Below are positions 1 to 51,904 of a stretch of 51,904 nt of DNA, in pieces. The notes under the pieces were generated by a model that did not search any database, was not told the DNA's origin, and worked only from the letters and a program-made list of their open reading frames with translations. The DNA is from Candidatus Gemmiger avistercoris (GTDB lineage Bacteria; Bacillota; Clostridia; Oscillospirales; Ruminococcaceae), in assembly GCA_019116705.1 (NCBI GenBank), contig DXBF01000068.1, positions 1 to 51,904 on the forward strand. Reading direction: 5' to 3'. Positions within the stretch are counted from its first letter, which is position 1; each line of letters begins with the position of its first letter. Made by a program: the position numbers and the translations under genes.

Positions 1-136
1 TTTTTACAACCACGAGCGCATCCAAAGCAAAACAGGAGTAGCGCCGCTGACGCTGCGCCTCTCCTGCTAAAACTGAATATTCCTGCCCAGGGGCTCTTTT
101 TGTGCTGTCTGCACAATCTGGGGCGGTTCACCGTCC
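1..136 (+). mobile_element. Right end of an IS3-family insertion sequence (truncated by window)
   Basis: The window opens inside the last codons of an IS3-type transposase and then runs through a short non-coding tail to about position 136, where a TGTCTGCAC...GGGGC..GTTCA-like stretch resembles the terminal inverted repeat of IS3/IS150-group elements. The left end lies outside the window, so the exact boundary and target duplication cannot be defined here. Confidence 0.55.
2..70 (+). CDS. IS3-family transposase OrfB, C-terminal end (partial)
   Basis: Only the last 22 residues are inside the window, reading FYNHERIQSKTGVAP and then LTLRLSC before a TAA at 68-70. YNxxRIQxKxGxxP is the classic end of the IS3/IS150 integrase (rve) domain: the tyrosine-asparagine-histidine stretch follows the catalytic DDE domain, which must lie upstream. 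The enzyme would catalyse cut-and-copy transposition together with an OrfA made by frameshifting, but neither can be checked here. Identification rests on this short motif alone; intactness of the element is unknown. Confidence 0.6.
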   Translation, partial: FYNHERIQSKTGVAPLTLRLSC

Positions 137-157
137 GGGTCTTTTTGCGTTCAAAAA

Positions 158-838
158 TCACATGTGCAGGCGTTTTTCCAGTTCGCTGCGCAGTTCCCGC
201 CCCTGGAAGATCAGCAGCCCCAGGAAAGTGATGACGCTGATGATGAGGCAGACCACCCAGGGGATACTGTGGGTGCTGACTTCCCCGTCCCCGATGCGGG
301 ACGCCAGCAGCAGGTAGGGCAGCACCCCTACGCCGATGTTCAGCAGCAGGTAGACCAGCGCGTTGCGGGTGAAGCGGCTGCGCCAGAAGGCGAAGATGAA
401 GTTGCAGACCAGCGTAACACTGCACAGAATGGGGATGACAAGATCCACGCTATAGCCGGTGTAGCCGTTGAACCAATCGGTGAAGATCAGCAGGCCGGAG
501 ACCAGCAGCAACAGCAGAAAGACCTGCCGCGGGCCGTTATAGCGGCGGCGCAGCACCCCGCGCAGCACCAGCAGCGCCGCCAGCACCCACACCAGAAGCA
601 GCAGGCTGCCGTGGCGGTGGGGCGTTTCAATGAGCAGGAAATCCACTGCCGCCGCCACCACGGTGCCGGCCAGCAGCAGAAACGCCACGATCTTGTACAG
701 CATCGCAAAGCGGTGCACAGGGGCCGTCAGGTGGGGCCACCAGGGCGGTTCCGCCGGACCGGACAGGCGGTTCTGGCACAGCGGGCAATACTCGCTGTCG
801 CCGCCGATCGCAATGTGGCAGTGCGGGCAGGTCCTCAT
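158..838 (-). CDS. DUF6320 zinc-ribbon membrane protein
   Basis: This 226-residue protein begins with a short zinc ribbon (CPHC at residues 4-7, CPLC about 14 residues further on) followed by about six hydrophobic helices, so it is a polytopic membrane protein with a cytosolic metal-binding tip. That layout matches the DUF6320 family, which has no established activity. The ATG at 838 overlaps the stop of the upstream acyltransferase gene (ATGA), a sign of translational coupling; a longer reading frame to 970 exists but has no ribosome site. DUF6320 genes commonly sit beside HxxxD acyltransferases and hydrolases in Clostridia, so a role in the same lipid or glycan acylation step is a reasonable inference. 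Confidence 0.75.
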   Translation of the reverse strand: MRTCPHCHIAIGGDSEYCPLCQNRLSGPAEPPWWPHLTAPVHRFAMLYKIVAFLLLAGTVVAAAVDFLLIETPHRHGSLLLLVWVLAALLVLRGVLRRRYNGPRQVFLLLLLVSGLLIFTDWFNGYTGYSVDLVIPILCSVTLVCNFIFAFWRSRFTRNALVYLLLNIGVGVLPYLLLASRIGDGEVSTHSIPWVVCLIISVITFLGLLIFQGRELRSELEKRLHM

Positions 839-2085
839 TTTTCCACCTCCGTGGCATACAGCGTTACAGCCAGGCCGTCGGCGGCGAACCCGCGGTACAG
901 CCTGCGCAGCACGTTGGTACTGCGCAGCGCCGAGGCGGTGCCCAGCACCAGATCGTCCCCGTAGGAACACACGCAGGTGAACAGCCCGTCGCAGCTGGAG
1001 AAGGCGGAAAACCGCCGGATATACGGCTGCAGGGCTTCATCCACCTCGATCCGCCCCATGTTGGACAGCACCGCCGTCACATGCCGCTCCTCCAGCCGGT
1101 TGAAAAAGCGCACCGCCGCGTTCTTGATGAACAGCGGCACCGGGCGGATGCCGGGCATATGTTCGAGTTTTTCGTATTCATCCATCTGGGCTTTCACCTG
1201 CTCGGGCGCCAGGACTTCCTTGAGTTTTGCATCGAAAGCCGGGGCCACTGTTTCCAGCGTATCGCCGTCGTTCAGCGTCAGGATCACGTAGACCGAGTTG
1301 AAAAAGTTCCGCGCCGTCTCGCTGGGGTAGTAATGGCGCAGGTTCACCGGCAGACTGATGGAAATGGGCCGCCGCCGTTCCAGCGCAGGCATTTCGGCAT
1401 AGACGGCCAGCATGAGGGACGCCCCCAGGTAACTGGTCAGCGAGACCCCCAGCCCCCGCGCCCGCGCCAACAGCTGGCACAGGCTGAGGTGCCCCTCAAA
1501 ATATTGCAGCTGGTCGTAAGGCAGGCGGGCGCCGTGCAGATGGTACGTTTTGGGCAGGCGGGCGGCGCCGGCGCGCCGGGTGCCGCCGTAAAAGTTGCGG
1601 AAACTGTCCTGTTCGAGATCCGCCTCCGAGGCGCCGTTGGGCGTAGGCACCTGTTCCAGCGCGCCGGGATTCTGGAGCGCCAGATAGTTGCGCACAATGG
1701 ATTTGAGGAAGAGGAATCCCCCGTTGCCGTCGGTCATGGCGTGGAACATTTCCAGGTTGATCCGCGCGCCGAAGTAACTCACCCGGTAAAGCAGCTGGTC
1801 CCGCCGTTCGGGCACGTACAGCGGCGCGCAGGGGGTCTTGCGCTCCTGACGCGCCACCGGGACCTGGTCTGTGGATTCAAAATAATGCCAGAACAGCCCG
1901 CGGTGCAGCGTCACCTGGAACTGCGGCCACTCCTGCGCCGTGCGGCGCAGGGCTTCGTTGAGAAGGTCCGGGTCCACCTCCCGGGTCAGCGTGCAGGACA
2001 GGCGGAACACCCGCGGGTCCCGGCGGCTCGTCGTGGCCAGAAACACTTTGGCGACATTATCCACTTTATACCATGACGGCGCCAT
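835..2085 (-). CDS. HxxxD-type acyltransferase (alcohol acetyltransferase / condensation-like fold)
   Basis: A 416-residue soluble protein with HAMTDGNG near residue 120, the HxxxDG signature of the CoA-dependent acyltransferase superfamily (condensation domains, alcohol acetyltransferases, papA-like enzymes). The histidine would act as base in transfer of an acyl group to an alcohol. A C-terminal segment with SNMGRIEV resembles the structural DFGWG-like region. A GGGGAG ribosome site precedes the ATG at 2085. It is third of four genes read from 4048 down to 158, with 27 nt to the hydrolase upstream and a 4-nt overlap with the DUF6320 gene downstream. The acceptor is unknown; the adjacent glycosyltransferase-like gene hints at a glycolipid or surface glycan. 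Confidence 0.75.
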   Translation of the reverse strand: MAPSWYKVDNVAKVFLATTSRRDPRVFRLSCTLTREVDPDLLNEALRRTAQEWPQFQVTLHRGLFWHYFESTDQVPVARQERKTPCAPLYVPERRDQLLYRVSYFGARINLEMFHAMTDGNGGFLFLKSIVRNYLALQNPGALEQVPTPNGASEADLEQDSFRNFYGGTRRAGAARLPKTYHLHGARLPYDQLQYFEGHLSLCQLLARARGLGVSLTSYLGASLMLAVYAEMPALERRRPISISLPVNLRHYYPSETARNFFNSVYVILTLNDGDTLETVAPAFDAKLKEVLAPEQVKAQMDEYEKLEHMPGIRPVPLFIKNAAVRFFNRLEERHVTAVLSNMGRIEVDEALQPYIRRFSAFSSCDGLFTCVCSYGDDLVLGTASALRSTNVLRRLYRGFAADGLAVTLYATEVEK

Positions 2086-2112
2086 TCCTACTCCCCTTTC
2101 CCGGCCGGGCGG

Positions 2113-3093
2113 TCACATCAACCGCTGTACGAACCGGCCCGCGGACTCCATTGCCACCTCCGCGCGGTGGATCGGCATCTGCTGGAACACATGCCAGCAG
2201 TCCTCGTAAACTTCCAGCCGGGCGTAGCCGCCCGCTTTCTGCATCGCTTCGGCCAGCCGCTCACTGTCCGAACGCAGGATCTCATTGGTGCCCACCTGGA
2301 TCAGCGCGGGCGGCAGGCCGCGCAGGTCGGCAAACAGCGGGCTGTAGCAGGGCTCGGCCCAGTCCGCGTCGGGGCCGGTGTAGGCTTCCCGCACGGCTTC
2401 CACATATTCCCGCGTCAGCATGGGGTCCAGGTCCCGGCAGGCGCGGTAGCTCTTGCCGCTGGCCGTCATATCGGTCCAGGGGCTGAACAGCAGCAGGCCC
2501 CGGGGCTGCGCACGGCCCTGTGCCTTGAGTTTGAGGCAGAGTTCCAGCGCCAGATTGCCGCCGGCGGAATCCCCCGCCACAACCACATCCCGCGCGCCGT
2601 AGCCCATATACATCAGGTAATCCCACAGGGCCAGCGCATCCTCCAGCGCCGCCGGGTAGCGGTGCTCCGGCGCCAGACGGTACTCGAAGGAGAGCACGTC
2701 GAACCCGGTGCAGAAGGCCAGCTTGCTGGCCAGGATGCGGGCGTAGCCCAGCTGGCCGCAGGTATAGCCGCCGCCATGGCAGTACAGCACAGCGTGGCGG
2801 CGGTCATGGCCATGCTCGAGGCTGACCCACTCCGCCGGGATGCTGCCGACGGTCAGCCCGTCGCTGCGGATGCCGAAGGCAGGGGTCACCAGGCGGCCGA
2901 AAAGTTCCTGGGCGGCACGCTGGCGTTCCAGATCTTCCGGCAGGGTGGAGGTGCTGCCGGTGACGCTATGGACCGCCTTGATGGCGCGCATCATCGGCCC
3001 CAGTTCGTCGGCGTTCTGCCCGCGCTGGGGGATCAGGTTCTTGATGACCGTCTCCAGCCTCTGGGTCAGGTCTTTGGCATTGCGTTTCGCCAT
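2113..3093 (-). CDS. Alpha/beta hydrolase, hormone-sensitive-lipase (HSL) family
   Basis: The 326-residue protein carries the two HSL signatures: HGGGYTCG (oxyanion hole) in the first half and GDSAGGNL (nucleophile elbow, catalytic serine). The histidine of CWHVFQ near the C-terminus and an aspartate in the ILRSDSERL segment are good candidates to complete the triad. HSL enzymes hydrolyse short-chain acyl esters or acetylated sugars. The ATG at 3093 follows CAGGAGGAGACC; a longer frame to 3324 is composed of cysteine-rich shadow sequence and was not used. Sixteen nucleotides separate it from the glycosyltransferase-like gene upstream. A deacylase next to an acyltransferase suggests an acyl-group cycle on one substrate, which is inference. 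Confidence 0.85.
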   Translation of the reverse strand: MAKRNAKDLTQRLETVIKNLIPQRGQNADELGPMMRAIKAVHSVTGSTSTLPEDLERQRAAQELFGRLVTPAFGIRSDGLTVGSIPAEWVSLEHGHDRRHAVLYCHGGGYTCGQLGYARILASKLAFCTGFDVLSFEYRLAPEHRYPAALEDALALWDYLMYMGYGARDVVVAGDSAGGNLALELCLKLKAQGRAQPRGLLLFSPWTDMTASGKSYRACRDLDPMLTREYVEAVREAYTGPDADWAEPCYSPLFADLRGLPPALIQVGTNEILRSDSERLAEAMQKAGGYARLEVYEDCWHVFQQMPIHRAEVAMESAGRFVQRLM

Positions 3094-3109
3094 GGTCTCC
3101 TCCTGTGGT

Positions 3110-4048
3110 CTAGTCCGGCAGGCGTGCCAGCAGCCGCACGCGCAGCGTCGCCAGCAGCGGCGGGCGGGCGGCAGGCAGGCAGCACAGGCGGTGCACCCGC
3201 GCAGGCGGCGGGAACACCCCTTTGCGGCTGTAGCTGCGGTAGAGCAGCCTGAGCTGCCGCTCCTTGGCTGCGCCGGGCAGGTGCAGGATGCACACCGGGT
3301 CCAGCACGTAGTTGGTGGATACAAAATAGAACCGCCCGCCCAGCCAGTAGCGGAAAATATAAGCGTTGGCGGCCCGCACCGGCTGCCCGGCCAGCAGGCT
3401 GCGGTAGGCGGCGCCGCACCAGACGGCTTCGTCCCCTTCCCGGGGTGTGATGCCCGCCTGCTGCATCTGCGTGAAATAGTGGCGGCAGTGCTCCATCAGG
3501 GCCTGCAGGCGGGGTTTGCTGCCCGCCACCAGCTCGCCGCCGAAATGGGTCAGCACATGGGGCGCGCCCTCGGGGCAGACCGCATCATAAATGCGGGAGA
3601 TCGCCTGCGCCATGCCCTGCCCGGCCGCATGGGGCACCTGATAGAACAGCACGGCCTCGCCGGCTTCCCGCCAGAGGTCGTCCAGCGGGTACTGGGTGTA
3701 GGTATCCAGGTCGATCATGGCCGCGCGGGCAAAGTCCCGGTTGGCCAGCACCCAGTCCATGGCGCAGAGTTTGTAGTAGGCCAGGGCCCAGTTCGTCTCC
3801 GCCGGGACGCGGTAGGCCGTGAACGGGCAGTCCCAGACTTCCACCCCGGCTTCCTTCAGCTGGCCCAGAAAGGGCTGCGGCGGCGGGGCGTTGGTCACCA
3901 GCGCCACCGTACAGCCGGGGTTCTGCGCCTTGGCGCTGCACAGCGCCACCACGGTGCAGCGGTCGTAGGCCGCCCGCCCCAGGTTGGCGCTGTCCCCTTC
4001 GCGGTAACCTTCCAGCGTGGCAAAGGCGCCGAAGATCAGGTTTTCCAT
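3110..4048 (-). CDS. Glycosyltransferase-like protein (nucleotide-sugar fold, GT8-like)
   Basis: A 312-residue protein opening with a beta strand (MENLIFGAFATLEGY) and a Rossmann-type first half, then MIDLDTYTQYPLDDL near residue 130, where D-L-D fits the metal-binding DxD of GT-A enzymes such as glycogenin-like family 8. The C-terminus is basic and arginine-rich, suggesting membrane or polyanion contact. Start ATG at 4048 is preceded by CAGGAGGGGACC; the frame could be extended to 4204 but without a ribosome site. It is the first gene of the minus-strand operon ending at 158. Assignment to a glycosyltransferase rests on fold-like pattern only; donor and acceptor are not visible. Confidence 0.55.
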   Translation of the reverse strand: MENLIFGAFATLEGYREGDSANLGRAAYDRCTVVALCSAKAQNPGCTVALVTNAPPPQPFLGQLKEAGVEVWDCPFTAYRVPAETNWALAYYKLCAMDWVLANRDFARAAMIDLDTYTQYPLDDLWREAGEAVLFYQVPHAAGQGMAQAISRIYDAVCPEGAPHVLTHFGGELVAGSKPRLQALMEHCRHYFTQMQQAGITPREGDEAVWCGAAYRSLLAGQPVRAANAYIFRYWLGGRFYFVSTNYVLDPVCILHLPGAAKERQLRLLYRSYSRKGVFPPPARVHRLCCLPAARPPLLATLRVRLLARLPD

Positions 4049-4090
4049 CGGTCCCCTCCTGTCCGATATGCTCATCGCTCCGTTTTTTAC

Positions 4091-4119
4091 ATTATAGTCC
4101 CTTTGGCGCGGGTTGTCCA
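4091..4119 (-). promoter_or_regulatory. Sigma-A promoter for the 4048-158 operon
   Basis: On the minus strand TGGACA (4119-4114) is separated by 17 nt from TATAAT (4096-4091). It lies about 43 nt upstream of the glycosyltransferase-like start. Confidence 0.65.
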
Positions 4120-4185
4120 TGCTTTTGGCGGGGCGGCCCTTGCCGCATTGGCACGAAAAAAGGCGGAAATCTTTGTCTGTACCGC

Positions 4186-4214
4186 TTGCCGAACCGGCAA
4201 ACACACCGTATAAT
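4186..4214 (+). promoter_or_regulatory. Sigma-A promoter for the MBOAT operon
   Basis: TTGCCG (4186-4191), 17-nt spacer, perfect TATAAT (4209-4214), 43 nt before the MBOAT ATG. Together with the minus-strand promoter at 4091-4119 it makes this a true divergent control region. Confidence 0.7.
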
Positions 4215-4257
4215 GGTAACAGATGTAAATTTTTTATGAAAGTTGCGGAGCGGATCT

Positions 4258-5667
4258 ATGGCGTTTTCGTCGGTACAATTTCTTTTTGTCTTTTTGCCCC
4301 TGGCACTGGCCGTCTACCACATCCTGCCCCGGTGGATGCGCAACGGCGTCCTGTGCGCCTTCAGCCTGCTGTTCTTTGCCTGGGCAGGGCTGCGCGGCGC
4401 GCTGCTGCTGGTGGGGCTCGCCGCCCTGAACTGGGCCGGCGGCCTGGTGCTGGGGCGCGCGGCGCACAAACGGCGCTGGCTGGCGCTGCTGACCGCCGCC
4501 GACCTGGCGGTGCTGCTGGCCTTCAAATATGCAGCCTTCGCCGCAGAGAGCGTCAATTTCTTCGTTCCCGGCCTGCTGCCGGTGTTCGCCCCCGCCCTGC
4601 CGCTGGGCATCAGCTTCTACCTGTTCACCTCCATCGGCTACTGCGCCGATGTGGCCGCCGGAAGGGTGGAACCTGCGCGCAACCCCGTCCGTTTTTTCGT
4701 GTTTCTCGCCTTCTTCGGGCACGGCCCTTCGGGTCCCATCGTGCGGTACGGGCAGCAGCTGCCGCAGCTGGACCCCCGCGCGGAGGCCCGCCAGGTCACG
4801 CTGGACCGCTTCTGCTACGGTATCAAGCGGCTGGTTTTCGGTCTGGCCAAAAAGGCTGTCATCGCCGACCAGCTGGCGCTGATCTATCAGCGGGTGACCT
4901 CGGTGCCCGCCGCCACGCTGCCCGCCCCCATCCTGGTGCTGGGCTACGCGGCCTACATGATGCAGCTGTACTTTGACTTTTCCGGCTACAGCGATATGGC
5001 CATCGGCATCGGCGCCTTCTTCGGGCTGGAACTGCCGGAGAACTTCAACTACCCCTATCTGGCCCGCACCGTGGGCGAATACTGGCGGCGCTGGCACATC
5101 ACGCTTTCCAGCTGGTTCCGGGATTACGTCTACATCCCTCTGGGCGGCAGCCGCTGCAGTACCGCCCGCACCTGCCGCAACCTGCTGGTGGTCTTTGTGC
5201 TCACCGGCCTGTGGCACGGCGCCGCCTGGCAGTATGTGGTCTTCGGCCTGCTGCACGGGCTGCTGCTGTGTGCCGAGCGCCTGGGCCTGCGCAGCCTGCT
5301 GGAAAAACTGCCCGCCGTGCTGCGCCACCTGTATACGCTGCTGGCGCTCTACTTCACCCTGATCCTCTTCGGCGCGCCCGGCCTGCGGGAAGGCCTGACC
5401 GCGCTGGCCGGGATCTTCCGCTGGCAGGAAGGCGCCCCCGGCTATACGCTGGCCGCCTTTGCCGACGCCAAGCTGCTGCTGATCCTGGCGCTGGCGGCGC
5501 TGCTCTGCGGGCCGCTGCAGGCCATGATCCCACGCCTGAAGGAAGCGCTCTGCTCCAGGAAGGCCCCCGGCCCCGTGATGATGCTCTGGCTGCTGGCGCT
5601 GCTGTTCCTGGGGCTGATGCGGGTGACCGCCGGCACGTACAGCGCCTTCATCTATTTCCAGTTCTGA
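4258..5667 (+). CDS. MBOAT family membrane-bound O-acyltransferase (AlgI/DltB-like)
   Basis: A 469-residue polytopic membrane protein with about eleven hydrophobic segments. The re-entrant core shows NFNYPYLARTVGEYWRRWHI followed by SSWFRDYVYIPLGGSR, and later LTGLWHGAAWQYVVFG; the WRRWHI and WHG histidines are the MBOAT active-site signature. Such proteins move an acyl group, usually acetyl, across the membrane to an extracellular polysaccharide or teichoic acid. A GGAG lies 7 nt before the ATG at 4258; an in-frame TTG at 4243 is less likely. Thirteen nucleotides separate it from the DHHW gene, its expected extracellular partner. The polymer modified is not determined. Confidence 0.92.
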   Translation: MAFSSVQFLFVFLPLALAVYHILPRWMRNGVLCAFSLLFFAWAGLRGALLLVGLAALNWAGGLVLGRAAHKRRWLALLTAADLAVLLAFKYAAFAAESVNFFVPGLLPVFAPALPLGISFYLFTSIGYCADVAAGRVEPARNPVRFFVFLAFFGHGPSGPIVRYGQQLPQLDPRAEARQVTLDRFCYGIKRLVFGLAKKAVIADQLALIYQRVTSVPAATLPAPILVLGYAAYMMQLYFDFSGYSDMAIGIGAFFGLELPENFNYPYLARTVGEYWRRWHITLSSWFRDYVYIPLGGSRCSTARTCRNLLVVFVLTGLWHGAAWQYVVFGLLHGLLLCAERLGLRSLLEKLPAVLRHLYTLLALYFTLILFGAPGLREGLTALAGIFRWQEGAPGYTLAAFADAKLLLILALAALLCGPLQAMIPRLKEALCSRKAPGPVMMLWLLALLFLGLMRVTAGTYSAFIYFQF

Positions 5668-5680
5668 GGAGGGACCACCT

Positions 5681-6751
5681 ATGAAAAAACTGGCGCAAGC
5701 TGTTTTTGCCGTTCTTTTCTGCGCGGTGCTGGGCCTTTCCTTTGCCGTGTTCAACATTTTTTCCAAGCAGCTCTCGATGGACAGCCACGAAAACCGCCTG
5801 ATGACCGGTCTGCCCCAGGTGCTGCAAAGCCCCCTTTCGGAACTACCGCGGAACCTGGACAACTTCTTTGTGGACAATTCCCCTTTCCGCTACCAGTTCG
5901 TACTGCTGGACGCCGGCCTGGATTACCGGCTGTTCGGCACCAGCCAGAGCGACCAGGTCCTGCCCGGCAAAGACGGCTGGCTGTTCTATAAGGACGGCCC
6001 CACCGCCGCGCAGCCGATGGCCAACTACCAGGGCCTGACGGCGGTCAACGACAGCCCCGAAACGCTGGCCAAAGCCAGCGCCGCCCTGCAGATCTTACAC
6101 GACGATCTGGCCGAGAACGGCTGCCAGCTGGTGCTGGACCTGACCCCCAGCAAAGACCGCATCTACCGCGAATACATGCCCGCCGGCTACCCCATCGTGA
6201 ATGAGCAGAACCGCACCGATCTGATGGTCGAATACCTGCGCCTGCACACCACGGTCCCGGTGGTCTGGCAGTACGAGACGCTGCGCAGTCAGGCGCGGCT
6301 GTACCCGGAGCGGCTGCTCTACTACAAGACCGACACCCACTGGAACGAACTGGGCGCGCTGATCGGGCTGGACGGCGTGCTGGAAGCGCTGGGCCTGCCC
6401 ACCCTCGCCCCCGAGGAGTATACCGTCACATCCGACGGCACCACTACCGGCGACATGGCCAACGTGGCCGCGCTGTACGCCGTCCTGCCGGAAGAGGTGC
6501 GCTACACCGTGCCCGGTTACGAGACGCTTTTCCCCCGGGACGAGCGGGTGGTGCGGGTGATCGGGGATTCTTTCAGCGAAGCCTACATGCCGTATCTGGA
6601 AGACCGCTTTGCCAGCTGCTGGCGGGAACACATCGACACCTTTGACCCGGCCATCGCCGAGGCCCCCGCCTGCGACATCCTGATCCTGGAATTCAACGAG
6701 CGCAGCCTGGACACCATGCTGCGCATCCTGGAAAATTTCCACCCGGAGTAA
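5681..6751 (+). CDS. DHHW family protein (AlgJ/AlgX-like acetyl transfer partner of MBOAT)
   Basis: A 356-residue protein with one N-terminal membrane anchor (residues 5-26, uncleaved signal) and a large extracytoplasmic domain. It has the family landmarks: GKDGWLFYKDG near residue 100, KTDTHWNELGA near 220 (the D-x-H-W motif), and IGDSFSEAY near 290 (SGNH-type serine). In alginate-type systems these residues carry the acetyl group from the MBOAT protein to the polymer outside the cell. An AGGAGGGACC ribosome site precedes the ATG. It directly follows the MBOAT gene and is the last gene before a hairpin at 6809-6853, so the two form a dedicated O-acylation unit. Confidence 0.88.
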   Translation: MKKLAQAVFAVLFCAVLGLSFAVFNIFSKQLSMDSHENRLMTGLPQVLQSPLSELPRNLDNFFVDNSPFRYQFVLLDAGLDYRLFGTSQSDQVLPGKDGWLFYKDGPTAAQPMANYQGLTAVNDSPETLAKASAALQILHDDLAENGCQLVLDLTPSKDRIYREYMPAGYPIVNEQNRTDLMVEYLRLHTTVPVVWQYETLRSQARLYPERLLYYKTDTHWNELGALIGLDGVLEALGLPTLAPEEYTVTSDGTTTGDMANVAALYAVLPEEVRYTVPGYETLFPRDERVVRVIGDSFSEAYMPYLEDRFASCWREHIDTFDPAIAEAPACDILILEFNERSLDTMLRILENFHPE

Positions 6752-6808
6752 GCAGGCGGCTGCCTGCCCCGCAGCGCCCGGTGCGGGATTCAGCCCCCCA
6801 TAGACAGT

Positions 6809-6853
6809 AAACGGCCCGCAAGGAAGGCAGAACTGCGTTCCCTGCGGGCTGTT
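6809..6853. terminator. Hairpin between convergent genes
   Basis: Interrupted arms GCCCGCA...TGCGGGC with inner GGAA/TTCC and GCAG/CTGC form a long stem between the DHHW gene (+) and the IclR gene (-). The following T run is short, so it is a moderate terminator candidate usable in both directions. Confidence 0.5.
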
Positions 6854-6929
6854 TGCCGTATGTCTGGACGGGGGCGGCGGTTTTGCAGCCCTCCCGGCTT
6901 CCCCGATGCGGGCGGAGCGTTTCGCCCTC

Positions 6930-7700
6930 TTAGTCCCGTCGGGCCACGCCCAGGTCCGCCAAAATGTCGGTGCGGCATTCCATCGCCAGGTCCGCCACGC
7001 GGCGGATGCGTTCCGCCGTCATGTAGGGCGCACGGCCGCTGATGGAAAAGGCGGTCTCTGCCCGGCCGTCCGCGCCGGGGATCGCCACCGCCACGCAGCG
7101 CACCCCCAGTTCGTTTTCTTCATCGTCGATGGCATATCCGTTGGCGCGCACCTCCTCCAGCTGCGCCTGCAGATGGGGCAGGTCCGCCACCGTGCGCCCC
7201 GTCAGCTTTTTGGGGCGGCTGCCGTTCCAGACGGCTTCCACCTCGGCGGGCGGCAGCGTCGCCAGGATGGCCTTGCCCACCCCCGTGCAGTACAAGGGGC
7301 TGCGCAGTCCCACCCGGCTGGACATCCGCATGGGCCCGCTCTCGGTCTTATAAATGTAGACGATGTCGCGCCCGTCCCGGATGACCAGATGCACCGCCTC
7401 GCCGGTGCGCTGGGCCAGCCGTTCCAGATGCAGCCGGGCTACCCCCATGATGTCCATCCGGTCTACGATGCCGCTGGACAGTTCAAACATCTTCAGCGTC
7501 AGCCGGTAATGCCCGCTCTCGGCGTCCTGCCCGGCATATCCCAGCTGGACCAGGCTGTTCAAAAGACGGTGCACCGTGCTTTTTGCCAGCCCGGTATCTT
7601 GGGCGAGCAGCTGCAGGCTGGCGCCCCCGGGGTGCGCCGCCAACCGCTCGATCAGGGCAAAGATCCGTTCGACGCTCTGCACTCCGCTTTTTTCCGGCAT
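6930..7700 (-). CDS. IclR-family transcriptional regulator (KdgR-like)
   Basis: A 256-residue regulator with an N-terminal winged helix (about residues 8-70: SVERIFALIERLAAHPGG, then TGLAKSTVHRLLNSLVQLGY as recognition region) and a C-terminal IclR effector domain with the GVGKAILA segment. IclR proteins bind small organic acids; KdgR members sense 2-keto-3-deoxygluconate. The neighbouring divergent genes are KDPG aldolase and KDG kinase, so the same effector is likely. The ATG at 7700 was chosen because GAGGAG lies 10 nt upstream; the frame extends to 7736 but without a ribosome site. A dyad at 7768-7786 just after its own -10 box suggests autorepression. Confidence 0.85.
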   Translation of the reverse strand: MPEKSGVQSVERIFALIERLAAHPGGASLQLLAQDTGLAKSTVHRLLNSLVQLGYAGQDAESGHYRLTLKMFELSSGIVDRMDIMGVARLHLERLAQRTGEAVHLVIRDGRDIVYIYKTESGPMRMSSRVGLRSPLYCTGVGKAILATLPPAEVEAVWNGSRPKKLTGRTVADLPHLQAQLEEVRANGYAIDDEENELGVRCVAVAIPGADGRAETAFSISGRAPYMTAERIRRVADLAMECRTDILADLGVARRD

Positions 7701-7767
7701 GGGATCACGCTCCTCAAAATTTAACATTTTGTTCACATTTAGCCCGGTTCCAGCCTGCGCGCGCGGC

Positions 7768-7815
7768 CGTTCCGCATCATGGAACGATTATAGCAGGAAT
7801 CGTACTTTTTTGCAA
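7768..7815 (-). promoter_or_regulatory. IclR gene promoter with overlapping operator dyad
   Basis: Minus-strand promoter TTGCAA (7815-7810), 17-nt spacer, TATAAT (7792-7787). Directly downstream is the perfect inverted repeat CGTTCC-N7-GGAACG (7768-7773 and 7781-7786), placed to block initiation, as expected for an autoregulated IclR protein. Confidence 0.55.
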
Positions 7816-7889
7816 GACTCATGCCGGATTACGGAATTTTCGGCATAGGCAACCATAAATATTCACTCTTTGCTGTCTATTTTGACCGA

Positions 7890-7918
7890 TTGACGCACCC
7901 CGCCGGTGTGGATATAAT
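7890..7918 (+). promoter_or_regulatory. Sigma-A promoter for the KDPG aldolase / KDG kinase operon
   Basis: TTGACG (7890-7895), 17-nt spacer, TATAAT (7913-7918). The transcript would have about 70 nt of leader before the ATG at 7994. Confidence 0.7.
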
Positions 7919-7993
7919 TATAGTAACCAAGTGCGCAGGTACGCGCCGGGAGCCCGGTGCGGCCGTGCACAGAACAAGTGAAGGAGAATTGCT

Positions 7994-8956
7994 ATGAATT
8001 CTGTTTTACAGCGTGTGTACGAAATCGGCATCATTCCGGTCATCGCCTTCAACAGCGTGGACGAAGCCCTGCCCCTGTGCAAGGCCCTGATGGACGGCGG
8101 CCTGCCTGCCGCCGAAGTCACTTTCCGCACGGCCTGCGCGGAAGAGTGCATCAAGAAGATCCACGAAGAACTGCCCGAGATGCTGCTGGGCGCCGGCACC
8201 GTCCTGACCACCGACCAGGCGGACCGCGCGATGGCCGCGGGCGCTTCCTTCATCGTTGCGCCTGGCTTTGACCCGGAAGTCTGCCAGCACGTCATCGACA
8301 AGGGCGGCCTCATGATGCCCGGCACCGCCACCGCCGGCGAGATGCAGCAGGCCATGAATATGGGCTGCGAAGTGGTCAAGTTCTTCCCGGCCGAGGCCAA
8401 CGGCGGCGTGGACATGCTCAAAAACATCGGCGCGGCGCTCAAGACCTGCAAATGGATGTGCACCGGCGGCGTCAACGCCAAGAACGTGAACAACTACCTG
8501 GGCTACAACCAGATCGTGGCCGTGGGCGGCACCTGGATGTGCAAGAGCGACAAGATCAAGGCCGGCGCCTGGGATGAGATCACCGCCATGAGCCGCGAGG
8601 CCGTGGACACCATGCTGGGCCTGGAACTGGGCCACATCGGCATCAACTGCGCCGACGAGGCTGAGGCCGCCAAGACTGCCGAGACCATCGGCACCCTGCT
8701 GAGCATGGCCGTCAAGCCGGGCAACAGCAGCATCTTCGTGGGCAAGAAGGAATTCGAGATCATGAAGAAGCCGGGCCGCGGCACCCACGGCCACATTGCC
8801 ATCCTGACCAACAACGTGGACCGCGCCGTCTACCATCTGGGCCGCCGCGGCGTCAAGTTCGATCTGGACAGCAAGAACGTCAAGGACGGCAAGACCATCG
8901 CCATCTACCTGGCTGATGAAGTCGCCGGCTTTGCCATCCATCTGGTGCAGCGCTGA
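7994..8956 (+). CDS. 2-dehydro-3-deoxy-phosphogluconate (KDPG) aldolase with C-terminal VOC-like domain
   Basis: A 320-residue protein. Residues 1-205 are a class I KDPG/KHG aldolase: Glu41 and Arg45 in AAEVTFRT, GAGTVLT, and the Schiff-base lysine Lys129 in CEVVKFFPAE. The enzyme splits KDPG into pyruvate and glyceraldehyde 3-phosphate. Ordinary members end near 210 residues; here about 105 extra residues follow, beginning LGLELGHIGIN and repeating a similar strand at GHIAILTNNVDRAVYHL and ending GFAIHLVQR, a pattern like the vicinal-oxygen-chelate (glyoxalase) fold. GAAGGAGAATTGCT precedes the ATG. The KDG kinase follows after 50 nt, so the pair completes hexuronate breakdown. The role of the extra domain is unknown. 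Confidence 0.9.
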   Translation: MNSVLQRVYEIGIIPVIAFNSVDEALPLCKALMDGGLPAAEVTFRTACAEECIKKIHEELPEMLLGAGTVLTTDQADRAMAAGASFIVAPGFDPEVCQHVIDKGGLMMPGTATAGEMQQAMNMGCEVVKFFPAEANGGVDMLKNIGAALKTCKWMCTGGVNAKNVNNYLGYNQIVAVGGTWMCKSDKIKAGAWDEITAMSREAVDTMLGLELGHIGINCADEAEAAKTAETIGTLLSMAVKPGNSSIFVGKKEFEIMKKPGRGTHGHIAILTNNVDRAVYHLGRRGVKFDLDSKNVKDGKTIAIYLADEVAGFAIHLVQR

Positions 8957-9006
8957 GCCGCTCCCCTACCCCGTTTTACAAAAATTCAAGATAAAAGGAG
9001 TTCTCC

Positions 9007-10032
9007 ATGAAAGTCGTTACTCTTGGTGAAATCATGATCCGCCTGCAGCCCTACGATCATCTGCGCTTTGTGCAGACCGACACGCTGCAGTACACCTACG
9101 GCGGCGGCGAGGCCAACGTGGCCGTCTCGCTGGCCAACTACGGCGCCGACGTCGCCTTCGTGACCAAGCTGCCTGCCCATGCCATCGGCCAGGCCGGCGT
9201 CAATGCGCTGCGCCGCTACGGCGTCGACACCAGCAAGATCACCCGCGGCGGCGACCGTGTGGGCATCTACTTCAACGAGAAGGGCGCTTCCCAGCGCGGC
9301 TCGGTCTGCATTTATGACCGCGCCCATTCCGCCATGGCCGACGCCACCGTGGCCGACTTCGACTTCGACGCCATCTTCGAGGGCGTGGACTGGTTCCACT
9401 TCACCGGCATCACCCCGGCCCTGGGCCCCAATGTGGTCGAGATCTGCCTGGCCGCCTGCAAGGCCGCCAAGGCCCACGGCTGCAAGATCAGCTGCGACCT
9501 GAACTACCGCGGCAAGCTGTGGACCCGTGAGCAGGCCCGCGAAGCCATGAGCAAGCTGTGCGAGTACGTGGACGTCTGCATCTCCAACGAGGAGGACGCC
9601 AAGGACGTGTTCGGCATCGAGGCCGAGGCCACCGACATCTACGCCGGTGAGATCAACCGTGAAGGCTACAAGAGCGTTGCCAAGCAGCTGGCCGACAAGT
9701 TCCACTTCGAGAAGGTGGCCATCACCCTGCGTGAGAGCCATTCTGCTTCCGACAACGGCTGGAGCGCCATGCTCTACGACGTTGCCAGCGACGAGTACGC
9801 CTTCAGCAAGAAGTACGAACTGCGCATCGTCGACCGCGTGGGCGGCGGCGACAGCTTCGGCGCGGGCCTGATCTACGCCCTGCTGAGCGGCAAGTCCACC
9901 CAGGATTCCGTCGAGTTCGCTGTGGCGGCTTCTGCGCTGAAGCACTCCATCGAGGGCGACTTCAACATGGTCACCGTCTCCGAGGTCGAGAAACTGGCGG
10001 GCGGCGACGGTTCCGGCCGTATCCAGCGCTGA
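9007..10032 (+). CDS. kdgK: 2-dehydro-3-deoxygluconate (KDG) kinase, PfkB family
   Basis: A 341-residue ribokinase-family sugar kinase. The N-terminal GEIMIRLQP and GGGEANVAVSLANYGA form the substrate side; VDRVGGGDSFGAGL holds the anion hole and the catalytic base Asp282. The sequence type and the adjacent KDPG aldolase point to phosphorylation of 2-keto-3-deoxygluconate to KDPG, which the aldolase then cleaves. AAAGGAG lies just before the ATG. A hairpin terminator follows at 10055-10090. Codons are strongly biased to GAG/AAG/GCC forms compared with neighbours, suggesting high expression of this operon. Confidence 0.88.
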   Translation: MKVVTLGEIMIRLQPYDHLRFVQTDTLQYTYGGGEANVAVSLANYGADVAFVTKLPAHAIGQAGVNALRRYGVDTSKITRGGDRVGIYFNEKGASQRGSVCIYDRAHSAMADATVADFDFDAIFEGVDWFHFTGITPALGPNVVEICLAACKAAKAHGCKISCDLNYRGKLWTREQAREAMSKLCEYVDVCISNEEDAKDVFGIEAEATDIYAGEINREGYKSVAKQLADKFHFEKVAITLRESHSASDNGWSAMLYDVASDEYAFSKKYELRIVDRVGGGDSFGAGLIYALLSGKSTQDSVEFAVAASALKHSIEGDFNMVTVSEVEKLAGGDGSGRIQR

Positions 10033-10054
10033 TCTTCCGCGCTCTGACAAAACC

Positions 10055-10090
10055 AAAAGGGGCCTGCTGCGGCGGGTCCCTTTTCTTTTT
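10055..10090 (+). terminator. Rho-independent terminator after kdgK
   Basis: Arms AAAAGGG (10055-10061) and CCCTTTT (10078-10084) with a GC-rich loop, then CTTTTT. Confidence 0.75.
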
Positions 10091-10117
10091 CCTTGCCTGA
10101 TCCACGTTCCGTTTGAT

Positions 10118-10147
10118 TTGACACGGCCCTCGCTTTTGCGTTACAAT
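10118..10147 (+). promoter_or_regulatory. Sigma-A promoter for bioY
   Basis: Consensus TTGACA (10118-10123), 18-nt spacer, TACAAT (10142-10147), 39 nt before the bioY ATG. Confidence 0.75.
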
Positions 10148-10186
10148 AAATCCCAGGATTCTATTTTGACAGCGAGGTGTTCCCCT

Positions 10187-10735
10187 ATGCGTGCCGATCC
10201 CTCCCCCCGCGTGCACGGCCTGGTCCTGTGCGCCCTCTTCGCGGCGCTGACGGCAGTCTGCAGCCAGATCGCCCTCCCCATGCCCTGGGGCGTTCCCATC
10301 AATCTGGCAATTTTTGCGGTCTGCCTGTCGGGCAGCCTGCTGGGGCCCGTCCGCGGCATGGCCTCCATGGCGGTCTACGTAGCGCTGGCGGCTGTCGGCG
10401 TCCCGGTCCTTGCCGGGTTCCAGGGCGGCCCTGCCGCCATCTTCGGCAAAACGGGCGGTTATGCCGTCGGGTATATCCTGGCCGCCCTGCTCACCGGCCT
10501 GCTGGCCCGCCGTTTCGGCCGCCGGTTCTGGCCGCTGTGCGCCGCCATGGCCATCGGCTGTGCCGCCTGCTACGCGCTGGGCACCCTCTGGTTCGTGGTT
10601 CTGACACAGAGCCCGCTTCCTGTAGCGCTCGGCCTCTGCGTGTTGCCCTATCTGCCGGCCGACGCCGTCAAGATCGCGCTGGCCGCCCTGTTGACCCTGC
10701 AGCTGCGCCGCCGCCTGCCTCACGGCCGCCTGTGA
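10187..10735 (+). CDS. bioY: BioY, biotin ECF transporter substrate-binding subunit
   Basis: A 182-residue membrane protein with about six helices. Family marks include LPMPWGVPINLAIFAVCLSG near residue 30, GGPAAIFGKTGGYAVGYI in the middle (the BioY biotin-binding GxTGGY-like stretch) and LPYLPADAVKIALA near the end. BioY captures biotin and works with shared energizing components EcfA/A'/T encoded elsewhere. The ATG at 10187 has GAGGTG upstream; the reading frame extends to 10118 but that overlaps the promoter. It is a one-gene unit between its own promoter and the terminator at 10744-10768. No biotin synthesis gene is present in the window, consistent with scavenging. Confidence 0.93.
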   Translation: MRADPSPRVHGLVLCALFAALTAVCSQIALPMPWGVPINLAIFAVCLSGSLLGPVRGMASMAVYVALAAVGVPVLAGFQGGPAAIFGKTGGYAVGYILAALLTGLLARRFGRRFWPLCAAMAIGCAACYALGTLWFVVLTQSPLPVALGLCVLPYLPADAVKIALAALLTLQLRRRLPHGRL

Positions 10736-10743
10736 GTTCCCAC

Positions 10744-10768
10744 CGCCCTGGAAACAGGGCGTTTTTTA
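10744..10768 (+). terminator. Terminator after bioY
   Basis: CGCCCTG-GAAA-CAGGGCG (10744-10761) followed by TTTTTT. Confidence 0.9.
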
Positions 10769-10769
10769 T

Positions 10770-10798
10770 TTGCGTTGTTCCGGCAAACATGCTATACT
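10770..10798 (+). promoter_or_regulatory. Promoter for ruvX-uppS
   Basis: TTGCGT (10770-10775), 17-nt spacer, TATACT (10793-10798), 30 nt before the ruvX ATG and directly after the bioY terminator. Confidence 0.6.
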
Positions 10799-10827
10799 GG
10801 TGCAAACGCCGCAAAGGAGATGCCCGC

Positions 10828-11301
10828 ATGAAATGGCTTGCCGTGGATTATGGCGACGCCCGCACCGGGCTGGCCGGCTGTGACGCCGCCGAGATCATCA
10901 CCAGCCCCATCACCCCGCAGATCGAAGAAAAAAGCATGAACAAAGTGGCCGCCGCCGTGGCGCAGGCCGCCGCCCAGCGCGGCGCCGAGGGCCTTGTGTG
11001 CGGCCTGCCGAAAAACATGGACGGCACCGAAGGCGCCCGTGCCGCCAGGAGCCGCCGCTTTGCCCAGCGTCTGGCAGACGCTGCCGGGCGGCCCGTGGTG
11101 CTGTGGGACGAGCGGCGCACCACCGTCTCCGCCGCCGCCATCCTGGCCGGGAACGACACCTTTGGCCAAAAGCGCAAAGCCCGCCTGGATTCGGTATCCG
11201 CGGCGGTCCTTCTGGAAAGTTTTCTCAACTGGCGCGCCCATCACCCCGGCGAAACGCCGCCGGAACAGGTGCTGCCCTCCGTCCCGTCCCCTCAACCGTA
11301 A
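10828..11301 (+). CDS. ruvX: RuvX/YqgF, Holliday junction resolvase-like nuclease
   Basis: A 157-residue RNase H-fold protein of the YqgF family, close to the usual 140-150. It shows VDYGDARTGLAGCD at residues 4-17 (first catalytic aspartate), GLPKNMDGTEG near 65, WDERRTTVSA near 95 (Glu) and LDSVSAAVLLESF near 120 (last Asp). Members act in 16S rRNA 5' processing and/or branched DNA resolution and are near-universal. AAAGGAGA precedes the ATG at 10828. Twelve nucleotides separate it from the cis-prenyltransferase gene. In many Firmicutes ruvX neighbours a DUF1292 gene, which here lies about 1.8 kb downstream. Confidence 0.88.
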   Translation: MKWLAVDYGDARTGLAGCDAAEIITSPITPQIEEKSMNKVAAAVAQAAAQRGAEGLVCGLPKNMDGTEGARAARSRRFAQRLADAAGRPVVLWDERRTTVSAAAILAGNDTFGQKRKARLDSVSAAVLLESFLNWRAHHPGETPPEQVLPSVPSPQP

Positions 11302-11313
11302 AGGAGTATCGCC

Positions 11314-12039
11314 ATGCCTGCCGATGTCAATTCCCGTATCCCGACCCATGCCGCCATCATTGTGGACGGCAACCGCCGCTGGGCCCGCAACCGTATGATG
11401 CCCGCCAGCCTGGGGCATAAGGCCGGCTTCGACCGCCTGAAAGAGATCACCCGCTACGCCGTCGCAGACTGCGGCGTGCAGGTCCTTTCGCTGTACGTTT
11501 TTTCCACCGAAAACTTCGCCCGGGACGCCAAAGAGGTCTCCTACCTGATGGACCTCTTCGCCAACAATTTCCGCACCCTTACCGAAGAGATGAACGAGCG
11601 CGGCTGCCAGGTCCTTTTCAGCGGCCGCCGGGAAGGGCTGCAGCCCCGGGTCCTGGATGCCATGGACTATATGATGGACCTGACGAAAGACAACCGCAAG
11701 GGCATCGTCAATTTCTGCCTGAACTACGGCAGCCGTGCCGAGCTGACCGACGCCATGCGCGCCATGGCGCGGGAGGTCCGGGCCGGGACGCTTTCCCCCG
11801 ACAGCATCGACGAATCCACGGTGGAACAGCACCTTTACCGCCGCCTGCCGCCGGTGGACCTGTTGATCCGCACCAGCGGCGAACAGCGGCTGTCCAACTT
11901 CCTGCTGTGGCAGTGCGCCTACGCCGAGTTCTACTTCACGCCGGTGCTGTTCCCGGATTTCACCAAATCCTGCTTCGACGAAGCGCTGGCCGCTTACGCG
12001 GGCCGGGACCGCCGCATGGGTGGCAACTCCAAAAAATAA
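11314..12039 (+). CDS. uppS: Isoprenyl transferase (undecaprenyl diphosphate synthase-like cis-prenyltransferase)
   Basis: A 241-residue cis-prenyltransferase that extends farnesyl diphosphate with isopentenyl units, giving the lipid carrier for wall and polysaccharide synthesis. Visible motifs: HAAIIVDGNRRWARN near the start (catalytic Asp of the DGN motif), GHKAGFDRLKEI, LYVFSTENFARD, and RTSGEQRLSNFLLWQCAYAEFYF near 190-215, which carries the IPP-binding arginines and the Mg glutamate. The usual DGNGRWA glycine is replaced by arginine (DGNRRWA), as in some eukaryotic and secondary bacterial homologues. AAAGGAG precedes the ATG. It closes the ruvX operon before the terminator at 12053-12106. 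Product chain length cannot be read from the sequence. Confidence 0.88.
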   Translation: MPADVNSRIPTHAAIIVDGNRRWARNRMMPASLGHKAGFDRLKEITRYAVADCGVQVLSLYVFSTENFARDAKEVSYLMDLFANNFRTLTEEMNERGCQVLFSGRREGLQPRVLDAMDYMMDLTKDNRKGIVNFCLNYGSRAELTDAMRAMAREVRAGTLSPDSIDESTVEQHLYRRLPPVDLLIRTSGEQRLSNFLLWQCAYAEFYFTPVLFPDFTKSCFDEALAAYAGRDRRMGGNSKK

Positions 12040-12052
12040 CAGCATAAATACC

Positions 12053-12106
12053 AAAAGATCCCGGGGAACTTTGGCAAATCCGCCAAGCGTTCTTCGGGAT
12101 CTTTTT
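12053..12106 (+). terminator. Terminator after uppS
   Basis: AAAAGATCCCG pairs with CGGGATCTTTTT across a loop holding a second small GGC/GCC stem. Confidence 0.85.
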
Positions 12107-12132
12107 GCATATGCTAAGAGCAGAAGGGGGGT

Positions 12133-12939
12133 TCAGCCCACCGCCTCCGACGAAGCTTCCGAACCGGCGTCCCCGCTCTGGGCGGCCAGTTCTTCCGCCG
12201 TGGGGCCGGGATAGGTGGCGATCGTCACGTGATCAATGGTGATGGCCGCTTCCTCGGTGGGGCGCCAGGTCTCATTGCCTTCCTCGTCCTGCACCGTATC
12301 CACGCAGGCCATGGCGTCGACCACATCCATGCCTGCATAAACCTGGCCGAACACCGTATCGGTGTTGTCCAGGTAAGGCAGGCCGCCCGCCGCGGCATAG
12401 GCGGCGATCTGCGCTTCGCTGTACCCCTGGGTGGCCATCTCCTCCTGCCGGGCTGCATCCACGCTGTCCGGCAGCGCCGTTACAAAGTAGAACTGGCTGT
12501 TGCCGCCGCTGACATCGCCGCCGGCGGCAAAGGCGGCGCACAGCGCGCCCGCATAATGTTTCAGCCCGGCGTCCGCTTCGAGCGGGTAGGGGTTGTTGCT
12601 CCAGATCGTGGAGCCGCCCGTGCCGGTGCCTGTAGCGTCGCCCCCCTGCACGGCAAAACCGTACTGGCTGCGCCAGATCACCGTGCCGTCATAGTATCCC
12701 GTGCGGGCCAGCCCCACGAAATTGTAGACGGCCATTGGCGCGGCGTCCGGGTACAGCACCGCGCGGACTTCCCCCAGGCTGGTGGTGAAAATGGCGATCA
12801 GGTCCCCGTCGGACGGCGCCGTGAACTGCCGCTCCTCACTGGTGACCCCGGCGCGGGACGGCACGCTCTTTCCATTGCCGCCGCAGCCGCACAGCAGGGC
12901 CAGCAGCAGGGCCAGGGCCACACAGACGGTCTTTTTCAT
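12133..12939 (-). CDS. Cyclophilin-type peptidyl-prolyl isomerase lipoprotein
   Basis: A 268-residue exported protein. The N-terminus is a lipoprotein signal (MKKTVCVALALLLALLCGCG, lipidated Cys at about 19 in LLCGC). The cyclophilin domain runs from about residue 45 to 240, with the catalytic-arginine strand IWRSQYGFAVQGGD, GTGTGG, NSQFYFVT and TVFGQVYAGMDVVDAM. It should catalyse proline isomerisation on the outer face of the membrane and help secreted proteins fold. A serine/alanine/glutamate-rich tail follows. Thirty extra residues between the FYFVT and LDNTDTVFG motifs are a common clostridial insertion. AGGATCTGCC-like ribosome region precedes the ATG. It is a single minus-strand gene between plus-strand operons. 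Confidence 0.88.
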   Translation of the reverse strand: MKKTVCVALALLLALLCGCGGNGKSVPSRAGVTSEERQFTAPSDGDLIAIFTTSLGEVRAVLYPDAAPMAVYNFVGLARTGYYDGTVIWRSQYGFAVQGGDATGTGTGGSTIWSNNPYPLEADAGLKHYAGALCAAFAAGGDVSGGNSQFYFVTALPDSVDAARQEEMATQGYSEAQIAAYAAAGGLPYLDNTDTVFGQVYAGMDVVDAMACVDTVQDEEGNETWRPTEEAAITIDHVTIATYPGPTAEELAAQSGDAGSEASSEAVG

Positions 12940-13011
12940 GGCAGATCCTCCCGGAATACAAAAAATACCAGTTACCTGTAGTATACCACACTTTCCGCCC
13001 TGTGAACACCC

Positions 13012-13040
13012 TTGACGTTTTAAGAAAAAAAAGGTACACT
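13012..13040 (+). promoter_or_regulatory. Promoter for the DUF1292 gene
   Basis: TTGACG (13012-13017), 17-nt spacer, TACACT (13035-13040), 37 nt before the ATG at 13077. Confidence 0.7.
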
Positions 13041-13076
13041 AGAGACAGTAAAAATTCCCACACAGGAGGGACCATC

Positions 13077-13403
13077 ATGTCTGACGAACTGAGCCCCGAA
13101 ATGCTGGAAGAAGCTTCTCCCGATCTGCTCACCCTTGAGGATGAGGACGGGCAGGAAGTCACCTTTGAAGTCATCGACGCGACCGAAGTCAACGGCACCC
13201 GCTATCTGGCCGTGATCCCCTATCAGGCGGACCCGGACAGCCTGCAGGAGGATGCCGAACTGATCCTGATGCGCATCGGCACCGACGAAGAAGGCGAATA
13301 TATGGACATTGTGGACGATGACGAGGAACTGCTCACCGTCGGCAAAGTGTTCGAGGAACGCCTGCGGGCGATGTACGACATCGACGATTCGGAGTTGGAC
13401 TGA
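13077..13403 (+). CDS. DUF1292 acidic protein (YrzB-like)
   Basis: A 108-residue, very acidic cytosolic protein. The core TLEDEDGQEVTFEVID, then YLAVIPYQ and LILMRIGTDEEGEYM, is the DUF1292 pattern found in almost all Firmicutes (B. subtilis YrzB). No biochemical function is established. CAGGAGGGACCATC precedes the ATG at 13077; the frame runs back to 13002 over the promoter and was not used. DUF1292 genes are often linked to ruvX, which is nearby on the same strand. The structured RNA candidate starts 33 nt after its stop. Confidence 0.85.
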   Translation: MSDELSPEMLEEASPDLLTLEDEDGQEVTFEVIDATEVNGTRYLAVIPYQADPDSLQEDAELILMRIGTDEEGEYMDIVDDDEELLTVGKVFEERLRAMYDIDDSELD

Positions 13404-13436
13404 TCGAGCGTGCGCATCCCTGCGCGGTGCGATTTG

Positions 13437-13643
13437 TTGCAGCCTTTATAGAATCCTACTAATCAAATATTGGGAGCTTGCGTCGGGCGCCGGAACGCAG
13501 ACCTCCCGCTTCGGCGGAAGAAGGGAGCGCGAACGCGCCCGCAGGGCACCCACCTGCCTGTACCGGTAGGTTTTGATTGGCTGCAGACGGCCAAGCGGGG
13601 TTTTTGAAATTCCACCCGGACGGGGCTCCCTGTCCGGGTTTTT
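13437..13643 (+). ncRNA. Structured RNA candidate (rod-like, possibly 6S-type or a leader)
   Basis: The 273-nt gap between the DUF1292 and redoxin genes is full of complementary segments. An outer stem TGCAGCC (13438-13444) / GGCTGCA (13579-13585) is followed by AATCAAA (13461-13467) / TTTGATT (13572-13578); these are contiguous on the 3' side but separated by a 16-nt bulge on the 5' side. Inside, CGGGCGC / GCGCCCG and CTCCC / GGGAG stack below a CCGC-TTCG-GCGG tip, while CCTG-TACCGG-TAGG forms a small side hairpin on the 3' strand. A strong terminator (13615-13643) ends it. The long rod with asymmetric bubble recalls 6S RNA, but no family match can be claimed by eye; it could also be the leader of the redoxin gene. 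Confidence 0.5.
13615..13643 (+). terminator. Terminator at the end of the structured RNA
   Basis: CCCGGACGGGG...CCTGTCCGGG hairpin followed by TTTTT, 34 nt before the redoxin start codon. It would end the RNA or act as an attenuator for the downstream gene. Confidence 0.85.
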
Positions 13644-13676
13644 GGGTGGTTAATAACTGGAAAGGAGGGGGGATCT

Positions 13677-14444
13677 GTGGGCGAACGTATTTCCGTGGGG
13701 GACAAACTGCCTTTCTTTTTATACGATACCCCCTACAGCGCCCAAAACCGCTTCCGCGACCTGCTGGCAGCCAAAACGCCGTTGGTGCTGATCTTCATGG
13801 CCAATTTCGGCCACCCGATCACCCGGACTTTTGCCAGCCGCTACGCGCAGACCTTCGGCGCTTTACAGGACGGCGCGCTGGCGCTTGTGGTACGTTCCCG
13901 GGCCGATAAGCTGTCCCACAGTATCGGTCCCGACACGCTGCCCTATCCCCTGCTGTGCGACGCCGACGGCGTCCTGTACGACCATCTGGACATTCCGCAG
14001 AACAGCAGCGCCCTGATGACCTACTCGCTGGAGGGTTGGCGCATCCTGCGGGAAGCGAAGAAACAAGGGTACCGCGCCGCCCGCGGCACGCCGCAGCAGC
14101 TGCCGCTGACGCTGATCCTGGACCGGGACGGAACCGTCCTGTTCTGCCATTACGGCGCAAGCCTGACCGATGTACCGGAGGACTGCGCCTCCATCCAGAG
14201 CCTGCTGGAAGAACTGGACCTGACGCCGGACGTGCCGGATTCTTTCCAGGACCTGTACGACGCCCGCAGCTCTGCAGAAGAGGAACTTCCGCCGGAACGG
14301 CCCCGACGTACCCGGCGGGGCCGCCGGCCGTCCGCCCCGGAGGACGACTTTGCCCCGGCCGAACCGATACGCGAGTACAATGCGCCGGACCTGGCCGCCA
14401 CTTCGGTGGTCAGCCTGTTCGACGATCCCTACGCAGACGACTGA
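13677..14444 (+). CDS. Redoxin / AhpC-TSA-fold protein lacking the redox cysteines
   Basis: A 255-residue cytosolic protein. Residues 1-180 have the thioredoxin/peroxiredoxin layout: VGDKLPFFLYD, then PLVLIFMANFGHPITRTF where related proteins have a CxxC or PxxxTxxC centre, then a strand-helix pattern ending LTLILDRDGTVLFCHYG. At the active-site position the residues are H-P-I-T, so a classic cysteine peroxidase or disulphide activity is not expected. After about residue 185 comes a charged Arg/Glu-rich tail. The start is a GTG at 13677 with AAAGGAGGGG upstream. It follows the structured RNA and ends at a shared terminator with the GNAT gene. Function is unassigned. Confidence 0.65.
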   Translation: MGERISVGDKLPFFLYDTPYSAQNRFRDLLAAKTPLVLIFMANFGHPITRTFASRYAQTFGALQDGALALVVRSRADKLSHSIGPDTLPYPLLCDADGVLYDHLDIPQNSSALMTYSLEGWRILREAKKQGYRAARGTPQQLPLTLILDRDGTVLFCHYGASLTDVPEDCASIQSLLEELDLTPDVPDSFQDLYDARSSAEEELPPERPRRTRRGRRPSAPEDDFAPAEPIREYNAPDLAATSVVSLFDDPYADD

Positions 14445-14472
14445 TCGGCCGCAGCCCCTTGCTTTCCACCAC

Positions 14473-14512
14473 AAAACGCCTGAGCAGAAACCTTTTCTGC
14501 CCAGGCGTTTGC
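14473..14512. terminator. Bidirectional terminator between redoxin and GNAT genes
   Basis: AAAACGCCTG...CAGGCGTTT with inner GCAGAAA/TTTCTGC; A and T runs on both sides let it serve both converging genes. Confidence 0.85.
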
Positions 14513-14530
14513 TTTTGCTATCGTTAGCTT

Positions 14531-15049
14531 TCAGCCGGCGTCCGGCCCTTTCAGCTTGCCGTACAGGCACAAATCCTGCAGGCGGCCGTCTTTGAAGACC
14601 CCGCTGCGCAAGGTGCCCTCCAGTGTGAATCCGTTCTTTTCCAGCACCCTGCGGGATGCAAGGTTCGGCGCATAGACCGCTCCTGTGATCCGCACAATGT
14701 CCAGCTGCTGGAAGGCCGCGTCACACGCCTGGCGGACCGCTTCGGTCATGATGCCCTTGGACCACTGCGCGCCCACAAGGAAATAGCCGATGTCGGCGTC
14801 TTTACGGTATACGTCCTCCTTCTGTTCGATGGAGACCGACCCCGCTACCACATCGCCCACCGTCACAGCGCGGAAGATCCCGGCCGCGCCGTCCTGTTCA
14901 CAGACCCGCCGCAGCCAGAAGTCCGCGTCCTTCTCCGTATAAGGATCGGGCAGCCGGTCCGAGAGAAAACGCCGGTCTGCCGCCGCGAAGAGCGCTACCA
15001 GCGCGTCCCTGTCCTGAAGCGTCCATTTGCGTATCTGTATGCCCTGCAT
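14531..15049 (-). CDS. GNAT family N-acetyltransferase (RimJ/RimL-like)
   Basis: A 172-residue acetyltransferase. The fold is visible as an N-terminal IRKWTLQDRDALVALF, a central GSVSIEQ strand, the acetyl-CoA region IGYFLVGAQWSKGIMTEAVR near residues 85-108 and the C-terminal NLASRRVLEKNGFTLEGTLR typical of Rim-type enzymes. It transfers acetyl from acetyl-CoA to an amine, often a protein N-terminus or a small metabolite; the substrate is unknown. GGGGAGG precedes the ATG. It lies 18 nt downstream of cutC in the same direction and is probably cotranscribed. Confidence 0.88.
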   Translation of the reverse strand: MQGIQIRKWTLQDRDALVALFAAADRRFLSDRLPDPYTEKDADFWLRRVCEQDGAAGIFRAVTVGDVVAGSVSIEQKEDVYRKDADIGYFLVGAQWSKGIMTEAVRQACDAAFQQLDIVRITGAVYAPNLASRRVLEKNGFTLEGTLRSGVFKDGRLQDLCLYGKLKGPDAG

Positions 15050-15067
15050 CCGCTTTTCCTCCCCTGC

Positions 15068-15826
15068 TTATGGAAGCGGCTCTTCCAGCGCCGCTTTCGC
15101 CGCCTGCACCGCAGCGGCGTCGGTCTGCTGGATATGCCACTCGTCCAGCCCCGGCAGCCCCATGGGGACCCCTTCCTTGCGGAAGCGCATGCCGCTCTCC
15201 CGCAGCACTTTGCCGCTCATGTGGAACGCACAGGCGCCGGGCAGGCGAACGCGCAGCCTTCGCACCACCGCCGCCTGAACGCCTGCGCCGATCAGCACCT
15301 CCGGGCCGTTCTGCGCATCGCGCAGCGCCAGCAGCCGCTCCAGCACCGGCACGCCTTCCTCGCACGCCGCCGCGCCGCCGCTGGTCAGGACGGTATCCAC
15401 CCCCAGGCCGGCCGCAGCCCGGTACGTCGCCTCCGGATCGCAGGACACATCGATGCAGCGGTGCAGCGTGACCGGCCGCCCGCCGCAGGCTTCCAGCAGC
15501 CGCTCCATGGCAGGAACATCGAGCGCGCCGTCCGGCGTCAGGGCTCCCAGCACAAAGCCGTCCGCCCCGGCTGCCCGCAGCCGCCGGATCTGGCGGCAGA
15601 GCAGGTCCAGTTCCTCCGCATCATATAAAAAATCCCCGGCGCGGGGCCGCATCAGGCAGCGCACCGGCAGGCTGCAGTTCTCCCGGATCTGCTCCAGCAG
15701 TTCCACACTGGGGGTCAAACCGCCCACCACCAGCGCGCTGCACAATTCCAAGCGATCCGCGCCGCCCGCCGCAGCCGCTCTGGCCGAAGAAAGGCTGTCC
15801 ACACAAACTTCCAGCACCTTTTTCAC
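15068..15826 (-). CDS. cutC: CutC family protein (copper homeostasis CutC)
   Basis: A 252-residue TIM-barrel protein. It begins KKVLEVCVDSLSSARAA and has GADRLELCSALVVGGLTPS, MRPRAGDFLY, VLGALTPDG, VTLHRCID, VLTSGG and FHMSGK, all hallmark CutC strands with the conserved Cys, Arg and His in the barrel. CutC was linked to copper tolerance in E. coli and Enterococcus, but its actual reaction is unsettled. A GTG at 15826 is used because AAAGGAGG lies 8 nt upstream; the frame to 15871 has no ribosome site. First gene of a two-gene unit with the GNAT gene. Confidence 0.9.
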   Translation of the reverse strand: MKKVLEVCVDSLSSARAAAAGGADRLELCSALVVGGLTPSVELLEQIRENCSLPVRCLMRPRAGDFLYDAEELDLLCRQIRRLRAAGADGFVLGALTPDGALDVPAMERLLEACGGRPVTLHRCIDVSCDPEATYRAAAGLGVDTVLTSGGAAACEEGVPVLERLLALRDAQNGPEVLIGAGVQAAVVRRLRVRLPGACAFHMSGKVLRESGMRFRKEGVPMGLPGLDEWHIQQTDAAAVQAAKAALEEPLP

Positions 15827-15891
15827 CGTCAACGCCTCCTTTTTGTGGCATTGTACCACAACGGCAGACAAACGGCAATCCCCGGCGCGTA

Positions 15892-16149
15892 TCAGGCTGC
15901 GCGCCCGCCGCGCACCACCTGCAGCGGCACCTCGCGCGGCCGTGCCGCAGGCTGCCGTTCGGGATGTTCTTCAGGCAGCAGCACCCCGCAGGCCGCATTC
16001 AAAACCAGCACCCCGGCCGCCCCCAGCAGCAGGACCGCCCACAGCGGAAGCATCCCCGCCGCCGCAGAAGGGACCAAAACCAAAAACAGCAGCAGCGCCC
16101 CCGTCGCCGCCAGTTTGCCGGCAAACGCCTTGATCCACGCCTGTTTCAT
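15892..16149 (-). CDS. Small two-helix membrane protein, unknown
   Basis: An 85-residue protein with two hydrophobic segments (about residues 13-33 and 36-55) and an Arg/Pro-rich, positively charged C-terminal tail, which would sit in the cytosol. No family was recognised. The ATG at 16149 follows AAGGAG; the frame extends to 16191 but without a ribosome site. It has a strong promoter of its own in the region shared with the divergent S24 regulator, with a palindrome at its transcription start, so it is a candidate direct target of that regulator. Confidence 0.6.
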   Translation of the reverse strand: MKQAWIKAFAGKLAATGALLLFLVLVPSAAAGMLPLWAVLLLGAAGVLVLNAACGVLLPEEHPERQPAARPREVPLQVVRGGRAA

Positions 16150-16199
16150 TGTACACACTCCTTTTCCAGCGGACGCCGCCGTCCGCACCACACCTCTTG

Positions 16200-16256
16200 C
16201 AACAACGTTTTGTTGTTTGATAACCTCATCATAATACTACTTTTGGTTGTTGTCAA
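16200..16256 (-). promoter_or_regulatory. Promoter of the small membrane protein with operator-like palindrome
   Basis: Minus-strand TTGACA (16256-16251), 17-nt spacer, TATGAT (16233-16228). The palindrome CAACAA-CGTT-TTGTTG (16200-16215) lies just beyond the expected transcription start, a typical place for a repressor site of the divergent S24 regulator. Confidence 0.6.
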
Positions 16257-16300
16257 GGGCAATTTTACAACTTTTTTTAGAATTATTTTGCAATTTTCTC

Positions 16301-16329
16301 TTTACAAGGACTACATGCGGTTGTATAAT
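16301..16329 (+). promoter_or_regulatory. Promoter for the S24 regulator
   Basis: TTTACA (16301-16306), 17-nt spacer, perfect TATAAT (16324-16329), about 69 nt before the ATG. Confidence 0.75.
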
Positions 16330-16397
16330 GAGAACAAGCTCATACCCGCAGGTCAACCGTGAAGGCCGCCTGCCGCTTACAAGTAAGGAGAACCACC

Positions 16398-17027
16398 ATG
16401 TTTGCAGATCGCTTAAAGCAGGCCCGCAAAGCCAAAAAGTACAGCCAGGCGGAGATCTCCCGGATCCTGGGGGTCACCCAGCAGGCCGTTGGAAAGTGGG
16501 AAACCGGCCGTTCCACCCCCGATCCGCAGACGGTAGCGCGCCTGGCCGAGATCCTGGACACCACGGCGGACGTTCTGCTGGGGCTCCAGCAGAACCCGGA
16601 GGACGCCCCTGCCGTGGGTCGCAACGCTTTCAGCCGGTACACCGAATGCCTGATCCCCGTGGTCGGCACAGTGCGCGCCGGGTACGGCGCCCTTGCTTTT
16701 GAGGAGGACTACGGCAAAGAATACGCCAGCGTGAAGGACCCGCAGAACTACTTTTATCTGGTGGTCAAGGGCGACAGCATGGAGCCCCGTATCTCGGACG
16801 GGGATCTGGCGCTGGTCCACCGCCAGAACACGCTGGAAAACGGCGACCTGGGCGTGCTGGTCTACGGCACCGACGGCGAAGGCACGCTGAAAAAGTACAT
16901 CCAGCGCGGCAATTCCGTTATCCTGCACCCCTTCAACCCCGCTTACGAAGAACTGGTCATCAAGGGCGAGGAACTGGATCACCTGTATATTGCCGGCAAG
17001 GTCGTGGAAACGAAGGCCAAGTGGTGA
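16398..17027 (+). CDS. XRE-HTH / S24 peptidase regulator (CI/LexA-like)
   Basis: A 209-residue repressor. Residues 3-60 are an XRE helix-turn-helix (SQAEISRILGVTQQAVGKWE). Residues 85-205 are an S24 self-cleavage domain: the scissile Ala94-Gly95 in TVRAGYG, the nucleophile Ser127 in VKGDSMEPRI and the general-base lysine at about 165 in EGTLKKY. Proteins of this form are inactivated by RecA-filament-stimulated autocleavage upon DNA damage, as phage CI or HdiR. TAAGGAGAACCACC precedes the ATG. The radical-SAM DNA repair pair follows 154 nt downstream on the same strand, which fits a damage-responsive switch; a lone prophage remnant is the alternative, but no phage genes are nearby. Confidence 0.88.
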   Translation: MFADRLKQARKAKKYSQAEISRILGVTQQAVGKWETGRSTPDPQTVARLAEILDTTADVLLGLQQNPEDAPAVGRNAFSRYTECLIPVVGTVRAGYGALAFEEDYGKEYASVKDPQNYFYLVVKGDSMEPRISDGDLALVHRQNTLENGDLGVLVYGTDGEGTLKKYIQRGNSVILHPFNPAYEELVIKGEELDHLYIAGKVVETKAKW

Positions 17028-17067
17028 TCCCGCCCCCGACACTTGTATTGTAACAAAGTCCCTATCC

Positions 17068-17073
17068 TATAAT
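17068..17073 (+). promoter_or_regulatory. Possible -10 box upstream of the radical SAM gene
   Basis: A perfect TATAAT lies 41 nt after the S24 stop, with only a weak TTGTAT (17043-17048, 19-nt spacer) upstream. A transcript from here would run into the hairpin at 17106-17154 before reaching the gene. Confidence 0.35.
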
Positions 17074-17105
17074 TTGGACTTTCAAACCGGATCACATACC
17101 CTGCT

Positions 17106-17154
17106 GCCCGCAGCACGTTTGTCAGACAAACACATGCGGCGGGCTGTATTTTTT
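17106..17154 (+). terminator. Terminator or attenuator ahead of the radical SAM gene
   Basis: Nested arms GCCCGC (17106-17111)/GCGGGC (17139-17144) and GTTTGTC (17117-17123)/GACAAAC (17125-17131) followed by a TATTTTTT run, only about 28 nt before the start codon at 17182. It either ends the S24 message or controls read-through into the repair genes. Confidence 0.65.
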
Positions 17155-17181
17155 ATACCCTTTTTTCAGGAGAACAGTGCG

Positions 17182-18546
17182 ATGGAACTGGGGGAAAAAC
17201 TGGAAATTCTGGCGGACAGCGCCAAGTACGACGTAGCCTGCACCTCCAGCGGCGTGGACCGTCCCGGGCAGCGCGGCAGCCTGGGGAGTTGTGCGGCGGC
17301 CGGTATCTGCCACGCGTTTACGCCGGACGGACGGTGCGTCTCGCTGCTGAAGGTGCTGTATTCCAACGCCTGTTCCTACGACTGCCGCTACTGCGTCAAC
17401 CGCCGCTCGAACGACCGCCCGCGCGCCACCTTCACACCGCGGGAGCTGGCCGGCTTGACCATCGGTTTTTACCGGCGCAACTACATCGAAGGGCTGTTTT
17501 TGTCCAGCGCCGTGCTGGGCACACCCGACCGCACGATGGAACTGATGATCGAAGCGCTGCGTATCCTGCGGGAAGAATACCATTTCAACGGCTACATCCA
17601 CGCCAAGACCATCCCCGGGGCCGACCCGCTGCTGGTGGAACGGATCGGTCTGCTGGCCGACCGGCTCTCGGTCAACATCGAACTGCCCAGCGAGAACAGC
17701 CTGCTCCGGCTGGCCCCCGACAAGAAAAAAAGCGCGATCCTGCGCCCCATGGGGCAGATCGCTGTGAAGAGCGCCGAGAGCCGCCGCCAGTTGGCCGTCT
17801 ACAAGCGCGCGCCCGCTTTTGCCCCCGCAGGGCAAAGCACCCAAATGATCATCGGCGCCACCCCCGAAAGCGACCGCCACATTCTGGATCTGACGGAGGC
17901 GCTGTATAAAAAATACGCGCTCAAGCGCGTGTTCTTTTCCGCTTATCTGCCCGTGGTGGAGGACGAACGCCTGCCCGCCCTTTCCACCCGGCCGCCGCTG
18001 CTGCGGGAACACCGTCTGTACCAGGCAGACTGGCTGCTGCGGTATTACCATTTTTCCGCCCGCGAGTTGTTGAGCGAGGCCGAACCGAACTTCGACCCTT
18101 ATCTGGACCCCAAATGTACGTGGGCTTTGCGGCACCCGGAATTTTTCCCGGTGGAGGTCAACACCGCCGCGCGGGAAGAACTGCTGCGGGTCCCCGGCAT
18201 CGGCCCCAAGAGCGCTTTGCGCATCGTGCAGGCCCGCCGTATGCAGCGGCTGGGCATGGCGGAGCTCAAACGCATCGGCGTGGTGCTCAAGCGCGCCCAG
18301 TATTTCATCACCTGCGGCGGCCGCCTGCCCGCCCGCGGCACCCGGGCGGAGATCGCCGGCGCGCTGCTGGACCCAAAAGCCTTTGCCGTGGGGGTACAGC
18401 AGTTGAGCCTGGACGATTTTGTGGCCCGCCCCCTGCACTGCGCGGCCCCCGCCGTACAGGAACTGGCCGACCACGGCGTAGCGGCCCGGCAGGCGGCCCA
18501 GATGGTCCGACAGGAGGCGCTGACATGTCTTACCAGGCGTATGTGA
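17182..18546 (+). CDS. Putative DNA modification/repair radical SAM protein
   Basis: A 454-residue radical SAM enzyme. Cys64, Cys68 and Cys71 in NACSYDCRYC form the CxxxCxxC site for the [4Fe-4S] cluster that splits S-adenosylmethionine. The C-terminal third has a helix-hairpin-helix DNA-binding motif, REELLRVPGIGPKSALRIVQ. The combination, and the gene that follows, match the family annotated as putative DNA modification/repair radical SAM protein (TIGR03916), whose reaction is not known. CAGGAGAACAGTGCG precedes the ATG at 17182. The stop overlaps the next gene by 22 nt, implying tight coupling. A LexA-like regulator lies just upstream. Confidence 0.88.
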   Translation: MELGEKLEILADSAKYDVACTSSGVDRPGQRGSLGSCAAAGICHAFTPDGRCVSLLKVLYSNACSYDCRYCVNRRSNDRPRATFTPRELAGLTIGFYRRNYIEGLFLSSAVLGTPDRTMELMIEALRILREEYHFNGYIHAKTIPGADPLLVERIGLLADRLSVNIELPSENSLLRLAPDKKKSAILRPMGQIAVKSAESRRQLAVYKRAPAFAPAGQSTQMIIGATPESDRHILDLTEALYKKYALKRVFFSAYLPVVEDERLPALSTRPPLLREHRLYQADWLLRYYHFSARELLSEAEPNFDPYLDPKCTWALRHPEFFPVEVNTAAREELLRVPGIGPKSALRIVQARRMQRLGMAELKRIGVVLKRAQYFITCGGRLPARGTRAEIAGALLDPKAFAVGVQQLSLDDFVARPLHCAAPAVQELADHGVAARQAAQMVRQEALTCLTRRM

Positions 18547-19304
18547 CCGACACAGCCTACCACTACGACGGCAGCTACGCCGGGTTCCTGTGTTGCATCT
18601 TTGAAAGTTTTGCCCGCCGGGAGATCCCCGCCGCCGTCTGCCCGCCCCAGGAGGGGCAAATGACGCTGTTCGGCATACGGCAGATCGCCACCGCCCCCGC
18701 CCGCGCGCAGCGGGTGGCCCGCGGCCTGCAGCGGCTGGGGGCGGAGGTCCGCGATCGGGTCGCCACCGGCTTTCTGGCCGCCGTGCCGGGCAAGGACCTG
18801 CGCCTGCTGCGCTTTGCCCGGCTCTGCTTCGACCGCGGCCCCGGGGCCGCCCGGATGCTGGGGGACGCCGACGCTGCAGCCGCCTTCGCGCTGGAGCGCG
18901 CGGTAACTTCCGAAGCGCACCGCTATGTGGAGTTCCTCCGCTTCGAAGAACGGGACGGCATGCTGGGCGCGGTCATTCATCCCAAACATTTTGTGCTGCC
19001 TCTGCTGCGCGGGCATTTTTGCAGCCGGCTTCCCGACGAGGATTTTTTGATCTTCGACGCCACACACGGCACGGCGCTGCTGCGGCGCAGCGGGCAGGTG
19101 CAGTACCTGGCCATGGAGCGCTACGCCCCCGGCCCCGACGAGGCCGAGGAAAGCTGGCAGGCGCTGTGGAAGCGCTTTTTCCGCGCCCTGACCATTGAGG
19201 AGCGCCGCAACGAGCGCGCCCAGGCCACGCATGTTTTCAAACGCTTCTGGCCAGACATGTGCGAGATGCAGCCGGAGGCTCCGGCGGGCGGCGCTCACTC
19301 ATAA
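18525..19304 (+). CDS. DNA metabolism protein partner of the radical SAM enzyme (TIGR03915 type)
   Basis: A 259-residue protein that begins YVTDTAYHYDGSYAGFLCCIFESF and contains LRLLRFARLCFDRGP, HRYVEFLRFEE, HPKHFVLPLLRGHF and WQALWKRFFRALTIEERRN, the pattern of the family always found beside the TIGR03916 radical SAM protein; in other bacteria the same domain is fused to a uracil-DNA glycosylase. This suggests a joint role in removing or changing a modified DNA base. The ATG at 18525 sits inside the 3' end of the radical SAM gene, with AGGAGGCGCTGAC upstream. Its last 10 nt overlap the end of the convergent BlaI-like gene. Confidence 0.85.
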   Translation: MSYQAYVTDTAYHYDGSYAGFLCCIFESFARREIPAAVCPPQEGQMTLFGIRQIATAPARAQRVARGLQRLGAEVRDRVATGFLAAVPGKDLRLLRFARLCFDRGPGAARMLGDADAAAAFALERAVTSEAHRYVEFLRFEERDGMLGAVIHPKHFVLPLLRGHFCSRLPDEDFLIFDATHGTALLRRSGQVQYLAMERYAPGPDEAEESWQALWKRFFRALTIEERRNERAQATHVFKRFWPDMCEMQPEAPAGGAHS

Positions 19305-19687
19305 TCATATTCCGGGTTGGCAGCCTGATACTCCCCGAGCCAGCGCAGCAGCCGTTCGATCCCTGCATAGTCCAGCCGCCCGGTGTCCGCCAGCGCCTGC
19401 ACCATGGCCCGCAGGTCGCCGCCGTACAGGGTCTGCAGGTGGGCTTCGCTGACCGCACCGCAGTAGGTCAGGCGGCGCACCAACGGCGTATACAGATTGC
19501 GGTTGCCCTGCTTTTCGGGGCGGACAAAGGATTTTTTCTCCAGCCGCAGCAGAAAGTTCAGCAGCGTCGTGTCCGCCCAGCGGCACGCCGCCGGCAGATG
19601 CGCTGCAGTTTCCCGCCGGGTCGCCGGACGCCCGCAGGCCCAAAGGGCTGCCATTACCTGTTCTTCACTGCGCGAAAGCTGTTGCAT
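19295..19687 (-). CDS. BlaI/MecI/CopY-family transcriptional repressor
   Basis: A 130-residue repressor. The winged helix runs from LSRSEEQVMAALWACG through TTLLNFLLRLEKKSFV and the wing EKQGNRNLYTPLV; the C-terminal half (SEAHLQTLYGGDLRAMVQAL) is the dimerisation segment with the site that the BlaR1 protease normally cuts. BlaI-type proteins repress beta-lactamase or copper genes through TACA-N2-TGTA dyads, three of which lie upstream (19699, 19730, 19813). No BlaR1/MecR1 sensor protease is adjacent, and the divergent genes are serC-serA. The start ATG at 19687 has AGGGATCTG upstream. Confidence 0.85.
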   Translation of the reverse strand: MQQLSRSEEQVMAALWACGRPATRRETAAHLPAACRWADTTLLNFLLRLEKKSFVRPEKQGNRNLYTPLVRRLTYCGAVSEAHLQTLYGGDLRAMVQALADTGRLDYAGIERLLRWLGEYQAANPEYDYE

Positions 19688-19698
19688 ACAGATCCCTC

Positions 19699-19739
19699 TA
19701 CATTTGTAGTAATTTTATTTTCTATATTTTACATTTGTA
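19699..19739 (-). promoter_or_regulatory. Two BlaI-type operators upstream of the repressor gene
   Basis: TACATTTGTA occurs at 19699-19708 and again at 19730-19739, 31 bp apart (three helical turns), each followed by GTA. The shape TACA-N2-TGTA is that of BlaI/MecI operators, so the protein likely represses its own gene. Confidence 0.65.
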
Positions 19740-19812
19740 GTATATGTTTTGTCTAGAAGGCATATTGCACAAAACATGAAGCCGTTTTTTGGCGTGTACG
19801 CCGCAAATCTTT

Positions 19813-19822
19813 TGCATTTGTA
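19813..19822 (+). promoter_or_regulatory. Third BlaI-type operator, on the serC side
   Basis: TGCATTTGTA followed by GTAG, nine of ten positions as in the two upstream copies, located 88 bp before the serC -35 box. Confidence 0.45.
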
Positions 19823-19909
19823 GTAGATTTTGTGTTTGATGCAGCGACAGTTTGCCGTTTTACAGAAACACACCGCTGTTTTTCCCTGTTTTTTCGGGAT
19901 TTTGCCCGC

Positions 19910-19938
19910 TTGCCGCCTGACAGGCCGCCTTCTATAAT
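19910..19938 (+). promoter_or_regulatory. serC-serA promoter
   Basis: TTGCCG (19910-19915), 17-nt spacer, perfect TATAAT (19933-19938), 76 nt before the serC ATG. Confidence 0.7.
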
Positions 19939-20014
19939 AAGGATATTCTGCGGCGCGGGCGTTTCTCCGCCCTCTGAAAGCGCCGCCGCGCACCCAGGAG
20001 AAGGAGGAAACACA

Positions 20015-21112
20015 ATGGCCAGAGTTTATAATTTCAGCGCCGGGCCTTCGATGCTGCCGGAAGCTGTTTTGAAAACCGCCCAGGCGGAATTGCTGGACTA
20101 CCACGGTTCCGGCATGAGCGTGATGGAAATGAGCCACCGCAGCAAATGGTTCGACGAGATCATCACGAACACCGAGGCCGCCATGCGGCGGGTGCTGAAC
20201 ATTCCCGACAACTACAAGATCGGCTTTTTCCAGGGCGGCGCCACCCAGCAGTTCGCCATGGTCCCGCTGAATTTCATGACCACCGGCACGGCGGATTACC
20301 TGGTGACCGGCAATTTCAGCAAGAAAGCCGCCGAGGAAGCCGCCAAGTTCGGCACGGCCCGCATCGCCGCCAGCAGCAAGGACAGGAATTTCACCTATAT
20401 CCCCGACGTGCAGGCCATCGACTATGACCCCCAGGCCAGCTACATCCACATCTGCCAGAACAACACCATTTTCGGCACCCGTTACACCGAGGTGCCCCAG
20501 GTGGACGGCATCCCGCTGATCGCGGACATGAGTTCGATGATCTGCTCGGAGCCGGTGGATGTGCGCAAATACGGCGCGATCTACTTCGGCGTGCAGAAGA
20601 ACATCGCCCCCGCCGGGATGGCCGTCGCCATCGTGCGGGAGGACCTGCTGGGCCGCAGCGCCAGGGGCCTGACGCCGGAGCAGATTCCCACCATGATGAA
20701 CTACACCACGCTGCTGAAAGCCGGCAGCATGTACAACACCCCGCCCTGCTGGTGCATCTACATGACCGGCCTGGTAATGGACTACCTGGAGCGGGAAGTG
20801 GGCGGCCTGGAGGAGATGCACCGCCGCAACGCCGCCAAGGCGAAGGTGCTCTACGACTACCTGGACAGCCAGGACTTTTACCGCAACCCTGTACAGAAGG
20901 AATACCGCAGCCTGATGAACGTGACCTTCACCAGCCCCGATCCCGAGACCGACAAGGCGTTCTGCGCCGAAGCCGCCGAGGCAGGCCTCGTCAACCTGAA
21001 AGGCCACCGCCTGGTGGGCGGCATGCGCGCCTCGATCTACAACGCCATGCCCGCCGAGGGCGTGGACGCGCTGGTCGCCTTCATGGAAAAATTCCGCGCC
21101 GCACATCAGTAA
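20015..21112 (+). CDS. serC: Phosphoserine aminotransferase
   Basis: A 365-residue fold-type I PLP enzyme, the usual length for SerC. It begins VYNFSAGPSMLPEAVL and has FFQGGATQQFAMVPLN, IADMSSMICSEPVDV and YFGVQKNIAPAGMAV, where the lysine binds PLP; GGMRASIYNAMP closes the active site. It converts 3-phosphohydroxypyruvate plus glutamate to phosphoserine in the serine pathway. GAGAAGGAGGAAACACA precedes the ATG at 20015; the frame reaches back to 19832 across the promoter and was not used. serA follows after 19 nt, so two of three serine-synthesis steps are together. Confidence 0.96.
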   Translation: MARVYNFSAGPSMLPEAVLKTAQAELLDYHGSGMSVMEMSHRSKWFDEIITNTEAAMRRVLNIPDNYKIGFFQGGATQQFAMVPLNFMTTGTADYLVTGNFSKKAAEEAAKFGTARIAASSKDRNFTYIPDVQAIDYDPQASYIHICQNNTIFGTRYTEVPQVDGIPLIADMSSMICSEPVDVRKYGAIYFGVQKNIAPAGMAVAIVREDLLGRSARGLTPEQIPTMMNYTTLLKAGSMYNTPPCWCIYMTGLVMDYLEREVGGLEEMHRRNAAKAKVLYDYLDSQDFYRNPVQKEYRSLMNVTFTSPDPETDKAFCAEAAEAGLVNLKGHRLVGGMRASIYNAMPAEGVDALVAFMEKFRAAHQ

Positions 21113-21131
21113 GGGAAAGGGACGGTCTGTA

Positions 21132-22292
21132 ATGTACATCATCAAAACGCTGAACGCCATCTCCCCGGCCGGGCTGGCCAAACTGCCCGCCAATCAGTTT
21201 GAGATCGACAACGAAGCCGCCGCGCCCCACGGCATTCTGGTGCGCAGCGCCGACATGCACGAGACGCCGCTGCCCGAGAGCCTGCTGGCCATCGCCCGCG
21301 CCGGGGCCGGTACCAACAACATCCCCATCGACGCCTGCACCAATGCCGGCATCGTCGTGTTCAACACGCCGGGCGCCAACGCCAACGCCGTAGCCGAGCT
21401 GGTGGCAGGCGCCCTGGTGGCCGGCAGCCGCAATATGGCCGCCGCCGTGCAATGGGCCCAGGGACTGAAAGGCCATGACGCCATCGCCAAAGAGGTGGAG
21501 AAAGGCAAGAAACAGTTCGTAGGCCCCGAACTGCGCGGCAAAACGCTGGGCGTGATCGGCCTGGGCGCCATCGGCGCGCGGGTGGCCAACGCCGCCGTGG
21601 CCCTCGGCATGGAGGTGCTGGGCTATGACCCCTATATCTCCATCGACGCCGCCTGGAGCCTTTCCCGCAGCGTGCAGCACTGCGTCACCCTGGGGGATAT
21701 GCTGCCCCGCTGCGACTATCTGACCATCCATGTACCCTATCTGCCCACCACCCGCCACACCATCAACGAGCAGACGCTTTCGCTGTGCAAAGACGGCGTG
21801 CGCGTTCTGAACTTTGCCCGGGGCGAACTGGTGGACAACGCCGCCCTGCTCAATGCACTGGACAGCGGCAAGGTAGCCCACTACTTCTGTGATTTCCCCA
21901 CAGAGGAGCTGCTGGGCGTCAAGGGCGTGGAGTGCACGCCCCATCTGGGCGCCAGCACCCCCGAGAGCGAGACCAACTGCGCCGTGATGGCGGCCGCCGA
22001 ACTCAGCGATTACCTGAAAAACGGCAACATCACCCACAGCGTCAACCTGCCCGATGTGAGCCAGCCACGTATGGGCGGGCGCCGGATCTGCATCATCCAC
22101 AAAAACACCCCGGGCGCCATCTCGGCCATTACCGGGGTGCTGACAGCCGCACACCTGAACATCGAGAACATGGTCAACAAGAGCAAAAAGGACGTAGCCT
22201 ACACGCTGCTGGATGTGACCGGCGACCTCACCGCCTCGCTGGCCGCCGAACTCAGCGGCCTGGAACCCGCCATCCGCGTGCGCATCCTGTGA
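21132..22292 (+). CDS. serA: D-3-phosphoglycerate dehydrogenase with ACT domain
   Basis: A 386-residue NAD-dependent dehydrogenase catalysing the first step of serine synthesis. Residues 1-300 hold the substrate and nucleotide domains: GAGTNNIPIDAC, the Rossmann loop GVIGLGAIGARVA, LNFARGELVDN with the catalytic arginine, and TPHLGASTPESE with the catalytic histidine and partner glutamate. The last 70 residues (RRICIIHKNTPGAISAITGV) are an ACT domain, which usually binds serine for feedback control. This is the short form without the intervening domain seen in 520-residue enzymes. GGGAAAGGGACGG precedes the ATG. A strong terminator follows at 22308-22338. Confidence 0.95.
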   Translation: MYIIKTLNAISPAGLAKLPANQFEIDNEAAAPHGILVRSADMHETPLPESLLAIARAGAGTNNIPIDACTNAGIVVFNTPGANANAVAELVAGALVAGSRNMAAAVQWAQGLKGHDAIAKEVEKGKKQFVGPELRGKTLGVIGLGAIGARVANAAVALGMEVLGYDPYISIDAAWSLSRSVQHCVTLGDMLPRCDYLTIHVPYLPTTRHTINEQTLSLCKDGVRVLNFARGELVDNAALLNALDSGKVAHYFCDFPTEELLGVKGVECTPHLGASTPESETNCAVMAAAELSDYLKNGNITHSVNLPDVSQPRMGGRRICIIHKNTPGAISAITGVLTAAHLNIENMVNKSKKDVAYTLLDVTGDLTASLAAELSGLEPAIRVRIL

Positions 22293-22307
22293 CCTTCCCC
22301 GCACAGC

Positions 22308-22338
22308 AAAGCTCCCGGCATACGCCGGGAGCTTTTTT
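22308..22338 (+). terminator. Terminator after serA
   Basis: AAAGCTCCCGGC-ATAC-GCCGGGAGC then TTTTTT. Its T run abuts the stop codon of the convergent 57-aa gene. Confidence 0.92.
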
Positions 22339-22511
22339 CACCAGTGCATCTGCTGCACGGCCTTGTCCAGATCGACCAGCGTCCGCTCTGCGCCTTTGGC
22401 CAGCTTGTGGACGGTCTTGCGCATCTTGCGGCGGTCCTGGGTAGCCAGCCCCATCACCGCCGCGCCGACGGCCAGGCCCACAGCCGCTGTCGCCATCGTG
22501 GAAACATTCAT
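22338..22511 (-). CDS. 57-residue single-helix membrane protein (YtxH-like), unlisted small gene
   Basis: A short reading frame encoding MNVSTMATAAVGLAVGAAVM then a cationic, amphipathic second half (DRRKMRKTVHKLAKGAERT) and ending LDKAVQQMHW. One N-terminal hydrophobic helix of about 20 residues is followed by a soluble coil-like tail, similar in layout to YtxH-type small proteins; the family is not certain. Evidence that it is real: a textbook GAAGGAGG ribosome site 9-10 nt before the ATG at 22511, a sensible transmembrane pattern, and neat convergence on the serA terminator. TATAAT on the minus strand at 22573-22568 may serve as its promoter, though the -35 is poor. Confidence 0.7.
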   Translation of the reverse strand: MNVSTMATAAVGLAVGAAVMGLATQDRRKMRKTVHKLAKGAERTLVDLDKAVQQMHW

Positions 22512-22690
22512 CGTACACGCCTCCTTCGTTTCCTGGGTACAGGATCAGTGTGCCCCACCCCCGCCCAATTATACAGAAAACTTCCCGAAAACCACGGGGA
22601 AAAGTTTTCTTTCGCCCCGATACGCCTTTTTTTGTCCGTTCGTTTGTGGTAGAATCGTAACGAACTGATTTGATAGAAGGGACCCTGCCT

Positions 22691-23521
22691 ATGTCCAACG
22701 CACCAAAAACCGTACTGGCCATCCACGACCTGCTCGGCTTCGGCCGGGCGGCGCTCTCGGTCATCGTTCCCGTGTTGTCCTGCCTGGGCGTACAGGCCGT
22801 TGCCCTGCCCACGGCCGTCCTCTCCTCCCATACGGGCGGGCTGGGCACCCCGGCCAAACTTTCCAACCCCGGCTACGGCCCTGCGGCGCTGGCTCACTAC
22901 CAGCGGCTGGGGCTGCGTTTCGACTGCATCTATTCCGGCTACTTATCCGACCCATCCCAGGCCAAACTGGTGGAACAGGCGTTTTCCCTCTGGCCCCAGG
23001 CCCTCAAGGTGGTGGACCCGGTGCTGGGGGACGGCGGCCACCTGTACAAAGGGCTGGGGGCCGAGATGGTCCCCGCCATGTATACCCTGTGCAGTCAGGC
23101 CGACCTCATCACCCCCAATGTGACCGAAGCCGCCCTGCTGCTGGGGGACCCGCTGCCCGGCGTCGCCGGCGCCGAACAGGCGGCGGAACAGGCTGCCCGG
23201 CTGACCCGCGTGGCGCCCCAGGTGGTGCTCACCGGCGTGACAGGGCTGGGCGGCGGGCGCTGCATCGGCTGCGTGGGGGCAGCCCGCGGCGGGCAGGGGT
23301 ACGCGGTCAAAACGCCGCTGATCCCCCGCATGTACCACGGCACCGGCGATATTTTCGGCGCGGTGCTGGTGGGGCGCATCCTGCAGGGCAACGTGCCCCA
23401 GGCTGCCGTACAGGCCGCCGCCGCTTTTGTGGCGGACTGTATCCGCGCGACCCCGGAGGGCGCCGACGAGCGCCTGGGGGTCTGGCTGGAAGCCGCCCTG
23501 CCGAAACTGATGGTGCAGTGA
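22691..23521 (+). CDS. Pyridoxal/pyridoxamine kinase (ribokinase superfamily)
   Basis: A 276-residue kinase of the PdxK/PdxY group. It begins TVLAIHDLLGFGRAALSVI, where pyridoxal kinases have xxIQSHVxxGxxGNxA-like residues, then LPTAVLSSHTGG, DCIYSGYLSD, VVDPVLGDGG, ITPNVTEAALLLG and the catalytic YHGTGDIFGAVLVG with the Asp base in GTGDIF. It phosphorylates B6 vitamers to supply PLP. AGAAGGGACC precedes the ATG at 22691; an in-frame TTG at 22670 is less likely. An extended -10 (TGGTAGAAT, 22647-22655) may drive it. It starts a three-gene unit with trmL and degV. Confidence 0.88.
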   Translation: MSNAPKTVLAIHDLLGFGRAALSVIVPVLSCLGVQAVALPTAVLSSHTGGLGTPAKLSNPGYGPAALAHYQRLGLRFDCIYSGYLSDPSQAKLVEQAFSLWPQALKVVDPVLGDGGHLYKGLGAEMVPAMYTLCSQADLITPNVTEAALLLGDPLPGVAGAEQAAEQAARLTRVAPQVVLTGVTGLGGGRCIGCVGAARGGQGYAVKTPLIPRMYHGTGDIFGAVLVGRILQGNVPQAAVQAAAAFVADCIRATPEGADERLGVWLEAALPKLMVQ

Positions 23522-23561
23522 CCCGCCGGGCCGCTGCCGGAAAAAACAGGAAGTGAAATCT

Positions 23562-24074
23562 ATGCCGACTCTCAACATCGTACTGGTAGAACCACAGATC
23601 CCCCAGAACTCCGGCAATGTGGCCCGCACCTGCGCCGTGACCGGCGCCCGGCTGCACATGGTGGGACCGATGGGGTTCGCCATCGACGACAAAAAATTAA
23701 AGCGTGCCGGACTTGACTATTGGCACCAGCTTGATATAACATGTTATAAGGACCTTGCGGAGTTCTTCGACCGGAACAACGGGCCGTTTTTTTACTTTAC
23801 CTCCAAGGGACGCCGCCGCCATGTGGACGTCGCCTACCCGGACGGCGCCTATCTGGTATTCGGCCGCGAGGACGCGGGCCTGCCCGAAGAACTGCTGGTC
23901 CGGCACGAGGCAGACTGTGTGCGCATGCCCATGCGCCGCGGGGAACGCTGTTTGAACCTTTCCAATGCGGTCGCAGTCGGCGTGTATGAGGCGCTTCGGC
24001 AATGGGATTTTGCCGGCCTGGAAACACAGGGCCAGTTGACCCGGTACGAATGGAGCGAGGATGTAGCAAAATGA
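23562..24074 (+). CDS. trmL: tRNA (cytidine/uridine-2'-O-)-methyltransferase TrmL
   Basis: A 170-residue SPOUT-class methyltransferase. NIVLVEPQIPQNSGNVARTC is the family start, followed by the knot motifs YLVFGREDAGLPEELL and RGERCLNLSNAVAVGVYEAL. TrmL 2'-O-methylates position 34 of leucine tRNAs, using S-adenosylmethionine, which tunes codon reading. AGGAAG lies upstream of the ATG at 23562; a GTG at 23553 in frame is an alternative. The stop overlaps the degV start as ATGA. Unlike its neighbours it includes a short AT-rich patch around 23690-23740. Confidence 0.93.
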   Translation: MPTLNIVLVEPQIPQNSGNVARTCAVTGARLHMVGPMGFAIDDKKLKRAGLDYWHQLDITCYKDLAEFFDRNNGPFFYFTSKGRRRHVDVAYPDGAYLVFGREDAGLPEELLVRHEADCVRMPMRRGERCLNLSNAVAVGVYEALRQWDFAGLETQGQLTRYEWSEDVAK

Positions 24075-24973
24075 GAAAGATCGGTTTTCTGACAGATTCT
24101 TCCGCCGATATTCCCCAGGAACTTGCGGAAAAGTACGGGATCGAGATCATCGGCTTTCCCATCAATGTCGATGGGAAAGAGTATATCGAGCGCCGGGACT
24201 TTACCAACGACCAGTTCTACCAGATGATGCGGGAGGCGCAGGGCGTGCCCACGACGGCGGCCATCACCCAGCTGCAGTGGTGCGAGATCTATGAGCGCTA
24301 TGTGGACGAGGGCTACACCGACCTGATCCACCTGAGCATCAACAGCACCGGCTCCAGCACCTACGACAATGCCCGGAAGGCCGTGGAACTGCTGAAAGAA
24401 GAACGCCCCGGCCACACCCTGCGCATCCAGGTACTGGACAGCCACACCTACTCGATGGTGTTCGGCTGGTACCTGTGCGAGTGCGCCCGCAAGGTGCGCA
24501 ACGGCGGCGAACTGGACACCTGCGTCAAGGAAATGGTCTACAAGATGGACTGCATGGAAGCCTGCCTGTCGGCCTACAGCCTGAAACAGATGAAAAAGTC
24601 CGGCCGCGTCAGCGCGGCGGCCGCCGTGGTGGGCGACCTGCTGGGCATCCGGCCCATCATCAGCCTGACCAACGGCATCTCCACGGTGGAGGCCAAGGTG
24701 CGCGGCGACGCGGCGGTGATCCCCGCCATGGTCAAGTGGGTCCAGACCCGGGTGGACAACGTGCGGGAGATGCCCTACATGGTGGGCTACACCTCCAGCG
24801 ACGCCCGGCGCGACGAGCTGGTCAAACTCTGCAAAAAGACCTTCGGCCATCCGCCGGTATGCTGCTTCAAACTGGGGGCCGCCGTCAGCGCCAACACCGG
24901 CCCCGACGCCATCGCCATCGCCTTTGAGGGCAAGCCCCGCAGCCTGGCCGCCTACGAGCCGGAACTGCCGTAA
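24071..24973 (+). CDS. DegV family fatty-acid-binding protein
   Basis: A 300-residue protein of the DegV family. IGFLTDSSADIP at the start, INSTGSSTYDNARKAVELL near residue 95 and VLDSHTYSM carry the residues that grip the carboxylate of a fatty acid; the C-terminal domain holds KKSGRVSAAAAVVGDLLGIRPII. In Firmicutes these act as FakB: they present a bound fatty acid to the kinase FakA for phosphorylation and entry into phospholipid synthesis. The start ATG at 24071 overlaps the trmL stop. A stand-alone FakA-like domain gene is found at 43066-43314 in this window, but full FakA is not. Confidence 0.92.
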   Translation: MRKIGFLTDSSADIPQELAEKYGIEIIGFPINVDGKEYIERRDFTNDQFYQMMREAQGVPTTAAITQLQWCEIYERYVDEGYTDLIHLSINSTGSSTYDNARKAVELLKEERPGHTLRIQVLDSHTYSMVFGWYLCECARKVRNGGELDTCVKEMVYKMDCMEACLSAYSLKQMKKSGRVSAAAAVVGDLLGIRPIISLTNGISTVEAKVRGDAAVIPAMVKWVQTRVDNVREMPYMVGYTSSDARRDELVKLCKKTFGHPPVCCFKLGAAVSANTGPDAIAIAFEGKPRSLAAYEPELP

Positions 24974-24983
24974 TACGCAACAC

Positions 24984-25018
24984 AACAGGGAGAGGCCCGC
25001 CGCCTCCCCCTGTTTTTT
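24984..25018 (+). terminator. Terminator after degV
   Basis: AACAGGGAGAGGC pairs with CCTCCCCCTGTT and is followed by TTTTTT. Confidence 0.85.
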
Positions 25019-25031
25019 ATGCCGGGCGCGG

Positions 25032-25060
25032 TTGCGCCCACCCGCGAACTCTGCTATAAT
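25032..25060 (+). promoter_or_regulatory. Promoter for the ACT / DUF711 operon
   Basis: TTGCGC (25032-25037), 17-nt spacer, perfect TATAAT (25055-25060). It gives a leader of about 140 nt. Confidence 0.65.
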
Positions 25061-25066
25061 ACAAGA

Positions 25067-25206
25067 AGTTTATACGCGCGGCGCAAAAATGCAGATCCCG
25101 CAGGGACCGCGAACCACTGCCGGACCGCCGGAAGGCGGCCCGGGCGGGCGGGGCGGTCCCGCACCGTTGGTTCCACCGGCCGCGCACACAGGGGGCGTGT
25201 TGTATT
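25067..25206 (+). promoter_or_regulatory. GC-rich structured leader of the ACT-domain gene
   Basis: The leader contains a perfect 8-bp stem GGACCGCC (25122-25129) / GGCGGTCC (25152-25159) enclosing a second CCGCC/GGCGG stem, and the gene itself has only a poor GGGGGCG ribosome site. No known riboswitch class was recognised and no T run follows, so any control would be at translation. Confidence 0.35.
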
Positions 25207-25476
25207 ATGAAAGCTGTTATCACCGTCATCGGCCGGGACACCGTGGGCGTCATCGCCAAAGTCAGCGCCGTTTGCGCCGAGTTGAACATCAATGTGGAGG
25301 ATGTCTCCCAGTCCATCATGCAGGAGATGTTCTGCATGATCATGCTGGTGAACCTGAGCCGCTGCACCATCGACCCTGCCGCTGTGGGCGACCGCTTTGC
25401 CGCCCTGGGGCAGGAGATGGGCATGCAGGTGACCCTGACCCGCCAGGAAGTCTTTGACGCCATGCACACCATCTGA
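25207..25476 (+). CDS. ACT-domain protein (UPF0237)
   Basis: An 89-residue single ACT domain: [20 protein letters not shown] gives the first strand and helix, followed by [23 protein letters not shown] domains bind small ligands, often amino acids. This small family is nearly always encoded directly before a DUF711/UPF0210 gene, as here (20-nt gap), and probably senses a ligand for it. The ligand is unknown. The ribosome site is weak and the leader is structured. Length is normal for the family. Confidence 0.92.
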
Positions 25477-25496
25477 CAGGGGGAACGGGAAACGCC

Positions 25497-26864
25497 ATGA
25501 GAATCATCAACAGCCATGACATTCTGGAAACCATCGAAATGCTGACCTCGGAGAATCTGGATGTCCGCACCGTCACCATGGGCATCAGCCTGCTGGACTG
25601 CATCGACCCCGACGGCAGCAAAGCCTGCGAAAAGATCTACAACAAGATCGTGCGCCTGGCCGGGGACCTGGTGCCTGTAGTGGACGGCATCAGCGCCGAG
25701 TACGGCGTGCCCATCGTCAACAAACGCATCAGCGTCACCCCCATTGCCATGCTGCTGGGGGCCGCCCCCGACGCCGACCCGGTGGACTACGCCAAGGCGC
25801 TGGACCGGGCCGCCAAGGCCGTGGGGGTCAACTTCATCGGCGGGTTCGGCGCGCTGGTCCACAAGGGCTTTTCCGCCGGCGACCGCCGCCTGATCGAGAG
25901 CATCCCCCGCGCCCTGGCCGAGACCGACCTGGTCTGTTCCAGCATCAACGTGGGGTCCACCAAATCCGGCATCAACATGGACGCGGTCGCCATGATGGGC
26001 CGGGTCATCCGTGACACCGCCGAGCGCACCCAAGACAACATGTGCATGGGCGACGCCAAGCTGGTGGTGTTCTGCAACGCGCCGGAGGACAACCCCTTTA
26101 TGGCCGGCGCCTTCCACGGCCCCGGCGAGCCGGACTGCGAGATCCACGTGGGCGTTTCCGGCCCCGGCGCGGTGCGCGCCGCGCTGGCCAAGCTGCCCAA
26201 GGACGCCCCCATGGACGAAGTAGCCGAACTGGTCAAGCGCACGGCTTTCAAGATCACGCGGCTGGGCCAGCTGGTGGCCAATCTGGCCAGCGAGCGGCTG
26301 GGCGTGCCCGCCGGGATCATCGACCTGTCGCTGGCCCCCACCCCGGCCATCGGCGACAGCGTAGCCAATATCCTGGAGGAGATGGGCCTGGAAAGCTGCG
26401 GCTGCTGCGGCACCACCGCCTGCCTGGCCCTGCTGAACGACGCCGTCAAAAAGGGCGGTGTGATGGCCTCCAACCATGTAGGCGGCCTTTCGGGCGCGTT
26501 CATCCCGGTATCGGAGGACGACGGCATGATCAAAGCCGCCGAATGCGGCAGCCTGACGCTGGAAAAGCTGGAAGCCATGACGGCTGTCTGCTCGGTGGGC
26601 ATCGACATGGTGGTCGTCCCCGGCGACACCAGCGCCGAGGTCATCAGCGGCCTGATCGCCGACGAAGCCGCCATCGGCATGGTCAACAGCAAGACCACCG
26701 CCGTGCGCGTGATCCCCGCCATTGGCCATGAAGCCGGCGATGTGCTGGACTTCGGCGGCCTGCTGGGCCATGCGCCGATCATGCCCATCAGCCGTTACAG
26801 CCCCGCCGTGATGATCCATCGCGGCGGCCGCATCCCGGCCCCCATGCAGGCGCTGAAAAACTGA
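25497..26864 (+). CDS. DUF711 / UPF0210 family protein
   Basis: A 455-residue cytosolic protein, full length for the family. Recognisable stretches include [87 protein letters not shown] and [23 protein letters not shown]. The fold is related to glycyl-radical (PFL-like) barrels, but there is no C-terminal glycyl-radical loop and no reaction is established. It follows the ACT gene in one operon and ends at the terminator 26878-26913. Pairing with an amino-acid-sensing ACT domain hints at amino-acid metabolism. Confidence 0.92.
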
Positions 26865-26877
26865 GTTTGCTGCAAAC

Positions 26878-26913
26878 AAAAGAACCGTCCCCGGTTGGGA
26901 ACGGTTCTTTTTC
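26878..26913 (+). terminator. Terminator after the DUF711 gene
   Basis: AAAAGAACCGT...ACGGTTCTTTTT hairpin; A and T runs flank it, so it can also serve the convergent gene at 26923. Confidence 0.9.
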
Positions 26914-26922
26914 GTTGTGGAT

Positions 26923-27684
26923 TTACGCCTGATCCCAAGCCGTGCGGGCGGCGTTGAGGGCGTTGAACAGCCGCGGCACCCCCATGTAGGGCATGGCGTG
27001 TACCAGTGCCGCCAGGATGCGGTCACGGGAATTGCCCGCCTTTTCAGCCCCCAGCACATGGGCCTGTACCTGGGGTTCCGCCCCGCCCAGAGCGGCCAGC
27101 ATCACCACGGTGAGAAGTTCCCGCCGGGCGGCATCCAGGCCGGTACGGGTGGCGAAGTCGCCAAAGCAGAACTCGGTCAGCAGCCGTGGGACCGCTTCGG
27201 CATAGACAGGCGGCAAATCAGCATAGCGCTCAGCAATCTCGGTGCCGTAGAGGGGCTTCTGCAAGGCCAGACCTGCCTCGTAGCGGTCCCCGTCCTCCAC
27301 AGTGCCCTGGTCCAGCAGGGGCAGCGTAATGCCCGCCGCCGTGAAGGCTTCGTTCATCGCCGTAATAGCGTTGAGGGTCTTGGGAAAGCCGATGAAAGGC
27401 GCACACTGGTAGACGGCCTCCCGGATGGACACCGGGGTGCACCCCACATTCAGGGCCGCCCCCACATGGGCTTTCAGCTGGGGCAGGGTCTGGTTCACGG
27501 CCAGCACCGTCACGGTGACCAGTTCCCGGTCCTCGTCGCTGAGCTTGCCGGTATAGCAGACTTCCCCAAAGATAAACCGCTGCAAAATCTTCATGAATTC
27601 GGGATCGGTGCCTTCGTCCCCTGCGGGGGCAGCACCGAAAAGAATGCCGAATTTTTCCGCGCAGCGCTGGATACGATCTTCCAT
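26923..27684 (-). CDS. Carboxymuconolactone decarboxylase family protein (double domain)
   Basis: A 253-residue protein with two tandem AhpD-like/CMD helical domains: first ELVTVTVLAVNQTLPQLKAH near residue 60, second RELLTVVMLAALGGAEPQVQ near 185. The CxxC of peroxidase-type AhpD is absent, so it is not an obvious alkylhydroperoxidase; CMD-type lyase or an uncharacterised role is possible. CAGGAGGTTTC precedes the ATG at 27684; the extension to 27738 has no ribosome site. The ferredoxin gene lies 77 nt upstream in the same direction and both are divergent from a Crp/Fnr regulator, suggesting a shared redox-stress response. Confidence 0.85.
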   Translation of the reverse strand: MEDRIQRCAEKFGILFGAAPAGDEGTDPEFMKILQRFIFGEVCYTGKLSDEDRELVTVTVLAVNQTLPQLKAHVGAALNVGCTPVSIREAVYQCAPFIGFPKTLNAITAMNEAFTAAGITLPLLDQGTVEDGDRYEAGLALQKPLYGTEIAERYADLPPVYAEAVPRLLTEFCFGDFATRTGLDAARRELLTVVMLAALGGAEPQVQAHVLGAEKAGNSRDRILAALVHAMPYMGVPRLFNALNAARTAWDQA

Positions 27685-27761
27685 AAAAGAAACCTCCTGA
27701 CTTTTGCCTTTGTGTATAGGGTAACACTTAAAGTGCACTTGAAGTCAAGAGGTTTTTCCCG

Positions 27762-28487
27762 TCAATCCAGAATCCGGCCGTCGGTGGAGATGGTCACTAC
27801 CTGCCAGGGAATAAACTTTCCGCTGGCCTGCAAAGCCCGCTTGGCGGCGTTTTCCAGCCCGCCGCAGCAGGGCACTTCCATCCGCACCACCGTAACTTCC
27901 CGGATGTCGTTGCGGCGCAGGATCTCGGTCAGCTTCTCACTGTAGTCCACACTGTCCAGCTTGGGGCAGCCCACCAGGGTGATGTGCCCCCGGATGAACC
28001 GCTCATGGAATGCTGCATAGGCATAGGCCGTACAGTCTGCGGCGATCAGCAGCTTGGCACCGTCAAAGAAGGGCGCCTGAAGAGGCACCAGCTTGATCTG
28101 CACCGGCCACTGGCGCAGCCGGCTGGGCGCCATGGTGGGCGCGCAGGCGCCTTCCGTGCCGCCCTCCAACACCTGGGCCCGGCTGCCGGGGCAGCCTGCA
28201 TGGAGAGTATGGGCCGCACTGCCGGGGCAGCCGCCCGCTGCCGGGGCTTTGTTCTGTTTGGCCGCCAGCACCGCGGCTTCGTCGTAGGGGGCGGCTTCCC
28301 GCTCCACAAAGGTGATGGCCCCGGTGGGGCAGGTGGGCAGGCAGTCCCCCAGGCCGTCGCAGTAATCGTCCCGCATCAGCCGGGCCTTGCCGTCCACCAT
28401 GGCGATGGCGCCCTCGTGGCAGGCCGCCGCGCAGGCCCCGCAGCCGTTGCATTTTTGTTCGTCGATCTGGATTATACGTCGTTTCAT
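27762..28487 (-). CDS. 4Fe-4S ferredoxin-type protein with cysteine-rich C-terminal domain
   Basis: A 241-residue protein. Residues 10-60 are a ferredoxin domain: Cys13, Cys16, Cys19 and Cys23 form a full cluster site, while the second has the unusual spacing CDGLGDCLPTCP (Cys43, Cys49, Cys53). A linker holds two copies of a GCPGS motif about 13 residues apart. The rest has CPKLD and VPCCGG, suggesting further metal or thiol chemistry. Such proteins are often encoded with a Crp/Fnr-type regulator and sometimes with the hybrid-cluster protein Hcp in gut Clostridia, pointing to nitrosative or oxidative stress; Hcp itself is not in the window. GGAGGCATGAT precedes the ATG. Confidence 0.85.
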   Translation of the reverse strand: MKRRIIQIDEQKCNGCGACAAACHEGAIAMVDGKARLMRDDYCDGLGDCLPTCPTGAITFVEREAAPYDEAAVLAAKQNKAPAAGGCPGSAAHTLHAGCPGSRAQVLEGGTEGACAPTMAPSRLRQWPVQIKLVPLQAPFFDGAKLLIAADCTAYAYAAFHERFIRGHITLVGCPKLDSVDYSEKLTEILRRNDIREVTVVRMEVPCCGGLENAAKRALQASGKFIPWQVVTISTDGRILD

Positions 28488-28501
28488 ATCATGCCTCCGG
28501 G

Positions 28502-28530
28502 TTGACTTTCTGCCATCAGTTTACTATAAT
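28502..28530 (+). promoter_or_regulatory. Promoter of the Crp/Fnr-family regulator
   Basis: TTGACT (28502-28507), 17-nt spacer, perfect TATAAT (28525-28530). A reverse-strand -10-like TATAGT overlaps it (28528-28523), so the two divergent genes share this 90-nt gap. Confidence 0.7.
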
Positions 28531-28545
28531 GGGCGCAGACTGTAT

Positions 28546-28559
28546 GTTGTAAGAACAAC
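28546..28559. promoter_or_regulatory. FNR-shaped operator GTTGT-N4-ACAAC
   Basis: A perfect 5-4-5 inverted repeat, the same geometry as FNR/CRP sites. It lies just downstream of the regulator's own start point and in the -35 region of the divergent ferredoxin promoter, fitting self-repression plus control of the ferredoxin operon. Confidence 0.6.
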
Positions 28560-28577
28560 AATTCATGGAGGGTCATT

Positions 28578-29243
28578 ATGGAGATCCGCGACTTGCCGCA
28601 CGTTCCCCTGTTCCGCGGGCTGGCAGAGGAGGAAACCGCCCTCGCCCTGGCCGCGCTGAACGCCCGCCGCCTGCCCTTCCGCCGGGGGCGGCAGCTTCTG
28701 CAGGCCGGGCAATGCACCGGGCGCTTCGGGTTAGTCCTGGCCGGCCGGGTGCATATCGAGCACCTGGACGTTTGGGGCAGCAAGACCCTGCTGGGCCAGG
28801 CCCAGGAGGGGGACCTCTTTGCCGAGACCTACGCCTGCCTGCCCCACGAGCCCATGCTGGTGCAGGTGACTGCCGCCAGCGACGGCGAAGCGCTTTTTCT
28901 GGACGGGGCCCTGCTGCTGGCCCCCGGCAGCGAGCCCTGGCGGCAGCAGCTGACGCGGAATCTGTTAGAGATCGCCGCCCGCAAGAACCTGGAACTGGCG
29001 CGCCGCAACTTGTACACCGCCCCCAAAACGATCCGCGGGCGGGTGACCGCCTACTTTTCCGCGCTGGCAGTCAAAAGCGGCAGCCTGCGCTTCACGCTCC
29101 CCTACGACCGGCAGCAGCTGGCGGACTATCTGGGCGTGGACCGCAGCGCGCTGAGCAGCACCCTGTCGCAGATGCAGCGCGACGGGCTGCTGGTCCTGGG
29201 GCGGCGCACCGTGGAGTTGCGCACCCCGCCGGAAACGCTCTGA
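28578..29243 (+). CDS. Crp/Fnr-family transcriptional regulator
   Basis: A 221-residue regulator. Residues 10-125 form a cyclic-nucleotide-binding-like beta barrel (LFRGLAEEETALAL, GQCTGRFGLVLAGRVHI, AQEGDLFAE), and residues 140-215 a winged helix with YDRQQLADYLGVDRSALSST as recognition segment. The cysteine set of oxygen-sensing FNR is absent, so a haem or small-molecule ligand, as in HcpR or CooA, is more likely; this is inference from the divergent ferredoxin gene. ATGGAGGGTC precedes the ATG. It ends at a shared bidirectional terminator with upp. Confidence 0.9.
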   Translation: MEIRDLPHVPLFRGLAEEETALALAALNARRLPFRRGRQLLQAGQCTGRFGLVLAGRVHIEHLDVWGSKTLLGQAQEGDLFAETYACLPHEPMLVQVTAASDGEALFLDGALLLAPGSEPWRQQLTRNLLEIAARKNLELARRNLYTAPKTIRGRVTAYFSALAVKSGSLRFTLPYDRQQLADYLGVDRSALSSTLSQMQRDGLLVLGRRTVELRTPPETL

Positions 29244-29265
29244 GCCTTTTCCGGCGGTGCAGGCA

Positions 29266-29301
29266 GCAAAAGGCGCAGGCAATTCTGCCTGCGCCTTTTG
29301 C
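29266..29301. terminator. Bidirectional terminator between Crp-family gene and upp
   Basis: Perfect 16-bp arms GCAAAAGGCGCAGGCA / TGCCTGCGCCTTTTGC with a 4-nt loop. Confidence 0.9.
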
Positions 29302-29320
29302 ATACGGTGTTCCGTGCGTA

Positions 29321-29950
29321 TTATTTGGTGCCGAAGATGCGGTCGCCCGCGTCGCCCAGGCCGGGCACGATGTACCCCTGGTCGTTGAGGCGCTCGTCCA
29401 GCGTGCCTACGTAGATGTCCACGTCGGGGTGGGCTTCATGCAGGGCCTTCATGCCTTCCGGCGCGGCGATCAGGCCGATGAACTTGATGTGCTTGGCGCC
29501 GCGCTTCTTGATCTGCGTGATGGCGTCGGACGCGCTGCCGCCGGTGGCCAGCATGGGGTCGAGCACCAGCACTTCGCGCTCATCAATGTCGCTGGGCAGT
29601 TTGCAGTAATACTCGACGGGTTTCAGCGTTTCCTCATCGCGGTACAGGCCGATGTGCCCCACTTTGGCGGCAGGGATCATGGACAGCATACCGTCCACCA
29701 TGCCCAGGCCCGCGCGCAGGATGGGGACCAGCGCCAGCTTGCGGCCCGCCAGCACCTTGGTGCGGGCCAGCGCAATGGGCGTTTCGACCTCCACTTCCTC
29801 GGTGGGCAGGTCACGGGTAGCCTCGTAGCACAGCAGCATGGCGACCTCGCTTACCAGGTCACGGAATTCTTTCGTGCCGGTGTTGCGGTCCCGCAGCAGG
29901 CTGATCTTATGCTGGATGAGGGGATGGTCTACGATCTCGACAACGCTCAT
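29321..29950 (-). CDS. upp: Uracil phosphoribosyltransferase
   Basis: A 209-residue type I phosphoribosyltransferase of standard length. [18 protein letters not shown] is the family start; [15 protein letters not shown] and the PRPP loop [17 protein letters not shown] are clear, and [18 protein letters not shown] ends the protein with the uracil-binding segment. It salvages uracil to UMP. AAGGAGACTGTACC precedes the ATG. It is last in the tsaE-tsaB-rpiB-upp operon; PRPP needed here derives from ribose 5-phosphate, made by the adjacent rpiB product. Confidence 0.97.
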
Positions 29951-30015
29951 GGTACAGTCTCCTTATCAAACAAAGTTTATCGTCAGCCTGTCCGGCAGGC
30001 CGTGCAATACATCCG

Positions 30016-30468
30016 TTACCGCCCCTGCAGGGCCATCATCTTGTCGATGCGGGTCTGGTGGCGGCCGCCCTCAAAGGGCGCGTCCAGAAAAGCGTCCACG
30101 ATTTGGCAGGCCAGCCCGGCCCCCACCACGCGGCCGCCCAGGCAGAGGGCGTTGGCGTCATTGTGGCGGCGGGTAAACTCGGCGCTGAAAGTGTCGCTGC
30201 AGCAGCAGGCGCGGATGCCCTGCATCTTGTTGGCGCACATCGACATGCCCACGCCGGTGCCGCAGCACAGGATGGCCAGGGCGCAGCGCCCCTCCTGCAC
30301 GGCCTTGCAGCCCGCGGCCGCAAAGTCCGGGTAATCCACGCTGGCGGTGGAATCAGTGCCCAGGTCCTCCCACGCGATGCCGCGTTCCGTCAGATGGGCC
30401 TTGATCGCCTCTTTCAGTTCATAGCCGCCGTGGTCGGCTGCCAGTGCGATCGGCTTGTCAAATTGCAT
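30016..30468 (-). CDS. rpiB: Ribose-5-phosphate isomerase B
   Basis: A 150-residue RpiB/LacAB enzyme. IALAADHGGYELKEAI opens the protein, CCGTGVGMSMCANK holds the catalytic cysteine and anion hole, and TRRHNDANALCLGGRVVG the phosphate-binding residues. It interconverts ribulose 5-phosphate and ribose 5-phosphate in the pentose pathway. The ATG at 30468 lies inside the 3' end of tsaB (11-nt overlap), with AGGGGGAACC upstream. Sixty-five nucleotides separate it from upp. Confidence 0.96.
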   Translation of the reverse strand: MQFDKPIALAADHGGYELKEAIKAHLTERGIAWEDLGTDSTASVDYPDFAAAGCKAVQEGRCALAILCCGTGVGMSMCANKMQGIRACCCSDTFSAEFTRRHNDANALCLGGRVVGAGLACQIVDAFLDAPFEGGRHQTRIDKMMALQGR

Positions 30469-31171
30469 GGTTTGGTTCCCCCTGTTGTTTTTCTCGTTCG
30501 GCGCGTTCCCGCTCGGCCTGGCTCAGCCGGTGGTATTCCGGCAGCAGGTCCGCAGGCGGCACGCAGCCGCCGCTTTCCCATACGGCTTTGGCCGCCAGCG
30601 CCACCCCTGCCCCGCGCAGCACCTGCAGGGCCGGCGGACAGGCTGCGACGCCCGGCGTCTGCCTGTACCTATTGTAACACAAAGCAGCGCCGTCGCCAAC
30701 AAAAAACAACGGTTTTTTACAGCGCTGTACAAATTCTTCCAGCGCTTCCACCGGCTGGGCCCGGTCCGGGGTCAGCCGGGCATGGCCCTCCAGATCGAAA
30801 GCCGCCCAGTATACCTGGCCGCGGCGGGCGTCCTGGGCGCCGACGACCGTGCCCTGCCCCGCCATCCCCCAGGCCAGCGCCGCCATGGTGGACACCGGCG
30901 CGCAAGGGATCTGCCGCGGCAGGGCCAGCCCCTTGACCAGCGACAGCCCGATGCGCAGCCCCGTAAAGCTGCCCGGCCCGTTGGTGGCCCCCAGCACGTC
31001 CAGGTCGTCCACCGTCAGGCCGCAGGCGCGCAGGGCCGTGTCGATCATCGGCAGCAGGGTCTCGCTGTGGGTCAGGCCGGTGTTGGACTGGATCTCATAC
31101 AGCAGCGTGTCGTCCCGCAGGACCGCCACCGCCGCCGTCTTGCCGGCGGTATCGACTGCCAGTAAATTCAT
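30458..31171 (-). CDS. tsaB: tRNA t6A biosynthesis protein TsaB
   Basis: A 237-residue ASKHA-fold protein. LLAVDTAGKTAAVAVL gives the first phosphate loop, and THSETLLPMIDTAL and GATNGPGSFTGLRIGLSLVKGLA are diagnostic of TsaB. It is the non-catalytic scaffold that binds TsaD and TsaE in making threonylcarbamoyl-adenosine at position 37 of ANN-decoding tRNAs. tsaE lies 50 nt upstream. AGGTGATGCT precedes the ATG. The arginine/glutamate-rich C-terminus overlaps the rpiB start. Confidence 0.94.
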   Translation of the reverse strand: MNLLAVDTAGKTAAVAVLRDDTLLYEIQSNTGLTHSETLLPMIDTALRACGLTVDDLDVLGATNGPGSFTGLRIGLSLVKGLALPRQIPCAPVSTMAALAWGMAGQGTVVGAQDARRGQVYWAAFDLEGHARLTPDRAQPVEALEEFVQRCKKPLFFVGDGAALCYNRYRQTPGVAACPPALQVLRGAGVALAAKAVWESGGCVPPADLLPEYHRLSQAERERAEREKQQGEPNHAI

Positions 31172-31221
31172 AGCATCACCTGTACATTACGTATTATTTT
31201 GTAGAATATATTCAATTTGTA

Positions 31222-31635
31222 CTATCTGATCGTGATTTTCCGGGTGTTGTCGTCCACTCTTTGGATGTCGATGTGGATGGGATGCTCCTGCTCCAGCAAG
31301 TCTGCGCAGTTTTCGCTCCACTCGCAGGCCACCACGGCCCCCATATCCAGGTAGTCGTAGAACCCCGCCGCAGCCAGATCGCTCTCGCCATGGATGCGGT
31401 ACAGGTCAAAATGCGCCAGCGGGCGCGGGCCGCGGTAGTAGTTGACGATGGCAAAGGTAGGGCTGCTGGCAGGGTCGGTACAGCCCAGCCCTTCGGCCAG
31501 ACCCTGGCAGAACGCCGTTTTCCCCGCGCCGAGGCCGCCGGTAAAGGCGATCAGCGCCCCGGCAGGCAGCGTCCGGGCGAAAGTACGGCCCAGGGCCACC
31601 GTTTCTTCCCGGGAATGTGTGGTATACTCCTGCAT
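31222..31635 (-). CDS. tsaE: tRNA t6A biosynthesis ATPase TsaE
   Basis: A 137-residue P-loop ATPase. The Walker A is GGLGAGKTAFCQGL at about residues 33-46; SSPTFAIVNYY and LAHFDLYRI are family motifs and CEWSENCADLL the Walker B-like end. It powers turnover of the TsaB-TsaD complex. AAGGAG lies 9 nt before the ATG at 31635. It starts the operon, with a consensus minus-strand promoter at 31668-31696. TsaC and TsaD must be encoded elsewhere. Confidence 0.94.
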   Translation of the reverse strand: MQEYTTHSREETVALGRTFARTLPAGALIAFTGGLGAGKTAFCQGLAEGLGCTDPASSPTFAIVNYYRGPRPLAHFDLYRIHGESDLAAAGFYDYLDMGAVVACEWSENCADLLEQEHPIHIDIQRVDDNTRKITIR

Positions 31636-31667
31636 GGCGTCATACTCCTTGCTGTAGAATCGTATTC

Positions 31668-31696
31668 ATTATAGTACACAACGCAGGATTTGTAAA
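31668..31696 (-). promoter_or_regulatory. Promoter of the tsaE-tsaB-rpiB-upp operon
   Basis: Minus-strand TTTACA (31696-31691), 17-nt spacer, perfect TATAAT (31673-31668). Confidence 0.75.
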
Positions 31697-31712
31697 ATTT
31701 AATTCGCAGGCG

Positions 31713-31741
31713 TGGTCAAAAGCACCTGCATGCGCTATAAT
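31713..31741 (+). promoter_or_regulatory. Promoter of the ftsW/rodA gene
   Basis: TGGTCA (31713-31718), 17-nt spacer, perfect TATAAT (31736-31741), back-to-back with the tsaE promoter. Confidence 0.6.
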
Positions 31742-31785
31742 AAGGGAAATAGCCGCAGGCCGCCCTGCCGGGAAAGGAGTTTTTT

Positions 31786-32949
31786 ATGTACCCGTTGATC
31801 CGCCGTTATCTGCGCCGCGTGGATGTGCTGTACCTGGCACTGTGCCTGCTGTGTTCAGCGCTCAGCGTGGTGGCGCTGGTCTCCCTGGGGTACAACCAGC
31901 TCGGCTCCAACAACAAGGCCTCGGTGCAGGTCATCGCCAGCCTGCTGGGCTTTCTGCTGGCGGTCATCTTCTCCACGGTGGATTACCGGGCACTGGCCCG
32001 GGCCTGGCCGCTGCACGCCACCCTTTCCTGGGGGCTGGTGCTGCCCACGCTGTTTTTCCACAACGTGCGGGCCGGGGTGCTGACCATCGGCTACGACGCG
32101 GGCGGCACCTCCAACTACAGCTGGTACCGGGTGGGCGGCATGACCTTCCAGCCTGCCGAACTGGCCAAGATCAGTTTTATCCTGACACTGGCGCTGCACC
32201 TGAGCCAGCTGCGCGGACAGGTCAACCGCCCCAAAAACCTGCTGCCGCTTTTGCTGCACATCCTCCTGCCGCCGTTCCTGATCCATCTGCAGGGGGACGA
32301 CGGCACCGCGCTGGTATTTTTGGGCATCGGGCTCATCATGCTGTATGCGGGCGGACTGTCCCACTGGCTGGTGGGCGGCGCGCTGCTGGGCTGCGTGGCG
32401 GGCGGCGGCGCGCTGCTGGTGCTGAAGCCGAACCTGCTCAAAGGCTACCAGTTCCAGCGGATCATGGCCATCCTGACGCCGGAGGACCCGGCTTTGGCCG
32501 ACATCACCTACCAGCAGAACAAAGGCTCCATGGCCATCGGCACCGGCGGGCTGACCGGGCAGGGGCTGTTCAGCGGCGACCACATTTTTGTGCCCAATGC
32601 CTGGAACGACTTTATTTTTGCCTACCTCGCCAACGTGATGGGTTTCGTAGGGGCCGCGCTGGCCCTGCTGCTGTTGTTCTGGCTCTGCCTGCGCACGCTG
32701 CGCACCGCCATGCAGAGCGCCGATGCGCTGGGCCGGCTGATCTGCGTGGGGATCTTTGCCGCGTTGTTCGTACAGTGTGTGATCAACCTGGGCATGAACC
32801 TGCAGGTGCTGCCGGTGATCGGCGTAACGCTGCCGTTTTTCTCCGCCGGCGGCTCCAGCGTTGTGATGATGTACCTCTGTGTGGGGCTGGTATTGAGCGT
32901 GGGCATGCACGCCCGCACCAGCCGCCTGCAGGCCCGGCCCATCCTGTAG
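31786..32949 (+). CDS. FtsW/RodA/SpoVE-family peptidoglycan polymerase
   Basis: A 387-residue integral membrane protein with about ten helices. Family signatures are NYSWYRVGGMTFQPAELAKI (QPAE), GDDGTALVFLGIGLIML, NKGSMAIGTGGLTGQGLFSG, FVPNAWNDFIFAYLANVMGF and LPVIGVTLPFFSAGGSSVV at the end. SEDS proteins polymerise lipid II glycan with a class B penicillin-binding protein. RodA (elongation) and FtsW (division) cannot be told apart safely here; the FxxxxNDFIFA pattern and short length lean to RodA. AAAGGAG precedes the ATG. The neighbouring gene is convergent. Confidence 0.92.
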   Translation: MYPLIRRYLRRVDVLYLALCLLCSALSVVALVSLGYNQLGSNNKASVQVIASLLGFLLAVIFSTVDYRALARAWPLHATLSWGLVLPTLFFHNVRAGVLTIGYDAGGTSNYSWYRVGGMTFQPAELAKISFILTLALHLSQLRGQVNRPKNLLPLLLHILLPPFLIHLQGDDGTALVFLGIGLIMLYAGGLSHWLVGGALLGCVAGGGALLVLKPNLLKGYQFQRIMAILTPEDPALADITYQQNKGSMAIGTGGLTGQGLFSGDHIFVPNAWNDFIFAYLANVMGFVGAALALLLLFWLCLRTLRTAMQSADALGRLICVGIFAALFVQCVINLGMNLQVLPVIGVTLPFFSAGGSSVVMMYLCVGLVLSVGMHARTSRLQARPIL

Positions 32950-32982
32950 CCCTATGTACGGCGGGCCGCTGCCCGCCCGGAT

Positions 32983-33204
32983 TCACTGGGCCTGCGGCTC
33001 CGGCCCGGGGTCCCCGTCCATAAAAAGGCTGGGGATCAGGCAGAGGGCGGCCACGCCCACCACGATAAAAACCGTGCGGGCCAGCCAGTTGAGGCTGCCG
33101 CCCAGCAGCCAGCCGACGGCGTTGAAGCCCCATATGCCGTAGATCCCCCAGTTCAGGCCGCCCACAATGGCGAGCAGCAGCAACAGTTTTCTGAATACAG
33201 ACAT
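32983..33204 (-). CDS. DUF378 small membrane protein
   Basis: A 73-residue protein with two hydrophobic helices. LLLAIVGGLNWGIYGIWGFN and AVGWLLGGSLNWLARTVF are the DUF378 pattern (GxxNWGxxG), common in Firmicutes and without known function. An acidic, proline-rich tail (DGDPGPEPQAQ) follows. GGGAGGGATTTTT precedes the ATG. It is the last gene of a minus-strand run and converges on the SEDS gene. Confidence 0.9.
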   Translation of the reverse strand: MSVFRKLLLLLAIVGGLNWGIYGIWGFNAVGWLLGGSLNWLARTVFIVVGVAALCLIPSLFMDGDPGPEPQAQ

Positions 33205-33290
33205 AAAAATCCCTCCCTGTGGTCAGTATTCCGCCGCAGGGAGGGATTTATGCACCGCAGCGCAAAAGGCTTCTTGCGCTGCCGCGTGGG

Positions 33291-34586
33291 TCAGCCGGTG
33301 TGCACGGCCTTGGGGTAAACGGCCTGCATCCGCGCGTCGTCATAGTGTTCGTCCAGGTAAACCGCCACCTCATTCCGGGGCGGGATGCCTTCCAGCCGCT
33401 GGTTGTAGCGTACCAGCGCCATGGAACTGACGGCCATATCCGCCACCATAAACAGGCACAGGCACCAGGTGAGCACCTTGCCGAAGGTGCGCGGGATGCG
33501 CTCGATCATGCGTGAAAGCGGCGGGTAGAACACCTTGAACCAGGCCACGGCGGCAAAGCCCCAGAAGAAGCAGTACAGCAGGTTGATGCGGCCGCCCAGG
33601 TTGAAGGGGATGGCGCTGTAGTCCCAGAACACTGCCCCGAACACCACTTCGGTAAAGACGCTGCACAGATACTCATACGCGCCGCCCAGCAGCGTGCCCG
33701 TAACGAACAGCCAGCTGGCGGATTTGTCTTTATACCGATAGAGCAGCAGCGTGACCAGCGCGATGGCCAGCCCCCACACGATGGAGAACGGCCCCCAGAC
33801 CAGGCTGGAACGGCTCATCCAGTAGCCCGCCGTGATGCGGCAGAAGATCGTTTCGACCACATCGCCCAGGAACGCGCCGATGATGAACAGCAGCACGATC
33901 TTGTAAGGGCTGCATCCCGCCGCAAAGACAGTCGCCCTGGCCTTTTTCTCCCGTTCAAAGGTGACCGCCGGGTGCGCCTTGGTCATGCGGCGCTCCACCC
34001 GCCCCAGGATCCACAATCCGGCGCGCAGGGTCAGGTTGGCCAGACGGTTTTCCACCGCCTCGGCCGGAGGCCAGCGGTAGCGCAGGCCCAGCATCGTCAG
34101 GAAGGTCCCCACCGCATCAATGGCAAAGACAACGATGCCCGCCCACAGGACGGCTGCCCGCACCCCGCCCGGGATCAGGTCGAAGAGGAACAGCAGCAGC
34201 GGGTTGCCCCATTTGACCATAAACACACTGAGCAGGCCCCACAGCACCGAGGCGCCCAGGCAGATATAGCCGTCCAGGTTGAATTTACGGTCGCTGTAAT
34301 CCCACCAGCGGGTGTGGCTGACCCGTTCCAGGATATGCCCGGCGATCCATTCCAGCACGGTGGCATAAACGGCGCCCAGCCCGAGCAGGAAAAACCAGCT
34401 CTGCTGCAGGTCGCCCAGGGCAAAACTGATGATGAGCCCGCCGATACCGTACAGGATGCACAGCGGCCCGTTGAGCACGCCGCAGTCCTGATAACGGCGC
34501 TTGCGCACCGCGTTGGTCAGCACCTCGCCCAGCCATCCCAAAAAGGAGTAGGCAAAGAACAGATAGGTAAGCTGATAAAATCCCAT
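33291..34586 (-). CDS. PF06541-type membrane protein (putative ABC transporter permease), duplicated domain
   Basis: A 431-residue membrane protein with two related halves of about 170 residues. The first half has CGVLNGPLCILYGIGGLII and WDYSDRKFNLDGYICLGASV; the second repeats it as SLVWGPFSIVWGLAIAL and WDYSAIPFNLGGRINLLYC. This is the family annotated putative ABC transporter permease (PF06541, CmpB-like), usually present as a single unit; substrate and ATPase are unknown. TAGGAGTTTTTTT precedes the ATG. A soluble C-terminal tail follows the last helix. Hairpins lie upstream between it and the dehydrogenase gene. Confidence 0.85.
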   Translation of the reverse strand: MGFYQLTYLFFAYSFLGWLGEVLTNAVRKRRYQDCGVLNGPLCILYGIGGLIISFALGDLQQSWFFLLGLGAVYATVLEWIAGHILERVSHTRWWDYSDRKFNLDGYICLGASVLWGLLSVFMVKWGNPLLLFLFDLIPGGVRAAVLWAGIVVFAIDAVGTFLTMLGLRYRWPPAEAVENRLANLTLRAGLWILGRVERRMTKAHPAVTFEREKKARATVFAAGCSPYKIVLLFIIGAFLGDVVETIFCRITAGYWMSRSSLVWGPFSIVWGLAIALVTLLLYRYKDKSASWLFVTGTLLGGAYEYLCSVFTEVVFGAVFWDYSAIPFNLGGRINLLYCFFWGFAAVAWFKVFYPPLSRMIERIPRTFGKVLTWCLCLFMVADMAVSSMALVRYNQRLEGIPPRNEVAVYLDEHYDDARMQAVYPKAVHTG

Positions 34587-34598
34587 AAAAAAACTCCT

Positions 34599-34677
34599 AC
34601 TTGTACGGCCCGCCGGGTACCGGCGGGCGGAAAGGCCCCGGCTGCCCGCAGCGGAATGCGGCAGCCGCTTTTTCTTT
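34599..34677. other. Tandem GC-rich hairpins between the dehydrogenase and PF06541 genes
   Basis: GCCCGCCGG-TACC-GGCGGGC and CGGCTGCC...GGCAGCCG stand side by side. The second is followed on the plus strand by CTTTTT; on the minus strand neither has a T run, so partial termination only is expected. Confidence 0.45.
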
Positions 34678-34679
34678 GG

Positions 34680-35696
34680 TTACTGCGCCGGAACCTCTGC
34701 CTCACAGGTCAGACGGCGGCCCGGCATTTCCGCGCTCACATAGCGGGTGCGGCGGCTCATCTGGTTGTCCAGCGTCTGCCCGGAGGCAAAACGCCGCAGG
34801 TTGTGGGCAAAGATCCCCACGATGTTTTCCAGCGTCCGGGGCAGGCTGAACCGCCCCGAGATATGGGGCGTGATGAGCACGGTATCCAGCCGCCACAGCG
34901 GGTGTTCCGGCGGCAGCGGTTCAGGATCAGTCACGTCCAGCGCCGCCCCGTACAGGGCGCCGCTCTCAATGGCGGCGGCCAGCGCGTCGGAATCCACCGC
35001 CGTGCCCCGGCCCACATTGATCAGGATCGCCCCCGGCTTGCAGCGGGCCAGACGGGCCGCATCAAACAGGCGGGCCGTTTCCGGCGTGCCCGGCAGGCTG
35101 AGCGCGACCACATCCGCGCCGGGCAATTCCGCATCCAGTTCCTCCGCCCCCACAACGCGCAGGCAGTAGTCCGGCGCGGGGGCCGCATGGCGCCGCACCC
35201 CCACCACCTCCGCTCCCAGGGCGTGGGCCCTGCGGGCAAAGCTGGCGCCGATATCCCCCATCCCCACGCAGAGCACCCGGGAACCGGCGACCGACCGCAC
35301 CGGCCGCTCGATGGCCTGCCAGCACTGCCTGCGCTGCCGGTCCCGGTAAAGCTGCAGGTCCTTGGCCAGCGCCAGCCACATGCCCAGCATCCATTCGCTG
35401 ATGGCCAGCCCGTAGGCCCCCGTGGCGTTGGTCACCAGGCAGTCCGGCGGCAGCACACCGGGTTCCAGGTACGGGTCCGGCCCGGCGAAATTGGACTGGA
35501 ACCATGCCAGACGCCGGTTCTGCCGGATCAGTTCCACCGGCACATTGCCCAGGATCGCATCCGCCCAGAGCACTTCTTCCAGCGTGGCCGTCTCCTCCGT
35601 GGTAAAGCGGCAGGCAAAGGCGGGCGCCGCCTGCCGGATGCGTTCCCGCTGCCCCGCAGAGAGCGGCAGCGCCACCAGGATGTGCTTTTCCGTCAT
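34680..35696 (-). CDS. D-2-hydroxyacid dehydrogenase family protein
   Basis: A 338-residue NAD(P)-dependent dehydrogenase. The Rossmann loop is VLCVGMGDIGASFARRA at about residues 145-160; INVGRGTAVDSDAL carries the catalytic arginine, LDVTDPEPLPPEHPLW the glutamate and ITPHISG the histidine, so the enzyme looks active. The family reduces 2-keto acids to D-2-hydroxyacids; the substrate is not evident. GGAGGGGGGACC precedes the ATG at 35696, which overlaps the queH stop as ATGA. A longer frame to 35939 is a shadow of queH. Confidence 0.92.
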   Translation of the reverse strand: MTEKHILVALPLSAGQRERIRQAAPAFACRFTTEETATLEEVLWADAILGNVPVELIRQNRRLAWFQSNFAGPDPYLEPGVLPPDCLVTNATGAYGLAISEWMLGMWLALAKDLQLYRDRQRRQCWQAIERPVRSVAGSRVLCVGMGDIGASFARRAHALGAEVVGVRRHAAPAPDYCLRVVGAEELDAELPGADVVALSLPGTPETARLFDAARLARCKPGAILINVGRGTAVDSDALAAAIESGALYGAALDVTDPEPLPPEHPLWRLDTVLITPHISGRFSLPRTLENIVGIFAHNLRRFASGQTLDNQMSRRTRYVSAEMPGRRLTCEAEVPAQ

Positions 35697-36337
35697 ATCG
35701 GTCCCCCCTCCGGCGGCTTTTCTGCACCGCGCGCCTGCTTGCTGAACACGCAGCCGCAGTAATCCTGCCGGTACAGCCCGTACTCGGCGCTGAGCTGCAA
35801 GCTGCGCTTGTAACCGTCCTTTTTGCGGAACTCGCTGGGCAGGAAACGCACGCCGTAACGCGCGCCCAGTTCCGCCCCCAGCGCGTTGATGCGCACCGGG
35901 TCCTTCATGGGGGAGATGGACAGCGTGGTGCAGTACCACTCGAACCCCTGTTCCGCCGCATAGCGGGCCGCCTGTTCCAGCCGCAGGCGGTAGCAGGCGG
36001 TGCAGCGCGCGCCTTTTTCCGGCTCCTGTTCCAGCCCCCGGACGGCGTCGTAAAATTCCTGCGGGTCATAGGGCAGCTCCACCACCGGGAAGCGGTACCC
36101 CGCCTGCTGCACGAACCGCTCCAGTTCCGCCTCCCTCCGGCGGTACTCCGCCGGGGGATAGATATTGGGGTTGTAGTACAGCACCGTCAGGTCGAAATGC
36201 GCGGCCAGCCGTTCCAGCGTGGCGCTGGAGCAGGGCGCGCAGCAGGCGTGCAGCAGCAGCCGGGGACGCCGGCCCCCGGCCTCCAGTTCCGCCAGGACCT
36301 TTTCCATGGCAAGCTGATAGTTCACACGGTTCGGCAC
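35693..36337 (-). CDS. queH: Epoxyqueuosine reductase QueH
   Basis: A 214-residue DUF208/QueH protein, the non-orthologous replacement of QueG in anaerobes. Cysteines of HACCAPCSSA (Cys32, Cys33, Cys36), ARCTACYRLRL and YCGCVFS bind the iron-sulphur cluster and active metal. It reduces epoxyqueuosine to queuosine at tRNA position 34. The start is taken as GTG at 36337 because AGGAAAGGGG lies 10 nt upstream; the frame continues to 36421. The dehydrogenase gene overlaps its stop by 4 nt. Confidence 0.92.
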   Translation of the reverse strand: MPNRVNYQLAMEKVLAELEAGGRRPRLLLHACCAPCSSATLERLAAHFDLTVLYYNPNIYPPAEYRRREAELERFVQQAGYRFPVVELPYDPQEFYDAVRGLEQEPEKGARCTACYRLRLEQAARYAAEQGFEWYCTTLSISPMKDPVRINALGAELGARYGVRFLPSEFRKKDGYKRSLQLSAEYGLYRQDYCGCVFSKQARGAEKPPEGGPI

Positions 36338-36651
36338 GGCCGGATCGCCCCTTTCCTGTCTTCTGACCGCCCCGCAGCCACCGCTGCAGACGATGTTACC
36401 ATGATAGCATATACGGCGCATTTTTGCATTACATTCCAGAAAATTTCCCGCCGTTTTTTGCAGGAACCCGCCGGGATCTGTTTGGCGGCCGTTTATAGTT
36501 TATTTGGATTTCTTTCGCAATTTATTGAAATTTCTTTCACCTCTTTGTCACAAACAGCCGGTATACTGTAAGTGTCCTCAGGAAGGGAGCAGGGACCCGG
36601 AATGAGGGCAGGGACCCCAAGTTTTTTCATCCATACTCCTCTTTTCTTTTG

Positions 36652-36696
36652 ACACCAGAGCGGTGCAGACCAAGGTCTGTGCCGCTTTGGTGTTTT
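36652..36696 (+). terminator. Orphan plus-strand terminator
   Basis: ACACCAGAGCGG...CCGCTTTGGTGT with inner GCAGACC/GGTCTGT, followed by TTTT. No plus-strand gene lies upstream; queH is on the other strand. Confidence 0.8.
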
Positions 36697-36733
36697 ATGC
36701 GCTCTTCCGGGCAATTTTTCCGCCTGCATGCTC

Positions 36734-36762
36734 TTGCCAAACAGCACAAAAAAATGTAGAAT
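36734..36762 (+). promoter_or_regulatory. Promoter of the dehydratase-activator operon
   Basis: TTGCCA (36734-36739), 17-nt spacer, TAGAAT (36757-36762), about 110 nt before the ATG at 36879. Confidence 0.65.
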
Positions 36763-36878
36763 AAAGTGATATGGTATCGGTGGGAGTGGGCCGTTTTGCC
36801 TGCCGCCCACGCAGAATGCAGCGAACGCGCGATACCCTGTCCCGCAATTTCCCGTTTTCCCCAGGAGGTTACATCTAT

Positions 36879-39812
36879 ATGAGAGTTGGTTTGGACATCG
36901 GTTCCACCACCATTAAATGCGTTGTGCTGGACGACGTCGGGAAGATCCTGTTTTCCACCTATGAGCGTCATTTCAGCCACATCCTTGAGAAAGGCAAGGC
37001 CCTGCTGGAAAAAGTAGCGGCTGATTACCTGCCGGACGGCCGTGCCCGTCTGGCCATCTCCGGCTCCGCCGGCATGGGCCTGGCCGACAGCTGCAAGGTC
37101 CCCTTTGTGCAGGAAGTGTTCGCCACCCGCGTGGCGGCCAACCGGCTGGTGCCCGGCACCGACTGCATCATCGAGCTGGGCGGCGAGGACGCCAAGATCC
37201 TCTTCCTGACCGGCGGCACCGAGGTGCGCATGAACGGCAGCTGCGCCGGCGGCACCGGCGCGTTCATCGACCAGATGGCCACCCTTTTGAAGATGGGCGC
37301 CGACGAGATGGACGCCGCCGCCCAGACCGCCACCCGCACCTACACCATCGCGTCCCGCTGCGGCGTGTTTGCCAAGAGCGATATCCAGCCGCTGATCAAC
37401 CAGGGCGCCCAGGCCGGGGACATCGCCGCCTCGATCTACCAGGCGGTGGTCAACCAGACCATCGCCGGGTTGGCCCAGGGCCGCCCCATCAAGGGCAACA
37501 TCGTCTACCTGGGCGGGCCGCTGACCTTCAGCAAGACGCTGCGCCAGAGTTTTGACAAGACGCTGGGCGTGCAGGGCCTCTGCCCCGAGAACAGCCTGCT
37601 CTACGTCGCCATGGGCGCGGCTTTCTACGCCGACGAGGAGTGCGACTTGCACGAGGTGGCCCGCCGTCTGGATGACTACAGCGCCACCGCTACCTACGTG
37701 AGCCTGCCGCCGCTGTTCGCCGACCAGGACGAGTACGAGGCCTTCCACGCCCGGCACCTGAAAGCCGCGGTGCCCTGCCTGCCCTTCAGCGCCCAGTGCG
37801 GGCCGGTGCACATCGGCATCGACTCGGGCTCCACCACCATCAAGCTGGTGGTCATCGACCAGAACGCCAACATTCTCTTCGAGAGTTACCGCCCCAACCT
37901 GGGCAACCCCATCCCGCTGGTGCGGGAGACGCTGCTCAAACTGTATAAGGACCACCCCGGCCTGCAGATCGCCAGCGTGACCACCACCGGCTACGGCGAG
38001 GAACTGGTGAAGAACGCTTTCCACTGCGACCGCGGCCTGGTGGAGACGGTGGCCCACTTTACCGCCGCCAAGCATTTTCTGCCCGACGTGGATTTCATCA
38101 TCGACATCGGCGGCCAGGACATGAAGTGCTTCAAGATCGAGGATGGGGCCATCAGCAACATCTTCCTCAACGAAGCCTGTTCCTCCGGCTGCGGCAGCTT
38201 CCTGCAGACCTTCGCCCAGGCGCTGGGCTACGATGTGAAGGAGTTTGCGGCCCTGGGGCTTTTTGCCGACCGGCCCGTGGACCTGGGCAGCCGCTGCACG
38301 GTGTTCATGAACTCCTCGGTCAAACAGGCCCAGAAGGACGGCGCTTCCATCGAGAACATCAGCGCCGGGCTTTCCATCTCGGTGGTCAAGAACGCGCTGT
38401 ACAAGGTCATCCGCGCTTCCAGCCCCGAAGAACTGGGCCGCAACATCGTGGTCCAGGGCGGCACCTTCTACAACGAAGCGGTGCTGCGCGCCTTTGAGAA
38501 GGAGATGGGCGTCAACGTCATCCGCCCCGACATTGCCGGCCTGATGGGCGCCTACGGCGCGGCGCTCCACGGGCTGAGCCACGCGGGCAAGGACGCCCGC
38601 AGCACCGTGCTCACCGAAGCGGAGCTGGAGGCCTTCAGCCAGAAGGTCAACACCGTACAGTGCCAGGGATGCGGCAACCACTGCCAGCTGACCGTCAATA
38701 TCTTTGCCGACGGCAAGCGCTTTATCTCGGGCAACCGCTGCGACAAGCCGGTGACCGGCAAGGCCGCCAACGAGGACCTGGACCTCTACGCCTACAAGCT
38801 GCAGCTGCTGGAAGGCTACCGCAGCGCCCCCGCGCCGGAACATCCCCGGGCGCGCATCGGCATCCCGCTGTGCCTGAACATGTATGAGCTGCTGCCGTTC
38901 TGGCATACGCTGTTTACCAGGCTGGGCTTTGCGGTGGTGGTGAGCCCCTTCTCCAACCGCAAGCTCTACCAGACCGGGCAGGCCACCATCCCCAGCGACA
39001 CCGCCTGCTTCCCGGCCAAGCTGAGCCACGGGCACATCCACTGGCTGGCTGAGCAGGGCGTGGACGCCGTGTTCTACCCCTGCATGAGCTACAACCTGGA
39101 CGAACACCTGGGCGACAACCACTACAACTGCCCGGTGGTGGCCTACTACCCCGAAGTGCTGGCCGGAAACTGCCCCGAACTGGAGGGCATCCCCCTGCTG
39201 TACGACTACTTCAACCTGGAGCGCCGCAAGGATTTCTGCAAACATTTCTACGCGTCGCTGTCCAGGACCTTCCCCGGCCTTGACAAAAAGGCCGTGCGCG
39301 AGGCCATCGACGCCGCCTACGAGGAATACGGCCGCCACATGCAGCAGGTGCGCGACAAGGGCGCCCAGATCATCGCGGAAGCCCGCCGGGAGGGCAAACA
39401 CATCATCGTGCTGGCCGGACGGCCCTACCACGTGGACCCCGAGGTCAACCACGGCATCGACCAGCTCATCGTCCGCCAGGGCGCAGCCGTCGTGACCGAG
39501 GACGCGGTAAGCTGCTACGAGGAAAAATTCGGCACCTCGGTGCTGAACCAGTGGACCTACCACAGCCGCCTGTACGCCGCCGCCAAATACTGCACCACCC
39601 AGCCCGACATGGACCTGGTGCAGCTGGTGTCTTTCGGCTGCGGGCTGGACGCCATCACCACCGACGAAACGCGGGAGATCCTGCAGGCCGGCGGCAAACT
39701 GTACACCCAGCTGAAGATCGACGAGATCACCAACCTGGGCGCGGTGAACATCCGCCTGCGCAGCCTGTTCGCGGCGCTGCAGGAGCGCCGCGAGGCCGCC
39801 GGTCTGGCCTGA
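36879..39812 (+). CDS. Acyl-CoA dehydratase activase-related protein, N-terminal part (two ASKHA domains)
   Basis: A 977-residue protein with two BadF/HgdC-type ATPase domains in tandem. Domain 1 (residues 1-260) starts VGLDIGSTTIK and has Cys122 in NGSCAGGTGAF and Cys161 in ASRCGVFAKSD, the ligands of the bridging [4Fe-4S] cluster. Domain 2 (about 310-560) starts IGIDSGSTTIKLV with NEACSSGCGSFLQ and LGSRCTVFMNSS. The rest (about 620-960) is a DUF2229-like region with CQGCGNHC. Archerases of this kind drive electrons into 2-hydroxyacyl-CoA dehydratases with ATP. Related proteins are usually one chain of about 1,400 residues; here the last third is the next gene. CCAGGAGGTTACATC precedes the ATG. 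Confidence 0.88.
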   Translation: MRVGLDIGSTTIKCVVLDDVGKILFSTYERHFSHILEKGKALLEKVAADYLPDGRARLAISGSAGMGLADSCKVPFVQEVFATRVAANRLVPGTDCIIELGGEDAKILFLTGGTEVRMNGSCAGGTGAFIDQMATLLKMGADEMDAAAQTATRTYTIASRCGVFAKSDIQPLINQGAQAGDIAASIYQAVVNQTIAGLAQGRPIKGNIVYLGGPLTFSKTLRQSFDKTLGVQGLCPENSLLYVAMGAAFYADEECDLHEVARRLDDYSATATYVSLPPLFADQDEYEAFHARHLKAAVPCLPFSAQCGPVHIGIDSGSTTIKLVVIDQNANILFESYRPNLGNPIPLVRETLLKLYKDHPGLQIASVTTTGYGEELVKNAFHCDRGLVETVAHFTAAKHFLPDVDFIIDIGGQDMKCFKIEDGAISNIFLNEACSSGCGSFLQTFAQALGYDVKEFAALGLFADRPVDLGSRCTVFMNSSVKQAQKDGASIENISAGLSISVVKNALYKVIRASSPEELGRNIVVQGGTFYNEAVLRAFEKEMGVNVIRPDIAGLMGAYGAALHGLSHAGKDARSTVLTEAELEAFSQKVNTVQCQGCGNHCQLTVNIFADGKRFISGNRCDKPVTGKAANEDLDLYAYKLQLLEGYRSAPAPEHPRARIGIPLCLNMYELLPFWHTLFTRLGFAVVVSPFSNRKLYQTGQATIPSDTACFPAKLSHGHIHWLAEQGVDAVFYPCMSYNLDEHLGDNHYNCPVVAYYPEVLAGNCPELEGIPLLYDYFNLERRKDFCKHFYASLSRTFPGLDKKAVREAIDAAYEEYGRHMQQVRDKGAQIIAEARREGKHIIVLAGRPYHVDPEVNHGIDQLIVRQGAAVVTEDAVSCYEEKFGTSVLNQWTYHSRLYAAAKYCTTQPDMDLVQLVSFGCGLDAITTDETREILQAGGKLYTQLKIDEITNLGAVNIRLRSLFAALQERREAAGLA

Positions 39813-39843
39813 TCCGCCCCCCTTTTACAAGAGGCAAAGATTT

Positions 39844-41166
39844 ATGGAATACATGACCCCCAACTTTACCAAAGAGATGGTAAAGACCCACAAGATCCTG
39901 ATCCCCAACATGGCGGTGACCCAGTTCCGTCTGATGCAGGCCGCGCTGGCCAGCGAGGGCTACCAGACCGAGGTGCTGGGCAACTGCGGCAGCGAGGTGG
40001 CGCAGCTGGGCCTGAAATATGTCCACAACGACACCTGCTACCCCGCCCTGCTGGTCATCGGCCAGTTTCTGGACGCGCTGAACAGCGGCAAGTACGACCT
40101 GGAACACACGGCGCTGCTCATCACCCAGACCGGCGGCGGCTGCCGCGCCTCCAACTACATCAAACTGCTGCGCAAGGCGCTGGTCAAGGCCGGGTACGGC
40201 AACATCCCGGTGGCGTCGCTGAACTTTTCCGGCCTGGAAAAAGGCAGCGGCCTGCCGCTGACCCTGCCGCTGCTGCGCAAGGTCATCGCCGCCATCTTCT
40301 ACGGCGACATGCTGGTGGCCCTGCGCAGCCAGACCCACCCCTATGAAAACCACAAGGGCGACGCCGACGCCATGACCGAAAAGTGGATCGCCCGCATCCA
40401 GGAATGGCTCCGCAGCGACCGCAACTACTCGGCCCGCGACATGAAAAAGCGCTTCCCCGAGATCGCCGCCGACTATGCGGCGATCCCCGTGACCCGCGTC
40501 CCCAAGGTCAAGGTCGGCGTGGTGGGCGAGATCTACGTCAAATACTCCCCCTTGGGCAACAACGACCTGGAAAAGTTCCTGGAAAGCCAGGACTGCGAGG
40601 TGAACCTGCCGGGCCTGATGGGCTTTGTGGAATACTGCGTGGCCAACCAGCGCATCGACGTGGACCTGTACGGCGGCAGCAAACTGCTGGCGGGCGGGGC
40701 CGACGCTTTCCTGGGCTGGCTGGACTCCATCGGCGTGGCCAGCTACGACGCCATGCGGCAGTACGGTTTCTATGCGCCGGGTTCCTTCCGGGAACTGATG
40801 AAAAAGCCCGAGGGCATCATCTCCCTGGGCGCCAAGATGGGCGAAGGCTGGCTGCTCACCGCCGAGATGCTGGAACTGGTGGAGGGCGGCTACGGCAACA
40901 TCGTCTGCGCCCAGCCCTTCGGCTGCCTGCCCAACCACATCGTGGGCAAAGGCATGATCAACAAGATCCGCGCCCTGCACCCCGAGGCCAACATCACGCC
41001 GGTGGACTACGACCCCAGCGCCACCCGCGTCAACCAGGAGAACCGCATCAAGCTGATGCTGGCGGTCGCCCGGGAACGGCTGGACCAGCCCGCCGCGGCC
41101 CCCGCCCCGCTGACCGCCGAAGAACTGGCGGGCGGCGCGCCCCAGCTGCAGACCACGGTGCAGTAA
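39844..41166 (+). CDS. Acyl-CoA dehydratase activase-related protein, C-terminal part (2-hydroxyacyl-CoA dehydratase-like)
   Basis: A 440-residue protein that corresponds to the final third of the large activator chain. KILIPNMAVTQFRLMQAAL, NDTCYPALLVIGQFLDAL, TQTGGGCRASNYIKLLRKAL and GEIYVKYSPLGNNDLEKFL resemble the HgdB/dehydratase-like fold, with Cys residues of DTCYPA and GGGCRAS placed to bind a cluster. It has its own start (AGAGGCAAAGATTT before the ATG) 31 nt after the upstream stop, and the two reading frames do not read through, so it is a separate polypeptide rather than a sequencing frameshift by appearance. It may re-associate with the upstream protein. A strong terminator follows. 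Confidence 0.85.
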   Translation: MEYMTPNFTKEMVKTHKILIPNMAVTQFRLMQAALASEGYQTEVLGNCGSEVAQLGLKYVHNDTCYPALLVIGQFLDALNSGKYDLEHTALLITQTGGGCRASNYIKLLRKALVKAGYGNIPVASLNFSGLEKGSGLPLTLPLLRKVIAAIFYGDMLVALRSQTHPYENHKGDADAMTEKWIARIQEWLRSDRNYSARDMKKRFPEIAADYAAIPVTRVPKVKVGVVGEIYVKYSPLGNNDLEKFLESQDCEVNLPGLMGFVEYCVANQRIDVDLYGGSKLLAGGADAFLGWLDSIGVASYDAMRQYGFYAPGSFRELMKKPEGIISLGAKMGEGWLLTAEMLELVEGGYGNIVCAQPFGCLPNHIVGKGMINKIRALHPEANITPVDYDPSATRVNQENRIKLMLAVARERLDQPAAAPAPLTAEELAGGAPQLQTTVQ

Positions 41167-41171
41167 CACGC

Positions 41172-41218
41172 AAAAAGGCCCCGCCTGCCGGAAACAGACC
41201 GGCAGGCGGGGCCTTTTC
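41172..41218. terminator. Bidirectional terminator between activator and polysaccharide operons
   Basis: AAAAAGGCCCCGCCTGCCGG pairs with CCGGCAGGCGGGGCCTTTT over a 7-nt loop. Confidence 0.92.
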
Positions 41219-41222
41219 AGGT

Positions 41223-43061
41223 TTATTTCAGGTGGCGCAGGTCGCCGCTTTCGCGGAAGTCCTCGTAATCCAGCGAGAGCGCGGGGTTGTAGTAAGGGTC
41301 ATGCAGGACGTTCTCTTTGCCGTGGACGGCGTAAAGCCGGTCGTGCTCGGCGGCGAACCGCGCCTGCTTGGCGGGGTCCTTCTCATCCGAGCCGCGGGAC
41401 TTGCTCTCATGATGGTACAGTTCCGCGTAGGGCGTCCAGACGATGCGCCAGCCCGCGTCCCGCACCCGCAGGCAGAAGTCCACGTCGTTGTAGGCCACGG
41501 TGAGTTTCTCATCCAGCCCGTGCACCGCGTCAAACACTGCCGTGCGCACCAGCAGGCAGGCCGCCGTCACCGCCGAGAAATCCTGCACGGTGGCCAGGCG
41601 GAACATATACCCGCTGCCGCCCCGTTTGTGGTACTTGTGGCTGTGGCCCGCATAGCCGCCCAGCCCCGTGATGATGCCGGCATGCTGGATGGTATCGTCG
41701 GGGTAGTAGAGCATGGCCCCGCAGATCCCCACACCGGGCTGGCTGCACTCCCCCACCATCTGGCTCAGCCAGTCGCCGTTGATGACCTCCACATCATTGT
41801 TCAGCAGCAGCAGATAGCTGCCGTTCGCGTATTTGCGGCCGAAGTTGTTGATGCGGCTGAAATTGAACCCGCCGGTGTAGCCCACCACCCGGGCCCGCTC
41901 ATAGCGCTGGGGGATCTTTTTGTAATAATCCACCGTGGCGGGGTCGGTGGAGTTGTTTTCGATGACGATGACCTCGAAGTTTTCGTAGGTGGTTTTGGCG
42001 TACAGGCTGTGCAGGCAGGTCTCCAGGTCATCGGTGTGGTCCTTGCTGGGGATCAGGATGGAGACCAGCGGCTGGGGGTCCGGCAGGTCCCACGCCACAT
42101 GGCAGGTGCCGGGGAACCTGCCCGGCTCCACCGTGCCATGGCGGCCGGTAGCGGCCAGATGGTCGGCCACCGCCTTGCGGGCGGCGGCCTCCACATAGGG
42201 TTTGGCGGCGGTGCCGCCGCTGGTGGACGCCGCGTGCACCCGCCAGTAGTAGAGCACCTGGGGGATGTGCAGCGGTTTGGCCGCCGGGTCCCGCCGCTGC
42301 ATCTCGTCGATGAGCCGCAGGAACAGGTCGTGGTCCTGCGCGCCGTCGCAGGCGGGGCGCTCGCCGCCCACCGCTTCATACAGGCTGCGGCGGAACACCG
42401 CCAGGTGGCAGATGTAGTTGACGGCCATCAGGTATTCCGGCGCATAGTCCGGCTTGAAATGCCCCACCCGGGGGCGCCGGGGGGTCTTTTCAAACAGGGC
42501 TTCGTCGCTGTAGGCAAAGTCCGCCCCGGTTTCGGCCAGGGCTTTGCTCATGCAGAACACCGCGTGGGGGGCCAGCATATCGTCGTGGTCGGCCAGGGCC
42601 AGATAGTCCCCGCCGGCCAGGGCGGCGGCCGCGTTGGTGTTGGCCGCGATGCCGCCGTTCCCGATCTTGCGGTAGAGGATGCGGCTGTCCTGCGCGGCCC
42701 GCTCCTGCGCCATGCGGCCCGGTTCGGCGTGGGCACTGTCGCTGGCGTCCACCAGCACCAGCTGCCAGTTGGGGGCCGTCTGGGCCTGCACACTGTCCAG
42801 AAACTGCTGCAAAAAGCGGGGCGGCGTATTGTACAGCGGCGTCAGGATGCTGATGGTGGGCCAGTTTGCGGCGCTCTGCGCCGCCTCGGCCCGCTGGGCT
42901 TCCAGCGTCTTTTTGGCGGGCAGATACCGCGCCCGCTTGCCGAAGAACCGCCGCTTGAAGAACCCTGCGGCCCGGGCGGCCATCACGCCCAGGCCCTGCT
43001 CTTTCGTGAGGGTGCGGGCGTAGCCGAACAGTTCTTTGATCCGTTTGGTTTCCTGGCTCAT
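41223..43061 (-). CDS. Glycosyltransferase with two GT2 domains (copy A)
   Basis: A 612-residue protein with two GT-A family 2 domains. Domain 1 starts ISILTPLYNTPPRFLQQFL near residue 68 and has DHDDMLAPHAVF as its metal-binding motif. Domain 2 starts VSILIPSKDHTDDLETCL near 330 and has LLLLNNDVEVINGDWL. The last part (DVDFCLRVRDAGWRIVWTP, then HHESKSRG) is typical of rhamnosyl- or O-antigen-type transferases. It would add sugars to a polyprenyl-linked chain in the cytosol. It is about 50 percent similar by eye to copy B at 43328. The ribosome site is weak; the FakA-like gene ends 4 nt upstream, so coupling is likely. Confidence 0.9.
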   Translation of the reverse strand: MSQETKRIKELFGYARTLTKEQGLGVMAARAAGFFKRRFFGKRARYLPAKKTLEAQRAEAAQSAANWPTISILTPLYNTPPRFLQQFLDSVQAQTAPNWQLVLVDASDSAHAEPGRMAQERAAQDSRILYRKIGNGGIAANTNAAAALAGGDYLALADHDDMLAPHAVFCMSKALAETGADFAYSDEALFEKTPRRPRVGHFKPDYAPEYLMAVNYICHLAVFRRSLYEAVGGERPACDGAQDHDLFLRLIDEMQRRDPAAKPLHIPQVLYYWRVHAASTSGGTAAKPYVEAAARKAVADHLAATGRHGTVEPGRFPGTCHVAWDLPDPQPLVSILIPSKDHTDDLETCLHSLYAKTTYENFEVIVIENNSTDPATVDYYKKIPQRYERARVVGYTGGFNFSRINNFGRKYANGSYLLLLNNDVEVINGDWLSQMVGECSQPGVGICGAMLYYPDDTIQHAGIITGLGGYAGHSHKYHKRGGSGYMFRLATVQDFSAVTAACLLVRTAVFDAVHGLDEKLTVAYNDVDFCLRVRDAGWRIVWTPYAELYHHESKSRGSDEKDPAKQARFAAEHDRLYAVHGKENVLHDPYYNPALSLDYEDFRESGDLRHLK

Positions 43062-43065
43062 GGCA

Positions 43066-43314
43066 TCAGCCGTGCAGGCCCGCGGCCTGCCGCTCCATAT
43101 TTTCGATGATGATGGTGTGGATGTCCCCCTGGGCGGCGGCGTATTCCAGCACCTTCCAGGGGGTGTCGGTGTGGTAGTGGACTTTGATCAGGTCCTCGTC
43201 CCCCACCACCAGCAGGCAGTCGCCCTCGGCGCAGTTCAGGATGCCGTCGTGGATCGCGTCTTCGTCCAGGTCGTGCCCCTCGATCAGCAGCTGGGTATCA
43301 AAACGGTTCTTCAT
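43066..43314 (-). CDS. Stand-alone FakA/DAK-phosphatase-like domain
   Basis: An 82-residue protein whose sequence follows one domain of the fatty-acid kinase FakA (DAK family): FDTQLLIEGHDLDEDAI, then GDCLLVVGDEDLIKVHYHTD and PWKVLEYAAAQGDIHTIIIE and ending NMERQ. In full-length FakA (about 550 residues) this lies after the DAK2 kinase domain; neither kinase nor C-terminal domain is present here. AAGGAGG sits 8 nt before the ATG at 43314. It is packed between two glycosyltransferase genes with gaps of 4 and 13 nt. No function is known for the isolated domain; a regulatory or binding role is possible. Confidence 0.75.
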   Translation of the reverse strand: MKNRFDTQLLIEGHDLDEDAIHDGILNCAEGDCLLVVGDEDLIKVHYHTDTPWKVLEYAAAQGDIHTIIIENMERQAAGLHG

Positions 43315-43327
43315 GGGCAAGCCCTCC

Positions 43328-45199
43328 TTATTTCAGGCCAAAATTTTCAAACAGATTGTTGAAATGGGGGTTGTAGTAGGGGTCGTAGTTGTCGATATAC
43401 CGCTTATATTTGGCGTAGAAATTGGCCTTTTCCCGCTCGTAGCGTTTCGCGTTCTCGGAAAGGGTGTCCAGCCCGCGGCTCTTGCTCTCGTAGTGGTAGG
43501 CTTCGGCGCGCGGGGTGTAGACGTTGAGCAGGCCCTGCTGCCACAGCTTGAGGCAGTAGTCCACATCGTTGTAGGCCACGGCGAACTTTTCCTCGTCTAG
43601 ACCGCCCGCCGCTTTATAAAGCGAAGCTTTGGTCATCAGGCAGGCGCCGGTGACAGCCATATAGTCCTGGGTGGTCACCAGGCGGTACATATCCCCCACC
43701 GCCGTGCGGGGGTAGCTTTTGTGGCTGTGGCCCGCGCTGCCGTTGATGCCCATGAGCACGCCCGCGTGCTGGATGGTATCGTCGGGGTAGTAGAGTTTGG
43801 CCCCCACCGCGCCCACGTCGGGGCGCTGGCTGTAGCTGAGCAGTTCCCGCAAAAAGTCCGGGGACAGGATCTCGATGTCGTTATTCAGCAGCAGCAGGTG
43901 TTCGCCCGCGGCAAACTGCGCGCCGAAATTGTTGATGGCCGAGAAGTTGAACGCCCCCTCGTACCGCACCACCCGGCAGCGGGCGAACCGATCGGGCAGG
44001 GTCTGGTAGTAGGCTTCGGTGGCGGGGTCGGTGGAGTTGTTCTCGATGACCAGCACCTCGAAGTTTTCGTATCCGGCGTTTTGGTACAGGCTGGTCAGGC
44101 AGCGGTCCAGGTCGTCGGTGTGATCCTTGTTGGGGATCAGCACACTGACGAGCGGGCGGCCCGTCAGTTCGTACCGCACCTGGAAGGCGCCGGGGGCGTC
44201 GGGCACGGCCATGGCGCGGCCCGGCAGGCCCAGGCGGGCCAGCTGGGCGTCGATGGCTTTTTCCCCTGCCGCCACGGCATAGGGTTTGGCCTCCATGCCT
44301 GCGGCGGTGGACCCGGCGTGGCCCCGCCAGATATAGAGCACCTGTTTGATGTGCTCGATCTTCTGCGCCTTTTCGGTCAGCCGCAGGAACAGGTCGTGGT
44401 CCTGCGCGCCGTCATATTCGCTGGACTCATAGGCGCCCGCCCGGTCCAGCAGGGCGCGGCTGAACACCGCCAGATGGGTGATGAAGTTGACGCCCCGCAG
44501 ATAGTCGGGGGCAAAGTCCGGCTTGAAGTGGTAGCCGCCCAGCTTTTTTAAATCAGCTGAGAGAACGATCTCGTCGCTGTAGACAAAATCCGCGCCGGTT
44601 TTTTGGATAACCTGCACACACTCGAAAAGCGCGTTGGGATAAAGCACGTCGTCGTGGTCCAGCAGGGCCAGATAGTCCCCGCTGGCGGCGGCGAACCCTT
44701 CCGTGGTATTGGCGGCGATGCCCCGGTTTTCGACCTTGCGGCAAAGGATGCGGCTGTCCCGGGCGGCATACTGCCGCGCCCGGCGGGAAACTTCCCCGTG
44801 GGCTTCGTCGCTGGCGTCCACCAGCACCAGCTGCCAGTTGGCATAGGTCTGGCGGCGCACGCTCTGCACCATCTGCTTGAAGAAGGGCAGCGGCGTGTTG
44901 TACACCGGCACCACCACGCTGATGCAGGGCCCCTGCAGGGCCGCCGCCCGCTGGGCTTTCAGGGTGCGGCGCAGCGGCAGGTCGGCGCGGTGGCGCCAGT
45001 CGTCGTGGTGGAAGGCCAGCCCCACGCGGAAGGTCACATCCCGCCAGAGCTGCTCGGCCCCCTGCTCCCGCAGGGTCGCCGCCGAACGGCGGGCCAGGTC
45101 CCGCAGGTGCGCGGGGTCCAGCAGGCGGCGGGCCATGCCGCCCACGCTGTCCTGTACAGCCAGGTCCGCCGGACGTTCGTTGTTGGGTTGCTGCTTCAT
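43328..45199 (-). CDS. Glycosyltransferase with two GT2 domains (copy B)
   Basis: A 623-residue paralogue of the gene at 41223-43061. Domain 1 opens ISVVVPVYNTPLPFFKQMV with LLDHDDVLYPNALFE; domain 2 opens VSVLIPNKDHTDDLDRCL with LLLLNNDIEILSPDFL. Both DxD-like motifs and the GACLMTKASLYKAAGGLDE acceptor-side stretch are kept, so both domains look active. The N-terminal 60 residues are helical and lack signal or membrane segments. GAGGT precedes the ATG. Tandem duplication followed by divergence would give two linkages in one repeat unit. The ABC exporter genes lie just upstream. Confidence 0.9.
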   Translation of the reverse strand: MKQQPNNERPADLAVQDSVGGMARRLLDPAHLRDLARRSAATLREQGAEQLWRDVTFRVGLAFHHDDWRHRADLPLRRTLKAQRAAALQGPCISVVVPVYNTPLPFFKQMVQSVRRQTYANWQLVLVDASDEAHGEVSRRARQYAARDSRILCRKVENRGIAANTTEGFAAASGDYLALLDHDDVLYPNALFECVQVIQKTGADFVYSDEIVLSADLKKLGGYHFKPDFAPDYLRGVNFITHLAVFSRALLDRAGAYESSEYDGAQDHDLFLRLTEKAQKIEHIKQVLYIWRGHAGSTAAGMEAKPYAVAAGEKAIDAQLARLGLPGRAMAVPDAPGAFQVRYELTGRPLVSVLIPNKDHTDDLDRCLTSLYQNAGYENFEVLVIENNSTDPATEAYYQTLPDRFARCRVVRYEGAFNFSAINNFGAQFAAGEHLLLLNNDIEILSPDFLRELLSYSQRPDVGAVGAKLYYPDDTIQHAGVLMGINGSAGHSHKSYPRTAVGDMYRLVTTQDYMAVTGACLMTKASLYKAAGGLDEEKFAVAYNDVDYCLKLWQQGLLNVYTPRAEAYHYESKSRGLDTLSENAKRYEREKANFYAKYKRYIDNYDPYYNPHFNNLFENFGLK

Positions 45200-45206
45200 T
45201 CTGACC

Positions 45207-45983
45207 TCATTCCTCGATCCGCTTGGCGGGCATCGCGTCCTTCTTCTCGAACTTCCGGTATTCGCCCGTGATCTCCGCCACCGGGCCGTTGCGGCGCAGG
45301 TGGCCGTGGTCCAGCCAGGCCACCTTGTTGCACATGCGCTCGATCTGGTCGATGGAGTGGCTGACCAGGATCACCGTGGTGCCGCCGCTCATCAGCTCGG
45401 CCATGCGGCGCTCGCACTTTTCCTGGAACAGAAAATCGCCCACCGACAGGATCTCGTCCGCGATGAGGATGTCCGGCTTGGTGATGGTAGCCACGGCGAA
45501 GGCCAGCCGCGCCACCATGCCGGAGGAGTAGTTTTTCAGCGGCACGTCGAGGAAATCCCGCAGTTCGCTGAATTCCACGATGTCCTCGAATTTGGAGTCG
45601 ATGTACTTGGGGGTATAGCCCAGCACCGTGCCGTTGAGGTAGATGTTCTCCCGGGCGGTCAGGTCCATGTCGAAGCCCGCGCCCAGTTCGATCAGCGGCG
45701 CGATGGTGCCCCGCACCGTCACCTTGCCGGAGGAGGGCTTGTACACGCCGGAGATGATCTTGAGCAGCGTGGATTTGCCGCTGCCGTTGAGCCCGATCAG
45801 GCCGTAGAAGTCGCCGGGCATGATGTCGAAACTGACGTCGTCCAGGGCGAAAAACTCGTCAAAGTGCACGCCGCCGTGCATCAGGGCCACAAAATATTCC
45901 TTGAGGCTCTCGTGCTTTTCCTTGGCGAGGTTGAAGCGCATCGAAACATGGTCGATGGAGATGATCGGCTGCTTTTCTGCCAT
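45207..45983 (-). CDS. Polysaccharide ABC exporter, ATP-binding subunit (TagH/Wzt-like)
   Basis: A 258-residue ATPase. Walker A is GLNGSGKSTLLKIISG, the Q-loop region IAPLIELGAGFDMDLTARENIYL is the form typical of teichoic acid/O-antigen exporters, the signature is YSSGMVARLAFAV and Walker B DILIADEILSVGD. The C-terminal carbohydrate-binding extension of Wzt is missing, so it should export without recognising a chain-end cap. An AAGGGGG ribosome site precedes the ATG. It pairs with the permease gene 12 nt upstream. Confidence 0.94.
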   Translation of the reverse strand: MAEKQPIISIDHVSMRFNLAKEKHESLKEYFVALMHGGVHFDEFFALDDVSFDIMPGDFYGLIGLNGSGKSTLLKIISGVYKPSSGKVTVRGTIAPLIELGAGFDMDLTARENIYLNGTVLGYTPKYIDSKFEDIVEFSELRDFLDVPLKNYSSGMVARLAFAVATITKPDILIADEILSVGDFLFQEKCERRMAELMSGGTTVILVSHSIDQIERMCNKVAWLDHGHLRRNGPVAEITGEYRKFEKKDAMPAKRIEE

Positions 45984-45995
45984 ACCAGCGCCCCC

Positions 45996-46796
45996 TTACA
46001 TGTACAGGACGAACTTGTCCTGGTTTTTCTTGAACACAAAGACGCCCAGGCCCATGCTCACGGCCGCGCAGAGGAAGCAGACCACCATCATGGTGGCGTC
46101 CAGGCCCTCCCCCCAGAGCACGCAGCGGCGGAAGGCCGTGATGAACCAGTACATCGGGTTGATGTGGATGAGCCGCTGCATGATGCCCGAAAGGGTCTCG
46201 GGGTCGTAGAAGATGGCGCTGGCGTAGACCAGCAGCGTGCAGAACACTTCCCAGATATGCATGATATCCCGCACGAACACATACAGCGCCGACAGCAGCA
46301 GCCCGATGCCCAGGTTGAAGAAGAACAGCATCACCAGCGGGTAAATGGCCATCCAGGCGGTCGCCCAGGTCACAGGCGTCCAGGTGATGAGAAAGACGAT
46401 GACCAGCGCGATGAAGCTGAACGCGCAGTTCACCAGCGCGAAGCAGCACTTCTCCATGGGGAAGATATACTTGGGGATGTAGACCTTGCGCAGCAGGGGC
46501 GCGTTTTTGAGCACGCTCTCCATGGCCATGGTGGTGGATTCCCGGAAGAAGTTGAACAGCAGCTGGCCGATGATGAGGAAGCCCGCAAAGTTGGGGATGC
46601 CCTCCCCCCGCAGGCCCTTCATGATGGAATCGAACACTAGGAACATGACCAGGCAGGTCAGCAGCGGGTTGAGTACGCTCCAGGCCACGCCCAGCACGCT
46701 GCGGCGGTATTTGAGCTTGAAATCACGGGTGATAAGGTTTTGCAGCAGGTAGCGGTACTTCCAGAAGCTGGCAAAACTGTTTTTTAGACTTTGCAC
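45996..46796 (-). CDS. Polysaccharide ABC exporter, permease subunit (ABC-2 type, TagG/Wzm-like)
   Basis: A 266-residue membrane protein with six helices. RDFKLKYRRSVLGVAWSVLNPLL is the amphipathic N-terminal gate of the Wzm/TagG family, and INPMYWFITAFRRCVLWG the periplasmic-side element near the end. With the ATPase it moves a lipid-linked polymer outward. The start is GTG at 46796 with AAGGAGTCGCC upstream; there is no nearby ATG. Nine nucleotides separate it from rfbC. The FAGFLIIGQLLFNFFRES segment is one of the conserved transmembrane helices. Confidence 0.93.
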   Translation of the reverse strand: MQSLKNSFASFWKYRYLLQNLITRDFKLKYRRSVLGVAWSVLNPLLTCLVMFLVFDSIMKGLRGEGIPNFAGFLIIGQLLFNFFRESTTMAMESVLKNAPLLRKVYIPKYIFPMEKCCFALVNCAFSFIALVIVFLITWTPVTWATAWMAIYPLVMLFFFNLGIGLLLSALYVFVRDIMHIWEVFCTLLVYASAIFYDPETLSGIMQRLIHINPMYWFITAFRRCVLWGEGLDATMMVVCFLCAAVSMGLGVFVFKKNQDKFVLYM

Positions 46797-46805
46797 GGCG
46801 ACTCC

Positions 46806-47372
46806 TTAGTACTTCTCGAAAAATTCAAATTTCTGTTCCGCAAAGGGGGTGTGTTCCTTGTCCTTGGCGCTGGTCTTGTGGGGGCAGCCGCAATCCGGCC
46901 ACTGCACACGGACGGTGGGATCGTCGAAAGGAATGCCGCCCTCGGAGGTGGGGTCGTACACGTCGGTGCATTTATAGGTGAACTCTGCCGCGTCGGAGAG
47001 CACCAGGAACCCGTGGGCGAACCCTTCGGGGATGTAGAGCATCTTCTTGTTCTCCGCCGAGAGGGTCACCCCCACCCATTTGCCGAAGGTGGCGCTGCGG
47101 GGGCGGCAGTCCACCGCCACGTCGAACACTTCGCCCAGGGTCACCCGCACCAGCTTGCCCTGGGTGTGGTTTTTCTGGAAGTGCAGGCCCCGCAGCACCC
47201 CCCTGGTGGAGCGGCTCTGGTTGTCCTGCACGAAAGGCTTGTCGATGCCCGCCGCCGCGAACTCGTCGATCTGATAGGTCTCCATAAAATAGCCGCGGTC
47301 ATCACCAAAGACCGTCGGCTCAATGATCTGTACTTCGGGGATCTCCGTCCTGATAAAATTGAACTTGCCCAT
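46806..47372 (-). CDS. rfbC: dTDP-4-dehydrorhamnose 3,5-epimerase
   Basis: A 188-residue cupin-fold epimerase of standard length. EPTVFGDDRGYFMETYQ, QDNQSRSTRGVLRGLHFQ (catalytic His in LRGLHFQ), VAVDCRPRSATFGKW and YIPEGFAHGFLVLSD (second active-site region) are clear. It makes dTDP-4-keto-L-rhamnose, the third step to dTDP-L-rhamnose; rfbA, rfbB and rfbD are not in the window. This indicates that rhamnose is in the exported polymer. AAAGGAGTC precedes the ATG. It is the first gene of the operon and has a consensus promoter upstream. Confidence 0.95.
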   Translation of the reverse strand: MGKFNFIRTEIPEVQIIEPTVFGDDRGYFMETYQIDEFAAAGIDKPFVQDNQSRSTRGVLRGLHFQKNHTQGKLVRVTLGEVFDVAVDCRPRSATFGKWVGVTLSAENKKMLYIPEGFAHGFLVLSDAAEFTYKCTDVYDPTSEGGIPFDDPTVRVQWPDCGCPHKTSAKDKEHTPFAEQKFEFFEKY

Positions 47373-47448
47373 ACTGGTCTGACTCCTTTACTTCCTACAC
47401 ATCGGGGGGCCGCTTTACGGCCTTTTTCTACATAATGATACAGGGTAT

Positions 47449-47477
47449 ATTATACCCTATTTTCCCGGAAGGGGCAA
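47449..47477 (-). promoter_or_regulatory. Promoter of the rfbC polysaccharide operon
   Basis: Minus-strand TTGCCC (47477-47472), 17-nt spacer, perfect TATAAT (47454-47449); the palindrome GGGTATA-ATATACCC overlaps the -10 box and could be an operator. Confidence 0.65.
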
Positions 47478-47575
47478 GATGGAAAGGCGGATTCGCCTCT
47501 TTTTGTGCAGCGTGTCAAAGAATTGCGCCCGGGCCGGGAGCCCGCCGGGGCGTCTGTGATATTTTGTTTTTCCCC

Positions 47576-47604
47576 TTGCCAGCTGCAGCAGCCTATGGTA
47601 TGAT
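47576..47604 (+). promoter_or_regulatory. Promoter of the cyclo-ligase operon
   Basis: TTGCCA (47576-47581), 17-nt spacer, TATGAT (47599-47604), 30 nt before the ATG. Confidence 0.65.
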
Positions 47605-47634
47605 AGCGCGTGATAGCGAAGGGAGGCGGCGGCC

Positions 47635-48189
47635 ATGACAAAGGCGGAAGCGCGGCGGCAGGCCCGCGCGCTGCGCGCGGAACTGGATATGCGGCAGGCA
47701 GGCCGCGCGATGGCTGCGGCGCTGTTTTGCCTGCCGGACTGGCAGCAGGCGCGCACCGTGCTGGCCTTCGCCGCCCTGCCCGACGAACCGGACACCGCCC
47801 CCCTGCTGCGGCGCGCTCTGGCCGAGGGCAAACGTCTGCTGCTGCCCCGGGTGGCCGGCCCCGGCCGGATGGAGTGGGTGGAGATCACCGCCCTGCCCCA
47901 GCTGCGGCCGGGCAGCTATCATATCCCGGAACCGCCCGCCGAACTTCCGGCTGTCGGGCCGGAAGCCTTTGCCGCGCCGCTGGCTCTGATCCCCTGTCTG
48001 GCTGTGAGCCGGGCAGGCGTGCGCCTGGGCCGGGGCGGCGGGTATTACGATCGCTTTTTGGCGCATTATAAAGGCAGGCGCCTGCTGCTGTGCCCCGCGG
48101 CGCTGGTCTGGCCCACCGTGCCCGGCGAAGCGTGGGATGCCCGCTTTGCGCCCGAGGAAATTTTGACTGAGAAAGGAACACTCGTATGA
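47635..48189 (+). CDS. 5-formyltetrahydrofolate cyclo-ligase
   Basis: A 184-residue MTHFS enzyme. The N-terminal TKAEARRQARALRAEL, the mid WVEI and YHIPEPP, and the ATP/folate loop VRLGRGGGYYDRFLAHY near residue 145 are diagnostic. It uses ATP to turn 5-formyl-THF into 5,10-methenyl-THF, keeping the one-carbon pool usable. GAAGGGAGGCGGCGGCC precedes the ATG. Its stop overlaps the start of the lipoprotein gene (ATGA), a coupling with no obvious metabolic logic. Confidence 0.92.
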   Translation: MTKAEARRQARALRAELDMRQAGRAMAAALFCLPDWQQARTVLAFAALPDEPDTAPLLRRALAEGKRLLLPRVAGPGRMEWVEITALPQLRPGSYHIPEPPAELPAVGPEAFAAPLALIPCLAVSRAGVRLGRGGGYYDRFLAHYKGRRLLLCPAALVWPTVPGEAWDARFAPEEILTEKGTLV

Positions 48190-48824
48190 AAAAGACATGG
48201 ATCTGTCTGTCTCTGCTGGCTGCGCTGGCTCTGACCGCCTGCGGCGGCGCCAGCAGCTCCTCCGCCCAGGCCACGCCCACCCCGCTGCCGGGGATGGACG
48301 AACCCGCCACCCCGCCGGAGAGCGGCGACGCGGTGGACCCCGGTATGGACGCCACCCCCGAGGAAAGCGCGCCCGTGGCGGATGAAGAACTGAGCGGGAT
48401 GGTGGATACCCTCTACGCCGCCTACCCGGTGGATCTGATGATGCTGACCACCAGCGCCGTCGACCTGACGAATGCGGACTGGTGCCAGTACCACACCGGG
48501 CTGGACGCCGAACTGGCCGCCAAGGTGGACGCCGCCGTCGTGTCGGAATCCATGACCGGCAGCCAGGCCTACAGCCTGGTGCTGGCCCGTGTGAAAGATG
48601 AGGCCGACGCCCAGGCCGTCGCCGACGCCATGCTGGAGAACATCCAGATGAACAAATGGGTCTGCGTCATGGCGGACAAGGCCCGCGTGGCCGCCTTCGG
48701 CGACAAGGTGCTGTTCGTGATGAGCAGTTCCGAACTTACCGACGCCGACGCGCTGATGGACGCCGTCCCCGGCGCGCTGGGCGTGACCTTCGACTACGAG
48801 AACAGCAAGGATGCCGCCGTCTGA
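48186..48824 (+). CDS. DUF4358 lipoprotein
   Basis: A 212-residue exported lipoprotein. The signal is MKKTWICLSLLAALALTACG with the lipidated cysteine at residue 19 in LTAC. A Ser/Pro/Thr/Glu-rich spacer (residues 22-65) follows, then a globular domain with YPVDLMMLTTSAVDL, the pattern of DUF4358, a family of unknown role in Clostridia. The ATG overlaps the cyclo-ligase stop and AGAAAGGAAC lies upstream. It ends at a strong terminator. Confidence 0.85.
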   Translation: MKKTWICLSLLAALALTACGGASSSSAQATPTPLPGMDEPATPPESGDAVDPGMDATPEESAPVADEELSGMVDTLYAAYPVDLMMLTTSAVDLTNADWCQYHTGLDAELAAKVDAAVVSESMTGSQAYSLVLARVKDEADAQAVADAMLENIQMNKWVCVMADKARVAAFGDKVLFVMSSSELTDADALMDAVPGALGVTFDYENSKDAAV

Positions 48825-48840
48825 TCCGCAGTGATGCCGC

Positions 48841-48880
48841 AGAGGCCGCCCCGGAAGATTCCGGGGCGGCCTCTTTTTTT
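48841..48880 (+). terminator. Terminator after the DUF4358 gene
   Basis: AGAGGCCGCCCCGGAA pairs with TTCCGGGGCGGCCTCT and is followed by TTTTTT. Confidence 0.93.
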
Positions 48881-48884
48881 GGTA

Positions 48885-48936
48885 TTGACAACTTTTCTTG
48901 TCAATGCTAAAATAGTGTTGACAACAATAGTTGTCA
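48885..48936 (+). promoter_or_regulatory. Promoter of the XRE/DUF3169 operon with two perfect operator palindromes
   Basis: TTGACA (48885-48890), 17-nt spacer, TAAAAT (48908-48913). Palindrome 1, TTGACAA-N6-TTGTCAA (48885-48891, 48898-48904), covers the -35 and spacer. Palindrome 2, TGACAAC-N4-GTTGTCA (48919-48925, 48930-48936), covers the transcription start. A further half-site TTGACAA lies at 48939-48945. This is a strong autorepression layout. Confidence 0.75.
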
Positions 48937-48980
48937 TTTTGACAAGATTCCCCGTCATTTATTGGAAAGGAGGCTCGCCC

Positions 48981-49202
48981 GTGCCGCTGCACAACCGGTT
49001 GAAAGAACACCGTGCCCGGCTGGGGGTCAACCAGCAGCAGATGGGCGCACTGGCCGGGGTCTCGCGCCAGACCATCAGCCAGATCGAGCGGGGGGACTAT
49101 TCCCCCTCGGTGACATTGGCGCTGAAACTGGCCAAACTCTGCGGCGTGGCCGTGGAGGACATCTTTACCTATGAGGAGGACGCCCCCGATGAAACACGAT
49201 GA
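48981..49202 (+). CDS. Small XRE-family helix-turn-helix regulator
   Basis: A 73-residue protein made of one HTH domain: LKEHRARLGVNQQQMGALAG followed by VSRQTISQIERGDYSPSVTL. The GTG start at 48981 follows AAAGGAGG by 7 nt. Such minimal regulators are commonly paired with a membrane protein gene, here DUF3169, whose ATG lies inside this gene (14-nt overlap). It very likely binds the two TTGACAA palindromes in front of its own promoter. The signal it responds to may come from the membrane partner. Confidence 0.9.
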   Translation: MPLHNRLKEHRARLGVNQQQMGALAGVSRQTISQIERGDYSPSVTLALKLAKLCGVAVEDIFTYEEDAPDETR

Positions 49203-49974
49203 AAACAACGCCATCCAGAAAGAAAACCACAGGAACTGGCTGAAATTTGTCCTGATCCTGCCGCTCAGCGCGGCAGGCGGCGCGGTGCTGGGCTACAGCG
49301 CCGCCTGGCTGGCCGGTAACGCCGCCCTCGGCGCCCTGGCCGACACCGTCGGGCGGGCCGCCGGGGCCTGCGCCCCCTTCGCCGTGCTGGCCGCCGCCCT
49401 CTTCCTGATCCCGGCGGCGATCTGCCTGCGGCGGGGCCAAGCCCTTTTCGCCCGCTGGGACGGCGAGGAGGAGGAAACGCCCGAACTGGCCGGCAGCATC
49501 CTGAGCTGGTCCCTGCTCTGGCTCACGGCGGCGCAGCTGGGCGGCTTCCTGCTGTTCGGCGTGGCCGCCTCGCTGGCACCGCTGGGGTATGCCGACCCGA
49601 TGGCGCTTCTGCCCGCCGTAGGCGAGATGCTGTTCCTGACGCTGTCCATCATCGCTTTGCAGCGGCGGGTGGTGGATCTGACCCGGCGCTTCAACCCCGA
49701 AAAGCAGGGCAGCGTCTACGATCTCAAGTTCCGGCAAAAATGGCTGGCCAGCTGCGATGAAGCCGAACGCCAGCGTATCGGGCAGGCCGCCTACACCAGT
49801 TACACCGTGACTTCCTACAGTTGCCTGTTCGTCTGGCTCCTTCTGGTCGTCATCAACTTGCTGGCGCCCATCGGCCCGCTGCCCATCATCGCGGTGTTCA
49901 TTCCCTGGGCGCTGGGCCAGTTTACCTACCTGGGTCAGTGCATCAGGATGGAAACCCCCAAGCGTTCCCGGTAA
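49189..49974 (+). CDS. DUF3169 membrane protein
   Basis: A 261-residue protein with six hydrophobic segments arranged in three pairs (about residues 18-40, 50-75, 100-125, 135-150, 205-225, 228-245). Before the last pair, RRFNPEKQGSVYDLKFRQKW and SCDEAERQRIGQAAYTSY form a soluble loop that is the family mark of DUF3169. The function is unknown; the family is regularly encoded after a small XRE regulator, as here. GAGGAGGACGCCCCCG precedes the ATG at 49189, which lies inside the regulator gene. Confidence 0.85.
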   Translation: MKHDENNAIQKENHRNWLKFVLILPLSAAGGAVLGYSAAWLAGNAALGALADTVGRAAGACAPFAVLAAALFLIPAAICLRRGQALFARWDGEEEETPELAGSILSWSLLWLTAAQLGGFLLFGVAASLAPLGYADPMALLPAVGEMLFLTLSIIALQRRVVDLTRRFNPEKQGSVYDLKFRQKWLASCDEAERQRIGQAAYTSYTVTSYSCLFVWLLLVVINLLAPIGPLPIIAVFIPWALGQFTYLGQCIRMETPKRSR

Positions 49975-49990
49975 CGCAGCATTTTATTCT

Positions 49991-50013
49991 TTTTGTATAG
50001 ATTCCATACAAAA
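49991..50013. repeat. Perfect 8-bp inverted repeat TTTTGTAT-N7-ATACAAAA
   Basis: Lies 17 nt after the DUF3169 stop in an AT-rich patch. No T run follows, so it looks more like a protein-binding site than a terminator. Confidence 0.4.
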
Positions 50014-50079
50014 ATCCGTTTTGTAAACAAAAGCAGGCGATCTCGCCTCCTCCCTGTGGGTAGTAAACGCAGGGCTTTT

Positions 50080-50118
50080 CCCCCGGCAGCACCTCCACAC
50101 TTCGCCGGGGGTGTTTTT
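50080..50118 (+). terminator. Terminator between the DUF3169 gene and the second XRE gene
   Basis: CCCCCGGC (50080-50087) / GCCGGGGG (50104-50111) then TGTTTTT. Confidence 0.85.
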
Positions 50119-50205
50119 GCCCCTCGCGGCCGCCACTCTACGGTGCGTGGGTGTTCTTCCGGCCTGCCCGATGCTATAATACCGTCAGAAAGGAGGGAGA
50201 TCCCC

Positions 50206-50811
50206 ATGGACCAAAGCAAAACCGGCCGCTTCATTGCCGAAATGCGCCGGACCCGGAACCTGACCCAGCGGCAGCTGGCCGAGCGGCTTGCCATCAGCGA
50301 CAAGACCGTATCCAAATGGGAATGCGGCAAGGGGCTGCCGGAAGTTTCGCTGATGCTGCCCCTGTGCGAGATCTTACAGATCACCGTCAACGACCTGCTC
50401 TCCGGCGAGCGGGTGGCTGACGGCGACTACCAGAAAAAAGCGGAGGAAAATATGATGGACCTGATCCGGGAAAATGCCGAAAACCGGGAGCGTATGACCC
50501 TTTCCATCGTCTGCGGGGCCGTCACTGTCATCGCGGTCTGCGCGCTGGTTTTTATCGCTTCCTATCTGGAACTGCCGGTGGCGGCGCGTGTTCTGCTGCT
50601 GCTCTTTGCCCTGTTCACGGGCGCTTTGGGCATCGGGGCCGCCGCACGGCTGGAAGTCAAGGCCGGATACTACGAGTGCCCGCACTGCGGCGCCCTGTTT
50701 GTCCCCACCATGGCCGACTACGTCAAGGGCCTGCACACGCTGACGCGGCGGCGGCTCACCTGCCCCGCCTGCGGCAAGACCAGTATGTGCCGCCACCGCG
50801 TCACACGGTAA
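50206..50811 (+). CDS. XRE regulator with two transmembrane helices and C-terminal zinc ribbon
   Basis: A 201-residue membrane-anchored regulator. Residues 7-62 are an XRE HTH (RNLTQRQLAERLAISDKTVS then KWECGKGLPEVS). Two hydrophobic helices follow at about 98-118 and 124-144. The tail has CPHC near residue 160 and CPAC near 187, a zinc ribbon on the cytosolic side. Both ends being cytosolic, the protein may sense metal or membrane state. AAAGGAGGGAGATCCCC precedes the ATG at 50206. TATAAT at 50175-50180 gives a promoter with a weak -35. It is a single-gene unit. Confidence 0.85.
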   Translation: MDQSKTGRFIAEMRRTRNLTQRQLAERLAISDKTVSKWECGKGLPEVSLMLPLCEILQITVNDLLSGERVADGDYQKKAEENMMDLIRENAENRERMTLSIVCGAVTVIAVCALVFIASYLELPVAARVLLLLFALFTGALGIGAAARLEVKAGYYECPHCGALFVPTMADYVKGLHTLTRRRLTCPACGKTSMCRHRVTR

Positions 50812-50844
50812 AAGGGCAGGCCCGCGCCCCCGGCCCGCACGCAG

Positions 50845-50880
50845 AAAGACGCCGCAGCGGAAACGCTGCGGCGTCTTTGT
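50845..50880. terminator. Bidirectional terminator before etfA
   Basis: AAAGACGCCGCAGCG-GAAA-CGCTGCGGCGTCTTT, near-perfect 15-bp arms, between converging genes. Confidence 0.92.
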
Positions 50881-50906
50881 TATGCGATTGAGAACGCAGG
50901 GGTTCC

Positions 50907-51904
50907 TTACGCCTTGGCGGCGCGGATCTCCTTGATGAGCTCGGGCACGACTTTGAACAGGTCGCCCACGATGCCGTAGGAGGCCACGTCGAAGATGGGC
51001 GCGCTCTCGTTCTTGTTGATGGCGATGATGGTCTCGGAGTCCTGCATACCGGCCACATGCTGGATGGCGCCGGAGATGCCCAGGGCCACGTAGATGCGGG
51101 GATGCACGGTCTTGCCGGTCTGGCCCACCTGATGATCGCTGGACAGCCAGCCTTCATCGGTGACGGCGCGGGAAGCGCCCACGACGCCGCCCAGCACGCC
51201 GGCCAATTCCTCGGCCAGGGCGATGCCCTTCTCCACGTCGGAGCTGATGCCGCGGCCCACGGAGACCACCACGTCGGCGCCGATCAGATCGACCATCTTC
51301 TTGGCGCTCTTCTTGATGTCCAGGATCTCCACATGGATGTCCTCGGCGGTCAGGGCCGGGGCGATCTTCTCCACCACCACCTTGGCGGCACCGGCCTCGT
51401 CGTAGGGCTGGGTCTGCATGACGCCGGGACGGACGGTGGACATCTGCGGGCGGAAGCGCGGGCAGATGATGGTAGCCATCAGGTGGCCGCCGAAGGCCGG
51501 ACGGGTCATCTTGAGGTTGGTATTCTCCTCAAACTTGGTGTTGTCCACATCGATGTTGGAGGTAGTGCGCAGGAATTCCTTGTACTTCTCCACGTCCACA
51601 TCCAGGTGGGTGCAGTCGGCAGTCAGGCCGGTGTGCAGGCGGGCGGCGCAGCGGGGGCCCAGGTCGCGGCCCAGGTTGGTGGCGCCGATCAGCACGATCT
51701 CGGGCTTCTTCTCCATGACCAGGTCGCAGAGGGCCTTGGCGTAGCCGTCGGTGGTGTAGTCTTTCAGCAGGGGGCTGTCGATGTAGTAAACGCGGTCCGC
51801 GCCGTAGCCGCCCAGGGCCTTGACGTAGTTCTCATTCACTTCGCTGCCCATGACAACGCCGCACAGCTCAACGCCCAGGTCGTTGGCCAGCTTGCGGCCT
51901 TCGC
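50907..51904 (-). CDS. etfA: Electron transfer flavoprotein subunit alpha (5' end outside window)
   Basis: At least 331 residues are in the window; the frame continues through the right edge (upstream codons read EGRKLANDLGVELCGVV before MGSEVNENY). The C-terminal FAD domain is complete: VSVGRGISSDVEKGIALAEE, GASRAVTDEGWLSSDHQVGQ, GKTVHPRIYVALGISGAIQH, SETIIAINKNESAPIFDVAS and YGIVGDL. EtfA with EtfB carries electrons from acyl-CoA dehydrogenases; in butyrate producers the complex bifurcates electrons to ferredoxin. EtfB and the dehydrogenase would lie beyond the edge. Codon use is highly biased, consistent with strong expression. Confidence 0.95.
   Translation of the reverse strand, partial: EGRKLANDLGVELCGVVMGSEVNENYVKALGGYGADRVYYIDSPLLKDYTTDGYAKALCDLVMEKKPEIVLIGATNLGRDLGPRCAARLHTGLTADCTHLDVDVEKYKEFLRTTSNIDVDNTKFEENTNLKMTRPAFGGHLMATIICPRFRPQMSTVRPGVMQTQPYDEAGAAKVVVEKIAPALTAEDIHVEILDIKKSAKKMVDLIGADVVVSVGRGISSDVEKGIALAEELAGVLGGVVGASRAVTDEGWLSSDHQVGQTGKTVHPRIYVALGISGAIQHVAGMQDSETIIAINKNESAPIFDVASYGIVGDLFKVVPELIKEIRAAKA

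Follow-up and report, generated by a model that had tools for sequence, protein, structure and literature searches.

The 51,904-nucleotide stretch of Candidatus Gemmiger avistercoris DNA analyzed here (the window) carries a long structured RNA in the gap between two protein genes, which raises the questions of what this RNA is and how it comes to be made. An initial annotation, prepared from the sequence, had placed it at 13437–13643 with a terminator of its own, had likened its plan to that of 6S RNA and had assigned it to no family. The Rfam search and the alignment with relatives that the annotation proposed have both been carried out and are reported below.

Family assignment and distribution of the RNA

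In a scan of the whole window with Rfam 15 at gathering thresholds we obtained a single match, to 6S RNA (RF00013) at 13414–13605 of the forward strand. The match scores 58.8 bits against a gathering threshold of 46.4 and covers model positions 1–187 of 187, which is the full length of the model; the ends of the 192-nt RNA are good to within a few nucleotides. A permissive scan of 13300–13800 (E up to 10) returned the same match together with three others that lie under their own gathering scores. Riboswitches, SRP RNA, RNase P RNA and tmRNA, the signatures of which the annotation had likewise reported as absent, gave no Rfam match at gathering in the window, and ARAGORN detected neither tRNA nor tmRNA. 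The genome to which the window belongs, which is 83% complete, contains one RF00013 match.

6S RNA is a long-known small RNA that mimics a promoter and sequesters RNA polymerase when bacteria are at rest. Because RF00013 reports the RNA above gathering, the view that it belongs to no assigned family was wrong, and the remark that its plan recalls 6S RNA was correct. The latter is borne out by the full-length match and by 14 loci that were found through a redoxin-like downstream neighbor (13 labeled Gemmiger and one Faecalibacterium; not all are independent, as several are the same contigs as genomes of the genus set): RF00013 scores over its cutoff just upstream of that neighbor in 14 of 14. 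E. coli ssrS reaches 139.8 bits with the same model, and the score of the window is moderate by comparison, which counts against the assignment. A covariance model that we built from 33 genus sequences with the bubble helix described below left out (R1) gives the window RNA 216.3 bits, but the window was in the R1 training set.

RF00013 matches at E≤0.001, scored with stricter filters, were present in 53 of 61 genomes comprising the source genome and its relatives, with 49 over the cutoff. Within the genus, 33 of 35 genomes have a match, and a 34th copy (in G028) is cut by the contig end. A wider draw from the family yielded matches in 165 of 197 genomes, 136 of them over the cutoff. R1 finds 84 of 85 other loci, missing only L002. 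It also matches in six of the eight genomes of the 61-genome set that have no RF00013 match, G028 among them, an observation indicating that RF00013 misses or under-scores some Oscillospirales 6S RNAs. Neither RF00013 nor R1 has a match in G002 or G040, and the absence from G002, a genus member whose assembly is 86% complete, is a point against. Taking these data together, we consider it nearly certain that the sequence at 13414–13605 encodes Gemmiger 6S RNA. An RNA that had seemed to lack a family is in this way accounted for by the standard model.

Conserved fold and the central bubble

All structural elements that had been described are present in the sequence. Because the RNA begins at about 13414, however, the interval given for them misses the first 23 nt and with them the 5′ arm of the closing stem (13418–13431, forward strand like all features named here), which pairs with 13588–13600 as helices 1 and 2, each with one pair that changes on both sides. 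What had been called an outer 7-bp stem does exist but is really the inner closing helix beside the bubble (P2), not the outermost one. Its 5′ strand at 13437–13444 pairs with 13579–13586 (13438–13444 with 13579–13585, plus a U-G pair 13437–13586); 100% of its cells are paired across the genus and three of its eight pairs show two-sided change. The 3′ strands of helices 1–3 together occupy 13579–13600. P2 is followed on the 5′ side by a one-sided 16-nt bulge at 13445–13460, which is the 5′ central bubble and, by its alignment position, the putative pRNA template, and then by AAUCAAA (13461–13467), the 5′ strand of the bubble helix. The 3′ strand of this helix, UUUGAUU at 13572–13578, is identified by the genus consensus fold and by the own-versus-cross pairing described below. 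The bubble helix is contiguous with P2 on the 3′ side only, and the annotation drew a rod with a one-sided bulge because this helix lies beside P2 and both are predicted together. The apical arm (13472–13551, helices 5–8) has eight pairs with two-sided change and forms a rod that in the window is tipped by UUCG (13510–13513, within CCGC-UUCG-GCGG at 13506–13517). This loop is not conserved in the genus, the alignment of which is variable and interrupted by gaps at the apical loop. A hairpin of the 3′ central bubble at 13552–13571 has seven pairs, with 100% of cells paired and a change from C-G to U-A at one pair in eight sequences.

The alignment that underlies these statements consists of 33 distinct genus sequences with an RNAalifold consensus of 52 pairs. 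Standard pairs occupy 98.7% of the structural cells, as against 36–47% after the partners are slid by 1–3 columns. Changes on both sides are seen at 14 of the 52 pairs, a number reached by 0 of 500 shuffles, and they include at least one pair in each of the closing stem, P2, the apical arm and the 3′-strand hairpin. Four of five covariation measures exceed all 500 shuffles; for the weakest, that of further pair types, 36 of 500 do at least as well as the real alignment. Folding energy would give some comfort to the alternative of a chance GC-rich fold or repeat with no RNA function, as the energy of 13414–13605 is just 1.9 sd below that of shuffled sequences (z −1.90, 10 of 200 as stable); for 13437–13643 the corresponding values are z −2.54 and 2 of 200. 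We give folding energy no weight because it is a weak test on its own and sequence comparison decides. Conservation, compensatory change and the family-model match contradict a chance fold, and we regard it as extremely improbable.

Within the genus the bubble helix shows no covariation. It is almost invariant, with one unpaired cell among the 33 sequences, and for this reason the genus is uninformative on whether the helix is kept for pairing. We therefore compared pairing of each 5′ bubble strand with its own 3′ strand and with those of other loci in 77 relatives that have distinct bubbles, the remainder of a set of 85 after removal of the window, the six relatives closest to it and a duplicate. 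The mean energy was −1.42 kcal/mol with the own strand versus −0.07 kcal/mol in cross pairings (permutation sd 0.14), a difference reached by 0 of 2000 permutations, and after clustering to 27 dissimilar bubbles the values were −1.94 versus −0.11, again with 0 of 2000 permutations. Own pairing beats the median cross pairing in 52 of the 77 relatives and does not in 25, and several of the 77 lack a stable helix. Two controls gave effects that are much smaller but not nil: one paired the template segment of the bubble with this 3′ strand (own −0.29, cross 0.02; 3 of 2000 permutations), and the other used the 3′ strand reversed (own −0.05, cross 0.15; 105 of 2000). It is the size of the effect that counts here, because relatedness inflates such tests. 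Own-versus-cross pairing thus supports the bubble helix across relatives. In the RNAalifold consensus fold the 7-bp helix closes part of the bubble and the neighboring 16-nt 5′ strand stays open, so that the free RNA is predicted to have a partly closed central bubble. A further candidate, pairing of CCUAC (13455–13459) with GUAGG (13566–13570) across the bubble helix, is possible in Gemmiger; judged by eye it is lost in many relatives, and it was dropped.

The RNA for which a pRNA start at U44 has been named is, we presume, E. coli 6S RNA. In alignments to RF00013 read by eye, C13459 of the window (C46 of the RNA) and E. coli U44 both fall on model position 45. U44 is named as a pRNA start in PMC8876501. 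RNA positions 40–53 (window 13453–13466), which include C13459, are invariant in 33 of 33 genus sequences. From these positions we infer that the one-sided bulge is the pRNA template with its start opposite C13459; the bulge sequence TATAGAAT at 13448–13455 would lie within that template. Many copies outside Gemmiger carry, as seen by eye, a recurrent TATAATCCAAC-like motif in the 5′ bubble, for which the Gemmiger equivalent is ATCCTAC. This motif is probably the pRNA template.

Directly supported for this RNA are its membership in the covariance model, a conserved and covarying structure, a conserved gene neighborhood and a conserved promoter before the upstream gene. How it would act is reasoned from the family. 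By analogy with other 6S RNAs, its expected target is the sigma-A RNA polymerase holoenzyme, which it would bind by mimicry of an open promoter; the polymerase would then copy the 5′ strand of the central bubble into a short pRNA, probably starting opposite C13459 and heading toward the 5′ end. Synthesis of the pRNA would then open the helix 13437–13444/13579–13586 and lead to release of the RNA.

Gene neighborhood and origin of the transcript

Ten nucleotides upstream of the 6S RNA, on the same strand, lies a gene for a 108-aa DUF1292 protein (13077–13403; PF06949, 64 bits, cutoff 24). Using an HMM built for this analysis, we found that DUF1292 precedes 6S in 33 of 33 Gemmiger loci, in 64 of 70 other loci of the family and in 14 of 15 other loci of the order. 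Thus DUF1292 is directly upstream of 6S in 111 of the 118 loci of family and order. This link differs from the situation in lactic acid bacteria, for which PMC8414754 describes another conserved 6S neighborhood, with rarA and uspA. Our search of the open-licence literature found nothing that joins 6S RNA with DUF1292 or with Ruminococcaceae. At one locus (L095; G062 contig C3, 1075668–1081819) two units in direct orientation, at 423–3191 and 3384–6152, match exactly over at least 2769 bp, the second running to the end of the fetched stretch. Each unit holds DUF1292 and 6S, and the 6S copies at 1501–1691 and 4462–4652 are identical; the repeat is either a recent duplication or an assembly artefact.

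Downstream of the RNA is an intrinsic terminator at 13614–13643, composed of an 11-pair stem (13614–13639) followed by TTTT, and terminator-like hairpins were seen by eye after many Gemmiger copies. The terminator of the initial annotation is thus present, whereas the independence of the RNA as a gene, which that annotation implies, is in doubt, since we found no convincing promoter beside 6S. Beyond the terminator is a redoxin-like gene at 13677–14444 (PF00578, 19.9 bits, under the cutoff of 26), for which our promoter scan shows no promoter; its transcription would need read-through, or else a promoter missed in that scan. The terminator directly precedes this gene and the pair of 6S and redoxin-like gene is kept in 33 of 33 Gemmiger loci, as would suit an RNA that serves merely as leader or attenuator for the redoxin-like gene and switches it through the terminator. 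However, the redoxin-like gene follows 6S in 0 of 17 loci tested outside Gemmiger, though the RNA persists there, and RF00013 is the sole Rfam family found at gathering, which makes a mere leader very unlikely.

The distance from the DUF1292 stop codon to the start of 6S is 3–55 nt in 33 of 33 Gemmiger loci. We scanned for promoters adjacent to 6S, defined by a −10 that ends 3–45 nt from the RNA and scored as consensus matches out of 12. The family sample used for promoters and synteny is not random: it comprises 68 new loci from the upper part of the score list of the 165 matching genomes, plus G035 and G036. Outside Gemmiger, an adjacent promoter of at least 9/12 is found in 2 of 33 loci with gaps of up to 30 nt, in 10 of 15 with gaps of 31–60 nt, in 25 of 30 with gaps above 60 nt and in 7 of 7 that have no DUF1292. 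The 54 genera of the family sample divide into 17 with only short gaps, 34 with only wider gaps or no DUF1292, two that are mixed, and Gemmiger itself, which has a wider gap in G012. An adjacent promoter occurs in 1 of the 17 short-gap-only genera and, in all of their members, in 28 of the 34 with wider gaps or no DUF1292.

In Gemmiger, adjacent scores of at least 9 occur in 2 of 33 loci versus 35 of 330 control windows. Among the Gemmiger loci with short gaps, none of 32 has a −10 of 5/6 in its best adjacent match, and the best match adjoining 6S in the window reaches 4/12. Other results count against the processing argument made below: 7 of the 33 short-gap loci outside Gemmiger do have a −10 of 5/6 or better in the best adjacent match, and G012, despite its 55-nt gap, has an adjacent score of only 7/12. 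The conserved promoter lies before DUF1292: TTGAC[GT]-N17-TA[CA]ACT with a variable spacer sequence is present in 33 of 33 Gemmiger loci. In the window it is TTGACG-N17-TACACT at 13012–13040 (9/12 consensus matches), which we infer to drive both DUF1292 and 6S. The pattern occurs once in the window versus 0 expected, and three times in the 1.95-Mb genome versus once for a reversed control. We considered a good promoter before DUF1292 as a mark of the short-gap class alone and rejected this, since such promoters are common in all gap classes: scores of at least 9 are reached in 30 of 32 short-gap loci of Gemmiger and 28 of 33 outside it, in 15 of 15 loci with middle gaps and in 26 of 30 with wide ones. 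The processing argument rests on the absence of an adjacent 6S promoter together with the near-invariance of the one before DUF1292.

From the short distance to the DUF1292 stop codon, this near-invariant promoter and the lack of a convincing adjacent one, it follows that the 6S RNA is probably made as part of a longer transcript that starts at the DUF1292 promoter, and is then excised from the 3′ end of this transcript. In the most likely picture, transcription would begin at about 13047, a position estimated from the −10, and continue across DUF1292 and 6S as far as the terminator, and cutting and trimming of the transcript would yield the 6S RNA of about 190 nt. An alternative is that 6S is not processed and that its own promoter is concealed within the last part of the DUF1292 coding sequence. 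The many wider-gap relatives with a promoter beside 6S speak for it, weak or activator-dependent promoters escape consensus scans, and at a score of at least 8 Gemmiger exceeds the controls (12 of 33 loci versus 54 of 330 windows). These last scores are driven by a TTGACA/TCGACA-like match with a poor −10, and the counts at a score of at least 9, the −10 elements, the window's own best match and the conserved promoter before DUF1292 all stand against a hidden promoter, which we consider possible but unlikely. A search for an embedded promoter by synonymous-site conservation along DUF1292 had no proper null, and over-extended starts had stretched its alignment to 277 columns although the gene has only about 108 codons; we conclude nothing from it.

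Our broader reading, which is tentative and to which we give somewhat less than even odds, is that 6S RNA lacks its own promoter in Gemmiger as well as in a substantial share of related genera, where cleavage would free it from the DUF1292 mRNA 3′ end. Its level would then be set by the promoter of that protein gene and by a nuclease. As part of the same reading, the promoter-mimicking bubble would also be partly closed in the free RNA by a conserved helix and would therefore have to be opened by polymerase. The RNA is an ordinary 6S RNA, mildly unusual only in that it is apparently excised from the tail of a protein-coding messenger and not expressed from a separate promoter. The missing promoter and the conserved bubble helix are modest points and not a new system.

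Comparison with 6S RNAs of other bacteria

As in E. coli ssrS and the RF00013 model, the RNA is a rod of about 190 nt with a closing stem, a central bubble and an apical arm, and, as with ssrS between zapA and fau, protein genes adjoin it on the same strand. Unlike the situation at ssrS, the upstream protein gene here seems to supply the promoter. The two also differ in that the 3′-bubble hairpin is here already predicted in the free RNA, as it is in Bacillus subtilis 6S-1 according to the description in PMC8876501.

An RNA made from a longer precursor has a precedent in the ssrSA-ssrSB operon of Bacillus thuringiensis where, according to PMC7726162, the second tandem 6S gene (ssrSB) has no promoter and is made from a longer precursor. 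The Gemmiger RNA would resemble ssrSB, as described there, in both respects. It would differ in its upstream partner, which in that account is another 6S RNA and here would be a protein-coding gene. The locus raises, in a common gut commensal genus, the question of whether a global regulator of RNA polymerase can be a processed mRNA 3′ end.

The likeness is closer with B. subtilis 6S-1, which according to PMC8876501 has a hairpin in the 3′ central bubble and a pRNA start opposite C40. The Gemmiger RNA shares the hairpin, a putative pRNA start opposite a C in the 5′ bubble (C46 here) and, by prediction, a helix that joins the distal 5′ bubble with the strand after the hairpin. Judged from that description, the bubble helix would lie at the position of the B. 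subtilis central bubble collapse helix. This raises the further question of whether the B. subtilis bubble helix contributes generally to how 6S RNA works among related Firmicutes. According to the same source, the collapse helix of 6S-1 uses the 3′ strand of P2 and forms once pRNA synthesis has opened P2. The Gemmiger helix differs from this description in that it lies beside P2 and is compatible with it, both being predicted together.
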